A stretch of DNA of 64,000 bases from Thermophagus xiamenensis. GTDB taxonomy: Bacteria; Bacteroidota; Bacteroidia; Bacteroidales; Marinilabiliaceae. Within the stretch, counting starts at the first letter, position 1; each line of letters starts with the position of its first letter. This document shows, one piece after another, positions 1 through 64,000 of the stretch. The stretch is from positions 62,001-126,000 of the forward strand of contig NZ_FONA01000006.1 in NCBI RefSeq assembly GCF_900112795.1, read 5' to 3'. The notes beneath the pieces are model-generated. The model was not told the origin of the DNA. It did no database searches and saw only the letters and a list, made by a program, of their open reading frames with translations. The position numbers and the translations under genes are program-made.

Positions 1-373
1 CTGAAAGGCCTCCCTGCGCTGCTTTTGCAAGGAATTCCTCGACGGCGCTCAGATTGAGGGTCCCGTCGTCTTCCACCACCGCACCATGTTTCATTCCGTA
101 GCCAGCCGTAACTTCATCAAAATTGGAACAGATCATGGTGTATTCAACGCCGGATTGAGAAAATCCACTTAACGAAACCCCGGCACCCAGTTTAAAGTCG
201 GGATTGACCTCTCTGTCGACATAGGCTTTTAGGACATCATATTGATTCAGATACTCAAGCGCAGCAATGCTTTCGGGTTTTTCTACACTAAAATCCAACA
301 TGCTGTTGTCAGCACAAGAGGTTAGCAAAGAAAAACCTATAGCAATAGTCCAGAATTTATTCAAACATTTCAT
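1..373 (-). CDS. GH10 endo-1,4-beta-xylanase, lipoprotein, N-terminal part (cut by window edge)
   Basis: I translated this by hand from the minus strand. It gives a lipoprotein signal (MKCLNKFWTIAIGFSLLTSC) followed by about 105 mature residues. The segment NFDEVTAGYGMKHGAV matches the start of the GH10 barrel, where the family has a phrase like 'F..vTpeNeMK'. The catalytic glutamates would lie beyond the window, so only the N-terminus can be judged. It follows susC-susD-susC-susD-xusE on the same strand, which is where the xylanase sits in the xusABCDE-xyn10 clusters of Prevotella and Bacteroides. It would cleave xylan backbones at the cell surface. The start used is the ATG at 373; an in-frame ATG two codons earlier (379) is possible. 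The leader repeat at 374-484 lies directly upstream. Confidence 0.72.
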   Translation of the reverse strand, partial: MKCLNKFWTIAIGFSLLTSCADNSMLDFSVEKPESIAALEYLNQYDVLKAYVDREVNPDFKLGAGVSLSGFSQSGVEYTMICSNFDEVTAGYGMKHGAVVEDDGTLNLSAVEEFLAKAAQGGLS

Positions 374-484
374 CGTCATTAGTGTAAGTTTTAATTAAAT
401 CACTGTTCAAATGAAACTCACAGAACAAAAGCAATACACCCTCTTTTTTGTGTCGAGCCTTCATTTTTATGTTCGTTTCATCAT
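374..484 (-). repeat. Leader repeat copy A, upstream of the GH10 gene
   Basis: Read on the minus strand, this spacer starts just after the XusE-like stop with ATG ATG AAA CGA ACA TAA (micro-ORF 467-481: Met-Lys-Arg-Thr-stop). It then carries CGACACAAAA, a TGTGAGTTTCAT block, and TTTAATTAAAACTTACACTAATG just before the GH10 start. The same blocks in the same order occur at 6288-6392 and 36136-36347, and the second half at 3353-3408. The micro-ORF ATG lies 108 nt before the GH10 ATG at 373, or 102 nt before the alternative at 379. This is the most diverged of the full copies. Confidence 0.6.
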
Positions 485-496
485 GATTTAAAACAA

Positions 497-1534
497 TTAG
501 TTTTCTATATACACGGGATTGAAGGTCTCCATTGTTACTCCACGGTCCCGAACAACAAGCGTATCTTTTGTATCGTACTGTTTAACTCCAAAATCAATCT
601 GGTAATCAAGATAAAGGACATCCCTATCTTGATTTCCCCAACTGTTTTTATCACCATCCTTAACAAATTCTCCGGAACCATTGGCCGAAATACCTTCGGT
701 TCCTGAAGTTATGGTACATTTATTATCATCATCGAACGTTAGCACCAGTTCACAGGTAAGTGTTACGGGTACACCATTCTCTTCTACCGTAGTTTGGACC
801 GGGAATATTGCGGAATTTAAAGAAGCGGTATAAAGAGAGACCACCTCATCATATTCTACATACTCCTCGTGTCTAACTACCGTAGTGGTTTCACCTCCTT
901 CAGTAATGAGATCGGTTCCTCGGCGCAAATAGTTCCCATGCCATGGATTAATGAACTTAACACAATAAAGGACAAAATCCTTTGGTTGCACATCCCAATC
1001 TGCAGATTTAGTCCGAACAGGATTATCCACCATAGGTACACCGGAAAGAATTGAATCAGCATTGGAAACATTGGTCATAACCAACGGAATTACATAGGTT
1101 TTAACCAATGATTTCGGGTCTTCAAAGAAGGCATTGGAAAGCTGCACCTCCACTCCTCCATTCAGACTTTTATCCAGGGTAATTTTATTGGATGCCAGAG
1201 AATAATAGTTATCCGGCATAGGGACCACCGCCGAATCGTTTTCAAAAAAGAGATTATTGCATAAAGAATTATCAATGGCAATATCAATATTGATTAATTT
1301 GTCATTAGAATAAACACCGCCCATTGTTGCATAAATCATGCACTTATACTCATTATCCAGGGAATTGTCATAAATATCTTCGCCTAGCACAATGGTTCTC
1401 ACCGGGTACTGATAGGCAAAATATACTGTGGTGTAATCAAAGTCCGGGAATTCTACATCCTGATTTTCGCAAGAGAAAAAGACTACAGAAAACAACCCGG
1501 TCAAAATCACCCCTAAAAATTTATACAATTTCAT
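497..1534 (-). CDS. XusE-like surface lipoprotein (DUF1735/DUF5627 type)
   Basis: This is a 345-residue protein with a lipoprotein signal (MKLYKFLGVILTGLFSVVFFSC) and a beta-rich body. A DUF1735-like first half (approx. residues 40-170) contains VYFAYQYPVRTIVLGED. A second half contains the WHGNYLRRG phrase seen in XusE-like proteins of xylan loci. These proteins are exported and probably bind glycan on the surface; no catalytic motif is visible. It lies 33 nt after susD2 and before the GH10 gene, so the order matches xusE. An in-frame ATG six codons upstream (1552) exists; I chose 1534 because it starts a standard lipoprotein signal. Binding of xylan is inferred from context. Confidence 0.72.
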   Translation of the reverse strand: MKLYKFLGVILTGLFSVVFFSCENQDVEFPDFDYTTVYFAYQYPVRTIVLGEDIYDNSLDNEYKCMIYATMGGVYSNDKLINIDIAIDNSLCNNLFFENDSAVVPMPDNYYSLASNKITLDKSLNGGVEVQLSNAFFEDPKSLVKTYVIPLVMTNVSNADSILSGVPMVDNPVRTKSADWDVQPKDFVLYCVKFINPWHGNYLRRGTDLITEGGETTTVVRHEEYVEYDEVVSLYTASLNSAIFPVQTTVEENGVPVTLTCELVLTFDDDNKCTITSGTEGISANGSGEFVKDGDKNSWGNQDRDVLYLDYQIDFGVKQYDTKDTLVVRDRGVTMETFNPVYIEN

Positions 1535-1567
1535 ATCATTAAATTTTATCATTTATTATTCAACGAA

Positions 1568-3352
1568 TTACCATCCAGCATTTTGTTTTAGGTTGGTCCA
1601 TTTGAGCACTTCTTGATACGGGATTGGCCCGTGATACATATAATCTTTGTAAACTCTGGGTTCCACCTCTATAGTTGTATAAACCGGATCAACATTGGGC
1701 TTGTCAATTTGCATACCACGAGCCGTTTCATTCAATTTGTCAAGACTAACCTTCCAACGACGCAAATCCCAGAAACGGTGGTTTTCAAAACATAGTTCCA
1801 AACGACGCTCATTACGAATCAATGAACGCATTTTATCTTTGTCATTTTTGCACTCTTCCAGATAAGGATCATCATTATCTGTCCCTACTCCGGCCCTGTT
1901 ACGTATGGCTTTAATCACATCATATGCTGACCAGGGATATGTTCCGGTACCTGTAGGTCCCCAGGCTTCGTTGGCAGCCTCGGCATAAGCCAGGAAAATT
2001 TCCGTATAGCGAATACGTGCTGTATAATGTTTTTGCTCCGTATTGAACTCGGGGTTGGGATTACAGTCAGGACGCAATAGTTTTCTCAAATAGTAACCGG
2101 TCCGAGTAGACAAACCATTTTCCTTATTGATAACATCATTATTTGTTCCATAGGTTCCGGTAATAATAATATCGTCGTTAGGTCCCTGCGTGCTTTCATT
2201 GATAACGATATATCTATTGAGCCGAGGGTCGCGATTGGCATAAGGATCATTGGGGTCATAGTTGGCATCAGGATGCGAAATGGGATACCCATTTACCATA
2301 GGAAATGCATCCACAAGATTTTGCGTGGGGTTCACCCTACCATTACCATAGAGCGAGGGCGGGAAATTATCAGTTTCGAGGTCATTACTTTGGCTTATAT
2401 CACTTCTCCAAATAATTTCAGGGGGTGTAACTCCGGAGCCCAGAGATTCAATTTCATCGATATTTGCATACCAAGTACCCCCGTTAGGGTCCAACCCACT
2501 GACACCATTAATACGATCGAGGACAATGCCGGCATAGTTAGCTGCATCTTCCCACGTTACATTGGTGCCGGAACTATAGGCAGGACTTGCCGCTAGCAAT
2601 GCCACCTGAGCGCGAACCGCTTCCACAATTCGACCGGTTATACGTCCTCTCATATGGTTGCCATTCACGCGGTTATAATCACCGGCATTGGTAACTCCCA
2701 TCTCTTTATACTTTTCGGGAATTTCAGCATCGGAAATATCTCCATAATCCAGCGGCAACAATTCCAGAGCCTTCTCCACATCACTCATGATTTGGTCAAC
2801 GCACTCCTGAAAAGTGTTTCGCGGCACATTGAAATCAGATTCTGTGGTTTCAGGTTCTGTTAAAATGGGAACTCCCAACAATTGTCCGTCCTCAGTCCAT
2901 CCGCCATGAGCCTGCAGGAGAAAATACATATGAACAGCGCGTAAGGCATAGGCTTCACCTTTTAGACGATCATTGTACATGGTACGAATTACCTCATCTT
3001 TACTCCACATCACCTCATCGGCATTTTGCAGAAAAAGATTAATGTACTGAATGGCATTTCTAGATCCCTGCCATCGCGACATAGGATTATCATTAGCTGC
3101 CCAGGAGCCGGTAGCCATCTGCAAATAGTTGTTTTCGTTATCATTGGATACGGCATCATCGGTAGCCACATCGCTATTAGGAAAAGCGGAATAAGGCAAC
3201 AGGATATAAGCATTGGCTAAAATTCCCTGAGCATATGTTGGTTCCTGATACATGGCATCAATATTCCTAATATTTTCGTTGGCAGGAGAGAAAAAATCTT
3301 CACAGCCTGTTACCAGGAACAATAGCACTAATAGTTTAATAGTATTTCTCAT
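1568..3352 (-). CDS. SusD/RagB-family lipoprotein (XusD-like)
   Basis: This 594-residue glycan-binding lipoprotein has the signal MRNTIKLLVLLFLVTGCEDF with a lipobox Cys at residue 17. The SusD fold is supported by the N-terminal DEFxxP-like region, the TPR-like stretch RMYNDRLKGEAYALRAVHMYFLL, and the typical C-terminal phrases IRNERRLELCFENHRFWDLRRW and PIPYQEVLKW. Such proteins cap the paired SusC channel and hand it oligosaccharides. It follows susC2 by 67 nt, with the second half of the leader repeat in between, and precedes the XusE-like gene. In the xus scheme this is XusD. The substrate is probably xylo-oligosaccharide, judged from context. Confidence 0.9.
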   Translation of the reverse strand: MRNTIKLLVLLFLVTGCEDFFSPANENIRNIDAMYQEPTYAQGILANAYILLPYSAFPNSDVATDDAVSNDNENNYLQMATGSWAANDNPMSRWQGSRNAIQYINLFLQNADEVMWSKDEVIRTMYNDRLKGEAYALRAVHMYFLLQAHGGWTEDGQLLGVPILTEPETTESDFNVPRNTFQECVDQIMSDVEKALELLPLDYGDISDAEIPEKYKEMGVTNAGDYNRVNGNHMRGRITGRIVEAVRAQVALLAASPAYSSGTNVTWEDAANYAGIVLDRINGVSGLDPNGGTWYANIDEIESLGSGVTPPEIIWRSDISQSNDLETDNFPPSLYGNGRVNPTQNLVDAFPMVNGYPISHPDANYDPNDPYANRDPRLNRYIVINESTQGPNDDIIITGTYGTNNDVINKENGLSTRTGYYLRKLLRPDCNPNPEFNTEQKHYTARIRYTEIFLAYAEAANEAWGPTGTGTYPWSAYDVIKAIRNRAGVGTDNDDPYLEECKNDKDKMRSLIRNERRLELCFENHRFWDLRRWKVSLDKLNETARGMQIDKPNVDPVYTTIEVEPRVYKDYMYHGPIPYQEVLKWTNLKQNAGW

Positions 3353-3408
3353 CAGTGTAAAAGTTTCAAAGTTATTATCCTAAGGAATTCACATGAAAAA
3401 ACACAGAT
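3353..3408 (-). repeat. Leader repeat copy D (second half only), upstream of susD2
   Basis: On the minus strand this spacer reads TGTGTTTTTTCATGTGAATT, then about 28 nt, then AAACTTTTACACTG immediately before the susD2 ATG. It matches the second half of copy B (GTGTTTTTGGTCATGCGAGTT and AAAATTTTTACTG before the ATG). The micro-ORF half is missing because the susC2 coding region ends only 67 nt upstream. Confidence 0.5.
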
Positions 3409-3419
3409 TTCCGTTTGCA

Positions 3420-6287
3420 TCAGAATGCAGCCTTCAAACCAATATTGTAAAAACGGGTTTGTGGTGCATCGGTAATATTCATCTCCAAAATTTCTTTTTC
3501 TTTAGCTATTGTCAGCAAATTGGAACCACTGATGTATGCCGAAACTTCTTTAAAGAATGAGTTTTGCAGAATGTTTTTCGGCAAATCATAGGTTATTTGC
3601 ACCTTAGCCAAATTAAATCGGTCGGTTTTATATAGCCAAAAGTCGGAATTCCGGAAGTTATTGGTTCCGCTTGTGGTTGTCAGCCGGGGATAGGTGGCTG
3701 TTTCTTTGGTTTCTTCAGTCCATCGGTTACGGACCACTTCAGAATATTTCCGGTTGCCATATACCCAGAAATAGGAATTGTTTTTCATGGCGTAGGCGCC
3801 GAAGCCACCTGTTCCCATAGCAAAAAAGGTAAGATTTTTCCATCTAGCGGTAAGATTCACACCTAATGTAAAAGGAGCGCCATACCATCCTCCTTTCCCC
3901 AAGTAAACCACATCTTGCTCATTAATAATGTTGTCGTTGTTTTGATCCACATACTTGATATCACCCGGTTTCACAACACCACCGAAGACCTGTTCTGGAG
4001 AGTTATCTATCTCTTCTTGGCTTTGGAAAAAACCATCGCTTTCGAGGCCCCAGATACCATCAACAGGACGACCCTCACGTTTCTGATAATCATACTCATA
4101 GTTTTCATCACGCCGAGTGGCCTCGGTAGTATAATAGGTTCCTGCCAGGCCGAGGGTCCAGTGTACGTTACCCAGACGCTTATTAAAATTGACATCGAAA
4201 TCGAATCCCATGCGTTGATCGTCATTAAAATTGACATATGGGATGAAAGATGCATCAGGATAATAGGTAAAGAAATAGTTTGGGAAAATGGTGGAAGGCT
4301 CAATAATCAATCCCTCCATTTTATTAATAAAGAAAGAGGTATTTATGGAAAACAGATTATCCCACATGGAAGCACGCAAATTGGCAGATAATTCTTTTCT
4401 TTTAATGAAGGTCAAATCCTTGTTTTCTCCTCTAATCGAATTGGTAGATTGTTCTGAAGCACCATCATACCATCCCCACCATGCACCATCGGCCTGAGTA
4501 TAATTGGCTTCATACATATAATAATCGTCAATATCCAGATCGGTATTCAGGATACTTGCTGAAACGCTAAGAACCATATCGTCTATCACGGATGAACTAG
4601 CCATGAAACTCTCATTACTTAATCTCCAACCCAGCGTTATGGAAGGTGAAAAAGCATTTCGATGGCCGGGGGCTAATTTGGCCGAATGAACAATTGCGGC
4701 ACCGAAATCTGAATAATACTTGTTTTTGAAGTTGTATCCCAATTGGAGTCCCAGATTGGCATTACTGGTTCTGTGATAAACTTCCGATTCAGTCTGCTGA
4801 AAACCGTTTGCTATCAACATAGCAGACAGATTGTGGGCATTATTCAGGGAGGTATTGTATTCGAACCACCCGGAAAAGGCAAGTGTTTGTCGATTTGTGC
4901 TGCCACTTATATTTTGCTCGCCCGAACGCTCATCATTATTGTATTTGGTTAAGTCAGCAATCACATCGACCCCATTGTAGGAATACCATGAAGGTTCATA
5001 AACTGCATAGGAATTATTGTAAGAAGTGGTGTAAGAAGTGGCGTAATCAACAGCAAACTGGGTATGAAATGAAAGACCTTTCAAAAAATTATCCAAATTA
5101 AAGTCAATCCCCGTATCGAACTGGAACTGCCGACTGGTCCATTTACTGTACCCCCCAGCATAGAAATCGGCAAAAACATTGGTCATATCGACCTGTGTTC
5201 CGGCTAAAAAATACTTGCCGTCAACAATATTACTACTGTTATTCACAAGAGTCCATGCGTTAAGTGCATTTTGATCCAGGAAACTAATGGGGATTAAAGG
5301 CGAAATGCGATTAGGTCGCATGGTGGCTGCATAGGTCCAATAGGTATCGGAGGTATCATCATCCGGATCACTATCAGTGACATTAGCACTTCGTGCATTA
5401 TAGAAAGTAGCATTAGCGTTTACAAAGGCACTGATATAATCATTCAACTTTAAATCAATATTTCCTCTGACATTTAAGCGATCGGTATAATTATTCTTGG
5501 CTTCCCCAATTTTAAACAGATCTCCTTGCCTATAATAGCCAATATTGGTATAATATCGTGCTCGTTCATTTCCACCCGAGATTTCGGTAACAACATCAGA
5601 CCGATTATAGGCTTTTTTCAGATAATCTGAAGAATAAAAATCAACATTGGGATACCTGTATGGATTTTGTCCGGAAGCAAAACGATAAATCTCCTCATCG
5701 CTATAAGCAGGTTGCAATCCATCATTTTCCAACGCTTCATTATAAAGCGTCATATACTCGGCCGAGCCAAGATATTTGGGATAACTTTTTGAAACATGAA
5801 AACCAGAATTTGCACGGACATTAATTTTTAGGGGGTGAGCTTGCCCTCTTTTGGTAGTAATAAAAATAACTCCTTTGGCAGCCCTACTACCATAAAGCAC
5901 AACAGCCGAAGCCCCTTTCAAAAAAGTGATATGATCTATTTCTGCGGGAATAACATTATTGGCATCTCGCGGCACACCGTCAACCAGAACCAAATAATCA
6001 TCCATCCCCCATAAAGAGTTACCCGTCCAACCACCGATATATCCCTGCATATTATCCAAGCTATAAGTATGATAGTTTTTCTTAATCAGATTTTGCACGT
6101 CGACCACGGCCACACTACCCCAAAGGTCCGATTTTGTAACCTTGCGAAAGGCAATTTGAACCCGTGATGTATCATTTACCATATAAGTTGAATCAGTTTC
6201 ATTTTCGGTCGTTGATTGTGCCTTAACTCCCGGGGTAAGGTCAACCAACATCGCCAACAAAATGATTCTTATAATTATTTGTTTCAT
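3420..6287 (-). CDS. SusC-family TonB-dependent outer-membrane transporter (XusC-like)
   Basis: This protein has 955 residues and a signal peptide ending near VKAQS. Unlike its neighbour at 8400, it lacks the carboxypeptidase-like beta-sandwich at the N-terminus and goes almost directly into the plug domain (VAVVDVQNLIKKNYHTYSLD, VLVDGVPRDANNVIPAEIDH, FLKGASAVVLYGSRAAKGVI). A 22-strand-type barrel follows, ending in an aromatic C-terminal residue (GLKAAF). A shortened SusC of this kind is usual for the second transporter of xus loci. It pairs with the SusD-like protein at 1568 to import xylo-oligosaccharides. The gene starts right after leader repeat copy B. Confidence 0.9.
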   Translation of the reverse strand: MKQIIIRIILLAMLVDLTPGVKAQSTTENETDSTYMVNDTSRVQIAFRKVTKSDLWGSVAVVDVQNLIKKNYHTYSLDNMQGYIGGWTGNSLWGMDDYLVLVDGVPRDANNVIPAEIDHITFLKGASAVVLYGSRAAKGVIFITTKRGQAHPLKINVRANSGFHVSKSYPKYLGSAEYMTLYNEALENDGLQPAYSDEEIYRFASGQNPYRYPNVDFYSSDYLKKAYNRSDVVTEISGGNERARYYTNIGYYRQGDLFKIGEAKNNYTDRLNVRGNIDLKLNDYISAFVNANATFYNARSANVTDSDPDDDTSDTYWTYAATMRPNRISPLIPISFLDQNALNAWTLVNNSSNIVDGKYFLAGTQVDMTNVFADFYAGGYSKWTSRQFQFDTGIDFNLDNFLKGLSFHTQFAVDYATSYTTSYNNSYAVYEPSWYSYNGVDVIADLTKYNNDERSGEQNISGSTNRQTLAFSGWFEYNTSLNNAHNLSAMLIANGFQQTESEVYHRTSNANLGLQLGYNFKNKYYSDFGAAIVHSAKLAPGHRNAFSPSITLGWRLSNESFMASSSVIDDMVLSVSASILNTDLDIDDYYMYEANYTQADGAWWGWYDGASEQSTNSIRGENKDLTFIKRKELSANLRASMWDNLFSINTSFFINKMEGLIIEPSTIFPNYFFTYYPDASFIPYVNFNDDQRMGFDFDVNFNKRLGNVHWTLGLAGTYYTTEATRRDENYEYDYQKREGRPVDGIWGLESDGFFQSQEEIDNSPEQVFGGVVKPGDIKYVDQNNDNIINEQDVVYLGKGGWYGAPFTLGVNLTARWKNLTFFAMGTGGFGAYAMKNNSYFWVYGNRKYSEVVRNRWTEETKETATYPRLTTTSGTNNFRNSDFWLYKTDRFNLAKVQITYDLPKNILQNSFFKEVSAYISGSNLLTIAKEKEILEMNITDAPQTRFYNIGLKAAF

Positions 6288-6425
6288 CAGTAAAAATTTT
6301 AATTTAGTTATTGGGCTGATGTAACTCGCATGACCAAAAACACATACATATTTTTTTGTTGTGACAGGTTTTCTTGGTTATGCGCGTTTCATTGTTATAT
6401 ATATACTATTTGAATTAAAACACTG
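6288..6425 (-). repeat. Leader repeat copy B, upstream of susC2
   Basis: On the minus strand the spacer between susD1 and susC2 carries ATG AAA CGC GCA TAA (micro-ORF 6378-6392: Met-Lys-Arg-Ala-stop). Then come CTGTCACAACAAAA, GGTCATGCGAGTTACATCAG, CCAATAACTAAATT and TTTTTACTG, followed by the susC2 ATG. The micro-ORF ATG lies exactly 105 nt before the susC2 ATG, as in the fecR copy. The AT-rich stretch ahead of the micro-ORF (AGTGTTTTAATTCAAATAG, 6401-6425) resembles the stretch ahead of the real start codons, as if part of another unit preceded it. Confidence 0.65.
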
Positions 6426-6443
6426 TTAAAATAACCAAGGAAA

Positions 6444-8396
6444 TTACCAACCCGGATTCTGACCAAATTCTGGATACATGGAAGTATCGTTAATCTTGAG
6501 GGGGAACCAGTAGTGTTTTGTTCCAAACTGCCGAGTTAAAATAACTTCTTCCCTAAAATTGGAAACTCTGGCATCTTTGGGGTCATTTTCCATGTAAAAA
6601 TCTTCATCCTCAACCCGATCAAATTCCTGGGATGTTTTGATGTTGTAGGGATATTCAGTCAGCAAAAGCCAACGCCGTAAGTCATTGAACCTAAAACCTT
6701 CAAAAGCCAGTTCAACAGCACGTTCACGCCGCACTTCATCCAGGAACAGCTCACGACTACCAGTGTATTTGGAATGAACATGACCTGCACCAACACGATC
6801 GCGCAGCGTGTTAATGGCTTCGACGGCAGTCTTGGAAAAATTGGATGATTTATGGTTAGCTCCGCCTATTGCTCCACATGCCTCGGCATACATCAAATAG
6901 ATGTCTGCCAATCTCATATAAGGAAGATAGACATGAAGATTTGCCGACCAGTTATAGGCACCGTCATATTTATTCGCGGTATGAGGCACAAGTTTTTGTG
7001 TAAAGTAGCCGGTACGGCTTGCATTTTCAACTTTTCTCATGGCACCTCCCGTATAAAGACTACAATACCTCAAATATTCCATATCAGAAGGCATTGAAGC
7101 ATTAACATATTTGAAACCATCGAAGACAATGTCGTGGTAAAATCTGGGATCACGATCTTTGAAAGGATAAGTAGGATCGAATCCTGAATCGGGGTCATCC
7201 AAAGGCAGGCCATTTGCCATACCATACAAATTGACATAATTGGCTGTTGGTTGATGAATGATGTTGTCATGTTCAACAAGCCCCTGCACTTTGGGCCCAA
7301 AAGTTTTGGTGGTATTCCAGTTACTGCTGTTACCATCGTATGAAGGACCACGAAAAATGGCTTCTGTAGAACCAGGCATCAGCCAGTTTTGTCCGGTAGT
7401 ATAAAAAATATCACTGTATGAAGTGGTGGCATCATCGGCTGGTACATGGTTATAAATATCTTTGTAGTTGAATTCGACCAAAGCATACTGAGTTTGACCA
7501 CTTTCCACCAGACTGAGTAACTCACCAAAAGCCTCAGCAGCTTTATCGCAGTAGGTTTCATCATAGTTATAGGTATTTCCACCACCGGTTTGAGGCCCAT
7601 TTTTCATGAGAGGACTTCCGGCCCACAGATAATTCTTACCTAAATAACCTAAAGCCATAATCTTATTGATTCGCAATTGATTTTTTCCCAAAGTGTTTCT
7701 TCCTACTTTGGTATTATCCCAGTCGATAGGCAACAGTTGGGCGGCTTTTTCGAAATCGGCTCCGGCTTTATCGGCACATTCCTGATAGCTTAATCGAGGA
7801 AGTGTCAGTTTTTCGCCGGATGGCAACACCTCATCCACATAAGGAAGCCCTCCCAGATATTGCATTAATTGGAAATGCCACCAGGCTCTAAAGAAATATA
7901 ATTGTCCGGCTATCATATCTTTTTCTTCCTGGGTCGCCTCGGTTAACTTGTCAAGATTTGCGAGTCCAATGTTAGCCTTTCGGATGCAATACCAGGCATG
8001 AGGCCACATGGCATGATCAAACGCGTCATCAGAAGTAGGATCGGCATCATCTTTATCGAGCCAGCTTCCGTTTTGAGCCATTCTACCGGCCTGCCAGGCC
8101 CAGAAATTTCCGATATCAATCTGATGGACCATGTGCCAGTCACCTTCAGGGTTCATAATTTCGTCATCACCCCAGTTCCAGGAAGTTGTCCAATAGGATT
8201 TCTGTTTGTCAGGGATGCAATTGTAAATTTCTTCGATAAAGCCTTGAAAATTAGTAAAATTTTTAAACGCCTCATCTTCCGAAATGATAGATTCGGCTTC
8301 TTTATCCAGATAATCTTCACAAGAACTCAACCCTAAAATCAGAAGGGTTAATATACTTCCCCATAAAAATTTATTATATAGTTTCATCGTATTCAT
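6444..8396 (-). CDS. SusD/RagB-family lipoprotein (XusB-like)
   Basis: This 650-residue SusD homologue has the lipoprotein signal LWGSILTLLILGLSSCEDYL. Family landmarks are SIISEDEAFKNFTNFQGFIE near the N-terminus, the helical repeat AGQLYFFRAWWHFQLMQYLG, and the C-terminal phrases RRERAVELAFEGFRFNDLRR and WFPLKINDTSMYPEFGQNPG. At 650 residues it is longer than most SusD proteins, as XusB-type proteins are. It starts only 3 nt after the susC1 stop, so the two are translated from one message. It probably caps the susC1 channel and binds long xylan chains. The start could also be the ATG three codons inside. Confidence 0.9.
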   Translation of the reverse strand: MNTMKLYNKFLWGSILTLLILGLSSCEDYLDKEAESIISEDEAFKNFTNFQGFIEEIYNCIPDKQKSYWTTSWNWGDDEIMNPEGDWHMVHQIDIGNFWAWQAGRMAQNGSWLDKDDADPTSDDAFDHAMWPHAWYCIRKANIGLANLDKLTEATQEEKDMIAGQLYFFRAWWHFQLMQYLGGLPYVDEVLPSGEKLTLPRLSYQECADKAGADFEKAAQLLPIDWDNTKVGRNTLGKNQLRINKIMALGYLGKNYLWAGSPLMKNGPQTGGGNTYNYDETYCDKAAEAFGELLSLVESGQTQYALVEFNYKDIYNHVPADDATTSYSDIFYTTGQNWLMPGSTEAIFRGPSYDGNSSNWNTTKTFGPKVQGLVEHDNIIHQPTANYVNLYGMANGLPLDDPDSGFDPTYPFKDRDPRFYHDIVFDGFKYVNASMPSDMEYLRYCSLYTGGAMRKVENASRTGYFTQKLVPHTANKYDGAYNWSANLHVYLPYMRLADIYLMYAEACGAIGGANHKSSNFSKTAVEAINTLRDRVGAGHVHSKYTGSRELFLDEVRRERAVELAFEGFRFNDLRRWLLLTEYPYNIKTSQEFDRVEDEDFYMENDPKDARVSNFREEVILTRQFGTKHYWFPLKINDTSMYPEFGQNPGW

Positions 8397-8399
8397 AAT

Positions 8400-11300
8400 T
8401 TATAAAGTGATTTTGATACCCAAGTTGTAACGTTTCATGGTAGGATAAGCTCCCTGCCCACCACCACCTGCAAAATTTGATTCGCGGTCATCGGGCATGT
8501 CGGACCAAACCCAAAGATTATTACCGTTAATAAAAATCCTGAGAGAACTTAATCCGATATTTTTTATCCATCCCAGATTATTGAATGTATAAGACAATTC
8601 AGCATTCTTTAATCGAATATAGGAACCATCGAACAAATACTGGGTGCCGGAGTGATAGCTGGGTGTAGAGAGCCATCGAGGAACGACCACATCCGCATCG
8701 GTGTTCTCCTTAGACCACCAGGTACCCAAATCATACACAGTATTCAGATTGCTTCCAAAACTGTTAAGAGGAACGTATCGAGTCACATTATTCACCCCAT
8801 AAAGCTGGACAAAACCACTAAAACCTCTCCACTCGAATCCTACAGTAGCATTATAGGTGTTTTGTGGCGAATCGGAATAGCCGTAGGGTATTTGGTCCTT
8901 GCTGTCGACAACCCCGTCGGCATTAAAGTCGATAATGTAATAGTCGCCCGGAAGTTTTTGATTGTCATTGGTATCATGAGCTGGGCTTCCGAAAAGTTCG
9001 TCATAACTATTCATAAAACCGGCATCCACATAAGCCCTGTGCTGCCCAATGCTGTATCCTGCTTCTTTCTGATAATCGGGCAATAACTCTGGGTCTTCTT
9101 TTTCCAGAATTTTATTTTCGGCATGGGTCATACTTAAATTGGCCCAAAGTCGAAAACCGGCAGGGAAAACTTTATTTATACGCAGCTCTGCTTCATATCC
9201 TTTAACCCTTACTTTCCCGAGATTTGCAGTAACGGGAGTAGCACCAAAATAAGAAGGCACCGACCGATCGGCTCCATCAATAAGAATATCAACCCGTTTA
9301 TCACGGAAATATTCCACACTACCGGCAAACAATCCATCCAGAAAAGCGTAGTCTGCCCCAACATTGAACTTAATTGCGGTTTCCCATTTTACATCGGGAT
9401 TTCCCACCTGAGCTTCCCGATACCAGGTATATGGACTTTCACCCTGATTTAAGTCAATGATGGTATTTCCACCGTATGCCCATTGAGTCATATAAAGCCA
9501 CCTTTTGGAAACATTATCATCACCAATTTCACCGTATGAAGCTCTTAATTTCAGCATATCGAGAAAAGAGAGCGACTGCATAAATGTTTCTTCGGAAATC
9601 ATCCAACCTATGGCCCCTGAATTAAAGAAAGCAAATCGATTATCTTCGCTAAATTTTTCAGAGCCATTGTAGGCACCGTTATATTCCAGAAAATATTTGG
9701 TTGCAAAATCATAAGTGGCACGGAAGGCCCAGTCTTCTCTATAATGTGGGATTTCACTACCTGTTGCTCGCTCATCTCGGCTAAAGACCCCCATTGCAGT
9801 GAAATTGTGATTTGCGAAACTACGTCCCCAGTTTAGCTGCAATTGGTAGTTTAAATTTCGTTGTGTTAACTCATTTCGCACCTCACCCCCGACAGTGGAC
9901 CAAAGGACACCCTGCATAAAATCAAATTTGTTGTTATTTTCGAAATCCTGCTTATAGTAAGCGATACCTGTATCCGGGTCAATCCATTTGTACTGTGCAT
10001 CATTATATAAATCATTGATTCCGCGATTATATTCAACGAAAACATTGTCCCAGGCAACAGACCCTCTGACATTTAATCCTTTCGTAATGAAATCAAGTTT
10101 TTGTTCTAGAATAAAATCGGTATTAATCCGGGTGGTAGTAGTAGTCATAAGTCCTGCCAGGGCTAAATTGGCTGCCGAATTGGTAACATTGGAAATATTT
10201 GGATAATACCCCCATGTTCCATCTGAATACTTAGGAAGGAAAACGTCGGGAGCAATATTATAAGCTCCGGCCCATTGTTGAGCCACTGCCCAATCGGAAG
10301 AATTGGTCTGCCCCCACGGTGACTTTTTGGCCCCATTGGATCCGGCAAGATTAACTTTAAATAAGGTAGAATTAGTCAACTGAAAATCCAGGTTACTTCT
10401 CACGTTTAGACGGTTATACCCGTATCCCGACTCATAATTTCGTCCATTGTCCCAGACCCTAAAGAGATCTCCTTCATGTACAAAGTCAGCAGAGGCATAG
10501 TATTTAACCAATTTTGTACCTCCACTAACATTAATATTGGCATTATAAGCCATTGCATAATCTTTAAAAATTTCGTCCTGCCAATCTACATTGGGATAAC
10601 GCTCAGCCTCTTCGAGATTGGCTGGATAACGATATTTTTCGATTATGGCTTGAGGTGTAATATAATCCCATGAATCGGGCGAGAGACTCAGCTCATGTTC
10701 AATGGCCACGTTGCGGGCCATAAGAGCATCGTATGAATCATACTTATTGGGCAATTTAGAAGGAACCTTTAATGTAGCATCACCCGACACTTCAATTTTT
10801 GCGGTTCCTGTTTTTCCTCGTTTAGTGGTAACAAGAATTACACCGTTAGCCCCTTTAACTCCGTAAACAGCAGTCGCCGATGCATCCTTTAAAACAGAAA
10901 TAGTCTCTACCGAATTAATATCCACGCTACTCAACGGCCGCTCAATTCCATCGACCAAAACCAACGGTTCGCTACTGTTCCACGAAGAGGCAGAACGAAT
11001 AAGAATTTGTGGGTCTTCCTCACCAGGCATACCTGAGCTGGAAAGAGTAATAACTCCCGGAAGATTTCCTGTGAGTGCAGCTCCGATATTGGAAATACCG
11101 GCCGCCCTTTGCAATACTTCACCTGTGGTTTGGGTAATAGCACCAACGACACTGGCTTTTTTCTGTTGCCCATACCCTACCACCACCACATCTTCCAACT
11201 CAAAAGTTTCAGCCTCTAGGATTACCGTAACATTGTTTTGGTTGCTCACATCAACTTCCCGGGTGGTCATCCCTATAAAAGAAACCACAATGACATTTTC

Positions 11301-11564
11301 ATTTTCAGGGATATTAATGGCAAACCGTCCATTCATATCCGTAATATTTCCATAAGAGGAGTTTCCCTTTACCACCACTGTAGCACCGGGAATAGGTTGA
11401 CGATTCTCGTCCAGTACAACTCCCGATATGGTTTTCATATTCTGAGCGTAAAGTACTGAACTTAAACAAATCATTATCAGCAACAAACTGCTTTTCAGAC
11501 AAAACTCTAATCTGTTTAGCAAAGGAAGAATTGTCTGATACACATTTCTTTCATTTTTTTTCAT
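8400..11564 (-). CDS. SusC-family TonB-dependent outer-membrane transporter (XusA-like)
   Basis: This protein has 1054 residues with an extended signal region ending at SSVLYAQN. Next come a carboxypeptidase-like beta-sandwich (approx. 45-125: ISGVVLDENRQPIPGATVVV), the usual ELEDVVVVGYGQQKKASVVG stretch leading into the plug (LVLVDGIERPLSSVDINSVE, LKDASATAVYGVKGANGVIL), and a TonB-dependent barrel. It is the first of the two SusC/SusD pairs and corresponds to XusA. It would import oligosaccharides released from xylan by energised transport. It lies 218 nt after the GH43 gene; I see no clear HTCS-type direct repeat directly upstream, so it may be transcribed from the GH43 promoter. Confidence 0.92.
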   Translation of the reverse strand: MKKNERNVYQTILPLLNRLEFCLKSSLLLIMICLSSVLYAQNMKTISGVVLDENRQPIPGATVVVKGNSSYGNITDMNGRFAINIPENENVIVVSFIGMTTREVDVSNQNNVTVILEAETFELEDVVVVGYGQQKKASVVGAITQTTGEVLQRAAGISNIGAALTGNLPGVITLSSSGMPGEEDPQILIRSASSWNSSEPLVLVDGIERPLSSVDINSVETISVLKDASATAVYGVKGANGVILVTTKRGKTGTAKIEVSGDATLKVPSKLPNKYDSYDALMARNVAIEHELSLSPDSWDYITPQAIIEKYRYPANLEEAERYPNVDWQDEIFKDYAMAYNANINVSGGTKLVKYYASADFVHEGDLFRVWDNGRNYESGYGYNRLNVRSNLDFQLTNSTLFKVNLAGSNGAKKSPWGQTNSSDWAVAQQWAGAYNIAPDVFLPKYSDGTWGYYPNISNVTNSAANLALAGLMTTTTTRINTDFILEQKLDFITKGLNVRGSVAWDNVFVEYNRGINDLYNDAQYKWIDPDTGIAYYKQDFENNNKFDFMQGVLWSTVGGEVRNELTQRNLNYQLQLNWGRSFANHNFTAMGVFSRDERATGSEIPHYREDWAFRATYDFATKYFLEYNGAYNGSEKFSEDNRFAFFNSGAIGWMISEETFMQSLSFLDMLKLRASYGEIGDDNVSKRWLYMTQWAYGGNTIIDLNQGESPYTWYREAQVGNPDVKWETAIKFNVGADYAFLDGLFAGSVEYFRDKRVDILIDGADRSVPSYFGATPVTANLGKVRVKGYEAELRINKVFPAGFRLWANLSMTHAENKILEKEDPELLPDYQKEAGYSIGQHRAYVDAGFMNSYDELFGSPAHDTNDNQKLPGDYYIIDFNADGVVDSKDQIPYGYSDSPQNTYNATVGFEWRGFSGFVQLYGVNNVTRYVPLNSFGSNLNTVYDLGTWWSKENTDADVVVPRWLSTPSYHSGTQYLFDGSYIRLKNAELSYTFNNLGWIKNIGLSSLRIFINGNNLWVWSDMPDDRESNFAGGGGQGAYPTMKRYNLGIKITL

Positions 11565-11782
11565 TGCAGTTTTGGTTTATTGTCATTATTATATAATTTA
11601 TTTATTGATTACCATCATTATATAGGATCGGATTAGGCCTCTTAAGATTCCGAATATTCCAGAAACTTCCATAGATTTATCAGACAAAAAAATATCATCA
11701 ATAGCCACAAATCCCTGGACTACAACTATGCATTCCCATCTTATTTATACGATCATCATTTCTTATATCTCAAGCAAAGTAA

Positions 11783-13537
11783 TTACATAGGTTGTCCAAT
11801 ATTTTTTACCGCATACATACCAATGGTAGTACCTGTAAAGCCAAATGAATTTGCTGTGGATAAATAATAGGCATCAACTCCGGAAATGAGCAGCTCCCGT
11901 TCCATCCCCTCAATAGTATAATAGAAATCCCAAAGTTTTCCGTGAGAAACAACTTCCAGAACAATGGGTTTGTTTTTAACATCCAGTAATGAAGCTGCCA
12001 ATGTTTCGGGTACATCTGATGTTATTTTTTCAAGGGCAATTCTTAATTTTTTCCCCTTTTTTCTTACCGAGAGAAAATACTGATGAGATTCATCTTTAAA
12101 TAATAACAGCCCCGAAGCATCATTACTATCTTTGGAATTAAAATAAAGTTTAGTAGAACATCTAAATTTGTGATGCTGAATTCTTCGACACACAAACGCG
12201 GGAGTATTTTTTTGTGAAGCGCTAATTTTAGAAAACCGTAAAGTCAAAAAACCAGGATTTTCCTTCAGGGATATTAGATTATCGGCGGGGCCTCTCAAGG
12301 TCATCCATTGATAATCAAGTTTAGTGGTATCGAAATCGTCATATATTTCAAAATTTCCGAATGTAACATTATCTGCCCTTGTAACACCCTCTTTTTTTAA
12401 CACCCTTGGTATTAATTCATTACCTTTAGTCATATATGGAAAACCGTCATCACTCCATTTTACCGGCATTAAAAATGTTTCTCTGCCCAAATTTTCAAAT
12501 TGACCATCAATTGGGCGGCAAGCCAAGAAAACAGCCCACCAACGACCATCCTTATCCTCAATTAAATCGGCATGACCGGCACAGGTAATGGGAAGTTCTC
12601 GTTCGGGATCGAGGTGACGTTGTGTTAAAATGGGATTTTTATCCCAGGGTATGTAATCTCCCATAGGAGATTGACTTTTAAAAATGACCTCACTATGATT
12701 AACAGAAGTTCCTCCCTCAGCACACATGAGGAAATACTCACCGTTGATTTTATAAAGATGCGGACCCTCGATCCAAACCGGTTTGTCTTCGATATTAACC
12801 CCCCCATTGACCAGAATTTTGCTTTTTCCGGTCGTCATTTCTTTTTCAACATCGAATTCATGAATTCTGATTACCCTATGCCCGTCATACAATGGTTCTC
12901 CATCAGGGGCATCATTATTGACGATATAGGCCTTCCCATCATCATCAAAAAAGAATGAGGGGTCAATACCATGAACATCAGGTAACCATATAGGATCAGA
13001 CCAGTGCCCAAAAGGGTCTTTGGTTTTAACAAAAAAATTACCTTTCCTGATATTTGTGGTAATCAAGTAATATGTCTTATTATGTGGATTGTAACTAATT
13101 GCAGGGGCAAAAATTCCTTCACTTACACGCTGGTCGGCAAGGTCCAGTTGAGAAGGACGATCTAATACGTGGCCAATTTGTTGCCAGTTGACCAAGTCTT
13201 TACTATGAAAAATAGGAACACCTGGAAAATAGGAAAAAGTAGAAGTAACTAAAAAATAATCTTCCCCATTGGTACATATGCTTGGATCAGAATACCATCC
13301 GGGAAGAATGGGATTATAAAAATAATCATCACCCGGAAGGGGATAATTTTCATAAAAACTATCTTCACCTTTATAATAAAAGTAATCGAAAATTGCGCCC
13401 GGCTGTTTAAATTCAGTAATCTTTTCTGATGGGCGCTTTTTTTCGGATGAATTACATGAGAAGGAAATAACAATCAACAAGGCTGTTACACCACTAATAC
13501 TAAAATTAAAACTTCTTTTAAATAGTTTTTGTATCAT
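11783..13537 (-). CDS. GH43 beta-xylosidase/alpha-L-arabinofuranosidase, lipoprotein
   Basis: This 584-residue protein has a lipoprotein signal with the lipobox Cys at about 28. It has a five-bladed GH43 propeller (approx. 73-370) and a C-terminal concanavalin-like domain (approx. 385-575, beta-xylosidase C-terminal type). The three GH43 carboxylates are visible: the general base D84 in GWYSDPSI, the pKa modulator D192 in HGIDPSFFFD, and the general acid E257 in WIEGPHLY. It probably removes xylose or arabinose side groups, or cuts xylo-oligosaccharides, at the surface or in the periplasm; the exact specificity cannot be read. It is the first gene after the promoter with the double 21-bp repeat at 13641-13679, and it leads into the xus genes. 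Confidence 0.87.
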   Translation of the reverse strand: MIQKLFKRSFNFSISGVTALLIVISFSCNSSEKKRPSEKITEFKQPGAIFDYFYYKGEDSFYENYPLPGDDYFYNPILPGWYSDPSICTNGEDYFLVTSTFSYFPGVPIFHSKDLVNWQQIGHVLDRPSQLDLADQRVSEGIFAPAISYNPHNKTYYLITTNIRKGNFFVKTKDPFGHWSDPIWLPDVHGIDPSFFFDDDGKAYIVNNDAPDGEPLYDGHRVIRIHEFDVEKEMTTGKSKILVNGGVNIEDKPVWIEGPHLYKINGEYFLMCAEGGTSVNHSEVIFKSQSPMGDYIPWDKNPILTQRHLDPERELPITCAGHADLIEDKDGRWWAVFLACRPIDGQFENLGRETFLMPVKWSDDGFPYMTKGNELIPRVLKKEGVTRADNVTFGNFEIYDDFDTTKLDYQWMTLRGPADNLISLKENPGFLTLRFSKISASQKNTPAFVCRRIQHHKFRCSTKLYFNSKDSNDASGLLLFKDESHQYFLSVRKKGKKLRIALEKITSDVPETLAASLLDVKNKPIVLEVVSHGKLWDFYYTIEGMERELLISGVDAYYLSTANSFGFTGTTIGMYAVKNIGQPM

Positions 13538-13612
13538 AAGACATTTTGTTTGTTGTCTAAAAAATGTGGGAAAACCAATTTTTAAATGTTAACATCCCAA
13601 TACATTTCACAA

Positions 13613-13620
13613 CAAAACTA
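13613..13620 (-). promoter_or_regulatory. Candidate -7 promoter box for the GH43-xus operon
   Basis: The minus strand reads TAGTTTTG, a perfect match to the Bacteroidota -7 consensus TAnnTTTG, about 76 nt before the GH43 start. No TTG is seen at the usual -33 distance. The direct repeat at 13641-13679 occupies that place, as expected for an activator-dependent promoter. Confidence 0.5.
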
Positions 13621-13640
13621 AAATAGCCAAGCCTGATACG

Positions 13641-13679
13641 TTTTTAAATTTAGATATTCTATTTTTAAATTTAGATATT
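13641..13679 (-). promoter_or_regulatory. Candidate HTCS operator: two identical 18-mers, 21-bp period
   Basis: The 18-mer TTTTTAAATTTAGATATT occurs at 13641-13658 and again, identical, at 13662-13679. The spacing of 21 bp places both copies on one face of the helix. The repeat begins 21 bp upstream of the -7 box at 13613-13620. A diverged pair with the same 21-bp period sits at 18625-18663, again 22 bp from a TAnnTTTG box. HTCS regulators bind DNA through AraC-type domains and their sites are often direct repeats. Assigning this site to the neighbouring HTCS is inference. Confidence 0.55.
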
Positions 13680-13746
13680 TTTACAAACCAACTGTTAATC
13701 AATGCAAATACACACCTCCTTCTTAAGAAGCTATTTCAATGAAAAA

Positions 13747-13784
13747 GTTTCAATTTCAGATAGTAATTTCTAATTTTAGAGATA
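13747..13784 (-). repeat. Degenerate second pair of operator-like repeats
   Basis: GTTTCAATTTCAGATAGT (13747-13764) and AATTTCTAATTTTAGAGATA (13765-13784) look like weakened versions of the 18-mer at 13641. They share AATTT and AGATA cores spaced by 20 to 22 bp. They lie further upstream of the GH43 promoter, just past the HTCS stop codon. They may be a weaker pair of sites or chance similarity in AT-rich DNA. Confidence 0.25.
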
Positions 13785-13835
13785 CAAACAGCAGAGCACT
13801 ACAGTATAATATTGCGTTAGAAACCCTTCTTCTTT

Positions 13836-16800
13836 CTAAATTTCTGTAGGAGATTTTCCATAAAATTTTTTAAAAACCGTACTAAAGTAGCCCACACTTG
13901 AAAATCCTGCCTTCTCACTTACTTCAGTAACAGTAAATTCACCGGTTTTTAGCAATTCAAGGGCGTAGTTAAGTCGCACCGATTTAACAAAATCGGAGGG
14001 CGACTGACCGGTAAGGGCTTTCATTTTTTTATATAACAATGAGGAGCTGACATTCATCTCAAAAGCAAATTCCTCTTTCCCAAATTTCGGATTGGAGATA
14101 TAGGATTTGACCACTTCCAGGGCCTTTTTCACAAACTCATCATTCAATTTATTTTCCATCAACCGGGTGTTGTTACCCGCTTCGTTCAGCTTCAAAGCTT
14201 TTTCCCTAATGACCTTTCGGTTGATTACAATGGATTTTATTCGGCCTATCAATAAGTTAATATCAAAAGGTTTGGTTAAATAAGCATCTGCTCCCAGTCC
14301 CAGCCCCTTTAATTGTTCTGCCTTACCGGTTAAGGCCGTTAAGAGAATCAGTGGAATGTGAGAGGTTTCATAAGTGGATTTAACTAATCGGCACAATTCA
14401 AACCCATCGATTTGAGGCATCATAATATCCGACACCACCATATCGGGTAAACATCTCCTGATAATGTCCCATGCCTCTGTCCCATTTGAAGCGGTAGTAA
14501 CCTGAAATTCATCTTCCAGGGCCACCTTCATGAATTGTCTCAACCTATCGTTATCTTCTACAATTAGCACGCTTAAACGATCTTCCTTCTCATGATTCTT
14601 CACCCAATTATCAAAAAAACTTTTTTCCGTAGGCAAATCCTCCAAATAACTATTTTCACTGCTTTTAATCTTTGAATTTTCAAATGAGATATTTTTTTGC
14701 AATGGTATTTCTATTTTAAAAAGCGAACCAACATTTTCCTGGCTTTCGCACGAGACGGAACCTCCATGTTTTTCCACATAGTTTTTGACCATTAACAAAC
14801 CGATACCGGAACCAACAATTTCAGAATTGATAGCATTGTCGCTTCGATAAAACTCTTTAAATAATTGCTTTTGTCCTTTTTGACTGATTCCGATTCCCTG
14901 GTCTTTAACTTTCAGCATCCAGTACTTTTTATTACAATCCAAATAAACGAACACTTTCCCGCCATTGAACGAATATTTAATTGCATTAGACAACAAATTA
15001 TCGATCACTTTTTCCATCATTCCCACATCAACAGCGGATTCACAGTCATCTATTTCTGAATAAAATTGAATCTGAATATTCTTCTTTTTTGCCAACGCCT
15101 CAAACATCAATATGCGTTGTTCAACCAACTGACAAATATTTATCACCTGAGGCTTAAAGTCTTCTTTCCCGGCATCTAGTTTCTGAAAGTCCAATAGTTG
15201 GGTAGCTACTTTCAACAAATTGTTAATTTGTTCAATGGCCAGATTTAAATAGTATTTGCCTTTATCTGAAAGGGCTGTTTCTTTGTGAATCTCTTCCACC
15301 GGTCCTCGAATTAAAGTAAGAGAAGTTCGTAATTCGTGTGCGGTATTGGTAAAAAACCTGATTTTTTCTTCAGAATGTAATTGTTGAATTAAATTAATAT
15401 GATACCTGAAAAAGAAGTATAATATACCAACAATAAAAGAAATAGCTAAAAAATAAAACCACCAGGTATTCCAGAAAGGGGGTTTAATTCTGATGCTAAT
15501 GGTTCTTTGATCAATAACTCTCGACAAAGAATTATTATACAATCTGATTTTCAGATCATAATTTCCTCCCGGCAGATTTGCAAATGTCAGCAATCGATGA
15601 GAGGTGGGAGCGCTCCATACTTCCTTAATACCTTTCCCGCTAAGTTTCCATGCAAATTTTGATTCAGCTGTCGAAACTCCAATGGGGAGCACTTCAAAGG
15701 TCAGAGTGTTTTGATGATAGGCCAATGTTAAATCTCTTAAATTGTCCAAAGGCATCCTCAGATCAAAAATTGTACTATCTCTGATAGACTTTCCTGAAAC
15801 CACCACATCCTGAAGAAATATCTTCCCATGGTTTTCATGAATATCCAGATTATTGGGATCAAACAAGATAGCACCTGTATTGGTCCCCCAAATCAGGTTA
15901 CCATCCCATAACAAACAACTGGCATCCTGGTTTACCGAGGCTTTAGCCAAAGGTATAATAGAAGGATAGGTTGTAACTTCCTCATAAACAGGACTAAATC
16001 GACAGATGCCATTTTCAGTTCCCAGCCATAAAAAGCCTTTAGAGTAAGAGATACTATTGACAAAATTGGAAGGCAATCCGGAATTTGTAGAATATTTTTT
16101 ATATGTTTCCTGACTCTTACTGTATCGAATTAATCCATCCCCACTGGTGGCACACCATATTTCATCATTCAGCACCAATAAATCATGAATAATATACCCG
16201 TCCAGCAATCGGTCCATCTTACCACTTTTCTTGTCCAGCAATAATAGACCATAGGAACAACCCAGCAACATCTCATTCGAATTATACTCTTTGATAACAT
16301 AAACGGGTTCATTTCCATACTCATGAAAAGTTCCGGTATTAACATCGTATCGCAAAATCTTTTCAACCACTCCTACTATCCATATATCACCATTCAAATC
16401 TTTTTTGATATCAAAAATAAAATTCCCAAACTCCTTGTTTCTGCTAAGTGGTCTAATTTCCTTCCCTGTCTCAGGATTAAAAACAAAAACACCTTCCGAC
16501 CAGGTCCCTGCCCAAATATTTCCATTATTGTCTTCAATAACAGAATGAAACACTCTGGCACCACCTGTTGTACCTGCAAAAAAGCTAGTCCATTGGTCCG
16601 TTTCTATATCCCATCGACTAATACCATTGTTGGTTGCAAACCAAATATTTCCCTTGCTATCTTCAAAAATATCGTTAATAGTATTATTAACCAATGAGTT
16701 ATCCTTATTAATTTGATGTTCAACCAGCCTCACCATAGGCCTGGATTGCTCAAAAAAAGATGCCCCACCGCTGTAAGTACAAACCCAAACGCGCTTGTTT

Positions 16801-17849
16801 CCTTCATTAAAAATATCATATATCCCATTTCCGGGAAGTGACGAAGGATCATCCACATCTTCCCGGTAAATATTTAAAACCTTGTTACCTTTGCGATTCA
16901 TTTCCCACAGACCCTGTCCATCATAACCGACCAATACTGTGCTGTCTGAAATTGCCTCTATAGCCAGGAGTGGCTGATCAGGAAAACTCTCAATTTCCGC
17001 TTTTTTCAATATACCTTGTTCCAGACTATAGATAAACAACATACCTGAACTGGTACCAACCCATAATTTTCGCCATTCTTTATCATAATAGAGAACTGAA
17101 ATATGAAAACCTTCAATTTTTTCGTTGAGATACAACGGGTCTGAACTGTTGTTTTTGATATCCATTTTCCAGATACCTTCATCTTGCCCTATAAAAATAA
17201 CCTCCTCCGATCGATCGAACCACTCAATATAAATTTTGTCCCCTTTCCCCTTTTCACTGATCAACTTTAAGGTGCCCTCTTTAAACTGATAGACACCGTA
17301 AGAAGAGGCTATATAAAAGGCTCCACTTTCACTGATTAAAACATTGAGAACTTCAATATGATAATTATTCAATATTTGTCGAATATCAAACACTAAATCA
17401 AACTGATCGTATACTTGATCATATTGAAAAAACTGCCCATTATTGGTATAGGCAAACAAATTTAAATTTTCATAAATCAGCTTTACGGTCCGAACGTTGG
17501 CAGAGACATAGGGCAACTGATATTTTCTGAAATCATCTTTGGTGAGCCTTATGATTCCGGTTTTCGATGAAATCCAAATAAAACCTTTTTGATCTTTAGC
17601 TATTGAATTGGCTTGGTGAAGCGTCGTTCCGTAAATATTATTTACATTGTAGAAAATTCTATTCCCGGAAATTATATTAGAATTGGAGAATAAAAAACAT
17701 AAAAAAAGGATGGCTGATAAAAATAATCGAATTGTTTTATTTTTAGACCTCATTCTCCAAAAAGAATTTTCTAAACTAAACTTTTCCTCCATAGACCCCC
17801 ACACACTGCGATAAAATCCAAGACTCAACCCTTTATTTAATTGTTTCAC
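13836..17849 (-). CDS. Hybrid two-component system regulator (HTCS), xylan-responsive
   Basis: This single-chain sensor-regulator has 1337 residues. In order: an N-terminal signal/anchor (MRSKNKTIRLFLSAILFLCF), periplasmic two-bladed propeller repeats (Reg_prop; repeated GFIWISSKTG-, NIWFATNNGI-, FLWLGTENGI-like phrases), a Y_Y_Y domain (approx. 700-785), a membrane helix near 800, and HisKA with the phospho-His near 837 (NTAHELRTSLTLI; the family's usual RTPLT Pro is Ser). Then come HATPase (NLLSNAIKYS, GSGIGL), a receiver with the phospho-Asp near 1139 (VVSDIMMPQIDG), and an AraC-type DNA-binding domain to the end. The longest frame opens with GTG at 17849; ATG at 17792 or 17753 would place the signal at the N-terminus. 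It probably senses xylo-oligosaccharide and activates the surrounding locus. Confidence 0.92.
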   Translation of the reverse strand: MKQLNKGLSLGFYRSVWGSMEEKFSLENSFWRMRSKNKTIRLFLSAILFLCFLFSNSNIISGNRIFYNVNNIYGTTLHQANSIAKDQKGFIWISSKTGIIRLTKDDFRKYQLPYVSANVRTVKLIYENLNLFAYTNNGQFFQYDQVYDQFDLVFDIRQILNNYHIEVLNVLISESGAFYIASSYGVYQFKEGTLKLISEKGKGDKIYIEWFDRSEEVIFIGQDEGIWKMDIKNNSSDPLYLNEKIEGFHISVLYYDKEWRKLWVGTSSGMLFIYSLEQGILKKAEIESFPDQPLLAIEAISDSTVLVGYDGQGLWEMNRKGNKVLNIYREDVDDPSSLPGNGIYDIFNEGNKRVWVCTYSGGASFFEQSRPMVRLVEHQINKDNSLVNNTINDIFEDSKGNIWFATNNGISRWDIETDQWTSFFAGTTGGARVFHSVIEDNNGNIWAGTWSEGVFVFNPETGKEIRPLSRNKEFGNFIFDIKKDLNGDIWIVGVVEKILRYDVNTGTFHEYGNEPVYVIKEYNSNEMLLGCSYGLLLLDKKSGKMDRLLDGYIIHDLLVLNDEIWCATSGDGLIRYSKSQETYKKYSTNSGLPSNFVNSISYSKGFLWLGTENGICRFSPVYEEVTTYPSIIPLAKASVNQDASCLLWDGNLIWGTNTGAILFDPNNLDIHENHGKIFLQDVVVSGKSIRDSTIFDLRMPLDNLRDLTLAYHQNTLTFEVLPIGVSTAESKFAWKLSGKGIKEVWSAPTSHRLLTFANLPGGNYDLKIRLYNNSLSRVIDQRTISIRIKPPFWNTWWFYFLAISFIVGILYFFFRYHINLIQQLHSEEKIRFFTNTAHELRTSLTLIRGPVEEIHKETALSDKGKYYLNLAIEQINNLLKVATQLLDFQKLDAGKEDFKPQVINICQLVEQRILMFEALAKKKNIQIQFYSEIDDCESAVDVGMMEKVIDNLLSNAIKYSFNGGKVFVYLDCNKKYWMLKVKDQGIGISQKGQKQLFKEFYRSDNAINSEIVGSGIGLLMVKNYVEKHGGSVSCESQENVGSLFKIEIPLQKNISFENSKIKSSENSYLEDLPTEKSFFDNWVKNHEKEDRLSVLIVEDNDRLRQFMKVALEDEFQVTTASNGTEAWDIIRRCLPDMVVSDIMMPQIDGFELCRLVKSTYETSHIPLILLTALTGKAEQLKGLGLGADAYLTKPFDINLLIGRIKSIVINRKVIREKALKLNEAGNNTRLMENKLNDEFVKKALEVVKSYISNPKFGKEEFAFEMNVSSSLLYKKMKALTGQSPSDFVKSVRLNYALELLKTGEFTVTEVSEKAGFSSVGYFSTVFKKFYGKSPTEI

Positions 17850-17866
17850 AAATATTTAAAAACACT

Positions 17867-18553
17867 TTATTCATTACAAACCTCTACAAGCTTAACCATT
17901 CCTTTGCCATATCTGGCTTTAAGTTTATGCCTCTTTGCATACTGCTCTATATCCGGCTTAATAGTTTTTAATTTTTCAAAAAATTCTTTTTTACCGATTA
18001 TAACTTCAGGATAACCCGGACCAATTGCTATTAAAAAAATATCATCCTTTCTTTCAAAACGGTCAGGTGCAGGATCCTTGTAACCAATTACCTTGGTAGC
18101 TTTCATAAATGCCACCTGATATTTTCTATATAGGCGAACCTTCCCATCAACCAATAATTCCAACACACCTCTTTTTTCTTCACTGTCATCCAAATAATTG
18201 CTGATAATAAATTTATGTTCATCTATTTTAGCCGATAAAACAGTAGAAGGATTAACTTCCAAAATAAGATTCTTTTTACTAATGAATTGTATCCGATCCC
18301 TGTAAATATCGTATCTCAAAGGAATATCCTTTAATTGGACTGTGTCATTCAATATTACTTCGCCTTTAATAAATTCATCGTAGAGATAAGGTGTTCCTTC
18401 AATTTGCATATACCTGGAGTCAATATCATTCATATTGGTTTTCTCAAACATAAACTGATCGTATAAAGAAGTTAAATCATTAATCTGATAGGCTTGAGAA
18501 AACCCTAATTGGCCAAAAGAATAGAAAAACAATAAATATAAATTCAATCTCAT
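17867..18553 (-). CDS. Secreted protein of unknown function, cotranscribed with the HTCS
   Basis: I do not recognise this 228-residue protein. It has a clear signal peptide (MRLNLYLLFFYSFGQLGFSQA) and no lipobox, so it is probably periplasmic. The mature part is mixed, with many beta-prone segments (GTPYLYDEFIKGEVILND, RYDIYRDRIQFISKKNLILE) and a lysine-rich helical C-terminus (FFEKLKTIKPDIEQYAKRHK). No catalytic or metal motif stands out. It ends 17 nt before the longest HTCS frame, and the shared promoter at 18596-18603 serves both. Its place suggests a job in sensing or in controlling the HTCS sensor domain; this is inference from position only. Confidence 0.75.
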   Translation of the reverse strand: MRLNLYLLFFYSFGQLGFSQAYQINDLTSLYDQFMFEKTNMNDIDSRYMQIEGTPYLYDEFIKGEVILNDTVQLKDIPLRYDIYRDRIQFISKKNLILEVNPSTVLSAKIDEHKFIISNYLDDSEEKRGVLELLVDGKVRLYRKYQVAFMKATKVIGYKDPAPDRFERKDDIFLIAIGPGYPEVIIGKKEFFEKLKTIKPDIEQYAKRHKLKARYGKGMVKLVEVCNE

Positions 18554-18595
18554 AATTTGAAATATAAAAAAAAGGTTAAGTCATGTTTTAATATA

Positions 18596-18603
18596 TCAAA
18601 CTT
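18596..18603 (-). promoter_or_regulatory. Candidate -7 promoter box for the HTCS operon
   Basis: The minus strand reads TAAGTTTG, a perfect TAnnTTTG match, about 43 nt before the start of the secreted protein gene. A TTG exists upstream, but 24 nt away, which is longer than the usual 19 to 21. The operator-like repeat at 18625-18663 starts 22 nt upstream of the box, almost as at the GH43 promoter. Confidence 0.5.
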
Positions 18604-18624
18604 ACCTAACTAACAGAAGAAATC

Positions 18625-18663
18625 ATTCCAATAATAGGTATTGAATTTTTAAATATAGATATT
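18625..18663 (-). promoter_or_regulatory. Candidate HTCS operator upstream of its own operon
   Basis: TTTTTAAATATAGATATT (18646-18663) matches the GH43-promoter 18-mer in 17 of 18 positions. A weaker copy, ATTCCAATAATAGGTATT (18625-18642), lies exactly 21 bp away and matches the strong copy in 12 of 18 positions. On the transcribed strand the shared core is AATA(T/C)CTA. The position suggests autoregulation of the HTCS operon, perhaps also action on the divergent GH115 operon. Confidence 0.5.
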
Positions 18664-18926
18664 TTTAATTTCTTAAAACATCTATTCAATTTGGTTTCAC
18701 TGCCCTAAAAAAGTTACGCCATTTTAAAAATTTTTCTATTTTGTAGTGATTCTATTCAAAAATTTGGGAATTTCAAAATTTTAGGACTCAAAAAATTTTA
18801 CCATTCCTCCGTTTTTTATCTGATTTTAGAATAAGAGTATCTCAAATATAAAAACAATACACCTCTTTCTAATTATTTTTAAACTCTAAAAAGCGCTATT
18901 TTTTGTCATTCTACTTCATAAAATAG

Positions 18927-20372
18927 TTGGGAAATTATAAAAATCAGTCGATATGCGTTTTGAAGTTTTTTTTATTGTCCTATTTTTTTTTTCTAATAAA
19001 TAATACTGCAAATCTTGCACAACAAGAGATTCATAAAAGGTTAAACCCGGACATTTTTAAACCTCGGGTAATAATTCTAACCGATGTTTCCACCTGGGAA
19101 ACCGATGACAGCGAATCCCTGGTCAGACTATTAGTTCATGCTGATTTACTTGAGATAGAAGGAATAATATACACCACCGGATGGAGCCTGGACGAAGTTC
19201 GTGATGAATTCTTTCAACTCATACATGATGCTATTGATGCTTATGAAAAGGACTTGCCCAACCTGATGAAACGTTCAGGCCAGGAAACTTTTCTAAAAGA
19301 TGAATCCCGCCAAACTGTTGGCTACTGGCCAAGTGCAGATTATCTGCGTCAACGAACTATGTTTGGCAGTCGAAAACGGGGGATCGACCAAATAGGGAAA
19401 GAAAACACCTCTGATGGCAGTAATTGGATCATAAAACAGGCTGATGAAGAAGATGAACGCCCATTGTGGATATTAGTCTGGGGCGGAGGAAATACCTTAG
19501 CGCAAGCCGTATGGCAGGTACAGCAGGAACGAAACGAAGATGAATTGAAAGCCTTTTTGCATAAAATACCCACCTATGCCATTACCGATCAGGACAGATC
19601 TTACAAAAAAGGGACTCCTTATGATATAAGCTCCCATCAATGGTTGCGTCGCGATTTTGAAAAGGATTTGATATTTTTATGGGACGAATGTGCCTGGAAG
19701 TACCAAAACGGCACAGGCCGGGGAAACTGGGAAGAGTATGCCAGACATATACAAGGCCACGGTCATCTGGGAATAGTTTATCCAAAATATAAGTATGGAG
19801 TTGAAGGTGATACTCCTTCTTTTTTACATGTATTGCCCAATGGGCTAAACGATCCTATGGTTCCTAATCAAGTAAGCTGGGGTGGTTTTTTTACTTGGGG
19901 AATAGGTCCTGACAATGAAACCTATGCCTATGTTAATCATAAAGGCACAAGCCATGAAATCTGCTCAAAATATGAAGCCTATTTTTATCCTGCAACATTC
20001 AACAATTTTGCCGCCCGTATGGATTGGGCTGAAAATGGAAAAGGGAACAGAAACCCTATAGTCATTGTTAATGGAGATCGTGGCTTTAAACCCTTAGAAA
20101 TAGAAGCCCAATGCAATCAAAGAATAGTTCTGGATGCATCACAATCAATTGATCCAGAAAATAACAATCTCAGTTTTAATTGGTGGGTACTACCTGAAGC
20201 GGGTACTTTCAATCAAAAGATCACTATTCCTAATCCCCACAGCACAAAGACATATGTGATTATTCCCCCCGAAGCTAAAGGGAAGACCATCCACATAATT
20301 TGTGAAGTTACAGATAACGGAGAACCAAACCTTACAAGTTACAAAAGAATCATTATCAAAAGTAAATCATAA
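18927..20372 (+). CDS. DUF1593 nucleoside-hydrolase-like secreted protein
   Basis: This 481-residue exported protein matches the DUF1593 family. The N-terminal domain opens with RVIILTDVSTWETDDSESLV, which recalls the Asp cluster that binds calcium in nucleoside hydrolases. The C-terminal part (approx. 370-480: IVLDASQSIDPENNNLSFNW) is a PKD/immunoglobulin-like beta-sandwich. The family recurs in plant-polysaccharide loci but its substrate is not known to me; a glycoside-hydrolase-like role is inferred. It is the first gene of the plus-strand operon, with GH115 13 nt downstream. The open frame starts at TTG 18927. An ATG at 18952 is in another frame that stops soon and overlaps T-runs, so the true start is uncertain. 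Confidence 0.75.
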   Translation: MGNYKNQSICVLKFFLLSYFFFLINNTANLAQQEIHKRLNPDIFKPRVIILTDVSTWETDDSESLVRLLVHADLLEIEGIIYTTGWSLDEVRDEFFQLIHDAIDAYEKDLPNLMKRSGQETFLKDESRQTVGYWPSADYLRQRTMFGSRKRGIDQIGKENTSDGSNWIIKQADEEDERPLWILVWGGGNTLAQAVWQVQQERNEDELKAFLHKIPTYAITDQDRSYKKGTPYDISSHQWLRRDFEKDLIFLWDECAWKYQNGTGRGNWEEYARHIQGHGHLGIVYPKYKYGVEGDTPSFLHVLPNGLNDPMVPNQVSWGGFFTWGIGPDNETYAYVNHKGTSHEICSKYEAYFYPATFNNFAARMDWAENGKGNRNPIVIVNGDRGFKPLEIEAQCNQRIVLDASQSIDPENNNLSFNWWVLPEAGTFNQKITIPNPHSTKTYVIIPPEAKGKTIHIICEVTDNGEPNLTSYKRIIIKSKS

Positions 20373-20385
20373 AACCTCAAAAATT

Positions 20386-22938
20386 ATGAATAAGATTATC
20401 TCACTATTAGTCCTTTTTACTGTATTTTCAATAAATAATTTAATAGCCACACCGCAATATGTGTCAGAAAGCTACAACCGAAACTATTTCACCATATGTA
20501 ATGGCAATGTTGTAGCGCAATTATTGATTGATTCAACTGATTATACAGGTGTAAAAAGAGCCTTTTGTGATTTACAAAACGATATATATAAGGTCACAGG
20601 GACGAAACCCGATTTGAATTACAATAAAATACCACAAACAAAACATCTGATTATTGCCGGAACCCTGGGTAAAAGTGCTTTAATAAACGACCTGGCAAAC
20701 CGAAACATCATTAATCCTAACTTGCTTATTGATAAATGGGAGAAATTTATTATTAAAACCGTAAAAAATCCTTATCCAGGCGTAGAAAACGCACTCATTA
20801 TTGCCGGTAGCGATAAACGAGGAACGATTTATGGCATATATGATCTTTCGGAACAGATAGGTGTTTCGCCATGGTACTGGTGGGCAGATGTGCCGGTTAA
20901 GGAAAAAGAAAATCTCTTTGTAATTCCGGGAACTTATACGGATGGTGAACCTGCTGTAAAATACAGAGGCATTTTCATTAATGATGAGGCTCCCTGCTTA
21001 ACCAGTTGGGTAAAACACACCTACGGAACCGATTATGGAGATCACCGTTTTTATACAAAAGTGTTCGAGTTAATCCTTCGTCTGAAGGGTAATTTTTTAT
21101 GGCCAGCCATGTGGAGCTGGGCCTTTTATGCAGACGATTCTCTAAATAGTAAAACGGCCCACGAAATGGGCGTAATAATTGGAACATCGCACCATGAACC
21201 TATGGCCCGCAATCACCAGGAATGGGCTCGTAACAGACATAAATACGGTGCATGGAATTACGAAACCAATGCCACAGTCATTGACCAGTTTTTCCGCGAA
21301 GGAATAGAACGCGTAAAAGGAACCGAAGACATAATAACTATTGGGATGAGGGGAGATGGTGATGAAGCCATGTCACAGGAAACCAATGTCAAACTATTGA
21401 AAAAAATAATCCGCAATCAACGTAAAATCATTGAAGAAGTAACAGGTCGGCCTGCCAAAGAAACAACTCAAGTTTGGGCATTATACAAAGAAGTCTTGGA
21501 TTATTATGATCAAGGACTCCGAGTTCCGGACGATGTAATCATACTTCTTACCGATGACAACTGGGGCAACGTAAGACGCCTACCCAACGAAAAGGAAAGG
21601 CAGCATCCGGGAGGATGGGGCCTATACTATCATGTTGATTATGTAGGCGCACCAAGAAATTACAAATGGCTCAACGTTACACCCATCCAACATATGTGGG
21701 AACAACTGCAACTAACCTACGACTACGGGGTAGACAAACTATGGATCCTCAATGTTGGCGATATAAAACCCATGGAATACCCCATTACCCTGTTTCTGGA
21801 CATGGCCTGGGAACCGCTCAAATACAATGCGACCAATCTGCTGGACCATGCCCGGGATTTCTGTGCGCAGCAATTTGGCGAAGACCAGGCCGATGAAGCG
21901 GCTCGTATTCTTAATCTCTACTGCAAATACAACGGAAGGGTAACACCCGAAATGCTCGATCGATACACTTATAACTTGGAAACAGGTGAATGGAAAAAAG
22001 TATCTGATGAATACATAAAACTGGAAGCCGAAGCATTACGCCAGTATTTATCCCTAAAACCGGAATACAGAGATACCTATAAACAGCTGATACTTTACCC
22101 TGTTCAGGCCATGGCCAACCTTTATGAGATGTATTATGCACAGGCCATGAATCATAAGCTATATGCAGAAAACAATCCCCGGGCCAATTACTGGGCCGAC
22201 AAAGTGGAAAAAGCGTTTAAAAGAGATAAGGCATTAAGCTACGATTACAACAACGTCATGTCAGGCGGTAAGTGGAAAAACATGATGATCCAGAAAAAAA
22301 TAGGCTATACCTCCTGGAACGACAACTTTCCTGAAGATCAACTACCGGAAATTTATCGCATTGAAAACCCTGAAAAAGCCACAGGAAAGTATATCTTTTC
22401 ACCCAACGATGGCTACATCGCCATAGAAGCAGAACACTATTACCAGTTGCAAAACAGTAAGGAGGCAACCTGGACCGTTATTCCATACCTGGGACGAACA
22501 TTAAGTGGAGTGGCTCTCATGCCTTATTCCAAATCGGTTGAAGGCGCCTGGATATCCTATAAAATGAAGATTCCTGAAGAGGTAAAGAATGTAACCGTAC
22601 ACATCATTGTGAAATCGACCCTGGCATTCAAAAACCTGGAGGGGCACAGATATAAAGTTGGCTTTAAAGGAGCTGAAGAGAAAATAATTAACTTCAATGG
22701 TGATTTAAATGAAAAACCCGAAAATATTTATTCCAAATTTTATCCCACGGTGGCCCGCAGGGTGATAGAAAAAAAAGTCAATCTGAATATACCCTCTTCC
22801 GATGACGGCATGCAAACCCTGACCCTTACCCCTCTTGATCCGGGTATTGTGTTCGAAAAAATAGTGGTGGACTTCGGGGGTTATAAAGAATCCTATTTGT
22901 TCATGGATGAATCGCCCAACAAAAGGGTGGTAGATTAA
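20386..22938 (+). CDS. GH115 xylan alpha-1,2-glucuronidase
   Basis: This 850-residue enzyme has a signal peptide (MNKIISLLVLFTVFSINNLI). Its length and motifs fit GH115: GTIYGIYDLSEQIGVSPWYW early, the family block KGNFLWPAMWSWAFYADD, ITIGMRGDGDEAM in the barrel, and LTDDNWGNVRRLP, followed by an all-alpha linker and a C-terminal beta domain. GH115 enzymes remove (4-O-methyl-)glucuronic acid from internal xylose units of glucuronoxylan. I set the start at the ATG at 20386 because the upstream in-frame ATG at 20302 lies inside the DUF1593 gene and this one begins a normal signal peptide. Neighbours (DUF1593, GH43, HTCS, GH10) support glucuronoxylan as the target. Confidence 0.92.
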   Translation: MNKIISLLVLFTVFSINNLIATPQYVSESYNRNYFTICNGNVVAQLLIDSTDYTGVKRAFCDLQNDIYKVTGTKPDLNYNKIPQTKHLIIAGTLGKSALINDLANRNIINPNLLIDKWEKFIIKTVKNPYPGVENALIIAGSDKRGTIYGIYDLSEQIGVSPWYWWADVPVKEKENLFVIPGTYTDGEPAVKYRGIFINDEAPCLTSWVKHTYGTDYGDHRFYTKVFELILRLKGNFLWPAMWSWAFYADDSLNSKTAHEMGVIIGTSHHEPMARNHQEWARNRHKYGAWNYETNATVIDQFFREGIERVKGTEDIITIGMRGDGDEAMSQETNVKLLKKIIRNQRKIIEEVTGRPAKETTQVWALYKEVLDYYDQGLRVPDDVIILLTDDNWGNVRRLPNEKERQHPGGWGLYYHVDYVGAPRNYKWLNVTPIQHMWEQLQLTYDYGVDKLWILNVGDIKPMEYPITLFLDMAWEPLKYNATNLLDHARDFCAQQFGEDQADEAARILNLYCKYNGRVTPEMLDRYTYNLETGEWKKVSDEYIKLEAEALRQYLSLKPEYRDTYKQLILYPVQAMANLYEMYYAQAMNHKLYAENNPRANYWADKVEKAFKRDKALSYDYNNVMSGGKWKNMMIQKKIGYTSWNDNFPEDQLPEIYRIENPEKATGKYIFSPNDGYIAIEAEHYYQLQNSKEATWTVIPYLGRTLSGVALMPYSKSVEGAWISYKMKIPEEVKNVTVHIIVKSTLAFKNLEGHRYKVGFKGAEEKIINFNGDLNEKPENIYSKFYPTVARRVIEKKVNLNIPSSDDGMQTLTLTPLDPGIVFEKIVVDFGGYKESYLFMDESPNKRVVD

Positions 22939-23145
22939 CGCTAGCCAACGCCAACATAAAAAATCCATAGGGCCGTTTGGTCACTAAACTCAATAAAGTT
23001 GATAATAATTATTTCCGAAAGGAGAATAAAATATATTTTTGGGAAGAAGTTTGCTAAAAAAACCGATTTTAATTTGTGAAAATCTATGGTAGCGTTGCGA
23101 AACAAAAAAAATGAAACATTGATAAACAGTAAAATAAAATCATTT

Positions 23146-24720
23146 ATGAAAGCAAAGCAACTGATTCTATTTTTTTTCCTGGTGCTGATAGGGTATCCTA
23201 TCGCCACTGCGCAGAATAAGGCTGTCAACCCTGTTATTTTTGCAGATGTTCCCGACATGTCCATGATCCGGGTAAAGGACACCTATTATATGAGCAGCAC
23301 CACTATGCACATGTGTCCGGGGGTACCCATCATGAAATCCAAAGACCTCATCAATTGGGAAATAGTAAATTATGCCTATGCCATTCTGGATGATGTGGAT
23401 GCCCTAAACCTGAAAAATGGGAAAAATGCCTATGGCAGTGGTTCCTGGGCCAGTTGCCTTCGTTACCATAACCATACTTTTTATGTGAGCACCTTTGCAG
23501 GAACCACCAACAAAACCTATATCTATTCAACCAAAGATATTGAAAAGGGACCATGGAAGGTCACTTCCTTTTCTCCAGCTTATCATGACCACACCCTCTT
23601 TTTCGATGACGACGGCCGCATTTACATGATATGGGGCGCCGGAGAACTTCACATGGTTGAACTCAAGGAAGATCTTTCCGGCATCAAAGAACATACCGAA
23701 CGGGTACTTATCGAAAATGCCAGCGCCCCTGCCGGCTCCAATATCGGATTACAGGCCGAAGGCTCGCAGCTCTTTAAAGTTAATGGCAAATATTACCTTT
23801 TTAACATCACATGGCCCAAAGGAGGCATGCGTACCGTAGTGATCCACCGGGCAGATAAGATCACGGGACCCTACGAAGGCATGGTAGCTCTTCAGGATCG
23901 GGGCATTGCCCAGGGCGGTCTCATTGACACCCCTGAAGGGCGTTGGTATTCCTATCTGTTTCGCGATTACGGAGCTGTGGGTCGTATCCCCTACCTGGTG
24001 CCCGTAGAATGGAAAGATGGCTGGCCGGTACTGGGCATCGATGGCAAAGTACCCGAAACCCTTGATCTGCCCCCAAGCAATGGGTTGATACCCGGAATCG
24101 TGGCCTCCGATGATTTTAGTCGTCATCCCGACCAGGCCGATCTTCCCCTGGTCTGGCAATGGAACCACAACCCTGACAATCATCTGTGGTCGGTACGCGA
24201 GCGACCGGGATATCTTCGCCTCAAAACCGGAAGGGTCGACACTTCCTTTCTAATGGCCAGAAATACCTTAACCCAACGTACTATTGGCCCCCAATGCTCT
24301 GGATCCACATCCATCGACGTTTCCCATATGAAAGAGGGCGACTTTGCCGGATTAGCTCTGTTGCAAAAAGAATTTGGTTTGGTCGGAGTTAAAATGGAGA
24401 ACGGTAAAAAATCGATCACAATGGTTAGTGCTCAATCCGGCATCCCTGTTGAAAAGGAAAAAGTGAACCTCAATCAAAACACTGTTTATCTGAAAGCTGA
24501 ATGTAACTTTAGAAATCTAGCCGATACTGCACGGTTTTATTATAGTCTGGATGGGAACAACTGGATAAAAATAGGATCACCATTAAAAATGGTTTATACT
24601 CTTCCCCACTTCATGGGTTACCGTTTCGGACTATTCAATTACTCCACCATAACCCCTGGTGGTTTTGTAGATTTCGACTATTTTCATATAACCAATCGAA
24701 TTTCGGAAGACCAACAATAA
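23146..24720 (+). CDS. GH43 beta-xylosidase-like secreted enzyme
   Basis: This 524-residue enzyme has the signal peptide MKAKQLILFFFLVLIGYPIA. It has a GH43 propeller (approx. 25-310) and a C-terminal concanavalin-like domain (approx. 330-520). Candidate catalytic residues are the base D37 in DVPDMSMIRV, the modulator D148 in AYHDHTLFFDDDG, and the acid E205 in GLQAEGSQLF. The phrase DMSMIRVKDTYYMSSTTMHM is typical of subfamily-12-like members, which act on xylosyl or arabinosyl linkages. I chose the ATG at 23146; the longer frame from 23086 lacks a signal. It follows GH115 by 207 nt. By eye it is richer in G and C than its neighbours. Confidence 0.87.
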   Translation: MKAKQLILFFFLVLIGYPIATAQNKAVNPVIFADVPDMSMIRVKDTYYMSSTTMHMCPGVPIMKSKDLINWEIVNYAYAILDDVDALNLKNGKNAYGSGSWASCLRYHNHTFYVSTFAGTTNKTYIYSTKDIEKGPWKVTSFSPAYHDHTLFFDDDGRIYMIWGAGELHMVELKEDLSGIKEHTERVLIENASAPAGSNIGLQAEGSQLFKVNGKYYLFNITWPKGGMRTVVIHRADKITGPYEGMVALQDRGIAQGGLIDTPEGRWYSYLFRDYGAVGRIPYLVPVEWKDGWPVLGIDGKVPETLDLPPSNGLIPGIVASDDFSRHPDQADLPLVWQWNHNPDNHLWSVRERPGYLRLKTGRVDTSFLMARNTLTQRTIGPQCSGSTSIDVSHMKEGDFAGLALLQKEFGLVGVKMENGKKSITMVSAQSGIPVEKEKVNLNQNTVYLKAECNFRNLADTARFYYSLDGNNWIKIGSPLKMVYTLPHFMGYRFGLFNYSTITPGGFVDFDYFHITNRISEDQQ

Positions 24721-24861
24721 CAAAAACACCGATTCTGCTAAAGAATCCATACCTTACCCTTCCCTTCCCCTTTTGAACGCAGCGGTATCTCAAAACCTTT
24801 ATGCCTGCGCCTATTAAACGCAGTTACCCGAAAAATCAGGGCCACTCTTTGGAGATACAGG

Positions 24862-25000
24862 TATTTCCCGCGAATTTTATTTAAGAAATCCTTTGAAATA
24901 GCAGATACAGCCTGGTGACAATGAAAATTTTTCGGGGATAATGAAAATTGGACGGGGATGGTCAGAAATTCGCGGAAATAATGAAAATTCGACGGGAATT
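24862..25000. repeat. Four-unit 20-bp tandem repeat with an inverted partner
   Basis: Four units of exactly 20 bp start at 24921, 24941, 24961 and 24981. They share ATGAAAATT, then two or three variable bases, then CGGGGAT or a close variant; the third unit is the most diverged. An inverted, partial copy (TATTTCCCGCGAATTTTAT) lies at 24862-24880, so the region could fold back on itself. It sits between convergent genes. It codes for nothing visible; it may end transcription from both sides or be a genome-wide intergenic repeat. Confidence 0.7.
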
Positions 25001-25006
25001 GCAACC

Positions 25007-25981
25007 TTAGAGGGAATTATTCATTACAAATTCAATAATCTCGTTTAGATAACCGAATGCCAATGCCACAACGGTATCAGCAGCACCGTAATATACAGTT
25101 ACTTTATTATTTTTAACAATGGCAGCACAAGGAAATACCACATTAGGCACGTCTCCTGTCAATTCATAAATTTCATTTGGGGCCAATAAATAAGGTTGAG
25201 TACGATACAATACTTTTTCAGGATTTTCCAAATCAAGGATTGCTGCTCCCATAGAATAACGGTAACCGCGACAGGTATTAATCACACCATGATAAAACAT
25301 CAACCACCCTTGTTCAGTGCGAAAAGGAACGGTTCCAGCCCCAATTTTGGTGCACTGCCAGGCACTTTTCTCAAATGGTGCAACTTTCATAACACAACGA
25401 TGTTCGCCCCAATATTTCATGTCAGGGCTAAAACTGATAAAAACATCTCCGAAAGGTGTATGTCCATTATCACTAGGACGGCTTAACATTGCATATTTGT
25501 TGTTGATTTTTTCGGGGAAAAGAACACCGTTCCTATTAAATGGTAAGAAAGCATTTTCACATTGATAAAAATCAACAAAATCAAATGTATAAGCAATACC
25601 AATAGTAGGGCCATGGTAACCATTACACCAGGTAAGCCAGTAGCGGTCTTCAATAAATGTAACACGCGGATCGTATTTATATTCAGAATCCAACATATTG
25701 GTATTTCCCGGTTTCATTTTTATGGGTTCGGGATTGATTTCCCAATCGGTTCCATTTTTACTGAAACCAACATAAAGATTCATCTGTACGGCTTTGTTAT
25801 CGGAGCGAAAAACCCCTGCATAGCCAGCCTTAAAAGGAACAACTGCACTATTGAAAATACTATTGGAATTAGGAATATCATACCTGCCAATAATGGGGTT
25901 TTTTGAATATCTCCACATTACATCATTACATCCCTTCGGACGTTCTTCCCATGGGAAAAAAGAAATATTATTTATTTCCAT
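25007..25981 (-). CDS. GH130 beta-mannoside phosphorylase
   Basis: This 324-residue protein has no signal peptide and is therefore cytoplasmic. It is a GH130 five-bladed propeller with the catalytic Asp D104 in [10 protein letters not shown]. The stretch [20 protein letters not shown], followed by Gly-Val, is typical of the phosphate-using GH130 groups (mannosyl-glucose or mannooligosaccharide phosphorylases), where the His and nearby basic residues bind phosphate. It would split beta-mannosides with phosphate to give mannose 1-phosphate. It is the last gene of the mannoside locus, 65 nt after the LysO C-half gene. The frame extends to a TTG at 25987, but the ATG at 25981 is preferred. The exact acceptor sugar cannot be read. 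Confidence 0.85.
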
Positions 25982-26046
25982 AGTCAAAGCAATAACGACA
26001 ATAAATTAATATTTTTAATAATATGACCATACCTTGAAAATACAAG

Positions 26047-26658
26047 CTAGAAAATAAAAAAATCCAGAATTAATGGGATGAGTAATGGAACCAATAATGT
26101 TAGAACAATTCCACTAAATACTGCAATTATACCATACTCACTTCCTGAATATTTAACTATGACCGGAAGTGTAGTGTCCATGGCAGTAGCACCGCCCGAG
26201 GCAATTCCTGCTAATTTACCAAAATAACGCACTAAAATAGGAACATACACTAATGTTAATATCTCTCTAAAAATATTGGAAAGTAAAGCTACAACCCCTA
26301 ACTGTGGCCCACTTAATCGGCTTATAATTACGGAAGATAAAGAATAATAACCCATTCCTGCACCGACAGCTATAGTCTCCTTTAAAGATAAATCATTCAT
26401 TAAAAAGGAAACAAAAGCTGCACCCAGCAAAGATCCTGCGATAATGAAAATAGGAACCAATAAAATCCTAAAATTTATTCTTTTTAGTATATAAAATGCT
26501 TCTTTGTCACTACCTGTATTCATCCCGGCTAAAACCATCAATACACACAATAAAACAGTCGGCAAATTTTCATTGGCCAAAAAAGAAGGAACCAGATCAT
26601 AAATTCCAGCCAATAAGCCAAGAATAAAAAATAATACTATTGTTAGGCTACTCTTCAT
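26047..26658 (-). CDS. LysO-like exporter, C-terminal half (DUF340)
   Basis: This 203-residue membrane protein has about six hydrophobic helices and the LysO/YbjE phrases LAGMNTGSD, IAVGAGMGYYSLSSVIIS and GGATAMDTTLPVIVKYSG. The E. coli lysine exporter LysO has about 299 residues; this gene matches its last two thirds, and the neighbour at 26802 matches its first third (93 + 203 residues). The two genes are 143 nt apart, so they are separate reading frames rather than one frameshifted gene. Why a lysine-exporter type sits inside a mannoside locus is not clear from the sequence. Confidence 0.8.
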   Translation of the reverse strand: MKSSLTIVLFFILGLLAGIYDLVPSFLANENLPTVLLCVLMVLAGMNTGSDKEAFYILKRINFRILLVPIFIIAGSLLGAAFVSFLMNDLSLKETIAVGAGMGYYSLSSVIISRLSGPQLGVVALLSNIFREILTLVYVPILVRYFGKLAGIASGGATAMDTTLPVIVKYSGSEYGIIAVFSGIVLTLLVPLLIPLILDFFIF

Positions 26659-26801
26659 GAGTTAAAGAATCATTAGTTTTATTCTATTTGTGTCTGCTCA
26701 AAAAAAATTATCCGGATTAACTACAGGTAAAAAAAGATGCGTCTGCCATTTCAACAAATAAGACAATATTTCACCCAAATACCGAACATATAAGAGAGGG
26801 C

Positions 26802-27083
26802 TCATTCATTCTTCTTAAACATCCATTTGTAAAGGATAAAGGCCATAATAACACTTCCCAAAATAGTTCCTAAAGCAATAACAAAAGCTTCGAGCCCAAT
26901 CTTAGAAAAACTTTCTAGAATTTCTTTTTTTGACCCAACAGAGATTCCAAGGAAAAATAACAACAAGTATATTGCCCAATTAACTCCGAAATCAATAATT
27001 CGTCGATTCTTTTTATTGTTTCTAAAAAGATAACCAAACAAAAGTCCGATAAAAAAAAGAATTACAACCAGAAGTGAAATCAT
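26802..27083 (-). CDS. LysO-like exporter, N-terminal half
   Basis: This 93-residue protein has about three membrane helices and the phrases FIGLLFGYLFRN and LLLFFLGISVGSKKEIL, which resemble the first third of LysO. It lies just upstream of the C-terminal half and would form the full transporter with it. I recall LysO being split in this way in Bacteroidota, so it is probably a natural two-gene form. The start ATG at 27083 is followed directly by a hydrophobic helix. A 364-nt spacer upstream holds an inverted-repeat element. Confidence 0.78.
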   Translation of the reverse strand: MISLLVVILFFIGLLFGYLFRNNKKNRRIIDFGVNWAIYLLLFFLGISVGSKKEILESFSKIGLEAFVIALGTILGSVIMAFILYKWMFKKNE

Positions 27084-27447
27084 ACGTTTCCCTTAAACAA
27101 ATCGGTGAATTAATTGACCCCACACAACCCTTAAAAAAGCCAATTAACAAACTATACTACATTTTAATTTCAAGCTACTCGAAAAAAACAATAAAATTAG
27201 TCACAAAGATAAAGGAATGTCCGAATCTCAAAAGATTTAACATATTCGGGCATAATAAAAAAAATATGGGAAGTCCTCTAAAACCCCATATTGAAATTAT
27301 CAGAAAGGATAAAAACGTATGACTAAAAAGTTCACAAAAGTCACACAAACACCTTTCAGAAAACAATTTAATTAATTTCGGATGGGGATAAAAGAGGACT
27401 TCCCACTATAAATCTTATAAAAAGGTTACAATATTCAAGTCTTACAT
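27084..27447. other. Intergenic region with an inverted-repeat element
   Basis: This 364-nt spacer separates the MFS permease from the LysO-like genes, all on the minus strand. The only structure I see is the element at 27267-27405. The rest is AT-rich without a clear promoter. A 63-residue frame on the minus strand here is not gene-like. Confidence 0.6.
27267..27405. mobile_element. Short element with 23-bp imperfect terminal inverted repeats (MITE-like)
   Basis: The left end reads TGGGAAGTCCTCT (27267-27279), then AAAA, then CCCCAT. The right end is its inverse: ATGGGG (27382-27387), then ATAAA, then AGAGGACTTCCCA (27393-27405). Thirteen end bases pair perfectly and six more pair after a short interruption. 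The whole is 139 bp with no coding capacity. I see no certain target duplication. It could be a miniature transposable element or a long-range hairpin. Confidence 0.45.
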
Positions 27448-28605
27448 TTATTTTTTCGATTCAACTTTTACACCATAGGCTGCAAACAAAAGATAAAGCA
27501 TGCCCACCAAAATAACTAATATACTACCGGTTTGTCCAATAGCATCAGAGGCAATACCCATTATAGGTGGTAAAACGGCACCTCCCGATACACCCATTAT
27601 CATCAATCCGGATATTTCATTTCCCCTATCAGGTCGTTTTTGCAATGCCATAGAAAAAATAATGGAAAAAATATTGGCAATGGAAAAACCAATTAAAGCA
27701 ACTAAAATCAATATTACAACTGTGCTATGACTAAATACCATCAAAACAGTAGAAGCGACAGCTACAATCATACTAACTCTAAAAAATCCCATAGAGGATA
27801 ATTTAGCTAAAAGGATAGCCCCTGTAAGAGCCCCAATGGTACGAGCGGCAAAATAAAGACTTGTACCCAGTCCGGCCTTTTCTAAAGGCAAACCTGCTCG
27901 TTCCATCAAAAACTTCGGTGTTGCTGTATTCATTCCAACATCAACACCCACAACGAACAAAATACCTAAAAAAAGTAACAAAATGGTTTTGTCTTTCAAC
28001 AGGCCGAAAGCATCGCTAAATGAAGTACTCTTTTCGTTACTCTCTTCTCTGGGAATAGGGACTAACCAAAGCCAAAGACCGGAAAGAAGCGTTATGGCGG
28101 CAAATAAAGGGAATAATATTTTCCAATTTCCTAAAGATGTTGCGGCAAACCCGGCAATAATGGGGCCCAAAAAGGAAGAAATGGCTTTTACAAATTGTCC
28201 AAGCGTAAGCCGACTGGTCAATTGTTCTTCACTAACAACATTAGTTACCAAAGGATTTAACGAAACTTGTAAAATCGTATTGCCAATACCGAGAAGCGCA
28301 AATGCCAGCAAGGCTATTCCATAGCTGTAAGCGATCCACGGAACAAGCATGGCAACAACTGTAATGGCCATACTTAACAAGACAGTATTTTTCCTTCCCA
28401 GCTTATTCATTAATAACCCCGTAGGAACCGAAAAAACAAAAAACCAAAGAAAAACCATCATTGGCAACAGGTTGGCTACAGAATCGCTAAGATTGAAATC
28501 TTGCTGAACATAGCTGGTAGAAATACCAACCACGTCAACAAAGCCCATAACGAAAAAACCAAAAAGGACAGGCAGGAATTTTGATAATGATGTATTGCTA
28601 TTCAT
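27448..28605 (-). CDS. MFS sugar permease
   Basis: This 385-residue protein has twelve predicted membrane helices and the MFS signature after helix 2 (GLLMNKLGRKNTVLLS), with a partner motif in the second half (RPDRGNEISGLMIMGVSGGA). This build, around 390 residues with a short N-terminus, is common for sugar:proton symporters in Bacteroidota loci. It lies between the two GH130 genes, so uptake of mannose or a small mannoside across the inner membrane is likely. The ATG at 28605 is preferred over an upstream TTG at 28614. Confidence 0.82.
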   Translation of the reverse strand: MNSNTSLSKFLPVLFGFFVMGFVDVVGISTSYVQQDFNLSDSVANLLPMMVFLWFFVFSVPTGLLMNKLGRKNTVLLSMAITVVAMLVPWIAYSYGIALLAFALLGIGNTILQVSLNPLVTNVVSEEQLTSRLTLGQFVKAISSFLGPIIAGFAATSLGNWKILFPLFAAITLLSGLWLWLVPIPREESNEKSTSFSDAFGLLKDKTILLLFLGILFVVGVDVGMNTATPKFLMERAGLPLEKAGLGTSLYFAARTIGALTGAILLAKLSSMGFFRVSMIVAVASTVLMVFSHSTVVILILVALIGFSIANIFSIIFSMALQKRPDRGNEISGLMIMGVSGGAVLPPIMGIASDAIGQTGSILVILVGMLYLLFAAYGVKVESKK

Positions 28606-28686
28606 AACAAACAAATTAATCTTACAATTCTTTAAAAAGCTAAATTTATAAAATAATTTATTTCAAGTGGATAGCTAACAACATAA

Positions 28687-29835
28687 TTAATTAAGAGAAG
28701 TTGTAGATTCTGCCACAGCAATTTTAGAATCGGCAGTCCCGTAATAAAGTAACAACTTACCTTTAAAATGAGCCAACCCCTCAACGAAACAAACATTATT
28801 AACCTGCCCGGTAATTTCGTATGGCTGATCCGGAGAAATAAACCAGTGATCGGTGCGATGCAAGACTTTTGTGGGATCATTTTTATCCATAATGATCTGC
28901 CCGGCCGCATAGGTGCCATCAGCCAATTTCTTATCACCAAATGTGGGACTATTTTTACTATTATAAATCAGTAGTATACCTTGCCCGGCAATAATAGCAG
29001 GCGGTCCCGGCTCTACCAATTCACTATCAAACATTCCTTTTCGTGTTGAAAAAACAATTTTAAAAGGAACCGTATAATTGCGCATGGTATCGAGTTTCAT
29101 CTTTTCAGGATTGGTTTCAATTATTGGCTGCCAGTCTATTAAATTATCTGAGGTCGCCACATAAATATTGGACTCGCCCCAATACATCCAATATTTTCCG
29201 TTAATTTTTTGCGCAACCATACGGCCATTTTCTACCCGGCAAACAATAGATCCTGCTTTCGACCACATATTAACAAAATCACCTCCGCGGGCATTTTTAA
29301 AGACAGATCCATGTTTTTCCCAGGTTCTTAAATCTTTTGATGTAGCTATAAACAGACGAGCTTTATCCCCATCGTAAGCAGTATAAGTTAAATAATAGGT
29401 GCCATTTTCATCTTCTACCAAGCGAGGGTCTTCACAGCCGCCTTCCCATTCATATTTTTGAAATTGATCGTTATCGGGGTATAGCACTGGTTCCGGAAGT
29501 TTTTGGAATTTATACCCATCTAAGCTATAAGCCAAACCAAGACGAGACGTCCCGTTATATTTTCCTATACTATCTTCGGCCCTATATAACAAAAATACGG
29601 TATCACCTCTGACTGCACTGGCAGGATTAAAAACATCCTTTTCCTCCCATTGTACCACGGCACTACGTACCGGACAAAAAAACTCCAAACTATCTGATGG
29701 TGTCAAGCATGGATTTACCTCTACCTTCTTAGTAAAAGGAATTAAAAACTTTGCATCTTCCTGCTTCCCTGAAGGATTACAGGCCGCAACCCATAAAAAT
29801 ACGCCAGCTACTAAAGTTAAAAAAACATTCTTCAT
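28687..29835 (-). CDS. GH130 beta-mannosidase-like lipoprotein
   Basis: This 382-residue protein has a lipoprotein signal (VFLWVAAC, Cys 19), so it acts in the periplasm or at the surface. The GH130 catalytic Asp is D136 in GGCEDPRLVED. In place of the phosphate-binding 'GAG..P...YHG' pattern it has EPGPPAIIAGQGILLIYNS. This lacks the His, as in the hydrolytic GH130 members that cut beta-1,2-mannosides. So this enzyme probably hydrolyses, while its cytoplasmic neighbour at 25007 phosphorylyses. It follows susD3 by 244 nt, a gap holding an inverted-repeat element, and precedes the MFS permease by 81 nt. Confidence 0.83.
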   Translation of the reverse strand: MKNVFLTLVAGVFLWVAACNPSGKQEDAKFLIPFTKKVEVNPCLTPSDSLEFFCPVRSAVVQWEEKDVFNPASAVRGDTVFLLYRAEDSIGKYNGTSRLGLAYSLDGYKFQKLPEPVLYPDNDQFQKYEWEGGCEDPRLVEDENGTYYLTYTAYDGDKARLFIATSKDLRTWEKHGSVFKNARGGDFVNMWSKAGSIVCRVENGRMVAQKINGKYWMYWGESNIYVATSDNLIDWQPIIETNPEKMKLDTMRNYTVPFKIVFSTRKGMFDSELVEPGPPAIIAGQGILLIYNSKNSPTFGDKKLADGTYAAGQIIMDKNDPTKVLHRTDHWFISPDQPYEITGQVNNVCFVEGLAHFKGKLLLYYGTADSKIAVAESTTSLN

Positions 29836-29906
29836 TGCGATTACGATTTATTTCAGTTAACTGTTTGTAGTATTGTTTTAAAGAACACAGAACAATTCCA
29901 TTTAAA

Positions 29907-30014
29907 TTGAAGAGGATGTCTAAAAATTCTATGTCACTTGGCCGGAATCCAGTATATTGGTTACTCCCCAATATCCCGGAGAGTTTAAAATCAACATTTA
30001 GACATCCTCTTCAA
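29907..30014. mobile_element. 108-bp MITE-like element with 18-bp perfect inverted repeats
   Basis: The ends are TTGAAGAGGATGTCTAAA (29907-29924) and its exact inverse (29997-30014). The middle holds a small palindrome (ATATTGG, seven bases, CCAATAT, about 29954-29974). It has no coding capacity. The flanks are AT-rich and do not show a certain target duplication. It lies between susD3 and the GH130 lipoprotein gene. The 72-nt interior is too large for a normal terminator loop, so a miniature transposable element is more likely. Confidence 0.6.
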
Positions 30015-30079
30015 ATAACTAATTTTAAAAAATGTTCAAAAGGGATTTATAAAATAACATTCATAAAATAGAGAAGGTA

Positions 30080-31564
30080 TTAATACCCATCATTTTGAAT
30101 GATGGTTCCCCCGGATTTGTCAACTTCATCCTGAGGTATTGGATACAAATAATTCTTACTGGTGAAACCACGATCACCCAAAACTTCTTCAGCAATACCC
30201 CATCGTTTAAGGTCACGGAAGCGATGAGATTCAATGCCTAGTTCAACCCGTCGTTCATGAATTAACCAGTCTTTGATGACAGCAACATCTGTTTCATTGA
30301 CATCCCGATCAGGCAAAGTTCCATCAGGAGGATAAGTACCTTCTGCTGTAACTGAATTTCTTGCTCTTTGACGGATGACATTAATTAAGGCAATGGCATC
30401 TTCAGTATCGCCATTATTCAACAATGCTTCTGCTTTCCAAAGGATTACATCAGCCCAACGAATAAAGATTTTATTGCTAGGAGAATCGTCATCGCCTTTA
30501 TAGGAACCGTCTAATGAACCTAAAATCTTATTTACATTTTGTGATTCAACATCAACCGTATACAATAATCTGGGGTCATTGTCTTCAAATTCTTCCAAAA
30601 AATTGGTTTCGGGAGCTACAAATCCCCAACCTAAAAGAGCACATAAACCATTTCCATTATCAGGGGTTTGCAAAGGTTCGTGATCATAACAGAAAATAAC
30701 CTCATCTTCCTGAAACTCTTTTTCTACATCGAAACTATCAAAATAATTTTCATTTAGATCATAAAAACCATATGATTCCAATTCATTGACAAGTTCAATT
30801 ACTTCATTCCAGTTTTCATTAAACAATTCTACTTTTGCCTGAAGCGCTATTACAGCACCCAAAGAAACACGCCAAGGCTCTTCTTCACTGGAATATTTAG
30901 ATTGGGGAAGTAACTCTTTAGCTTTGGCAAGGTCAGAGCGTATTTGGTCCCATACCTGCTGGTTTTTGGTACGAACAGCTACCTCATAAGCCTCTTCAAA
31001 AGAGGTTAACGGGTTCAATACCAGAGGTACATCTCCAAAATTGGTCACCAAATCAAAATAATAAAACGCTCTTAAGAAATAGGCCTCACCTAATAGCCGA
31101 TCTTGCAAATCAGCATCGAATCCCAATGTTTCCATCATCGATTGGTTGGTCAAATAATCAATGGCAGTATTGGTTCTGGAAATACCTTCATAATCGTAGG
31201 TCCATTGTCCATTAAAACCTTGATTGGAAGCCACAAAACTAAAGTTATTAAACTCATCCATCCATGCCTGGTCACCATCAGGATTCCATTTTTTCTGCAT
31301 ATCATCCGAAGCAATGTCCTGAAGTATAAAATCATTTCTGGTAACAGTTCCTTTATCCCATTCCCATTCCCCAATAATATTAAGGGTTGAAGACAATAAT
31401 TGGTATGAAGAACTAACCGAATACTCAACGGTAGTTTTTGTAGGATCCATATCCACTTGCTCAGGGGTCAACAATCCAATAGGATCTTTAGTCAAATAAT
31501 CTTCGCAACCGGCGAAAACCAGAAGCCCTGAAGCTATCAAAAATATATTTCGAAATATTTTCAT
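30080..31564 (-). CDS. SusD/RagB-family lipoprotein of the mannoside locus
   Basis: This 494-residue lipoprotein has the signal MKIFRNIFLIASGLLVFAGC. It carries SusD landmarks: KDPIGLLTPEQV near the start, LLGEAYFLRAFYYFDLVTNF, IRWADVILWKAEALLNNGD, and the C-terminal phrases IHERRVELGIESHRFRDLKR and YLYPIPQDEVDKSG. It starts 21 nt after the susC3 stop. It probably binds the locus substrate, a mannose-containing glycan to judge by the two GH130 genes. Confidence 0.92.
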   Translation of the reverse strand: MKIFRNIFLIASGLLVFAGCEDYLTKDPIGLLTPEQVDMDPTKTTVEYSVSSSYQLLSSTLNIIGEWEWDKGTVTRNDFILQDIASDDMQKKWNPDGDQAWMDEFNNFSFVASNQGFNGQWTYDYEGISRTNTAIDYLTNQSMMETLGFDADLQDRLLGEAYFLRAFYYFDLVTNFGDVPLVLNPLTSFEEAYEVAVRTKNQQVWDQIRSDLAKAKELLPQSKYSSEEEPWRVSLGAVIALQAKVELFNENWNEVIELVNELESYGFYDLNENYFDSFDVEKEFQEDEVIFCYDHEPLQTPDNGNGLCALLGWGFVAPETNFLEEFEDNDPRLLYTVDVESQNVNKILGSLDGSYKGDDDSPSNKIFIRWADVILWKAEALLNNGDTEDAIALINVIRQRARNSVTAEGTYPPDGTLPDRDVNETDVAVIKDWLIHERRVELGIESHRFRDLKRWGIAEEVLGDRGFTSKNYLYPIPQDEVDKSGGTIIQNDGY

Positions 31565-31585
31565 GATTCTCAGATTTAAAAACGA

Positions 31586-34500
31586 TTAAAATACAAGATT
31601 AACACCACCTATAAATAACCTGGCCTGAGGATAAGTACCCATATCCATCAGGTCGGTTGATTCCGGGTCAAGTCCGGTATAATCGGTGATGGTAAATACA
31701 TTTTGCGCAGAAATATAGAATCTCATATTTTTCAACCCTATCTGTTTAATTCCCGGGAAAGAATACCCAATTTCAATATTTTTCAACCGAAAATAAGAGG
31801 CATCTTCCACATAAATACTAGAGACCTTGCTTCCACCGTTGTCGGTAAAACTAACTCGGGGAATGCTATTTGTAGAACCTTCGCCATCCCAGGCATTCAA
31901 TACATTTGTAGTATAGTTAAAAGGCCGGGTATCATAATCGACAGTTTTTTTGGATTCGTTGTAGCGATCCACATCTCCCACGCCTTGAAACAAGAGGGAA
32001 AAATCGAAACCTTTATAGGAACCTGAAAAACTTAAACCATAAAGTAATCCGGGATTTGGATCGCCAATAAAATCACGGTCATTATCATCAATTTTGCCAT
32101 CACCATTTAAATCTTTAAACCTAATATCACCGGGTACAACAGTAGGATTACTGGTACCAAAAAGATGTTCTGCTATTTCCTCTTCATTTTGGTAAATACC
32201 TTCAAAAACATACCCATAATAAGAATTCAATGGATGACCGGCCTCTGTTCGAGTTACGCCATCTACAATGCTAGGTAAATTGGGGTGTAATTTTTCAACC
32301 TTATTTTTATTGGTGGATAAATTGGCGTTAATGCTGTATTTAAATTCATGCTCTCTGTTTCGATAGGTAAGGCCAAACTCCCATCCCTTATTACTTACTT
32401 CACCGGCATTAACGATAGTTGGTTCCACATCACCGACAATACTTGGAAGACTAATTGGCAGGAGAATATCGCTAGTATTTTTATTGAAGTAATCAACAAT
32501 CAAATACACTTTGTTTTTAAACAAACCTAAATCCAAACCGTAATTGTATTGGGTAGTGGTTTCCCATTTAAGGTCAGAATTTCCATACCTGGATATCAAA
32601 TATTTATCACCTTCCTTTTCAATAAGAGTGAGATAGGCATAATTGTCTATTTCTTGATTTCCTAGCTGACCAATACTGGCTCGTAGTTTCAGATCAGAAA
32701 GCCAATCAAACTTATCCATAAAAGGTTCTTCGGATAATTTCCATCCAAAGGAAACAGACGGGAAAAATCCCCATTGATTATCCTCAGAAAATCTTGATGA
32801 TGCGTCAGCCCTTAGATTGGCTGTAACCATATACTTCATATCATAAACATATGTGCCGGAAGCAAAATAAGACATTAAAGCCCATTCTGAAGCTGTGCCA
32901 CTATTCCATAGATCTTGTTCAGTACTTCCGTAATCAATGTAACGGAACTCATCACTATCATAATCGTACCTCCATCTTGAAGCACTGATATCCGACTCAT
33001 AATTAGTAATAAACTCACTTCCTATTAGCGCATTAACAGAATGCTGCCCAATATTTTTCTGATAATTTAAAGTATTGTTCCAGGTAAGCGTAAATGCTTC
33101 GCTTCGGGATTCACTTAATCCATCCGGACGATTTTGCCGGCCCAATCCCTCGTCAATTGAACTTCCGTTGCCATCATCATCCCCAAAATTTTCATAAAAC
33201 GCTTTATTGTGGTAAAAATTTAAATCAATACCCACATTAGTTCTAAATTTCAGGGACTTGTCGGCAAGAAAGTCAAATTCGCCATACAGATTACCAAAAG
33301 TTTTAAATTGCGACCTTTTATCATCGGTAAAATAAGCTAAGGCAATTGGGTTTTGTGTCCATTCATATTTATCACTCTCAAAAGTTCCATCCTCCTTATA
33401 GAAAGGCAAGTCGGTAAAGGGATCATCTTCAGAGTAAGTGGGGTCATCTTCACTCTTGTATACTGAAATAATAGGGGGACGCAATAAAGCATGTCGGATA
33501 ATCCCGGGTGTATCACCACTGGAAGAGAGTTTATCTTGAATGGCATACGACAATTGCATATTGGTCCCAATCTTAATCCTATCGGTAAGATTGTTATTTA
33601 TATTAGCCCTAAAATTATACCGCTGATATTTGTCATTGTCATAAACGACAATACCATCCTGGTCAAAATAACCGGCCGAAAGAAGATACTGCAATTTTTC
33701 ATTTCCGCCACTTGCTGTCATTTGCACATTTTGAGAGAAACCGGTTTCAAAGAGTTCATCTAACCAATCGGTATCGGCAAAATCACTTCTACCTTTATCC
33801 GCCGAATAAGGATTCGTACCAGAATAGCCAGAGTTATCCCATGCTTTTTCAAGAACATCCAAATATTGTTCGGCATTCAATAAATCGGGCAGATTGGCGG
33901 CAAATTGCACCCCTCGGTAGTAATTGATATCAAATTCTGATTTCCCGGCTGCTCCGTTTTTTGTGGTAATGATAATGACGCCGGCCGAAGCACGAGAGCC
34001 GTAGATGGCAGCAGCCGAGGCATCTTTCAGGACCGTCATTGACTCTATATCAGCGGGATTAAGAAAAGACAGCTCTCTGGTAGGAACACCATCTACAATA
34101 TAAAGAGGGTCGTTACTACCAATTGTACCTTCCCCCCTTATACGAATATTAATTTCATCCCCAGGTGCCCCGGTACTTTGAGTTACCTGAACACCAGCCA
34201 CTTGACCTTGCAGGGCTTGTCCCAGTTCGGCGACCCTTCTTTTTTCCATATCTCCAACACTAACAGGAGATACAGCACCTGTTAAGGTAGATTTCTTTTG
34301 AACCGAATAACCTACTACTAATACCTCATCCAAGCCAACCATATCCTCCGATAAAGCAACATCAATCTGGGTTTGGTCACCAATAGTGACTTCTACCGTC
34401 TTCATCCCTACAAAAGAGAAGACCAAGACCTCGGCATCGGCAGGAATAGTTAAACTGTAATTCCCATCCATATCAGTAATGGTTCCGATGGTAGTGCCTT

Positions 34501-34963
34501 TAACCGCTACTGTTGCTCCGGGGATAGGCTCTCCCTCTTCATTGGTAACACGTCCCCGGATATTAATTTCCGTTTGTTGAACATTTCCTAAGGAATTCTT
34601 ACCATTAGAGAGAATAATTTGGTTATCAACAACCTTATAGACTATATCCCTTCCGGCAAAGAGATGATCCAGAACTGCAAAAATATTCTCATCCTTAAAT
34701 TTTACAGAAGTAAGAAAATCAACATCGACAAGTTTTTCATTATAAAGGAAGTAAAATCTACTTTGATTCTCAATTTCATCGAGAACCTTTTCAGCCTTAA
34801 CATTTTCAAGCTCAATGGTTAATCGTTTAACCTGAGCATAAGAGCTTTCTGCGAAGATGTGAGAAATTCCCACAAACATGAAGAAGAATAAAATTCGCAT
34901 GATTCGAAAGGTTTTAGAAAGGATACAATAATCCCACCCTCCTAACTTAGGATTTTTTTTCAT
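31586..34963 (-). CDS. SusC-family transporter with STN signalling domain
   Basis: This protein has 1125 residues: a signal region (RILFFFMFVGISHIFAESSY), an STN domain (approx. 48-118: LTIELENVKAEKVLDEIENQ, FAVLDHLFAGRDIVYKVVDN), a carboxypeptidase-like domain (INIRGRVTNEEGEPIPGATV), a plug (YIVDGVPTRELSFLNPADIE, LKDASAAAIYGSRASAGVII) and a barrel ending in GVNLVF. The STN domain is the hallmark of transporters that signal through FecR to an ECF sigma factor; both genes lie directly upstream (35104-37765). The transporter therefore both imports a glycan and reports it. Because fecR carries a stop codon, the signalling branch may be altered. Confidence 0.93.
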   Translation of the reverse strand: MKKNPKLGGWDYCILSKTFRIMRILFFFMFVGISHIFAESSYAQVKRLTIELENVKAEKVLDEIENQSRFYFLYNEKLVDVDFLTSVKFKDENIFAVLDHLFAGRDIVYKVVDNQIILSNGKNSLGNVQQTEINIRGRVTNEEGEPIPGATVAVKGTTIGTITDMDGNYSLTIPADAEVLVFSFVGMKTVEVTIGDQTQIDVALSEDMVGLDEVLVVGYSVQKKSTLTGAVSPVSVGDMEKRRVAELGQALQGQVAGVQVTQSTGAPGDEINIRIRGEGTIGSNDPLYIVDGVPTRELSFLNPADIESMTVLKDASAAAIYGSRASAGVIIITTKNGAAGKSEFDINYYRGVQFAANLPDLLNAEQYLDVLEKAWDNSGYSGTNPYSADKGRSDFADTDWLDELFETGFSQNVQMTASGGNEKLQYLLSAGYFDQDGIVVYDNDKYQRYNFRANINNNLTDRIKIGTNMQLSYAIQDKLSSSGDTPGIIRHALLRPPIISVYKSEDDPTYSEDDPFTDLPFYKEDGTFESDKYEWTQNPIALAYFTDDKRSQFKTFGNLYGEFDFLADKSLKFRTNVGIDLNFYHNKAFYENFGDDDGNGSSIDEGLGRQNRPDGLSESRSEAFTLTWNNTLNYQKNIGQHSVNALIGSEFITNYESDISASRWRYDYDSDEFRYIDYGSTEQDLWNSGTASEWALMSYFASGTYVYDMKYMVTANLRADASSRFSEDNQWGFFPSVSFGWKLSEEPFMDKFDWLSDLKLRASIGQLGNQEIDNYAYLTLIEKEGDKYLISRYGNSDLKWETTTQYNYGLDLGLFKNKVYLIVDYFNKNTSDILLPISLPSIVGDVEPTIVNAGEVSNKGWEFGLTYRNREHEFKYSINANLSTNKNKVEKLHPNLPSIVDGVTRTEAGHPLNSYYGYVFEGIYQNEEEIAEHLFGTSNPTVVPGDIRFKDLNGDGKIDDNDRDFIGDPNPGLLYGLSFSGSYKGFDFSLLFQGVGDVDRYNESKKTVDYDTRPFNYTTNVLNAWDGEGSTNSIPRVSFTDNGGSKVSSIYVEDASYFRLKNIEIGYSFPGIKQIGLKNMRFYISAQNVFTITDYTGLDPESTDLMDMGTYPQARLFIGGVNLVF

Positions 34964-35103
34964 AGCTTTGTAAAGATTTTAAAGTCCAACATTTGGGGAT
35001 GAGGGAGTTGCCGCTCCTAATTCCCCCTTTTTTTATATGCAACACCTAGAGTAAAATTCCTAATCAGCTAGTATCAAACTTTTTAGTCATCGCTTTTATT
35101 TAT

Positions 35104-36135
35104 TTATTTATGACGCAGTATTACTTTTTTCCGAGAAAAATTACCCGACTTATCTTTTTGATTATCAATTATCTCATACTGAATAGGAGATGATAATTTT
35201 AAAAGTCGTAACACATCTTCCAGTTTTTCATCTTTAAAAGTAGCCCTGAAAGAGTAGTCGAGTAAAACGCTATCATCAATTACCACATCCACATTAAACT
35301 ATCGCGAGAGTTCCCTCGCCATCTGATGCATATTTTCGCCCCGCAACATCAAAATCCCTTCTTTCCAGGCGGAATAATGCTGGGGATTAACATTTCTGCG
35401 GGTAAGTTTTTTTTCAAAACTATTGTAAACCAACATTTCTCCAGGTGTCATTAAAAACGCTTGTTGACTTCCATAAGGAATAAATTCAACTTTTCCTTCC
35501 TCCAGCACAACTTCCATTACTTCTTCGTCGGGCCACATATCAATATTAAAACGTGTTCCCAAAACTCTAACAGCTCCTTGTTTACCCTTAACAACAAACG
35601 GATGTATTGAATCTTTTCTAACATTGAAAAAACCTTCACCTTCCAGCGTTACCTTTCGTTGTTTAAAAGGGATAGTATAACTTAAAGTAGAACCACTATT
35701 CAACCACGCAGTAGTGCCATCAGGCAATTGGGTTTTTATTCGGGCCCCCAGCGGAACAACAACCTCAACTACGGAGGGTTGTAAATGGTCACTATACCCA
35801 ATTAAAAGCCAGCCAATCATTAAACCTATTATGGGTAACAGCAATATTGCTGCAATCTTACTATACCAAAACAAAACCTTTTTAATTCCACCTTTTGGTA
35901 ATAACTTTTTTTCATGCTCCAAATTGATTATGTAATGTATTTTATGCAGGATAGGAGAAAGATCTTTCTTTATATTCGCTTTGGAAAGGGCATCCCAGTC
36001 CTTTCTCATGCGTTTTTTTAAACTTATTTCATTAGCCTCACCGCAAAACAACTTTACAAAATTTTTTTCGGTCGGTAAATCTCCCCCACATCCGTTAAGA
36101 TATTCATCAAATAATTGTTCCTGCTCCTGATTCAT
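35104..36135 (-). pseudogene. FecR-family anti-sigma factor with an in-frame amber stop
   Basis: The frame has a cytoplasmic anti-sigma region (residues 1-85), a membrane helix (88-113), a periplasmic FecR domain (approx. 125-220: VVPLGARIKTQLPDGTTAWL) and then MARELSR followed by TAG (35299-35301). The same frame continues after the stop for 64 residues (FNVDVVIDDSVLLDY and so on), which form the usual C-terminal DUF4974/STN-like domain. Most homologues have Trp at this place (SRWF/Y), so one G-to-A change of TGG would explain it. Without readthrough the product is 278 residues long and lacks the domain thought to meet the STN domain of SusC. A sequencing error is possible. Confidence 0.85.
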
Positions 36136-36378
36136 CAGTATAAAATATTTATCTAATTCATTGGTCTGATGGAACTCACATACCCTAAAGTTTATACATG
36201 ATCTTGGTGTGACAAACTTTTCTGGTCATGATCGTTTCATTATTATAAAATTAATTTAAGTCATTTGTTAGATTGAACTCGCCTGAACGTATTTAATTTT
36301 TATAAGTTCTGGTTGTAATTACCATAAGTTAATCATACTCTTTTCATCCGCATAAAATTTACTTATTTAATTGAACTA
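36136..36378 (-). repeat. Leader repeat copy C, two tandem units upstream of fecR
   Basis: On the minus strand, counting towards fecR, an AT-rich start (AAATAAGTAAATTTTATGCGG) leads to micro-ORF 36333-36347 (ATG AAA AGA GTA TGA: Met-Lys-Arg-Val-stop). After 107 nt comes micro-ORF 36226-36240 (ATG AAA CGA TCA TGA: Met-Lys-Arg-Ser-stop), and after another 105 nt the fecR ATG. Both units contain GAGTTC(A/C)ATC, then AATGA(C/A)TTA, then TTTTATA just before the next ATG. The nearer unit also shares TTTGTCACAC with copy B. The 123-residue gene at 49652 has a similar pre-start stretch (CATAAGTAAATTTTATACGA). Confidence 0.65.
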
Positions 36379-37198
36379 TTGGTGCTTAAAATTAGTCAAT
36401 AGTGGTTAGTCGTTAGTGATTAGTCGTTAGTCACTAGTCCATTAACACTAATGACTGATGACTATTGACTATTGACTTCTTCTGCCTTCTGCCTGAGCAC
36501 TTCTGCCTTGGGCTATTTTATACATGCTCTTTTGTGGCTAAAATCGCTATGCTCGTTTTATTAGACAAAATGACATTTTTGCAAATTAACATCTATTAAT
36601 TCAGAATTATTAAAGTTTATCCTCATTTTTCTACTGTAATATTATTGACATGAACAATTGATTTTTTAACCGTGAATTCATTAATAGCACATAAATTCTT
36701 TCACCAATCGATTTTGCCATGCTAATAGTAATACCCTTCCAATAAAAAAATCTCCCGAAAAATTTTACATTTTTTAATCAGGAATCTCATTTTTTGTTAT
36801 TTTATGTTGCTTTTAAAGAATAACAAAATTTAAACTTTGGCACCGTAGCCGGTACTTTTTCACATTAATTTCAATAAATCTTGAAAACAATCGGAATTTA
36901 AAATTCCCACAAGCATGAAACCTGTCTAATTATCCCATATAATGAAATGACCACGACAAGAAGGCTTACTGCAATAAAAGCAATAAATAACTAATGGATC
37001 AGGGCAAAAGAATAATTCATTAATTGAATGATTGCAGGTTTTCAGCCACTTAAGAAAAGTCGGAAAATTGGTTCGACCAAACCATTTATTATCGGAAAAT
37101 AATATTCAATTGAAATGAATTAAAAAATTATGATTCTCAATAAATTTTCAAAACCTGCCTTTCCTGCTCAAAAAACTACCAAAAACTATTTAAACACA
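36379..37198. other. Long intergenic region between fecR leader and sigma gene
   Basis: This spacer of about 820 nt holds a degenerate repeat cluster at 36392-36514 and is otherwise AT-rich (about 36560-37198), with no open frame, tRNA or clear promoter. A short GC-rich patch near 36840-36856 is followed by T-rich sequence, but its pairing is weak and I do not call it a terminator. Confidence 0.5.
36392..36514. repeat. Degenerate TTAGTC / TTCTGCC simple-repeat cluster
   Basis: The first part repeats TTAGTC and GTTAGT about six times (36392-36440). The middle is the inverse, with GACTATTGACTATTGAC at about 36459-36476. AGTCAATAGT (36394-36403) pairs with ACTATTGACT (36461-36470), so a hairpin of about 80 nt is possible. 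The last part repeats TTCTGCC three times (36479-36507). The 12-mer TAGTGGTTAGTC also occurs at 55721. Such decayed repeats mark non-coding DNA in Bacteroidota genomes; no function is evident. Confidence 0.55.
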
Positions 37199-37765
37199 CT
37201 ATTGAATAAACAAATAGAAAAAAAGCCAAAGAAGAGGTTTCGACTCTTTAAGATGAAGGCGTAAAAACTTAATAACTTCAGAAATCTGGTTGTCAACGGT
37301 CTTAGGACTTACACCCACTATGGCAGCTATTTCTTTAGCCGATTTTCCTTCAAATCTACTTAATCGAAATATATTCTGCTTTTTTTTGGGCAACTTTTCC
37401 AACAAAGCAGCAATTTGCTCTAAAACAGAACGATAAACAATAGAGGTTTCTGTTGAATTATCACTTTGGTCTTTGAAGTCAACTTCTAAATCCAGATATA
37501 GGCCCCGATATCTAAAATAATCCCTAACTTGATTAAAAGCTATGGTGAATAAATAAGAATGAAAACTTTCATCAACCTTAATCTTCGCACGATTTCTCCA
37601 TATTTTCAAAAAAACATCCTGGACCAGTTCTTCGGCATCAGCTTCAGATTTCAGATATTTCAATCCAAATGCATATAGTCGTGAGGAATAAGATTCAAAG
37701 AGTTGGTTAAAAGCAGAGATGCTTCCATTTTTGAGTTCTCTTACGTATTCTTTATCTTGAAGCAT
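37199..37765 (-). CDS. ECF RNA polymerase sigma factor (SusC/FecR-linked)
   Basis: This sigma-70-like factor has 188 residues. Region 2 is at about residues 10-80 (FNQLFESYSSRLYAFGLKYL, ELVQDVFLKIWRNR) and region 4 at about 120-175 (LLEKLPKKKQNIFRLSRFEG, IAAIVGVSPKTVDNQ). The tail is hydrophobic (LLWLFFYLFIQ), which is common in Bacteroidota ECF factors linked to SusC proteins. I chose the ATG at 37765; the frame runs 17 codons further up, but MLQDKEYVRELKNG is the normal start. It would switch on the susC3 locus when FecR releases it. It follows the FGE-like gene by 61 nt. Confidence 0.9.
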   Translation of the reverse strand: MLQDKEYVRELKNGSISAFNQLFESYSSRLYAFGLKYLKSEADAEELVQDVFLKIWRNRAKIKVDESFHSYLFTIAFNQVRDYFRYRGLYLDLEVDFKDQSDNSTETSIVYRSVLEQIAALLEKLPKKKQNIFRLSRFEGKSAKEIAAIVGVSPKTVDNQISEVIKFLRLHLKESKPLLWLFFYLFIQ

Positions 37766-37826
37766 GCATCTTTTATTTAAAGATGCAAAAATGTAAATTA
37801 AAATTAAGAAATGCAAAACACATTTC

Positions 37827-38951
37827 TCAATCGATATCTTTCACACATCTGAATCCCAAATGCAACGCTCCTGAATCAGGTGAAGATTTCATTCTGGCCG
37901 AAGAACGATAGCCGGCACAATAAGAGTCATTACATAAAAATGAACCCCCTCTAATTACTTTTTTAGGAACCCCTGGTTCCATAGGATCAAAAGAAGTCTC
38001 TGGTCCTTGAGGATTTAAAGCAATTACTTGTTGAGCAAGGAAAGCATAATAATCAGGATGATACCAGTCGGCTGTCCACTCCCATACATTTCCTGCCATA
38101 TCATATAATCCGTATCCATTTGCAGGAAAAGAGCCTACAGGCGCGGTTCTCTGAAATCCATCTTCCACAACATTCTTGTAGGGAAAATTTCCTTGCCAGA
38201 AGTTTGCTCTTTGGGCACTTACAGGTTCATTTCCCCAAGGATAAATATAGTCATTGTTCCCTCCCCTGGCAGCATACTCCCACTCGGCTTCGGTAGGTAA
38301 TCTTTTACCGGCCCAGGTGGCATAGGCCATTGCATCATACCACGAAACGTGAACCACCGGATGGTCATCTAATCCTTCAATGGAACTGCCGGGACCCAAA
38401 GGATGCCTCCAGTTGGCACCGGGGACCCATTCCCACCAGGCGATATAATCACTCAATGAAACTTCATGATCAGGTGATTTAAATACCAGTGAAGCAGGAA
38501 CTAATAAGGAATCTGGAGGTTTAGGGGTCCCGGGAGGCAATTGCTTTTTTATTTCTTGCCAGTCTGGTCTACGCTCGGCAGTGGTAACATAACCTGTAGC
38601 CTCTACAAATTCCCTAAATTGAGCGTTAGTAACGGGATGTCGGTCCATCAAAAATGAATCCACATAAACTTTATGAACGGGAAACTCGTCAGGCTTTGCA
38701 AATTGATTTTCTTTGGCACCCATTTCAAATTCCCCACCGGGGATCAAAACCATATCTCCCAATGATTGATTTGAAGAATTATTTTCTGCTTCACCAAGCG
38801 TTTGGGGACTCGCTAAAAAGCGGCTTTCCTGACTGGTCGTTGGCATGCAACATAAATCAGACTCAGACTCAGAAGATTGATTATTTGTATGACATCCTGA
38901 AAAACATAATATTAGCAATAAAGATACATATACCAACTTTTTCATCCGCAT
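37827..38951 (-). CDS. Formylglycine-generating-enzyme-like lipoprotein (FGE-sulfatase domain)
   Basis: This 374-residue protein has a lipoprotein signal (LLLILCFSGC) and then a full FGE-sulfatase fold from about residue 65 (MVLIPGGEFEMGAKE) to the end (GALHLGFRCV). The FGE active-site pair is present: C340 and C345 in GGSFLCNDSYCAGYR, matching the CxxxxC of human FGE. A true FGE turns a sulfatase cysteine into formylglycine; many bacterial relatives have other jobs. There is no sulfatase in the window. The protein is exported, whereas sulfatase maturation usually happens before or during export. So the role is open; the conserved Cys pair argues for redox or catalytic activity. Confidence 0.82.
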   Translation of the reverse strand: MRMKKLVYVSLLLILCFSGCHTNNQSSESESDLCCMPTTSQESRFLASPQTLGEAENNSSNQSLGDMVLIPGGEFEMGAKENQFAKPDEFPVHKVYVDSFLMDRHPVTNAQFREFVEATGYVTTAERRPDWQEIKKQLPPGTPKPPDSLLVPASLVFKSPDHEVSLSDYIAWWEWVPGANWRHPLGPGSSIEGLDDHPVVHVSWYDAMAYATWAGKRLPTEAEWEYAARGGNNDYIYPWGNEPVSAQRANFWQGNFPYKNVVEDGFQRTAPVGSFPANGYGLYDMAGNVWEWTADWYHPDYYAFLAQQVIALNPQGPETSFDPMEPGVPKKVIRGGSFLCNDSYCAGYRSSARMKSSPDSGALHLGFRCVKDID

Positions 38952-39339
38952 TGATTTTTAACAGATTCCATCATACCTGTTTTGTAATTAAACTCTTAAC
39001 TATTGCCAAATAAAGTGAGGTTTTCCCGGGCTTTTATGCCAACAATCTCATCTGTTAAAATGTTCAATGCGGATAATTTTATCCTAAATTCAATTAATTT
39101 ATGACTTTTAATCCTAAATTATACCGATGTAACAAGTTTAGCAACTTAGGTTATTATATGAATTTAAAGTGATGAAGACATTAGAATTAGGCCAACAAAA
39201 CGTTCGTCTTTAGACAGTTATATAATTGATTCGTTAAATGCGCCTTGCAAAAAAACATGGCATAATTACTAAAAACTATGGACTATACAACGCTATCAGC
39301 CAAAAAATCAATCATATTAGACCAAGAATCCATCATACA
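38952..39339. other. Intergenic region between the esterase and FGE-like genes
   Basis: This 388-nt AT-rich spacer should hold the promoter of the FGE-like gene, but I find no TAnnTTTG box. A plus-strand mini-frame of 13 codons (39172-39213, MKTLELGQQNVRL) has the look of a RiPP-type leader start but ends at once. Otherwise I see nothing in it. Confidence 0.5.
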
Positions 39340-41040
39340 CTACTCATTATTTTCATTCACATTAACCCCATTAGAAGTAAATTTCTCCAAAACATTTTGA
39401 GGAAGAGTCCAATCATGCTCAAAATATCCTTCAACAATAACATTATCATTACTATTTCGAAATAACAGAAAATCCTTCATTCCTTTTAAAGCTAAAGCCC
39501 CATGAGAACCTCCAAAACGGATTTCTTTCCCGGAACTTTGATCATCTTTATTACTTATCCAAAATGGCAGGCCGGAACTAACAACCACCAGATGCCCATT
39601 ATTGGGATAACAATAAACAAGCCCCAAACTATCGTTAAGGTTTTCTAAATGCAGAGGCAATTCATCAGCCATTTCAGCAAGAACCGAATTGGTTTCTTTT
39701 GTGCCGAATAGAATCATATTAGAATGATACTTATCAAAATGGGTAACTTGCCTGTCAGCAATAACCCTGGGATTAACGGTACTCCTTTGATGATAAAAAG
39801 GACCAAAAGAAACCGAAAAATCGGCAGCTTTTTCAGCCATTTTTTTTCGTATTTCTATTTCCTCAGGTCCTTGTGCATTAAGTGTACCATACACATAAAC
39901 GTGCCGGCTTGTCACAACTTGAGATAAAGGACCTTCTAACCCTTTCTTTTTTTCCTTTACACCTGCAATAAATCGTTCCGAAATCCATTTTCCCGCTTCT
40001 TTTCGAAAAGCATGATTAAACCCGGGTGAACTTATAAGTTCTTGCCCGTCAATAGTAACTGACAATAATTGTCTGGAATTAAAACGGGGATGCCCTTTCA
40101 GGTTCAAAGAAAAAGCTTCCAGATTATCGGTTTCTACATTAACCTGATTCATATCTGTAAATTCTGCATCAATTCTAGCCAATGTTCCCGGTGTTAACTT
40201 ATCTATTGTTACCCAATAAGCACCGGAATATTTATACCACTTGGTGGCAAAACGTACTCTATCAGGAAAAGGGTTTCGACGCACTCCATCAAACCATTTA
40301 AAAATATTTCCATTGGCGTAGGCATTTGCCCAAGAATCATGATGCACCCCCGGATATTCATAATATTCAACCAAAGTTCCCAAACTTCTTAATTCATCAA
40401 CAATTTGTCGTGTTCCTTCTGGACGCACAACCGGATCTGCTCCACCCTGAAAAATGGCAATGGGAAGATTAAGTCCATTCTCCATTAAATCAAAAACTTC
40501 AAACGGTAGTGCAGGACATACCGGGGCAATAGCAGCAAATACGTCCGGTCGCGACAATCCGATATACAAAGTACCGCCCCCTCCCATCGATAAACCTGTC
40601 AGATATATCCGATCCTCATCAATATTAAAATCCTTCCGGCACTTTTCTATTACCGCCATAACATCTTCTTCCGGAATCCCAACATATCCCATTGTTCCCC
40701 GTGCATAAGGGGCTGCAACAATATAGTCGACATCTTCCCACTGAGGAAAATATCTGGAAGCTTCCGCATCACTTTCTCCAGGTAAATTGGTTTTCCCAAA
40801 AACCCTTCTTAAAGCCAGCCTATGGTTTGACATAGCTCCATGAAGCATAACCACCAGGGGATATGGCTTCTCAGGATCAAAATTTTCAGGAAGATAAAGT
40901 GCAAAAGGTTGCTCTGAATCATCAATTTCAGAATAAAAAGTTTCAACTTGGGGCCCCACCTGAAAATATTGAGGAATTGCAGAAGTTTTAAACAAAAATC
41001 CCCCAACAATCACCGCTATAACAATTCGTATCGTACTCAT
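39340..41040 (-). CDS. Secreted alpha/beta-hydrolase, carbohydrate-esterase-like
   Basis: This 566-residue protein has a signal peptide from the ATG at 41040 (MSTIRIVIAVIVGGFLFKTS). The first half (approx. 40-255) is an alpha/beta-hydrolase of the PHB-depolymerase/feruloyl-esterase type: oxyanion region VVMLHGAMSN, nucleophile S151 in GLSMGGGG, acid D202 in FQGGADPVVRPEGT, and His at 233-234 in GVHHDSW. The second half is a long beta-rich domain I cannot name, with DUF-like ends. It probably frees ester groups from plant polysaccharide or breaks down another ester polymer. It is not inside either sugar locus but is on the same strand. Confidence 0.78.
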   Translation of the reverse strand: MSTIRIVIAVIVGGFLFKTSAIPQYFQVGPQVETFYSEIDDSEQPFALYLPENFDPEKPYPLVVMLHGAMSNHRLALRRVFGKTNLPGESDAEASRYFPQWEDVDYIVAAPYARGTMGYVGIPEEDVMAVIEKCRKDFNIDEDRIYLTGLSMGGGGTLYIGLSRPDVFAAIAPVCPALPFEVFDLMENGLNLPIAIFQGGADPVVRPEGTRQIVDELRSLGTLVEYYEYPGVHHDSWANAYANGNIFKWFDGVRRNPFPDRVRFATKWYKYSGAYWVTIDKLTPGTLARIDAEFTDMNQVNVETDNLEAFSLNLKGHPRFNSRQLLSVTIDGQELISSPGFNHAFRKEAGKWISERFIAGVKEKKKGLEGPLSQVVTSRHVYVYGTLNAQGPEEIEIRKKMAEKAADFSVSFGPFYHQRSTVNPRVIADRQVTHFDKYHSNMILFGTKETNSVLAEMADELPLHLENLNDSLGLVYCYPNNGHLVVVSSGLPFWISNKDDQSSGKEIRFGGSHGALALKGMKDFLLFRNSNDNVIVEGYFEHDWTLPQNVLEKFTSNGVNVNENNE

Positions 41041-41291
41041 ACTATCTATTTTTGCATTAAGCGTCCAGATAAACAAAACAAAAACAATTTTCAACAATAT
41101 AAATAATTTGGCTAAAAATCAATATTTACATCACACATACTTTTAAAGCAATACCTTCATTTTTATTGTAGCAAATTATTTTCTTGATTATTGGCTAACA
41201 ACAACCGCATTACATCCAAAAATTCCATACTTATTTTCCAATAATCCTTTTGAGTAGCCAAGCCCTAATGGGTCTAAAAAATTCTAACCTA

Positions 41292-42185
41292 TCAATCACT
41301 CGAACTCAATTCATTCAATCCTCGAATTTCCTCAACAATTTTCTTATCGGGCCTGAAACCGCAATCATAGATTGGGACTGCCCTCGCTATATCAAAAATT
41401 CTTTCAAGATGTTGTTCTGTCATTCTTTTATCAAAATAATGTTGAATAGCATTAGCCATAAACCGCATGGCAGCTTCAATCCCGCTCATTCTTTTTAATT
41501 CATTTTGAATTGACTGTCTGAGAAGAAAGATCTCATGAAGAGGTGCCATGGCAGGTCTCTGTGCATAATAAGGCATCGGTGTATTAAAAAAATACCATTG
41601 TCCTTGCCAATGGTGCAGCCAAAGCCGATCATCATTAATAATATCAGCTCCGGAACGTTGCCAAAGTTCTGCCATTGTACTTTTGCCGGTACCTGAAACA
41701 GCAGTGAAGAGACGTCCTTTCCCCTGGTCCATAATTCCCGAGGCATGAATCAAAACATCATTCTGAAAATGAGCTAAAATTACCATTAGCATAGAGCCTA
41801 ACGGCTCAAGTAGAGGATCTATTGTTAGATTTTCTCTTTGGGGAACAATCCTGGTATAAATAATTTTTTTCCCAAAATCAACATGGCAAATGAGTTCCTG
41901 AATTTGAAAATCCTCAAAATAATCCACATAGATTCCAACAGCCTCTGAACTCTTCAATATTTCCCAACGATAAGGAATATCGACACCTTCAAACGGTTCA
42001 CCTTTCAACACTGTTTTCATTGGAGCCTTCTCTATGTGGTCCGTAATATCATATATAAATTGAAATGTTATTTCGGTAGGAATTAATTCCTTATTAAAAA
42101 GAAAAGTTCCCAAAGGTTTCAGGCAAATAGATGGAGAGTCAGATTCAACCTTTAACAATATTCCCGGCAAAAAAATCCTAATCAT
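41292..42185 (-). CDS. HprK-like P-loop kinase (PqqD-associated)
   Basis: This 297-residue protein has no signal peptide. Its C-terminal half resembles HPr kinase / PEP-carboxykinase-like ATPases: the Walker A motif is TAVSGTGKST (residues 161-170) and a DD pair follows (IINDDRLWLH), then a helical end. The N-terminal half (1-120) is a beta-rich domain I cannot name. Kinases of this kind are found beside PqqD-like peptide-binding proteins, for example in lasso-peptide and other RiPP loci. The PqqD-like gene lies 156 nt upstream. No radical-SAM enzyme or clear precursor peptide is in the window, so the substrate is unknown. Confidence 0.7.
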   Translation of the reverse strand: MIRIFLPGILLKVESDSPSICLKPLGTFLFNKELIPTEITFQFIYDITDHIEKAPMKTVLKGEPFEGVDIPYRWEILKSSEAVGIYVDYFEDFQIQELICHVDFGKKIIYTRIVPQRENLTIDPLLEPLGSMLMVILAHFQNDVLIHASGIMDQGKGRLFTAVSGTGKSTMAELWQRSGADIINDDRLWLHHWQGQWYFFNTPMPYYAQRPAMAPLHEIFLLRQSIQNELKRMSGIEAAMRFMANAIQHYFDKRMTEQHLERIFDIARAVPIYDCGFRPDKKIVEEIRGLNELSSSD

Positions 42186-42341
42186 AAATCAAAATTGAGG
42201 CTTTAAAGTAATGCAGGTGCACTCTTGCGGAACGAGTTTATACAAATAAACATTAACTTTTTTGCAATAACATAAAAAATATAAAGCAAAACCATCAAAT
42301 TTTTACCGGTGAATGGGACTGAAATTATCATCCAGCAAAAA

Positions 42342-42638
42342 TCATTTTACTTTCCTTATAACATTTTTATTATAAGCATTTTTTAAGAATAGTTGGATGT
42401 CACTGTCGAGTATTTCTCTATTCACATCATATTTCTCTAAGAGTTTTTCCAAAAGGATATCTTTATTGGCAGGCTCTTCAAGTAATTCAAGAATATCTGA
42501 TCCCACTTCATTAAGAATGATAACACTAGTCATGTCGGCAACACTGTTAGCTAGGGGGACCAAAACCATTTCATTTCCCATGCGACGGATAACAAAATTT
42601 TCAGAATTTACCTGATAAAACTCGTCTGGATCAATCAT
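42342..42638 (-). CDS. PqqD-family protein (RiPP recognition element fold)
   Basis: This 98-residue protein fits the PqqD/RRE fold: a beta-rich start (FVIRRMGNEMVLVPL), the usual NEVGSDILELLEE segment (PqqD proteins have 'LN..a..IwelldG'), and a helical end with EKYDVNREILDSDIQLFLKN. Such proteins bind leader peptides for modifying enzymes. It lies 37 nt downstream of tsaD and upstream of the HprK-like kinase, so the three may be cotranscribed. Its partner peptide is not visible. Confidence 0.8.
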   Translation of the reverse strand: MIDPDEFYQVNSENFVIRRMGNEMVLVPLANSVADMTSVIILNEVGSDILELLEEPANKDILLEKLLEKYDVNREILDSDIQLFLKNAYNKNVIRKVK

Positions 42639-42675
42639 ATGATAATTTGCTAAACAATGGTGAATTAAATGATCT

Positions 42676-43695
42676 TTATAAAATCATTCTGGCAAAAGGT
42701 GCAACATCCTGCCCAACAAATTGTTTCCTCAAATACTTGAAGTAACCGGTGATAGCAATCATAGCTGCATTGTCGGTGGTATAAGCGAACTTTGGAATAT
42801 AGATATTCCATCCATAATTTTTTTGTCCATCTAGGAATGCCTGCCGAAGCCCGCTATTGGCGGATACGCCTCCTGCCAAAGCAATTTCTTTAATTCCGGT
42901 TTTTCGGGCTGCTGCCACCAACTTCTCCATTAAAATATCAACAATTGTTTTTTGCAAAGAAGCGCAAAGGTCGGCTCTATGATTATCTATAAAACCGGGG
43001 TCTTCTTTAATATGGTCCCTTAAAAAATAAAGAAACGAAGTTTTTAGCCCACTAAAACTATAATCAAAATCAGGAATCCTGGGTTTAGCAAATTCAAAAG
43101 CATTAGGATTACCCTCTTTGGCTAATTTGTCAATAAGTGGCCCGCCGGGATAAGGTAACCCCATCACTTTGGCACATTTGTCGAAAGCTTCGCCTGCAGC
43201 GTCATCAATGGTTTGACCAATAATTTCCATATCCAGGTAATCCCGCACCAGAACAATCTGACTATTGCCTCCCGAGACTAAAAGGCAGAGAAAAGGAAAT
43301 TCGGGCACTTTATGTTGTTGTCCGGGCTCCTGAATAAAATGAGCCAAAACATGTGCCTGCAAATGATTTACTTCTATAAGAGGAATATTACGCGCCAATG
43401 CAAACCCTTTGGCAAAGCTCGTCCCTACCATCAATGAACCTAATAATCCCGGTCCACGTGTAAAAGCAATGGCTGATATATCTGAAACTGTTACACCGGC
43501 GTCTTTCAGCGCTTTATGTACTACCGGAATAATATTTTGCTGATGAGCTCGCGACGCCAATTCAGGGACAACACCGCCATATTCTTCATGAACTTTTTGC
43601 CCGGCAACTACATTGGATAATATAGTATCGCCTTTTATAATGGCAGCTGATGTATCATCACAGGAAGATTCTATACCTAAAATTACGGGATTCAT
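42676..43695 (-). CDS. tsaD: tRNA N6-adenosine threonylcarbamoyltransferase TsaD
   Basis: This 339-residue protein is a clear Kae1/TsaD family member: GIESSCDDTSAA at the start, VPELASRAHQQN, the metal-binding HLQAHVLAH (H111, H115), LVSGGNSQIV, DDAAGEAFDKCAKVMGLPYP, and LAGGVSANSGLR. With TsaB and TsaE it places the threonylcarbamoyl group on A37 of ANN-decoding tRNAs in the cytoplasm. The length is standard. A candidate promoter lies at 43731-43759. In many Bacteroidota tsaD lies head to head with tamB; here tamB is 12 kb away on the other strand. Confidence 0.97.
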   Translation of the reverse strand: MNPVILGIESSCDDTSAAIIKGDTILSNVVAGQKVHEEYGGVVPELASRAHQQNIIPVVHKALKDAGVTVSDISAIAFTRGPGLLGSLMVGTSFAKGFALARNIPLIEVNHLQAHVLAHFIQEPGQQHKVPEFPFLCLLVSGGNSQIVLVRDYLDMEIIGQTIDDAAGEAFDKCAKVMGLPYPGGPLIDKLAKEGNPNAFEFAKPRIPDFDYSFSGLKTSFLYFLRDHIKEDPGFIDNHRADLCASLQKTIVDILMEKLVAAARKTGIKEIALAGGVSANSGLRQAFLDGQKNYGWNIYIPKFAYTTDNAAMIAITGYFKYLRKQFVGQDVAPFARMIL

Positions 43696-43730
43696 ATTTT
43701 TCTATACACTAAGTAATACTAAATAAGCCC

Positions 43731-43759
43731 TAAAGATAACAAATTCAATTTACATCCAA
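43731..43759 (-). promoter_or_regulatory. Candidate promoter for tsaD
   Basis: On the minus strand a TTG (43757-43759) and TATCTTTA (43731-43738) are separated by 18 nt. This is close to the Bacteroidota pattern TTG, 19 to 21 nt, TAnnTTTG, with one mismatch in the -7 box. It would give a short 5' leader of about 30 nt. Confidence 0.4.
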
Positions 43760-43824
43760 GTAGAGATACAATATCCTACTGAGTTATGGCCTCAATATTA
43801 TTTTGTATATAAACAACCAATCTT

Positions 43825-45627
43825 TCAGCCTATCATCAACCTAGCATTGGGATACCTGTAATTCTTGGAAACGGTTCTACGACTAAAAATTATTCCCATA
43901 GTTAAAGAACCTATACGCCCAACAAACATAGAAACAACTAAAATGAGCTTCCCCCAAATGTTTAAACTTCCAGTAATACCTAATGACAAGCCCACTGTCC
44001 CCATTGCAGATATTTGTTCGAACAATAGCTGTGTCAAAGAAAACTGGGGATTAGTTGCTAATAAAAGTACAGTAAAAACAAACATAAATAAAAGCGCAAG
44101 AGTAATAATGGCATAAGTTTTATTTACCAATGGCCACCAAATATTGCGCCTAAATATCTCAACATGTTCTTTTCCCCTTATATTAGCCCACGCCGCTTTA
44201 AGAGCAACAGCAAAAGTGGTGGTTTTTATACCTCCTCCTGTTGAACCAGGACTGGCCCCAATAAACATTAAAAACATAAATATTAAAAGTGTAGGGTGAG
44301 AAAGCATAGAAATATTCACGGTATTAAACCCAGCCGTACGAGTGGTGACTGATTGAAATAACGAAGCAACGACCTTCCCTGTCAATGAATAATCTTTTAG
44401 CACATTATCATATTCCAATACAAAGAATAATCCTGAACCGGAAAGCAATAAAATGCCAGTCACCGTCAAAACCAATCGAGTATTAACCTGCAAACGCAGC
44501 CAATGTGAACGTTTTTTCCTTTTTCGGCTATCTTTAGAAAAAATATCTTGCAAGACTATAAACCCAAGGCCCCCGGCAACAATAAGTACCATTATTACGA
44601 TTTGGGCCAGGTATTGATGTTTTATGGCATTGTTGAATAAACCCTGAGAGAACAACGAAAAACCGGCATTATTAAAAGCAGAAATCGAATGAAACACTGA
44701 AAAAAAGATTCGATCTATCGTCCCGGTAAATTGATATTTATCGCCCCAAAGAAAAAACAACATCAAAGCCCCTATCATTTCAAAGGCAAGGCTATAATAA
44801 ATTACTTTCCGCAATATAGATTTCAAATTTCCTGTTTGTTCAATATCAAGAAATTCCCGCATCAAATTTAACGATTGGAGAGTCCCTGACCTACGGTAAA
44901 AACTTCCTATAAAAGTAGCGATAGTTAGCATATTCAAGCCACCAAACTGAAAAAGCAACATTATGGTCAGCTGACCTTTAAATGTAAAAAAAGTGGCGGT
45001 ATCCTTCACAATGAGTCCTGTCACACAACACGCACTCGTTGAAGTAAATAAGGCATCTGTCCATGATAAAGATTGTGTAGTCATTTCAGGCATTTTAAGA
45101 AGCACAGTACCCGTTACGATTAAAAACAGAAAAGAAAGAGCCAATATTGCTGCCGGACTCACATAATAGTCTTTTATATTGACGGACGCCCTTCCTGCTT
45201 CTCTGAGCACCACAATCCAAAAAAGACATTGCACGAACAAAAAATAGCCATTCTCACTAAATCCAAGTTTTTGCAGCAATGTAAACCAATAAGTTTGTCC
45301 AAAGGCAAAATAAAGAAGGGTTTCACTTAAAAGAAAAATCATTAAAATGGTTTCCCATAAATTTTCTTTTAGAAAATTCCGGGGATTAAAATCAAAAAAT
45401 AAACGAATAAAAAATTTCAGTAAAAAAAAGTCAAGTACCCGTTGCAGATAATGGGTCAATAAAAATGTTGTTTCCGAATTAGGAGAAAAACCAAAAAAAT
45501 ATATTATAATACCAACCCCAGCCAAACCGAAAAGCAATGTTGTGAGGTTTAAATATTTAAAAAGTACACCGCGAACATTGAATAGAAGCACATTAATGCA
45601 TTCGCGGCTGTTTCTCACCCACCCCAT
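43825..45627 (-). CDS. TrkH/KtrB-type potassium channel subunit
   Basis: This 600-residue membrane protein belongs to the TrkH/KtrB/HKT superfamily. The four selectivity-filter glycines are visible, in ACCVTGLIV, SAFNNAGFS, TTRTAGFNT and MGTVGLSLG. It has extra N-terminal helices (residues 1-170) before the pore core, so it is longer than Bacillus KtrB. It would carry K+ into the cell under control of the RCK protein encoded just upstream. The upstream stop TAG and this ATG are directly adjacent (45628/45627), so translation is probably coupled. Confidence 0.92.
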   Translation of the reverse strand: MGWVRNSRECINVLLFNVRGVLFKYLNLTTLLFGLAGVGIIIYFFGFSPNSETTFLLTHYLQRVLDFFLLKFFIRLFFDFNPRNFLKENLWETILMIFLLSETLLYFAFGQTYWFTLLQKLGFSENGYFLFVQCLFWIVVLREAGRASVNIKDYYVSPAAILALSFLFLIVTGTVLLKMPEMTTQSLSWTDALFTSTSACCVTGLIVKDTATFFTFKGQLTIMLLFQFGGLNMLTIATFIGSFYRRSGTLQSLNLMREFLDIEQTGNLKSILRKVIYYSLAFEMIGALMLFFLWGDKYQFTGTIDRIFFSVFHSISAFNNAGFSLFSQGLFNNAIKHQYLAQIVIMVLIVAGGLGFIVLQDIFSKDSRKRKKRSHWLRLQVNTRLVLTVTGILLLSGSGLFFVLEYDNVLKDYSLTGKVVASLFQSVTTRTAGFNTVNISMLSHPTLLIFMFLMFIGASPGSTGGGIKTTTFAVALKAAWANIRGKEHVEIFRRNIWWPLVNKTYAIITLALLFMFVFTVLLLATNPQFSLTQLLFEQISAMGTVGLSLGITGSLNIWGKLILVVSMFVGRIGSLTMGIIFSRRTVSKNYRYPNARLMIG

Positions 45628-46320
45628 CTACTGATTAATTTCTATAAAACGTTCCACCTTTTTTCGTTTACCAAATATTATCAAAGTATCATTTTCTCTA
45701 ATAATACTTTCTCCTTTCGGAATACCATAAATATGTCGTTCTTGAATCGTTCCTTCTTCACCAACAACCTCATTAACTCGCTTTATGGTAACCAAATTTA
45801 AATCGTATCGACGTCGAAGATCAATATCTGCCAGCGAACGACCAATTATATCCGGCGGCGCAGAAACTTCCATTACACAATACTCATCAGGTAAATCCAG
45901 ATATGATAAAATAGAGGGATTAATTAATCTTTCAGCAACATTCATCCCTACTTCATCTTCGGGCGACAATATTTCTTTCACACCGAGTTTGGTAAGAATA
46001 ATCCGTTGATTTTTCCCACGAGCCCTGGCCATAACACGTTTTACACCTATATCCATCAACACAGTAGTACAAAGTAACAATTGTTCAAAATCCTCACCAA
46101 TAGCCACCACAACCGCATCAAAATCAAGAATCCCTTGAGATAATAGCGTTTTCTTATCAGTAGCATCCATGGCCACTGCCATATCTACTTTTTCTGCTAC
46201 TTCTTCTATGATGGCTTCGTCCCTGTCGATGGCCAAAACCTCCGCACCTTTCTTGGAAAGAGTTTTTGCTATGGCCATGCCGAACTGTCCCAGTCCTATT
46301 ACTGCTATCTTTTTTATCAT
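45628..46320 (-). CDS. TrkA/KtrA-type RCK regulator of potassium uptake
   Basis: This 230-residue cytoplasmic protein has an RCK_N Rossmann domain (IAVIGLGQFGMAIAKTLSKK, then an acidic end of strand 2 at LAIDRDE) and an RCK_C domain (approx. 140-228: VMEVSAPPDIIGRSLADIDL, LIIFGKRKKVERFI). It binds nucleotides and gates the partner channel. It is the first gene of the two-gene K+ uptake operon. A 416-nt divergent spacer lies upstream. Confidence 0.93.
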   Translation of the reverse strand: MIKKIAVIGLGQFGMAIAKTLSKKGAEVLAIDRDEAIIEEVAEKVDMAVAMDATDKKTLLSQGILDFDAVVVAIGEDFEQLLLCTTVLMDIGVKRVMARARGKNQRIILTKLGVKEILSPEDEVGMNVAERLINPSILSYLDLPDEYCVMEVSAPPDIIGRSLADIDLRRRYDLNLVTIKRVNEVVGEEGTIQERHIYGIPKGESIIRENDTLIIFGKRKKVERFIEINQ

Positions 46321-46736
46321 TGTCCTTAAGATAGAAAATCAATGCAAAGTAAAGAAAAAACAAAAAAAGCCTTTAATTGACAAAAGTTTTTTACAACAAT
46401 TCTTTGAATTAAACCCAAATTATGCATTAGAAATTAAATCTTTCTTAAAATATCAAGTTTTTAACCGATTGCATCGATTGTAAACAACCCTGAGGGTAAG
46501 ACAGTTTCTAATGGAAAGCATAAGGAACTCATTGATAAACAATTAATAATATTGCACTAAAATTTTCTAATGCATAATACGGGTTAAATTCATTAGCCTT
46601 TAAGAAAAAATCAATATTTGGATAAATAAATTTAGGAAGCGACCTGGCAGCTTAAAAATTCAACACAAAACAGGACAAAAAATTACAAAATCATTATCTT
46701 TAGGCTTTTGAAAGTAAAAAATAATTAATCATTATC
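46321..46736. other. Divergent intergenic region (ktrA / small membrane protein)
   Basis: This 416-nt AT-rich spacer holds the promoters of two divergent operons. Towards the plus strand, TATCTTTA (about 46695-46702) resembles a -7 box some 35 nt before the start at 46737, but no TTG is seen at -33. I see no RNA gene or strong hairpin. Confidence 0.45.
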
Positions 46737-46967
46737 ATGCGATTTAAAACTAAACCGCAAATCTGGAAAATTATTTCAGGCCTGACGGTAGTGGTCTTAT
46801 CATTATTATTAAGTCATATTTTTGATGTCAATTATTTTTGGTTTGGCATTCTTATGGGTCTTGGGATTATTCTGTTTCTCACGGGTTACGTGGCAGCCAG
46901 ATACGAATCCAACAAGATACGTTTTCGACAAAGAAACATTCAAAAAATGTGTAATACTGAGAGTTAA
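46737..46967 (+). CDS. Small two-helix membrane protein of unknown function
   Basis: This 76-residue protein has two clear membrane helices (IISGLTVVVLSLLLSHIF and FWFGILMGLGIILFLTGYVA) joined by a short loop, with a basic C-terminal tail (ESNKIRFRQRNIQK). I do not recognise a family. It lies 6 nt before a GNAT gene and is surely cotranscribed with it. Confidence 0.7.
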   Translation: MRFKTKPQIWKIISGLTVVVLSLLLSHIFDVNYFWFGILMGLGIILFLTGYVAARYESNKIRFRQRNIQKMCNTES

Positions 46968-46973
46968 TAGCTT

Positions 46974-47468
46974 ATGAAAATAACATTTGAAAAAGCAACA
47001 TTAAACGATCTTGTTGCCATCAAAGAAATCTACGACTACTACATTACCAAAACCACGGCAACGTTTCATACTCATCCCATTAGCTTTGAAGAATTAAGGG
47101 AAATGATCCCTTTTTACGACAAAAAATATCCGTCATTTATGGTAAAAGCCGATGAGTACACCGCCGGGTATTGTTACCTGGCACCCTTTAAAAAACGGCA
47201 AGCATATAATCGCTCGGCCGAAGCAACGGTTTATTTAAAACCGGACTTTTGTGGAAAGGGAATTGGATTTAAAACCGTAACCTTTTTGGAAGAAACAGCC
47301 AAAAAAATTGGTTTTAAAGTTTTGTTAGGGACAATTACCGGGACGAATGAAAACAGCATCCGTCTATTTGCCAAATGCGGGTTTGAAAAATGTGCCCATT
47401 TTAAGCAAGTAGGACAAAAGTTTGATGAAATTCTCGATGTAGTAGTTTACCAGAAAATCCTTGAATAA
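46974..47468 (+). CDS. GNAT N-acetyltransferase (phosphinothricin acetyltransferase-like)
   Basis: This 164-residue protein follows the PAT/YncA-type GNAT plan: IKEIYDYYITKTTATFHTHP near the start, the acetyl-CoA loop CGKGIGFKTVTFLEE, and the end block GTNENSIRLFAKCGFEKCAH. Relatives acetylate small amines such as methionine sulfoximine or phosphinothricin; the natural substrate is unknown. The gene ends 6 nt from the convergent permease gene. Confidence 0.88.
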   Translation: MKITFEKATLNDLVAIKEIYDYYITKTTATFHTHPISFEELREMIPFYDKKYPSFMVKADEYTAGYCYLAPFKKRQAYNRSAEATVYLKPDFCGKGIGFKTVTFLEETAKKIGFKVLLGTITGTNENSIRLFAKCGFEKCAHFKQVGQKFDEILDVVVYQKILE

Positions 47469-47474
47469 CTCCAT

Positions 47475-49577
47475 TTAATCGGTCATCAAATAGGTTTCGT
47501 ATAGTTGGGAGACCGATTTTGGATCCCCAATTAAGGTTAATACATCATGTTCCTTAAGTTGGGTATCACCATGGGGTGCAAAGGTTTCGTTATCTCTTTC
47601 TATTAGTGCCACCAAAACGCCTGAAGGAAGAGGTATTTCTTTAAGTTTACTACCAATTAGTTCGGCTTGTTTGCTGCCAGGAATAAGCCGAAGAGTGAAA
47701 TATCTTTCATTATGAAGCAGATATTCTTTAATTTTTCGATCGCTTTTATGATCTAAAATCTCTTCCACAAAATCTTCCCGCTCAATTATATCTATCAATC
47801 TCGACAACATGCGTAATTGCTGACGAGATTCTGAAAGCGGATTGACCAGAAAGAAAAATATTCGAATATAATCTTCAGAAGATATACCTCCCTTTTCAAT
47901 GGGTTTTTTAATCCCCCTGTTGGATAAAACGATATGAAGGGATGGATGGTCAATACCCTCACTACGGGCGTACAATATAGATACTTCGGGGATAATAAGT
48001 GCTGGCTCAATAGCAGATGTAGTAAGAAATTCTTTTACCAACAGTTCCTTGCTTACATGCATTTCCGTAGCAAAAGTTTCTGAAATGTTTTCCACCAATG
48101 TCTCAAAGCCCAAATCTTTATTGATTCTACTTATTCGTGCCCGAATAATCGTTTCATCAAACGGATCACCCTCGCGTAAACCCTTCTCTTTCAATATACT
48201 CATAAATTCATGTTCCAATTCGGAATATTGATATTTCCCCAAAAGGGCAAACCAATGAAATATAGCACCCTCTCGAACTACTTTTTCCCGAGCATAATAA
48301 TAATACCAAAAAACAGAAGCCATGGTTATAATCAGCGTAAACAGTATAGCCATCCATCCCATGTAAACTATAAGCATCAAAGAAATGAATATACCTGCAA
48401 TTTGCATCCATGGATAAAAAGGGGATTTAAAGCCGGGGTCATACGATTCGATATTACTTTTACGAAAAACAATTACCGAAAAATTGATAAGCATAAAGAT
48501 AAAGAGCTGAAAAGCACTGGCAATCTTGGCAATACCTTCTTCCGAGAGCGTTAATATTAACAACAAAACAAACCCGGTTGTCAAAAAAATGGCTAAATAA
48601 GGCGTTCCTGACTTTCCAACTTTAGCAAACTGGGGAGGAAATAACTTATCTCTTCCCATTGCAAACGGATATCTTGAAGAGGACAATAAGCCCGCATTAC
48701 CTGTTGATGCGAAAGCCGCCATAGCAGCTCCTACCATAATATAAGCACCTGTTTGTCCCGGCAGCCATTTGAACAAACGCTTTGCTGCAGTAGCAGCAGG
48801 GGCCAATTCCTGCGCAAACGCTGACGGTTCTATTAATACAACCATCACAAAAACACCAAGGAAATAAACAATACTGGTAACAACCAGTGATAAAAGCATC
48901 CCTAAAGGAATATTTTTTTCAGGATTTTTAATCTCCTCAGCCACGCTGGCAACTTTGGTCAATCCAAGATAAGACACAAAAACAAAACCAGCAGTAACGA
49001 TTAAACCTTCAACGCCATTAGTGAAAAAAGGAGTAAAATTATGCGAATCTTCTATCTCTTCAGTAAAGAATATCGTGTATAAGCCATCAAAAATAAAGAG
49101 CCCCATTACCACCAAAAGAAAAATGATAAAGAAAGTTTGAAGTCCGGAGGTTTTCTTAGCGCCTATCAGGTTAAAACCCATAAAAACCATTGTTGCAGCT
49201 ACAGCAACACTCTTTACCGGAACATCCCAAAAAAGTGCAGCATAAGCTCCAATCCCTATTATGGCAAAAGCCGTTTTAAATACCAGAGAAAAATAAGTAC
49301 CCAAACCACCTATGGTTCCCACCAGCGGCCCCAGACTGCGGTCTAAAAAATAATAGGCGCCTCCGGCCCGCGGAAGGGCAGTAGCTATCTCAGCAATACT
49401 AAACATTGCCGGCAAAATAAATAATCCGGAAACAAGGTAGGCTAAAAATACGGATGGACCTGTATATTGCGAAGCCAGGCCCGGTAAAAGAAAAAAACCG
49501 GAACTAAACATAGCACCGGTGCTGATAGCAAAAACATCAAATAACCCCAGCTCCTTTTTTAATTTCGATTTTTCCAT
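47475..49577 (-). CDS. APC amino-acid permease fused to EIIA-like and RCK_C domains
   Basis: This 700-residue protein has three parts. Residues 1-435 form a 12-helix APC transporter (LGLFDVFAISTGAMFSSGFF, AIATALPRAGGAYYFLD, FVSYLGLTKVASVAEEIKNP). Residues about 475-610 resemble a PTS EIIA domain of the fructose/mannitol type (ILYARSEGIDHPSLHIVLS, FFFLVNPLSESRQQLRMLSR). Residues about 620-700 resemble an RCK_C domain (HGDTQLKEHDVLTLIGDPKS). In active EIIA domains the phosphorylated His sits just before ARSEG-like text; here it is Tyr 536. The soluble part therefore looks like a ligand-sensing controller of amino-acid transport rather than a phosphate carrier. Confidence 0.85.
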   Translation of the reverse strand: MEKSKLKKELGLFDVFAISTGAMFSSGFFLLPGLASQYTGPSVFLAYLVSGLFILPAMFSIAEIATALPRAGGAYYFLDRSLGPLVGTIGGLGTYFSLVFKTAFAIIGIGAYAALFWDVPVKSVAVAATMVFMGFNLIGAKKTSGLQTFFIIFLLVVMGLFIFDGLYTIFFTEEIEDSHNFTPFFTNGVEGLIVTAGFVFVSYLGLTKVASVAEEIKNPEKNIPLGMLLSLVVTSIVYFLGVFVMVVLIEPSAFAQELAPAATAAKRLFKWLPGQTGAYIMVGAAMAAFASTGNAGLLSSSRYPFAMGRDKLFPPQFAKVGKSGTPYLAIFLTTGFVLLLILTLSEEGIAKIASAFQLFIFMLINFSVIVFRKSNIESYDPGFKSPFYPWMQIAGIFISLMLIVYMGWMAILFTLIITMASVFWYYYYAREKVVREGAIFHWFALLGKYQYSELEHEFMSILKEKGLREGDPFDETIIRARISRINKDLGFETLVENISETFATEMHVSKELLVKEFLTTSAIEPALIIPEVSILYARSEGIDHPSLHIVLSNRGIKKPIEKGGISSEDYIRIFFFLVNPLSESRQQLRMLSRLIDIIEREDFVEEILDHKSDRKIKEYLLHNERYFTLRLIPGSKQAELIGSKLKEIPLPSGVLVALIERDNETFAPHGDTQLKEHDVLTLIGDPKSVSQLYETYLMTD

Positions 49578-49651
49578 TGGCTAATTTTAGCATTTCTTTT
49601 CCACAAAGTCAATATCACCCCGGGCTATGTTAATTACCGGAAGAAAAAATT

Positions 49652-50023
49652 CTAAAAACTCAACTCCTTTATCAAATCAGATATTTTATCTATCACTTCC
49701 CCGGATAATTTTTCCATCTGACGCCTTAAATCCAAATGTTCGACAACATATTGATGATTAGGCGTAACCGGAAAATCTTTATTATAATACTGCATTTCTC
49801 TCTCTTGAGTCTGAATTCGTTTCTGCATTCTTTCCAATTGACTCTCATATTCTTCAAGAATCATCTCTTCAACTTCATTTAATCCCTCCCGGGAAAGGCC
49901 TCTTTTCAATTCATCATTCCGTTCCCGGACAATTTTTAAATCTTGCAAAAACCAATCAATGTGGTTTTTCCACATTTTATATTCAAATTCAAGGTCCATT
50001 AAGGTAATTTCTCCTTCCTTCAT
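49652..50023 (-). CDS. Coiled-coil protein of unknown function
   Basis: This 123-residue soluble protein is almost all helix, with charged heptads (LQDLKIVRERNDELKRGLSR, EEYESQLERMQKRIQTQERE). I do not recognise the family. It has no signal peptide. The stretch before its start (CATAAGTAAATTTTATACGA) resembles the pre-start part of the tandem leader upstream of fecR. It lies 74 nt upstream of the permease gene on the same strand. Confidence 0.68.
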   Translation of the reverse strand: MKEGEITLMDLEFEYKMWKNHIDWFLQDLKIVRERNDELKRGLSREGLNEVEEMILEEYESQLERMQKRIQTQEREMQYYNKDFPVTPNHQYVVEHLDLRRQMEKLSGEVIDKISDLIKELSF

Positions 50024-50538
50024 TCGTATAAAATTTACTTATGTTATTAACCGAATGACACCCGGGATTTTAGTTTTCAGGTCCCGGCGATTAGTTCACA
50101 GACTTCAGTGATAAAGGTTAATTATTACTCTGACAACCTTGTTGTATATAGCTATCAAAAAGCCTAACGGTCTGTCAGTCTAATTCTTTTTGCCAACATC
50201 ACTTTTTATGCCTTGTTAAGATAATATTTTTTTTTGAATTGCAAACATGCTCAAAACCACAAAATCATAACTTACTTATCGCCAATTATATTCCCGGGCA
50301 ACATCGCAAAATATATTCAACTTACATCCAGCCATCAATCATCTTTTTATCAGATTTAATATTGCTTGAATAGGAAACCTAATAACACTTAATTTAGATT
50401 GGTGATACTGAACAAAAAAAGGGAACCAACTTTTGATTCCCTTAAGCTACTTGCTTTTGCGGTTTTCGTCAAGACGTTAAATATTAACCCCTCTGGTTTA
50501 AAAGTAATGGCACAAAAGCATTTAACAAATACTTTTAA
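50024..50538. other. Intergenic region holding the VOR operon terminator
   Basis: This 515-nt spacer lies between the VOR gamma gene and the coiled-coil gene, both on the minus strand. It holds the hairpin at 50414-50443 and the leader-like stretch ahead of 50023. The rest is AT-rich with no clear frame. I see no RNA gene. Confidence 0.55.
50414..50443 (-). terminator. Rho-independent-type terminator after the VOR operon
   Basis: On the minus strand AAGGGAA, an 11-nt loop and TTCCCTT are followed directly by a T-run (50414-50420 overlap). It lies about 95 nt after the gamma-subunit stop codon. Stem and T-run orientation fit the end of the VOR operon. Confidence 0.65.
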
Positions 50539-51090
50539 TTATACTGGCGAAACTTCCCTGACCAATTCCATTCCTCTCAAAACAGCCTTTTCATTTATCG
50601 GCAGCATATGATGGTGACGTTCGGGAAGTGATTTCTTCAAGCCTTTTAAAACATTCTCTAATTCAACCAACGGTTTTATTTTAAGATAGGCCCCCAAAAC
50701 TATCATATTCATTATCTTGGAATTCTTCAAACGCGAGGCTTCTTCCGTTGCATCAATACGATATATATTGATATCATCCCGTTCCGGGTGGCGCGTAATC
50801 CCGTTAGAATCATATAACAGGACCCCTCCTGCTTTCACTTTAGGCTCAAATTTGTCGAGCGATTGCTGATTCAGCAAAATAGCGGTATCGAACACCTGAA
50901 GCATGGGTGAGCTGATTCGTTGGTCGCTAAGTACTACCGTTACATTGGCGGTACCGCCCCTCATTTCGGGGCCGTAAGAAGGCATCCAACTCACCTCCAT
51001 ATTTTGCATGACACCGGAATAAGCCAGAATTTTACCCATAGACAAAACCCCCTGGCCACCAAATCCGGCAATTATAATTTCTTCCTTCAT
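50539..51090 (-). CDS. 2-oxoacid:ferredoxin oxidoreductase, gamma subunit (VOR/KOR type)
   Basis: This 183-residue protein matches the gamma subunit: IAGFGGQGVLSMGKILAYSG at the start, SYGPEMRGGTANVTVVLSDQ and DTAILLNQQSLDKFEPKVKA. With the alpha, beta and ferredoxin subunits encoded upstream it forms the enzyme that converts a 2-oxoacid and CoA to acyl-CoA, CO2 and reduced ferredoxin. It is the last of four genes, 15 nt after the beta gene. Confidence 0.92.
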   Translation of the reverse strand: MKEEIIIAGFGGQGVLSMGKILAYSGVMQNMEVSWMPSYGPEMRGGTANVTVVLSDQRISSPMLQVFDTAILLNQQSLDKFEPKVKAGGVLLYDSNGITRHPERDDINIYRIDATEEASRLKNSKIMNMIVLGAYLKIKPLVELENVLKGLKKSLPERHHHMLPINEKAVLRGMELVREVSPV

Positions 51091-51105
51091 AATCTAAGAT
51101 TTTAA

Positions 51106-51873
51106 TTATTCATCTTTCATATCCCCCAAAGGATAAAACGGAAACATATTTTCCTCCATCCATTTATTAGCTTCAACAGGGGTCAACTTCCACCCGGAAT
51201 TGCAAGTAGAAACGATTTCCACCACCGAAGTTCCTTTATTTTCCTTCTGTTTTTCAAAGGCTTTTCGAATGGCTTTTTTAGTTTTACGTACGGCTGCAGC
51301 AGTATGTACCGATTGTCTGGTAACATAGGCAGTTCCCGGAAGTTGAGCCAGCAATTCGGTAATTTTCAACGGATTTCCATCGTGCGAAGGTTCCCGTCCG
51401 TATGGACATGTGGCAGTCTTCATTCCTTCAAGCGTAGTTGGTGCCATTTGTCCTCCGGTCATACCATATATACCGTTATTGATAAATATAATAACAATAT
51501 TTTCCCCTCTGTTGCAAGCATGAATGGTTTCGGCTGTTCCTATAGCCGCCAAATCGCCGTCACCCTGATAAGTAAAGACATAACGGTCGGGACGCAATCG
51601 TTTCATGGCTGTTGCCAGGGCGGGGGCACGTCCATGGGCGGCTTCCTGCCAATCTATATCGATATAATTGTAAATTAACACAGCGCATCCAACGGGGGCT
51701 ACACCCAATGTAACTTCCTGAATGCCCATTTCATCTATTACCTCGGCCAAAACTTTATGAACTACGCCGTGGCTGCACCCCGGACAATAGTGCATAACAT
51801 TATCGGTCAAAACCTTTGTCTTGGCATAGACCAAATTTTCAGATCTTTTAATATCATTAATCACTTCAGCCAT
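51106..51873 (-). CDS. 2-oxoacid:ferredoxin oxidoreductase, beta subunit (TPP-binding)
   Basis: This 255-residue protein is the thiamine-diphosphate subunit: YCPGCSHGVVHKVLAEVID, GRAPALATAMKRLRPDRYVF, and the TPP motif YQGDGDLAAIGTAETIHACN ending at FINNGIYGMTGGQMAPT. The start overlaps closely with the end of the alpha gene (1 nt apart), so translation is probably coupled. The best family match in Bacteroidota is the VOR type, acting on branched-chain 2-oxoacids. Confidence 0.93.
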   Translation of the reverse strand: MAEVINDIKRSENLVYAKTKVLTDNVMHYCPGCSHGVVHKVLAEVIDEMGIQEVTLGVAPVGCAVLIYNYIDIDWQEAAHGRAPALATAMKRLRPDRYVFTYQGDGDLAAIGTAETIHACNRGENIVIIFINNGIYGMTGGQMAPTTLEGMKTATCPYGREPSHDGNPLKITELLAQLPGTAYVTRQSVHTAAAVRKTKKAIRKAFEKQKENKGTSVVEIVSTCNSGWKLTPVEANKWMEENMFPFYPLGDMKDE

Positions 51874-51874
51874 A

Positions 51875-52960
51875 TTATTGTCCTCCTATCAGTTTTTGTT
51901 CCAGCGCATCGGCTACTTCTTCCGGGGTTGGTACCACTCCCCCCATACGCCCAAAATGTTCTACTTTAATTTTTCCTTCAACAGCCAGTCGCACATCTTC
52001 AACCATCTGGCCGGCACTCATCTCAACCGAAAGAATCCCTTTAAGGCCTTCGGCAAGTTCTCTGATTTGTTTAGTCGGAAAAGGGAAAAGTGTAATGGGA
52101 CGAAGAAGCCCTACCTTATGCCCCTTTTTCCTTAACAGCTCTTTTGCAGCCAGAGATATCCGAGCACTGCTGCCATAAGCCACCAACAGATATTCGGCAT
52201 CTTCGGTATCTATTGCCTCATACCGCACTTCTTTTTCCTGAAGTTCTTTATACTTTTTCTGTATTCTGATATTGGCCTGCTCATGTTTTTCCGAATCCAA
52301 TTCTACAGAGGTAATGATATTGCGCTCTCTGCTATTTTTCTTTCCCGTAGTGGCCCAGGGATGCATTTTTTCTATCTCTTCGTTGGTCCACCGTTTTTTC
52401 TGTGGTTTTAGTTCCACTTTTTCCATCATCTGGCCAATCATCCCGTCAGCCAAAATCATGGCAGGATTTCGGTATTTAAAAGCCAGATCGAAGGCCAATT
52501 CAACAAAGTCGGCCATCTCTTGCACAGACGATGGTGCCAGTACTATCAATTTGTAATCGCCATGACCACCGCCTTTAACCGATTGAAAATAGTCTGATTG
52601 TGATGGCTGGATGGTCCCCAGTCCCGGTCCTCCTCTCACAACATTTACCACCAAACAGGGCAGCTCGGCACCCGCCAAATAACTAATTCCTTCCTGCATC
52701 AAACTGATACCGGGACTTGACGAAGAGGTCATCACGCGTTTTCCGCATCCGGCACCTCCGTATAACATATTTATAGCGGCCACTTCGCTCTCAGCTTGTA
52801 AAACCACCATTCCGGTTGTTTCCCATGGCTTTAAGGCCATAAGGGTTTCCATCACTTCCGACTGTGGCGTTATCGGGTAACCAAAATACCCGTCGGCTCC
52901 ACATCGGATAGCTGCTTCGGCAATTGCTTCATTGCCTTTCATCAACCTTAGTTCACTCAT
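51875..52960 (-). CDS. vorB: 2-oxoacid:ferredoxin oxidoreductase, alpha subunit (VorB type)
   Basis: This 361-residue protein is the pyrimidine-binding subunit: MKGNEAIAEAAIRCGADGYF, YPITPQSEVMETL, SSSSPGISLMQEGISYLAGA, VRGGPGLGTIQPSQSDYFQS and LLRPITLFPFPTKQIRELAE. These match proteins named VorB (3-methyl-2-oxobutanoate:ferredoxin oxidoreductase). I set the start at the ATG at 52960, because the longer frame (53044) adds 28 residues without family likeness. It is preceded by the ferredoxin gene. It allows amino-acid-derived 2-oxoacids to be oxidised, or made by reverse carboxylation, in an anaerobe. Confidence 0.9.
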   Translation of the reverse strand: MSELRLMKGNEAIAEAAIRCGADGYFGYPITPQSEVMETLMALKPWETTGMVVLQAESEVAAINMLYGGAGCGKRVMTSSSSPGISLMQEGISYLAGAELPCLVVNVVRGGPGLGTIQPSQSDYFQSVKGGGHGDYKLIVLAPSSVQEMADFVELAFDLAFKYRNPAMILADGMIGQMMEKVELKPQKKRWTNEEIEKMHPWATTGKKNSRERNIITSVELDSEKHEQANIRIQKKYKELQEKEVRYEAIDTEDAEYLLVAYGSSARISLAAKELLRKKGHKVGLLRPITLFPFPTKQIRELAEGLKGILSVEMSAGQMVEDVRLAVEGKIKVEHFGRMGGVVPTPEEVADALEQKLIGGQ

Positions 52961-53124
52961 TTTATTTATAATTTCGTATTTTCGATTTTTATCCACACAA
53001 TTTATTGAATTGCTGACCCAAAAGGGGAACCATCCAATCCACAACCGTCAAAAATATCTCCGCCGAGGTTCTCGCTATTTGTCACTTTATGCGCTTTTAG
53101 GCCGGAAATAATTGTCATGTAGAG

Positions 53125-53358
53125 TTATACAACTTCAACCTTTTGGCGATAAACAGTTATACAGCTGTCAGGGCAAACCAATGCACAATTGGTACAACCG
53201 GTACACGCTTCCGGATTAGACATATACGCATAATTATAACCTTTCCCATTTACTTTGTCGGATAAGGCAATTACATCGGTAGGACAGGCCACCACACATA
53301 GAGAGCAGCCCTTACATTTTTCAGTATCCACCTCGATACTTCCTATCATTTTTGCCAT
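53125..53358 (-). CDS. 2[4Fe-4S] ferredoxin subunit of the 2-oxoacid oxidoreductase
   Basis: This 77-residue protein has two cluster motifs, CKGCSLCVVACP and CTGCTNCALVCPDSC. It is the delta subunit that carries electrons from the VOR/KOR complex to free ferredoxin. It is the first gene of the four-gene operon; the gap to the alpha start is 164 nt and holds the untranslated part of the alpha frame. Confidence 0.93.
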   Translation of the reverse strand: MAKMIGSIEVDTEKCKGCSLCVVACPTDVIALSDKVNGKGYNYAYMSNPEACTGCTNCALVCPDSCITVYRQKVEVV

Positions 53359-53664
53359 AACAAATCGATTTGATTTTTTACTCTTTCGAATTTAATCAAA
53401 AATTACAATTTTTCCTCATGACACATATCATTATTTCCTATAAACAAAGCGAATAAATGGAATTACAATTTGTAACATTGAAAAAAATCAATTAGTTAAG
53501 ATAATTATTTATATGCATTCTATATTTTGGATAATGCCTCGTTTTTCAACTCAAAAGATATGAAGTACAAAATCAGGATAGAAGAAAAAATCATTTCACA
53601 ACTCTTTCAAAAACTATCTTTTAACAAATGTTATCAGCAAACATAAAAAGGTCTTTGACCCTTG
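53359..53664. other. Intergenic region between the VOR operon and the aminotransferase
   Basis: This 306-nt AT-rich spacer begins after a small hairpin that follows the aminotransferase stop codon (53646-53663). It should contain the VOR operon promoter, but I find no exact TAnnTTTG box. No gene-like frame is present. Confidence 0.5.
53646..53663 (-). terminator. Possible short terminator after the aminotransferase
   Basis: On the minus strand, 2 nt after the stop codon, AAGGGTC, AAA and GACCTT form a short stem with one bulge, followed by TTTTT. The stem is weak, so this is tentative. Confidence 0.4.
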
Positions 53665-54987
53665 TCAAATATGATGTTGAGCAAAAAGTTTTAAACGTTG
53701 GTCTAACTCTTTCATACGCTCCATACCGGTAAAAGAAACACATATTCTAAGGCCTTCTTTTCGGCTGCTACCCGTAGTATCTAAAGTAATAGCACTTATG
53801 CCAAATCTTAGAAGTTCAAAAAGCAAGGCTTCTCCCGTTAACCCCGGATAACTTACAGTAAAATAAAACCCATCGGCCAAAGGTTGATCTTCATCCAGCG
53901 AATAAACCAGACTAAAACCGTTCTCAAGAAACAGTTGTTTCATTATATTGGCACGATCCCCATATTCCCTGATATAAGATACAAAATCAAAGCGTCCGTC
54001 ATTCATGGCTTTCAGCAGAGCTGCCAGGCCCCACTGTGCTGAATGGGCTGTTCCGGCGGTAGTAGCATAAAGTGCATCTTGTAATATGGCTATTCCAAAC
54101 TTATCGGTATTAAAAAAACGAGTAAGGCCATTATATTTTCGATAAAATAACTTATCTGATATTAATAAACTTCCAATTCGTTGGCCGGCATAACTAAATA
54201 TCTTAGAACCGGAAAACAACAACACATAATTATCGGTATAATGAGCAACAGTAGGCTGGTAGGGTGGAACGCCGGGGAATCCGTAATTTTTTCGAAAATC
54301 CATTCCGAAATATGCCAAATCTTCCATCACAATCACATCGTATTTTTCGGCCATTTCACCTATTATCTGCAACTCTTTTTCGGTTAAACATATCCATGCC
54401 GGATTATTAGGGTTAGAATAAAGTATGGTACCAATATTTCCCTGCTCAAGATAGGATTGTAGTTTTTCTCTTAGCTTTTCACCACGGAAGCCATAAATAT
54501 CAAAACTTTGGTGTTTCATCCCCTGAATCGCTAATTGTCGTTTATGTACCGGGAAACCGGGATCAATAAACAATGTAGTATCCTGGTTCGGCTTACATCG
54601 GTTAGCTACCATAAAAGTAACAAACGACGACTGCATGGACCCCACGGTAGGAATACAATTGTCGGGACTGACTTCAATATTCATAAACAATTTGGCAAAA
54701 CGCGACAGCTCTTGTTTTAAAGTTTTTATTCCTTCGATGGGTGGATAAAGCGATGTTACACCCTTATCCAATGCCTCCTTTTCGGAACCAACACCAATGT
54801 CCGGTGTTGGTAAACCGGGTACCCCCATCTCAGTCCTTATAAACCGAACATCATACATTTCTTCCAAACGGTTTACCAACTGAACTATCTGACGGATAGT
54901 TGCTAAAGCAAGGCTGTTTATCCCTAACTCTTCAAACAAATGCCTTATTACCTCTTTGGATATTGGAAAAGGATTCCTGGTAGACAT
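53665..54987 (-). CDS. PLP-dependent aminotransferase, class I/II
   Basis: This 440-residue cytoplasmic fold-type I aminotransferase has SNPNNPAWICLTEKELQIIG (the common NPNNPtG block), EDLAYFGMD, the Schiff-base Lys K262 in LLFSGSKIFSYAGQRIG, and the C-terminal Arg in EGLRICVSFTG. It lies upstream of the VOR operon and downstream of the paaK remnant. It may turn branched-chain or aromatic amino acids into the 2-oxoacids that VOR uses; this is inferred from context. Confidence 0.87.
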   Translation of the reverse strand: MSTRNPFPISKEVIRHLFEELGINSLALATIRQIVQLVNRLEEMYDVRFIRTEMGVPGLPTPDIGVGSEKEALDKGVTSLYPPIEGIKTLKQELSRFAKLFMNIEVSPDNCIPTVGSMQSSFVTFMVANRCKPNQDTTLFIDPGFPVHKRQLAIQGMKHQSFDIYGFRGEKLREKLQSYLEQGNIGTILYSNPNNPAWICLTEKELQIIGEMAEKYDVIVMEDLAYFGMDFRKNYGFPGVPPYQPTVAHYTDNYVLLFSGSKIFSYAGQRIGSLLISDKLFYRKYNGLTRFFNTDKFGIAILQDALYATTAGTAHSAQWGLAALLKAMNDGRFDFVSYIREYGDRANIMKQLFLENGFSLVYSLDEDQPLADGFYFTVSYPGLTGEALLFELLRFGISAITLDTTGSSRKEGLRICVSFTGMERMKELDQRLKLFAQHHI

Positions 54988-55062
54988 TATTTTTAATTTT
55001 TTATTGGATTGGAAAAAATTCAGTTCATTATTTAATGCCCAATGCCTGTTTCCCCCTTTTCT

Positions 55063-55518
55063 CTATTTCATTTTTCGTTTGTCAACCACCCTTTTTGCTT
55101 TTCCCTCGCTCCTTGCTATTGACTTGGGCTCAACCAATTTAATATTTATAGAAAGTCCTATTGCACTTTCTATCTGATTTTTAATCTTTTTGCCCACACT
55201 TTGTAATTCACCGATCTTATCATTATAAAACCGGTCTTCCACTTCCACGTGCAACTCCAAAGTATCCGGATTATCCACCCTGTCAACCACAAGCAAATAA
55301 TTAGGAGTGGTTTCGTCCATTTCCAATAAAACGCTTTCTATTTGCGACGGGAAAAGATTTACCCCTCGGATAATCAGCAAATCATCGCTGCGGCCGGCAC
55401 ATTTCTCCATGCGAACCAATGTTCTTCCACAGCGACAGGTATCATAATGAAGCCGTGTGAGGTCTCTGGTTCTATAACGTACAACAGGCAAAACGTCTAT
55501 AGTAAAACAGACAGTTGT
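55063..55518 (-). pseudogene. paaK: Phenylacetate-CoA ligase, C-terminal remnant
   Basis: The frame covers about 150 residues that match the last third of PaaK: LPVVRYRTRDLTRLHYDTCR, GRTLVRMEKCAGRSDDLLII, RGVNLFPSQIESVLLEMDET and the end domain LELHVEVEDRFYNDKIG. Full PaaK has about 430 residues. Upstream the frame runs only to a TAA at 55519-55521, and homology ends at about 55500 (TVCFTIDVLPVV). So some 280 residues, including the ATP-binding core, are lost, and no ligase activity is expected. In Bacteroidota a whole paaK often accompanies VOR-type genes, so this is a decayed part of the neighbouring set. Confidence 0.82.
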
Positions 55519-56077
55519 TTAATAACCATACATTTTATACTTTTTTCAAAATTTACGGAAATTTACAAATTATTAACAATTCTATCAATTTTTAAAACAA
55601 ATTTTTCAATAAACTTTTAGCCTTTTTCCGAACATCCGTTTTTAGAATAAAACTCACAATTGCACTCATATAAATTTCCTCTAAATATTTGGACGAGGGC
55701 AACTTAAAACCAGTTTTATATAGTGGTTAGTCAAATGTTATTTAGTGCAGGTTACTCCAGGAACAAATGACTAACCACCAGCAACTTTTTCTGTCTGTGC
55801 ACCACAGCCTCCGTTCTTTTCATACATATTCTAATTGTGGCAAGCCATTTTTATTCATTTTATATTTTCAACTTGCGTTTTTTGTTGGTAAACCTGAACT
55901 CTTTGCACTATTTTTGCTACGGAGAGAAAAAAATACGTCTTTCAGGCTAAACAGATTTAACTTTATACCCTTTACTCATTCCCTGATAAGGTCATTAGGA
56001 ATCAAAAGTGTTCTTAATGCAGGTAGATTTGTATTGCCTGACAATAGGAGTAATAACACGCCGTTATTTCATTTTAA
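55519..56077. other. Intergenic region between the paaK remnant and tamB
   Basis: This spacer of about 560 nt holds an 11-bp inverted repeat (GTGGTTAGTCA at 55723-55733 and TGACTAACCAC at 55768-55778) and a good tamB promoter candidate at 55885-55916. A plus-strand frame of 109 codons (55767-56096) has no family likeness and overlaps the tamB start, so I do not call it a gene. The missing part of paaK would have lain here. Confidence 0.55.
55885..55916 (+). promoter_or_regulatory. Candidate promoter for tamB
   Basis: TTG (55885-55887), 21 nt, then TATTTTTG (55909-55916) fits the Bacteroidota pattern of TTG, 19 to 21 nt, TAnnTTTG with a perfect -7 box. The 5' leader to the tamB ATG would be about 150 nt. 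Confidence 0.5.
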
Positions 56078-59000
56078 ATGCTGTTGGCAACATTGAACAA
56101 AAATTACAATAAAATATTACTGGTCATACTCGGGATAATTATAGGACTCCCATTAATAGGGGGTATCGTTTTTATGCTCCCGGGTGTACAGACGAGAATT
56201 GTTGCAAGTATTACCCAGCGTTTAAGTTATGATTGGAACACGGAAATATCTATCGAAAGAGTTCAGGCATTACCCTTTTCCGGAATACGGCTGGATAATT
56301 TTCTGATTCGGGACCAAAACAATGACACATTGCTTTTTTCGCCAGGTGTTCATGCCGAAATTGATTATTTTTCTTTTTTCAGAAAACACTTCTTTATCGG
56401 TAGGGTAACATTGAATCATCCTAAAATCAACATTTTTGAAAACAATAAAAAATTAAATTTCCTTTTTCTCATCGACTCAATTGGCACCAATAGGCCCGAC
56501 ACTTCCCTTTGGAACTACTCGGTCAGAGGAATACGTATTAATGACGGCCAAATATCTTTCTCCCATTCTATTTTAAAAACACCCAACCTTTATGCCGACA
56601 CCCTTTTTTTTAATAAGGTTAACATCGATTTGGAACGGACCTCAGGGGTTTCAGATTCCCTCAATTTCCGACTTAATAACCTCTCACTGCACGAGAAATC
56701 AGGTCTGGACATTCAAAGCGGGGGTGCCCAGGGCAAAATCCGGCCAGACGTAATTTCCATCAATGACCTGTTTATTAAAACACCATTATCCGAAATTGAT
56801 ATCACTCGATTTGAAATTCCTGTAAATCCTGAAAAAAACATTGCCGAAAGCAATAACCGTTTTTTGGCTGAAATCAATAAAATATATCTCTCACCGGCTG
56901 AATTAGGCCTCTATTTTCGGGATTTCCCTCAAATTGAAACGGCTATCGGGTTTTCGGGAAGAATTTTTGGTTCCGGACAAAATCTTAAAGGTCGGAACAT
57001 CTCTCTGTTTCTTGGTCGTGAAACAAAAATCGACCTATCTTTCGACATTAGCGACCTTTCCAACTACCAGGAAACATTTCTTTTCATGGACATACAGAAC
57101 CTTGAATCCTCACTGGTGGATATTTTCCGAATTGCCGGCCTTTCCGACAAGCTTAAAGGTCGAAAACTGCCGGCTCTTGGTACGATACAATACTCCGGAA
57201 ACCTCACCGGTTTTATCAATGATCTGGTAGCTTATGGAAATTTCAATACCGCATTAGGAGATATCAGCACAGATATTGGACTGAAATTTCAGAACGATGG
57301 TTCGATATCATTCAACGGTGCGCTTAAAACCAATGACTTTAAAATTGGTGAAATAATTGGAAACCATGATCAATTCGGAAATCTTTCCATGAATGTGGAT
57401 GTTAACGGTGCCTGGAAAAATAAAACCGACTACGCCGCCCATGTCAATGGGAAAATTCAAAAATTGGAATGGAACCGGTACTGGTATCAGAACATAGACA
57501 TTAACGGCATATTAACACACCAACGCTTTGACGGGGCCGTTGTAGTAACAGACCCAAACGGCAATCTGAACTTCAATGGTGAAATAGATCTTTCATCCAC
57601 CATCCCCAAGTTTCATTTCACCGCATGGCTCGATAACATAATGCCCGACCGTTTAAATATCCTTCCTAACATGAAGGACGGTATCATTACACTTACCTTA
57701 GACGCCAACTTTGAAGGCCATAACGTTGACGACCTTGCAGGGAAAGTGACCATTTCTGAAGGTTTGATTTATACACCACATACATCTCTTGAAATCGACT
57801 CTTTGACACTTAGCGCCTATAAAGAGGATAGCGTAAAACGACTATCTCTTCAATCCGATTTTATCGAAGGTGAATTAACCGGTGAATATCATTTTTCAAA
57901 TATCAGGCAATCTTTTTCCAAATTGATTTCCGAGTTTCTTCCTTCCCTCTTCACTGATATCCGCAAACAAACGGATTCAGTTAACAAATTCAAATTTAAT
58001 GTAACTTTCAACGGTTTCGACAAAGCCATCAAGCTCTTTTATCCTAATCTCTCGTTTGCTCGTACAGGACATATCAGTGGTGAGGTAGACTTTGGCAAAG
58101 ATATTTTCGATGTCCATGCTTCATTCGGTGCCCTTACATTTAAGAACATTATCGCCGATGACATTGAGTTCTATGCCATTTCTGGGAAAGACAAAGAGTT
58201 GCAGATAGTAACACGCGCCAAACAAATTAACTGGAATGACAAACTAAACCTTTACAACTTTTCCATTCACCAAATGGCCGAGGGAGATACCCTGAACATG
58301 AATATCTTTTGGAACAACTGGGATACGGTAACCAACAGTGGTGCCATTTATACCACCACCGCTTTTGGAAGAGAAAGAAACAGCGACCTTTATTTTACAA
58401 CTCATTTGAAGCCCTCTACCATCATTCTGAAAGATTCTCTGTGGAATTTCCAGGAAGCCAAAATGATTTATACCCCCAATTCCATCAGTGTTCATAACCT
58501 GGAAATTAAACACAATGATCAACGCCTGGCTCTAAACGGGTTTCTTCACCGAAAGGCAATAGATGGTCTTCGCCTCGAAATGAACAATATTGACATTTTC
58601 CAGCTCTTTCAATCAAAAAAAGAAGAGGGTGGCCATTATTTTGGCGGAACAATTAACGGTAACATAGATGTTAAGAACTATTTCCGGGATCCGCTCTGGA
58701 GAGCAAATTTTTCCATCGACAATTTCAGTTTCGACGGCGATACTACCGGCTTCTTTACCCTTACTTCTCAGTGGGACCAGGACTTGAAGGCGGTAATTGT
58801 AAATACTTCGCTCATTGATGGAAGATCAAAGCCTCTTGCTGGGGAAGGACGTATTTACCCCCAAAATAACAATATTGAAATGGATCTTCATGTGGATAGC
58901 CTTAACATTTCATTTCTGGAAACCTTTATTGGAAAGATTCTTCAAAACTTTTCGGGCACAGCCACCGGAAATCTTAGTTTAACCGGTCTGGTCACCAAAC

Positions 59001-60544
59001 CTATGTTAACCGGACAGGTCAAGGTCAATGAAGGACAATTCGATGTTGATCTTCTGCAAACATCCTATACCATAAGCGACTCGGTATGGTTTTATCCCAA
59101 TGAAATACGTTTCAGAAATATGGCCGTGCGTGATAAATTTGGAAATACAGGATATTTCAGGGGGTCTATTTATCATTCAACCTTTTCCAATCTGGTTTAC
59201 AATCTCCAACTCGACATTAATAATCAATTGGTTTTAGATACCAAGGCAAAAGATAACCCTTATTATTATGGAACCGTTTTTGCCAATGGTAAAATGTTAG
59301 TCACCGGCACCTCAGGAAATGTAGATATTTCAATTAGCGGCACCACCCTCAACAACACCCGCTTTTTCATTCCTATGGCCGATACCGAAGAAGCTGAGCA
59401 AAGCAATTTTATCCGCTTTATTTCTGCAAAAGACAATCTTTCACAACAAAATAAACGGGAGCAAAACGACACCAAATACGTAGCCGATTTATCCGGGTTT
59501 GAACTTAACATGGAAATTGAAGTAACCCCTGCAGCAAAAATTGAAATCATTTTCGACTCGGCAGCGGGTGACCTGCTTAGCACCACCGGCAACGGAAACA
59601 TACAAATCCTCATCGACAGACAAGGTAACCTTAACTTTTTTGGTGAATATGTGATCGAAGAGGGTGAATATCTCTTCTCGCTTCAGAACCTGGTCAATAA
59701 AAAATTCATCATCAATCAAGGGGGTACAGTAACCTGGCAAGGTGATCCTTACGAAGCTCGTATTGATCTAACAGCGGTATATAAACTTAAAGCTCCCTTA
59801 TCCGATCTGGTAGGACCGATGGCTGAAACCGGGTCCGATGAAAACCAGGATCTTTATCGACGTATTCCTATACATTGCAACCTTATGCTTTCAGGCCCGC
59901 TGCAAAGACCGGGAATAAAATTTGGTATTGAAGCTCCTACCTTAAGCGAAAGCCGAGAAAACTATATTCTCGACTTTATATCATCCGAAGATGAAATGAA
60001 CCGGCAAGTACTCTCACTCCTGGTGCTTAATCGCTTTTATACCCCTGATTATCTTAGGATGGAAAGCTCATATAGTTCCCAAACCAATAATGCAGCATTG
60101 GTTACAACCACCGAAATGTTGTCTAACCAACTTAGCAGATGGCTGTCTAATATTAGCAGGGATGTTGATGTGGGAGTTAGTTACCGACCAGAGGACAACC
60201 TTACAAGTGAAGAAATTGAAGTAGCACTCTCTACTCAGATGTTTAACAACCGGGTAACCATTAACGGAAATGTGGGATATGGGAAATATCAAACCAACAC
60301 CAGTAAAATGGTGGGTGACTTCGACATGGATGTAAAACTAAATCCGATGGGAACGATCCGTGCTAAAGCCTATACCCGTTCAAATGATGATATTATCTAT
60401 GAAACTTCTCCTACAACTCAAGGTATTGGGATATCTTTTAAAGAAGAGTTCGATAAGTTTACTGACCTGCTGCATAAATACTGGAAAGCCATAACCGGAC
60501 GAAAAGAAGACGAAGAAAAAAGCCGGGAGACAGAGAGCAAATGA
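56078..60544 (+). CDS. tamB: Translocation/assembly module TamB-like protein
   Basis: This very large protein has 1488 residues and one N-terminal membrane helix (ILLVILGIIIGLPLIGGIVF). It has a long periplasmic run of beta-helical, AsmA-like repeats and a C-terminal DUF490/TamB domain (approx. 1090-1450: GEYVIEEGEYLFSLQNLVNK, FIINQGGTVTWQGDPYEARI). Proteins of this kind bridge the periplasm and move lipids to, or help assemble, the outer membrane. The length is typical for Bacteroidota. I chose the ATG at 56078 because the anchor helix follows directly. It stands alone on the plus strand. Confidence 0.93.
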   Translation: MLLATLNKNYNKILLVILGIIIGLPLIGGIVFMLPGVQTRIVASITQRLSYDWNTEISIERVQALPFSGIRLDNFLIRDQNNDTLLFSPGVHAEIDYFSFFRKHFFIGRVTLNHPKINIFENNKKLNFLFLIDSIGTNRPDTSLWNYSVRGIRINDGQISFSHSILKTPNLYADTLFFNKVNIDLERTSGVSDSLNFRLNNLSLHEKSGLDIQSGGAQGKIRPDVISINDLFIKTPLSEIDITRFEIPVNPEKNIAESNNRFLAEINKIYLSPAELGLYFRDFPQIETAIGFSGRIFGSGQNLKGRNISLFLGRETKIDLSFDISDLSNYQETFLFMDIQNLESSLVDIFRIAGLSDKLKGRKLPALGTIQYSGNLTGFINDLVAYGNFNTALGDISTDIGLKFQNDGSISFNGALKTNDFKIGEIIGNHDQFGNLSMNVDVNGAWKNKTDYAAHVNGKIQKLEWNRYWYQNIDINGILTHQRFDGAVVVTDPNGNLNFNGEIDLSSTIPKFHFTAWLDNIMPDRLNILPNMKDGIITLTLDANFEGHNVDDLAGKVTISEGLIYTPHTSLEIDSLTLSAYKEDSVKRLSLQSDFIEGELTGEYHFSNIRQSFSKLISEFLPSLFTDIRKQTDSVNKFKFNVTFNGFDKAIKLFYPNLSFARTGHISGEVDFGKDIFDVHASFGALTFKNIIADDIEFYAISGKDKELQIVTRAKQINWNDKLNLYNFSIHQMAEGDTLNMNIFWNNWDTVTNSGAIYTTTAFGRERNSDLYFTTHLKPSTIILKDSLWNFQEAKMIYTPNSISVHNLEIKHNDQRLALNGFLHRKAIDGLRLEMNNIDIFQLFQSKKEEGGHYFGGTINGNIDVKNYFRDPLWRANFSIDNFSFDGDTTGFFTLTSQWDQDLKAVIVNTSLIDGRSKPLAGEGRIYPQNNNIEMDLHVDSLNISFLETFIGKILQNFSGTATGNLSLTGLVTKPMLTGQVKVNEGQFDVDLLQTSYTISDSVWFYPNEIRFRNMAVRDKFGNTGYFRGSIYHSTFSNLVYNLQLDINNQLVLDTKAKDNPYYYGTVFANGKMLVTGTSGNVDISISGTTLNNTRFFIPMADTEEAEQSNFIRFISAKDNLSQQNKREQNDTKYVADLSGFELNMEIEVTPAAKIEIIFDSAAGDLLSTTGNGNIQILIDRQGNLNFFGEYVIEEGEYLFSLQNLVNKKFIINQGGTVTWQGDPYEARIDLTAVYKLKAPLSDLVGPMAETGSDENQDLYRRIPIHCNLMLSGPLQRPGIKFGIEAPTLSESRENYILDFISSEDEMNRQVLSLLVLNRFYTPDYLRMESSYSSQTNNAALVTTTEMLSNQLSRWLSNISRDVDVGVSYRPEDNLTSEEIEVALSTQMFNNRVTINGNVGYGKYQTNTSKMVGDFDMDVKLNPMGTIRAKAYTRSNDDIIYETSPTTQGIGISFKEEFDKFTDLLHKYWKAITGRKEDEEKSRETESK

Positions 60545-60599
60545 TATATAATGTTGTTAGAAAAAAATATTGTGTTTCGGGATTAAGGTTTGGTTTTGA

Positions 60600-60690
60600 T
60601 TTTCAATTTTCCGGTTTCCAATTTTCAGTCTCTGTCTTCCGGCTTCCGGTCTCTGACCCCTGTATTCCGGCATCCGGCTTCAATCATCTG
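60600..60690. repeat. Degenerate TTCCGG simple-repeat patch
   Basis: Between the tamB and pgl stops the sequence repeats variants of TTTCCGG and TTCCGGCTTCCGG (for example 60609-60620, 60639-60652, 60666-60680), mixed with TTTTCA and GTCTCTG. It has the same decayed simple-repeat look as 36392-36514. It reaches the last codons of pgl. No function is evident. Confidence 0.45.
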
Positions 60691-61390
60691 ACCTTTGAGC
60701 AGCCTGCTGGTCAAGGAGCCACAGACTCTTCCGGGGATCCACTCTCGCTGCGGGATAGTCTAAATAATTTCCTTTTTGATGAAGGATCTCATCAACTTTA
60801 GGTGCTTTGTTTTTTCCCGTCACTAAAAAAATTATTTGGCGTGAATTATTGATCACTTTACCGGTAAGGGTAATCCTTTTCTGCCCGGTTTTGGGATGAG
60901 TTCCAATCTCACACCAGTTTGGGGAATCCCAAAGCGATATCTCATGAGGAAAGATGGAAGCGGTATGTCCGTCATCCCCCATCCCGAGCACCATTACGTC
61001 AAACTGAGGAAAACCATTCTTTTGCGGTAATGTTTCCTCCAGTACACGACGATAATCCTTAAGTGCTTCCTCCGGTGTCAATTCACCTTTTATCCTGAAT
61101 ATTTGCTCCTCTGAAACCGGAACATGATTAAAAAGATGTTCCCGGGTCATCCGATAGTTACTTTCGGCATGATCCGGCGGTACGCACCTTTCATCGCCCC
61201 AAAAAAATCTTAAGCGATCCCAACGAATAGAATCTTTATATTCCTGAGACAATACGTCAAAAATATTTTCAGGAGTACTCCCACCCGATAATGCGATATA
61301 AACCACTTCTTGTTTCCCGGTCAGTTCGGCTAAAAAATCGCCAAAATAACGTGAAAGCTGATCTTTGGTATAAAAAATTTTAGTTTCCAT
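60680..61390 (-). CDS. pgl: 6-phosphogluconolactonase
   Basis: This 236-residue protein is of the DevB/SOL family: VVYIALSGGSTPENIFDVLS, RLRFFWGDERCVPPDHAESN, YRMTREHLFNHV, MVLGMGDDGHTASIFPHE and KRITLTGKVINNSRQIIFLV. It hydrolyses 6-phosphogluconolactone, the second step of the oxidative pentose phosphate pathway. I set the start at the ATG at 61390 (METKIFYTKDQL), since the longer frame would overlap zwf. It follows zwf by 80 nt in the same operon. The last residues (AAQRSDD) run into the degenerate repeat patch. Confidence 0.92.
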   Translation of the reverse strand: METKIFYTKDQLSRYFGDFLAELTGKQEVVYIALSGGSTPENIFDVLSQEYKDSIRWDRLRFFWGDERCVPPDHAESNYRMTREHLFNHVPVSEEQIFRIKGELTPEEALKDYRRVLEETLPQKNGFPQFDVMVLGMGDDGHTASIFPHEISLWDSPNWCEIGTHPKTGQKRITLTGKVINNSRQIIFLVTGKNKAPKVDEILHQKGNYLDYPAARVDPRKSLWLLDQQAAQRSDD

Positions 61391-61470
61391 AATTTTGGTT
61401 TTGGTACTTTCTGATAATCCTCCCAACATGCCCACAACTGTTGCAAGACACACTGATGTTTTCTTTTTCC

Positions 61471-62985
61471 TTAAAGTTCGCAATAATTACCGTCCGACAA
61501 ATTTTTGCAAGGATATCGCCAGGTCATATCACCTTCAATCAACTCATCCGCTTCTTCCGGACCCCACGTTCCTGCCGGATAACCGTGTACTTTAATACAA
61601 GGTTCCTCTTTCCACGCCTGCAGAATGGGATCGATAAAATTCCATGCTGCCTCTACAGCATCACCGCGCGAATAAAGCGTAGGATCGCCCAGCATACAGT
61701 CGAGCAACAAACGTTCGTAGGCCGAAGGCAAATAAGTATCGGAAAGATCTGAATAATGAAAATCCATATTTACATCCTGAACCCGGAAGCCTGCGCCCGG
61801 AACTTTCATACCAAATTTCAACAAAAGGCCTTCATCCGGCTGGATGCGGATAACCAACTGGTTCTGTTGCCGTATAATGGCCGGGTCATCGGCAAACAAG
61901 TGGTGAGGTGTCGGTTGAAAATGGATCACTATTTCGGTTACCCGGGTAGGCAACATTTTTCCCGTGCGGATATAGAATGGGACGCCCGCCCATCGCCAGT
62001 TATCGATGTAAAATTTCATAGCCACAAAGGTTTCCACCCGCGATTTGGGGTCAACACCTTTCTCCTGGCGGTAGCCTTTAACGTGCTGCCCCTTCACCTC
62101 CGATTCTATATATTGGCCACGAATAACATAACGAGGCACCTCTTCTTTTGGAATAGGCCGCAGCGACTGTAAAACCTTAACAATTTCATTTCTGATACTT
62201 TCGGCATTAATCAGTGCCGGGGGTTCCATTGCCACAAGGCTGGTAAGCAATAACAGATGATTTTGCACCATATCACGCAAGGCGCCCGACTCCTCGTAAT
62301 ATCCACCACGATTGCCTACTCCAATATCTTCGGTAGAGGTCACTTCTACATGATGGATATAATTCCGGTTCCACAAAGGCTCATATATGCCGTTGGAAAA
62401 ACGTGTTACCAAAAGATTTTGAACCGTTTCTTTTCCCAGGTAATGGTCGATCCGATATATTTGTTCCTCTTTGAAATAGTTCAAAAGTTCTCGGTTTAGT
62501 TGCCTGGCACTGGCCAAATCATGTCCAAAAGGTTTCTCAACGATGAGACGCCTAAACCCTTTATCATCACGACTCAGGCCCTGCTCCGACAAAAAACGCG
62601 GTATCAGAGGGTACATGCTCGGCGGTGTCGCCAAATAAAAGATAAAGTTTCCTCCGCTACCAATTTCCTTATCCAATGCCAGGAGGTAATCCTTAAAGCC
62701 CTTATATTCTGCGCCCTCCTTGGTATTGAAAGAATAGTAGTAGAGTCTCTTTAAAAACCCGTTGGGCACGTCGCCTTTTTTCGATGAGAACTCCTGAATA
62801 CCGGTGCTCATTTTTTCACGAAACTGCTCGTTGGTAAGAGGTGTACGCCCCAAACCCAACACCGCAAATTTTTCCGGTAATAAATCTTGTTTATGCAAAT
62901 CAGCCAGGGCGGGAACCAACTTGCGATGCGTTAAATCACCCGACGCTCCGAAAATCACCAATATATGGTTGTCCGGTTTTTTCAT
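61471..62985 (-). CDS. zwf: Glucose-6-phosphate 1-dehydrogenase
   Basis: This 504-residue protein shows all family marks: the NADP-binding GASGDLTHRKLVPALADL, the substrate motif RIDHYLGKETVQNLL, PFYIRTGKMLP, and the end segment GPEEADELIEGD. It oxidises glucose 6-phosphate and supplies NADPH. It is cotranscribed with pgl. The usual third partner, gnd, is not next to it on the visible side; the gene upstream is hydE. Confidence 0.96.
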   Translation of the reverse strand: MKKPDNHILVIFGASGDLTHRKLVPALADLHKQDLLPEKFAVLGLGRTPLTNEQFREKMSTGIQEFSSKKGDVPNGFLKRLYYYSFNTKEGAEYKGFKDYLLALDKEIGSGGNFIFYLATPPSMYPLIPRFLSEQGLSRDDKGFRRLIVEKPFGHDLASARQLNRELLNYFKEEQIYRIDHYLGKETVQNLLVTRFSNGIYEPLWNRNYIHHVEVTSTEDIGVGNRGGYYEESGALRDMVQNHLLLLTSLVAMEPPALINAESIRNEIVKVLQSLRPIPKEEVPRYVIRGQYIESEVKGQHVKGYRQEKGVDPKSRVETFVAMKFYIDNWRWAGVPFYIRTGKMLPTRVTEIVIHFQPTPHHLFADDPAIIRQQNQLVIRIQPDEGLLLKFGMKVPGAGFRVQDVNMDFHYSDLSDTYLPSAYERLLLDCMLGDPTLYSRGDAVEAAWNFIDPILQAWKEEPCIKVHGYPAGTWGPEEADELIEGDMTWRYPCKNLSDGNYCEL

Positions 62986-63064
62986 GATAACATTCTTTAT
63001 ATTTTATTCTTAATTTTTTCTAACGTTTTTTCCAATACGGGAAGAGAAGGAAAGCCTTTCACCA

Positions 63065-64000
63065 CTAACGTTGTCGGCTAAAAAAATGAGGTGAATCGCC
63101 CCATTGATCAAATCCCGGTTTATGACCAATCATTTCAAGACGTACAGACAAGCAATTGGAACAATCGTCTGCCCCCTCGTCGATACAGGGTTTATTTTGA
63201 TACAACAAATAATCCTTTCTGTGGTTCGACGGGGTAATGTTGGGCATAATGACATTGGCACCGGCCTGAATGGCTTTTTCCCTTCCTACGGGGTCAATGG
63301 CCTGCATGGCGGTGGTCGCCGCAATGTTAATATCCGGCATCATTAACCTCAACAAAGCTACCATATTGAGCGAGGTCAGAAACCGTTCCTCCGGACTCCA
63401 TAACTCTCCCCTTCTTTGGTAAAGCGGGGTCTCTTCGTGCTCAATATAGGGTCCCATCCCCACCATATCAATATCAAAGTCCTTCATAAAAAGCAAATCC
63501 TTTGCCAAATGGTTCAGGGTTTGCCCGGGTAAACCAATCATCACGCCTGTACCGGTCTGGTAGCCAACCTTCTGAATCGTTTTAAGACAATCCAATCTCT
63601 TGTGAAACCGATGTTTGTCATTATCGGGATGCAGCTGTCGATAAAGCGATTCATCCGATGTCTCAATGCGCAACAAATAACGATGTGCACCACTTTTAAA
63701 CCAGCGACGATAGGTTTCTTCCGTTTGTTCTCCCAATGAAAGAGTGATACCCACCTTACCATCGGTTTCCTTCTTTATGGTTTGCAAAAGAGTATCAATA
63801 CGTTCCACAAAGTGCGGGTCATCACGCTCTCCCGATTGCAACACCATCGACCCGTACCGGTTCCGGCAGGCAAACCTTGCCGCTTCAACAATGGCATCAT
63901 CGGACAGGTCATATCGCTCAACGTTCCCATTACTCTTTCGAATACCACAGTAATAGCAATCTTTGGTACATATATTCGAAAACTCAACCAATCCACGATA
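63065..64000 (-). CDS. hydE: [FeFe]-hydrogenase maturase HydE (radical SAM), N-terminus cut by window edge
   Basis: About 311 residues are visible; the first 30 to 40 lie beyond the window. The frame reads YRGLVEFSNICTKDCYYCGI at the edge, with the radical-SAM CxxxCxxC motif. Further marks are LQSGERDDPHFVERIDTLLQ, LSLGEQTEETYRRWFKSGAH, TGTGVMIGLPGQTLNHLAKD and GMGPYIEHEETPL. A second Cys set, CIDEGADDCSNC (C-x7-C-x2-C), matches the extra cluster of Thermotoga HydE. The protein helps to build the H-cluster and points to hydrogen metabolism. The hydrogenase itself is not in the window. Confidence 0.92.
   Translation of the reverse strand, partial: YRGLVEFSNICTKDCYYCGIRKSNGNVERYDLSDDAIVEAARFACRNRYGSMVLQSGERDDPHFVERIDTLLQTIKKETDGKVGITLSLGEQTEETYRRWFKSGAHRYLLRIETSDESLYRQLHPDNDKHRFHKRLDCLKTIQKVGYQTGTGVMIGLPGQTLNHLAKDLLFMKDFDIDMVGMGPYIEHEETPLYQRRGELWSPEERFLTSLNMVALLRLMMPDINIAATTAMQAIDPVGREKAIQAGANVIMPNITPSNHRKDYLLYQNKPCIDEGADDCSNCLSVRLEMIGHKPGFDQWGDSPHFFSRQR

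Follow-up and report, generated by a model that had tools for sequence, protein, structure and literature searches.

The spacer in front of the SusC-like gene in the Thermophagus xiamenensis window (the whole 64-kb stretch of DNA that was analysed) is probably a copy of a small mobile element that is non-coding and non-autonomous, with a putative guide and a putative HUH transposase acting in trans. We put the probability of this explanation as a whole at about 70%. That the unit is a mobile element specific for the pentamer ATGAA is highly likely, and insertion was shown to be precise at ATGAA, with ATGAA left on both sides. Small non-autonomous mobile elements are known; the ATGAA/start-codon site, the tandem growth and the putative shared guide look new.

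Units in the window

A profile built from the genome copies detected seven units or pieces of units in the window, and the control, 20 locally shuffled windows, gave a best score of 8.5 bits.

376-482, minus strand: complete but diverged unit preceding the gene that starts at 379 (41.5 bits)
3349-3401, minus strand: right-half remnant preceding the SusD-like gene 1568-3352 (13.0 bits; window E-value 0.0096)
6283-6392, minus strand: complete single unit whose end coincides with the ATG that opens the SusC-like gene at 3420-6287 (72.7 bits)
36131-36240, minus strand: complete unit whose end coincides with the start codon of fecR; the gene has a FecR domain (78.9 bits)
36236-36348, minus strand: degenerate second unit, in tandem and upstream of the fecR unit (33.8 bits)
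36343-36560, minus strand: long-type unit of 218 bp, with left half 36515-36560 and right tail 36343-36382 (14.6 and 12.1 bits)
50019-50064, minus strand: right-half remnant ending on the start of the open reading frame 49652-50023 (24.0 bits)

The sequence-only reading had described four related leaders, preceding susC2, a GH10 gene, fecR and, as a half copy, susD2. All four are real, on the minus strand and in the places given for them (72.7, 41.5, 78.9 and 13.0 bits against the shuffled maximum of 8.5), so that the likeness is far better than that of shuffled AT-rich sequence, and even the weak susD2 half copy is confirmed. Some details changed. The susC2 copy had been bounded at 6288-6392, but the true unit reaches 6283, because it includes ATGAA, the gene's own start. 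At fecR a single element (36136-36347) had been proposed; an element is present there, but the spacer consists of two tandem units, preceded by both ends of a longer unit, which are separated by a repeat-rich unrelated insert. The copy at the supposed GH10 locus stands, while the label is only putative: the window ends inside the gene starting at 379 (2-379), and Pfam gave no match to the 126 residues that can be read. The SusC-like gene carries a TonB plug domain (Pfam). Three pieces (36236-36348, 36343-36560 and 50019-50064) are additional to the four described before. Rfam at gathering thresholds gave no match in the window.

Copy number and structure of the units

The T. xiamenensis genome was used as a 3.9-Mb draft of 58 contigs without annotation, and units were counted from profile matches in sampled stretches together with pattern counts. 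A 166-base query around 6280-6445 gave more than 40 matches in its own genome, mostly at 70-86% identity, and most of them share one end base (query position 163-166). When up to two mismatches are allowed, the 16-base start motif ATGAAACGAGCATGNC is matched 422 times in the genome, and the same pattern reversed, as a control, 5 times. The genome thus holds hundreds of further copies, for which the sequence-only reading had suggested a search.

The unit reads ATGAA, ACGAGCATG(A/G)C, an inner hairpin, CACAA..ACATGTATAAA..CATGCGAGTTCCATNNG(A/G)CC, AAT with an A/T-rich tail, and TATACN'N' followed by the next ATGAA. It is about 103 bp long and is present as single copies or head-to-tail arrays that repeat every 101-103 bp. 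In long units, which measure about 200-420 bp and among which a 299-bp period was also seen, the left half and the final 30-44 bases are retained around an unrelated, repeat-rich middle. The insert of such units contains AGGCAGAAGTGCACAGGCAGAAGGCAGAAG (for instance, L023:1367-1565), and runs of ACTAATGACTAACCACTA are present in many of them. Among paired ends we detected no autonomous copy, that is, no gene between two unit ends; in three loose pairings the ends lie more than 1 kb apart, and each of the three involves an end that is poorly matched or a left end that is truncated.

Other repeats were observed beside units. Many short tandem palindromes (CGCATGCTTCGATGCGA..CAATCACATGCTCCGATGCGA) lie on the minus strand of L054 downstream of the left half 3044-3098, and in L023:3436-3704 a tandem 20/60-bp repeat of the TTTTCATTTTCACCGAGAA type is found within an open frame right after an ATGAA array.

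Empty sites and the ATGAA target

For ten arrays of Anaerophaga thermohalophila DSM 12881, the two flanks were joined and used as queries against the genome of the sister strain Valhall, which is about 10% diverged. Three clean empty sites were found, at which Valhall has a single ATGAA and DSM 12881 has ATGAA-unit(s)-ATGAA.

DSM 12881 L187:4940-5132 (two units); empty site in Valhall L265
DSM 12881 L128:7363-7464; empty site in Valhall L266
DSM 12881 L144:4913-5013; empty site in Valhall L277

The two-unit array of L187 is missing from Valhall as one block, and the empty sites display no target duplication besides the fixed pentamer. A further Valhall empty site, corresponding to L186:6147-6249, has the pentamer with one base different, and the site corresponding to L166 has an older, degenerate right end. 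The units at L186:1165 and L155 are at the same place in Valhall too, while the Valhall flanks of L167 and L191 are separated by other extra sequence. The earlier proposal of a mobile or duplicated leader is borne out in this respect by the hundreds of copies, the tandem units and the empty sites.

Since each insertion rebuilds the site, units can stack head to tail. Where ATGAA is the start of a gene, its ATG is retained after insertion and the gene is unbroken; where an upstream gene ends in the TGA of the target, the stop is retained. The latter is possible, but not common, as only 3 of 131 left ends coincide with the stop codon of a long frame upstream.

Start codons and adjoining genes

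The relation to start codons was analysed in 864 kb of the T. xiamenensis genome, sampled without bias (stretches picked by position, together with the window), in which 42 array ends could be placed. The ends coincide exactly with the ATG that starts a called gene in 26 cases, and lie elsewhere in intergenic DNA in 16 and in coding bodies in none; the start-codon counts are approximate, because the gene calls are simple longest-ORF calls. ATGAA sites outside units in the same 864 kb number 190 at starts, 661 in other non-coding DNA and 2,603 in gene bodies. Starts thus received 26/42 array ends against 22% of the available ATGAA sites (odds ratio for start versus other non-coding 5.7, p about 1e-7), and coding bodies, with 75% of ATGAA sites, have no array end. 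Samples centred on the elements gave 25/51 start-codon ends in T. xiamenensis and 39/76 in relatives.

The adjoining genes are diverse and include CarB-, MurC-, RlmB- and Dxr-like genes (judged by first residues), lipoproteins and oxidoreductases. One gene (MKKIIIT.. / MKLFFLF.. / MKKLVFLF..) bears a start-codon unit in T. xiamenensis and in the two Anaerophaga strains. Start codons are therefore truly preferred but not always used, and the units show no special preference for glycan genes. Placement before start codons, as claimed from the sequence, holds for 26/42 array ends with the 5.7-fold excess, but not for the other 16.

Most insertions of mobile DNA damage genes. ATGAA can hold a start (ATG) and a stop (TGA), and both are rebuilt on either side of the unit, so copies can pile up at gene boundaries with reading frames intact. 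Extrapolated from the sampled stretches, well over 100 genes, some of them housekeeping, would be read via a transposon-derived translation start. A caution follows for repeated 'leaders' preceding SusC/SusD genes, which need not be regulatory.

Hairpins and covariation

Hairpins near both ends of the unit, the inner left one and the right one, co-vary. In a single-strand fold CATCAG pairs with the terminal CTGATG, and the right-end hairpin CATNNG...CNNATG takes in the ATG of the target. Changes at the variable bases of CATNNG are matched by changes in CNNATGAA, and six pair types were seen (CA/TG, TC/GA, CC/GG, TA/TA, CT/AG and AA/TT). Watson-Crick pairing of NN with N'N' was detected in 35/41, 52/67 and 19/22 distinct units of three genome sets, with shuffled means of 11.9, 23.2 and 10.4, and 0 of 10,000 shuffles reached the observed values. 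In the alignment A1 of 26 sequences, 97.4% of cells of the right hairpin are paired, compared to 90.3% when shuffled and 17-54% when slid; the covariation score of the inner left hairpin was reached by 0/500 shuffles. The outer stem ATGAAAC..GCATG / CATGC..GTTCCAT is almost invariant and therefore gives little covariation evidence. The left ATGAAAC also has a complement in the middle GTTCCAT, whose CAT can pair with the left or the right ATG.

CATNNG and CNNATG remain complementary in 80% of the units at start codons, in 86% of those at other places and in 89% of the tandem units inside arrays. The pairing is equally kept in units that precede no gene, and control of a downstream gene thus does not explain it; the pairing is best read as belonging to mobility. 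Single-strand folding energies (DNA parameters) were not below those of shuffles in 5/6 units. A hammerhead ribozyme, considered for CTGATGAAAC at the junction, was dropped, since CTG varies to CGG, CGA and CAG in step with the opposite strand.

Possible mechanism and alternative explanations

A single-strand HUH-type transposase supplied in trans would cut after each ATGAA and move the unit by transposition of the IS200/IS605 or REP kind. The shared, internal GTTCCATNNG may act as a double guide, pairing with the left and then with the right cleavage site, as in IS200/IS605. Insertions within genes would be selected away and those at start codons tolerated, which would let copies accumulate at start codons, where the A/T-rich tail may serve as a working translation-initiation region. 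If the guide pairing is true, the unit would be a natural transposon aimed at start codons through DNA-DNA pairing. We give HUH/single-stranded DNA chemistry about an even chance of being what moves the units.

No transposase gene was found inside or beside any unit. Y1 genes were not linked to units in 16 carrier genomes, nor was there linkage at about 50 Y1-transposase loci of carriers and relatives, where only L243, with an IS200-type TnpA of A. thermohalophila at 1405-1857, has a full unit nearby, at the chance level expected from copy density. Copies of IS200-type elements, compared among themselves to read their ends, include none that terminates in ATGAA. IS200/IS605 elements favour the lagging-strand template. 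No clear strand bias of units was seen in the 42 array ends, of which 25 lie on the G-rich strand according to GC skew (9/16 among the ends away from start codons). With no linked Y1 gene and no clear strand bias, another recombinase may be the mover. A site-specific recombinase (tyrosine, serine or IS110-like) that moved the units as cassettes, circular or double-stranded, and used ATGAA for the crossover in an integron-like manner, would yield the identical core on both sides, the uniform orientation of arrays and the tandem growth at a regenerated site. On inspection, however, the junction has no visible GTTRRRY/RYYYAAC attC boxes, the units are scattered over hundreds of sites instead of a single array, and the guide-like covariation with ATG is left unexplained, which makes such cassettes rather unlikely. 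The resident RAYT P0001 (G000:C53:226377), with the units as its REP-type repeats, is a very improbable source. No other Y1 gene was found in the T. xiamenensis genome, and the NHLH, WQ and YIHMNP motifs of P0001 resemble Bacteroidetes subclass 2.6, but P0001 (L041:1246-1788, C53:226377) sits within its own repeat family, GTGGATTTGTAATCCAC / GGATTGCAAATCCC, a palindrome distinct from the ATGAA units. P0001 also has no homologue at E<=1e-5 in the genomes G176, G160 and G051, despite start-motif counts above background there (motif matches only). It was rejected as the mover owing to the other repeat in its flanks.

As a cis-regulatory mRNA leader, the unit would pair CAU with AUGAAAC or with the CNNAUG of the gene, opening or closing the start by exclusive folds, and would have spread via regulation. 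The four- to six-fold start-codon excess, the co-varying right hairpin that includes the start ATG and the gene that bears a start-codon unit in all three strains are in line with it. We consider it unlikely, given that covariation is as strong away from starts and inside arrays as at starts, that 16/42 array ends are not at starts and the adjoining genes share nothing, and that neither the folding energies nor Rfam lend it support. Control of translation or mRNA stability of surface-glycan genes, as had been supposed, finds no support, given the diversity of the adjoining genes, the hairpin equally kept where no gene follows and the lack of an Rfam match; a dedicated glycan-gene leader was rejected, since copies precede unrelated genes or none. 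A combination, also unlikely, is a candidate start-codon-homing DNA family, with target choice encoded as base pairing to ATG plus a transcribed two-state leader. CAU would then have two alternative partners, AUGAAAC upstream and the start codon, and in Marinilabiliaceae the family would be at once a DNA-guided transposon and a translational switch acting throughout the genome. Two of the genes first described are SusC/SusD-like, as an operator or promoter common to co-regulated glycan genes would have it, but this and chance AT-rich likeness have a negligible probability in view of scores far over shuffles, hundreds of copies, tandem repetition, empty sites and unrelated genes. The sequence-only reading had likewise set ordinary operator sharing aside.

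Comparison with known elements

The unit is similar to IS200/IS605 elements (IS608, ISDra2) in the fixed short target kept beside the element and in the subterminal hairpins; its internal bases complementary to the presumed cleavage sites may correspond to their guides. In IS608 the target is TTAC, the guides AAAG and GAAT pair with the cleavage sites and the site is retained (PMC5934647). The differences are ATGAA on both sides, one CAT apparently serving both ends, the tandem arrays, the strong start-codon excess, no clear strand bias and no transposase found.

Like REP/REPIN sequences, the units are short palindromic intergenic repeats with hundreds of copies per genome. A REPIN consists of two inverted palindromes. 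The units differ from REP/REPIN in having no GT(A/G)G foot (26-sequence alignment), in inserting precisely at ATGAA and in their length of about 103 bp with an A/T-rich tail. For Bacteroidetes RAYT subclass 2.6, 'atypical secondary structures' have been reported in the flanks (PMC6006769). These could connect to the ATGAA family, but the RAYT loci in this analysis, whose flanks have other repeats or no units, do not bear this out. A large restriction-modification-like methylase at L263:808-3252 (DSM 12881) and L262 (Valhall) contains, in frame, a Y1/RAYT-like domain (NHVHVIV region) flanked by QASSL/SSLSEN peptide repeats that look like in-frame translated REP repeats.

BrickBuilt of Porphyromonas gingivalis, a MITE with 19 copies and inverted-repeat ends, located 49-591 nt from the nearest genes (PMC4596501), is likewise a small, non-coding, intergenic mobile repeat with tandem repetition, while our units number hundreds and often abut start codons. 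They differ from a classical (DDE) MITE in that the right end is no inverted copy of the left and the flanking pentamer is fixed, not variable. Integron cassettes and attC arrays share the head-to-tail arrangement, the regenerated insertion site and the folded site; the units lack attC boxes at the junction (alignment A1, inspection), an array locus and ORF cargo, and identity with integron attC was rejected for the absent junction boxes. A text search of 5.39 million papers for the sequence strings of the unit gave no match.

Occurrence in other genomes

An exact pattern scan detected the unit in two strains of A. thermohalophila, in Marinilabilia salmonicolor, Breznakibacter, Saccharicrinis and Carboxylicivirga, and in several metagenome-assembled genomes. 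Units in other genomes are about 85-93 bp long, with different loops and identical ends. The search across the order Bacteroidales used a short motif with mismatches, and on re-search with the full unit a match at E<=0.001 was obtained in only 6/19 genomes. Plasmid and phage collections gave no unit match, and viral contigs gave one pattern match with weak profile support. Anaerophaga spacers (for instance, L171:6021-6232) contain a second dispersed family with GTATAAAAAGCAT..TTTTGTCAAAATCCAGGCGTTTTAAA motifs, which is polymorphic between both strains.
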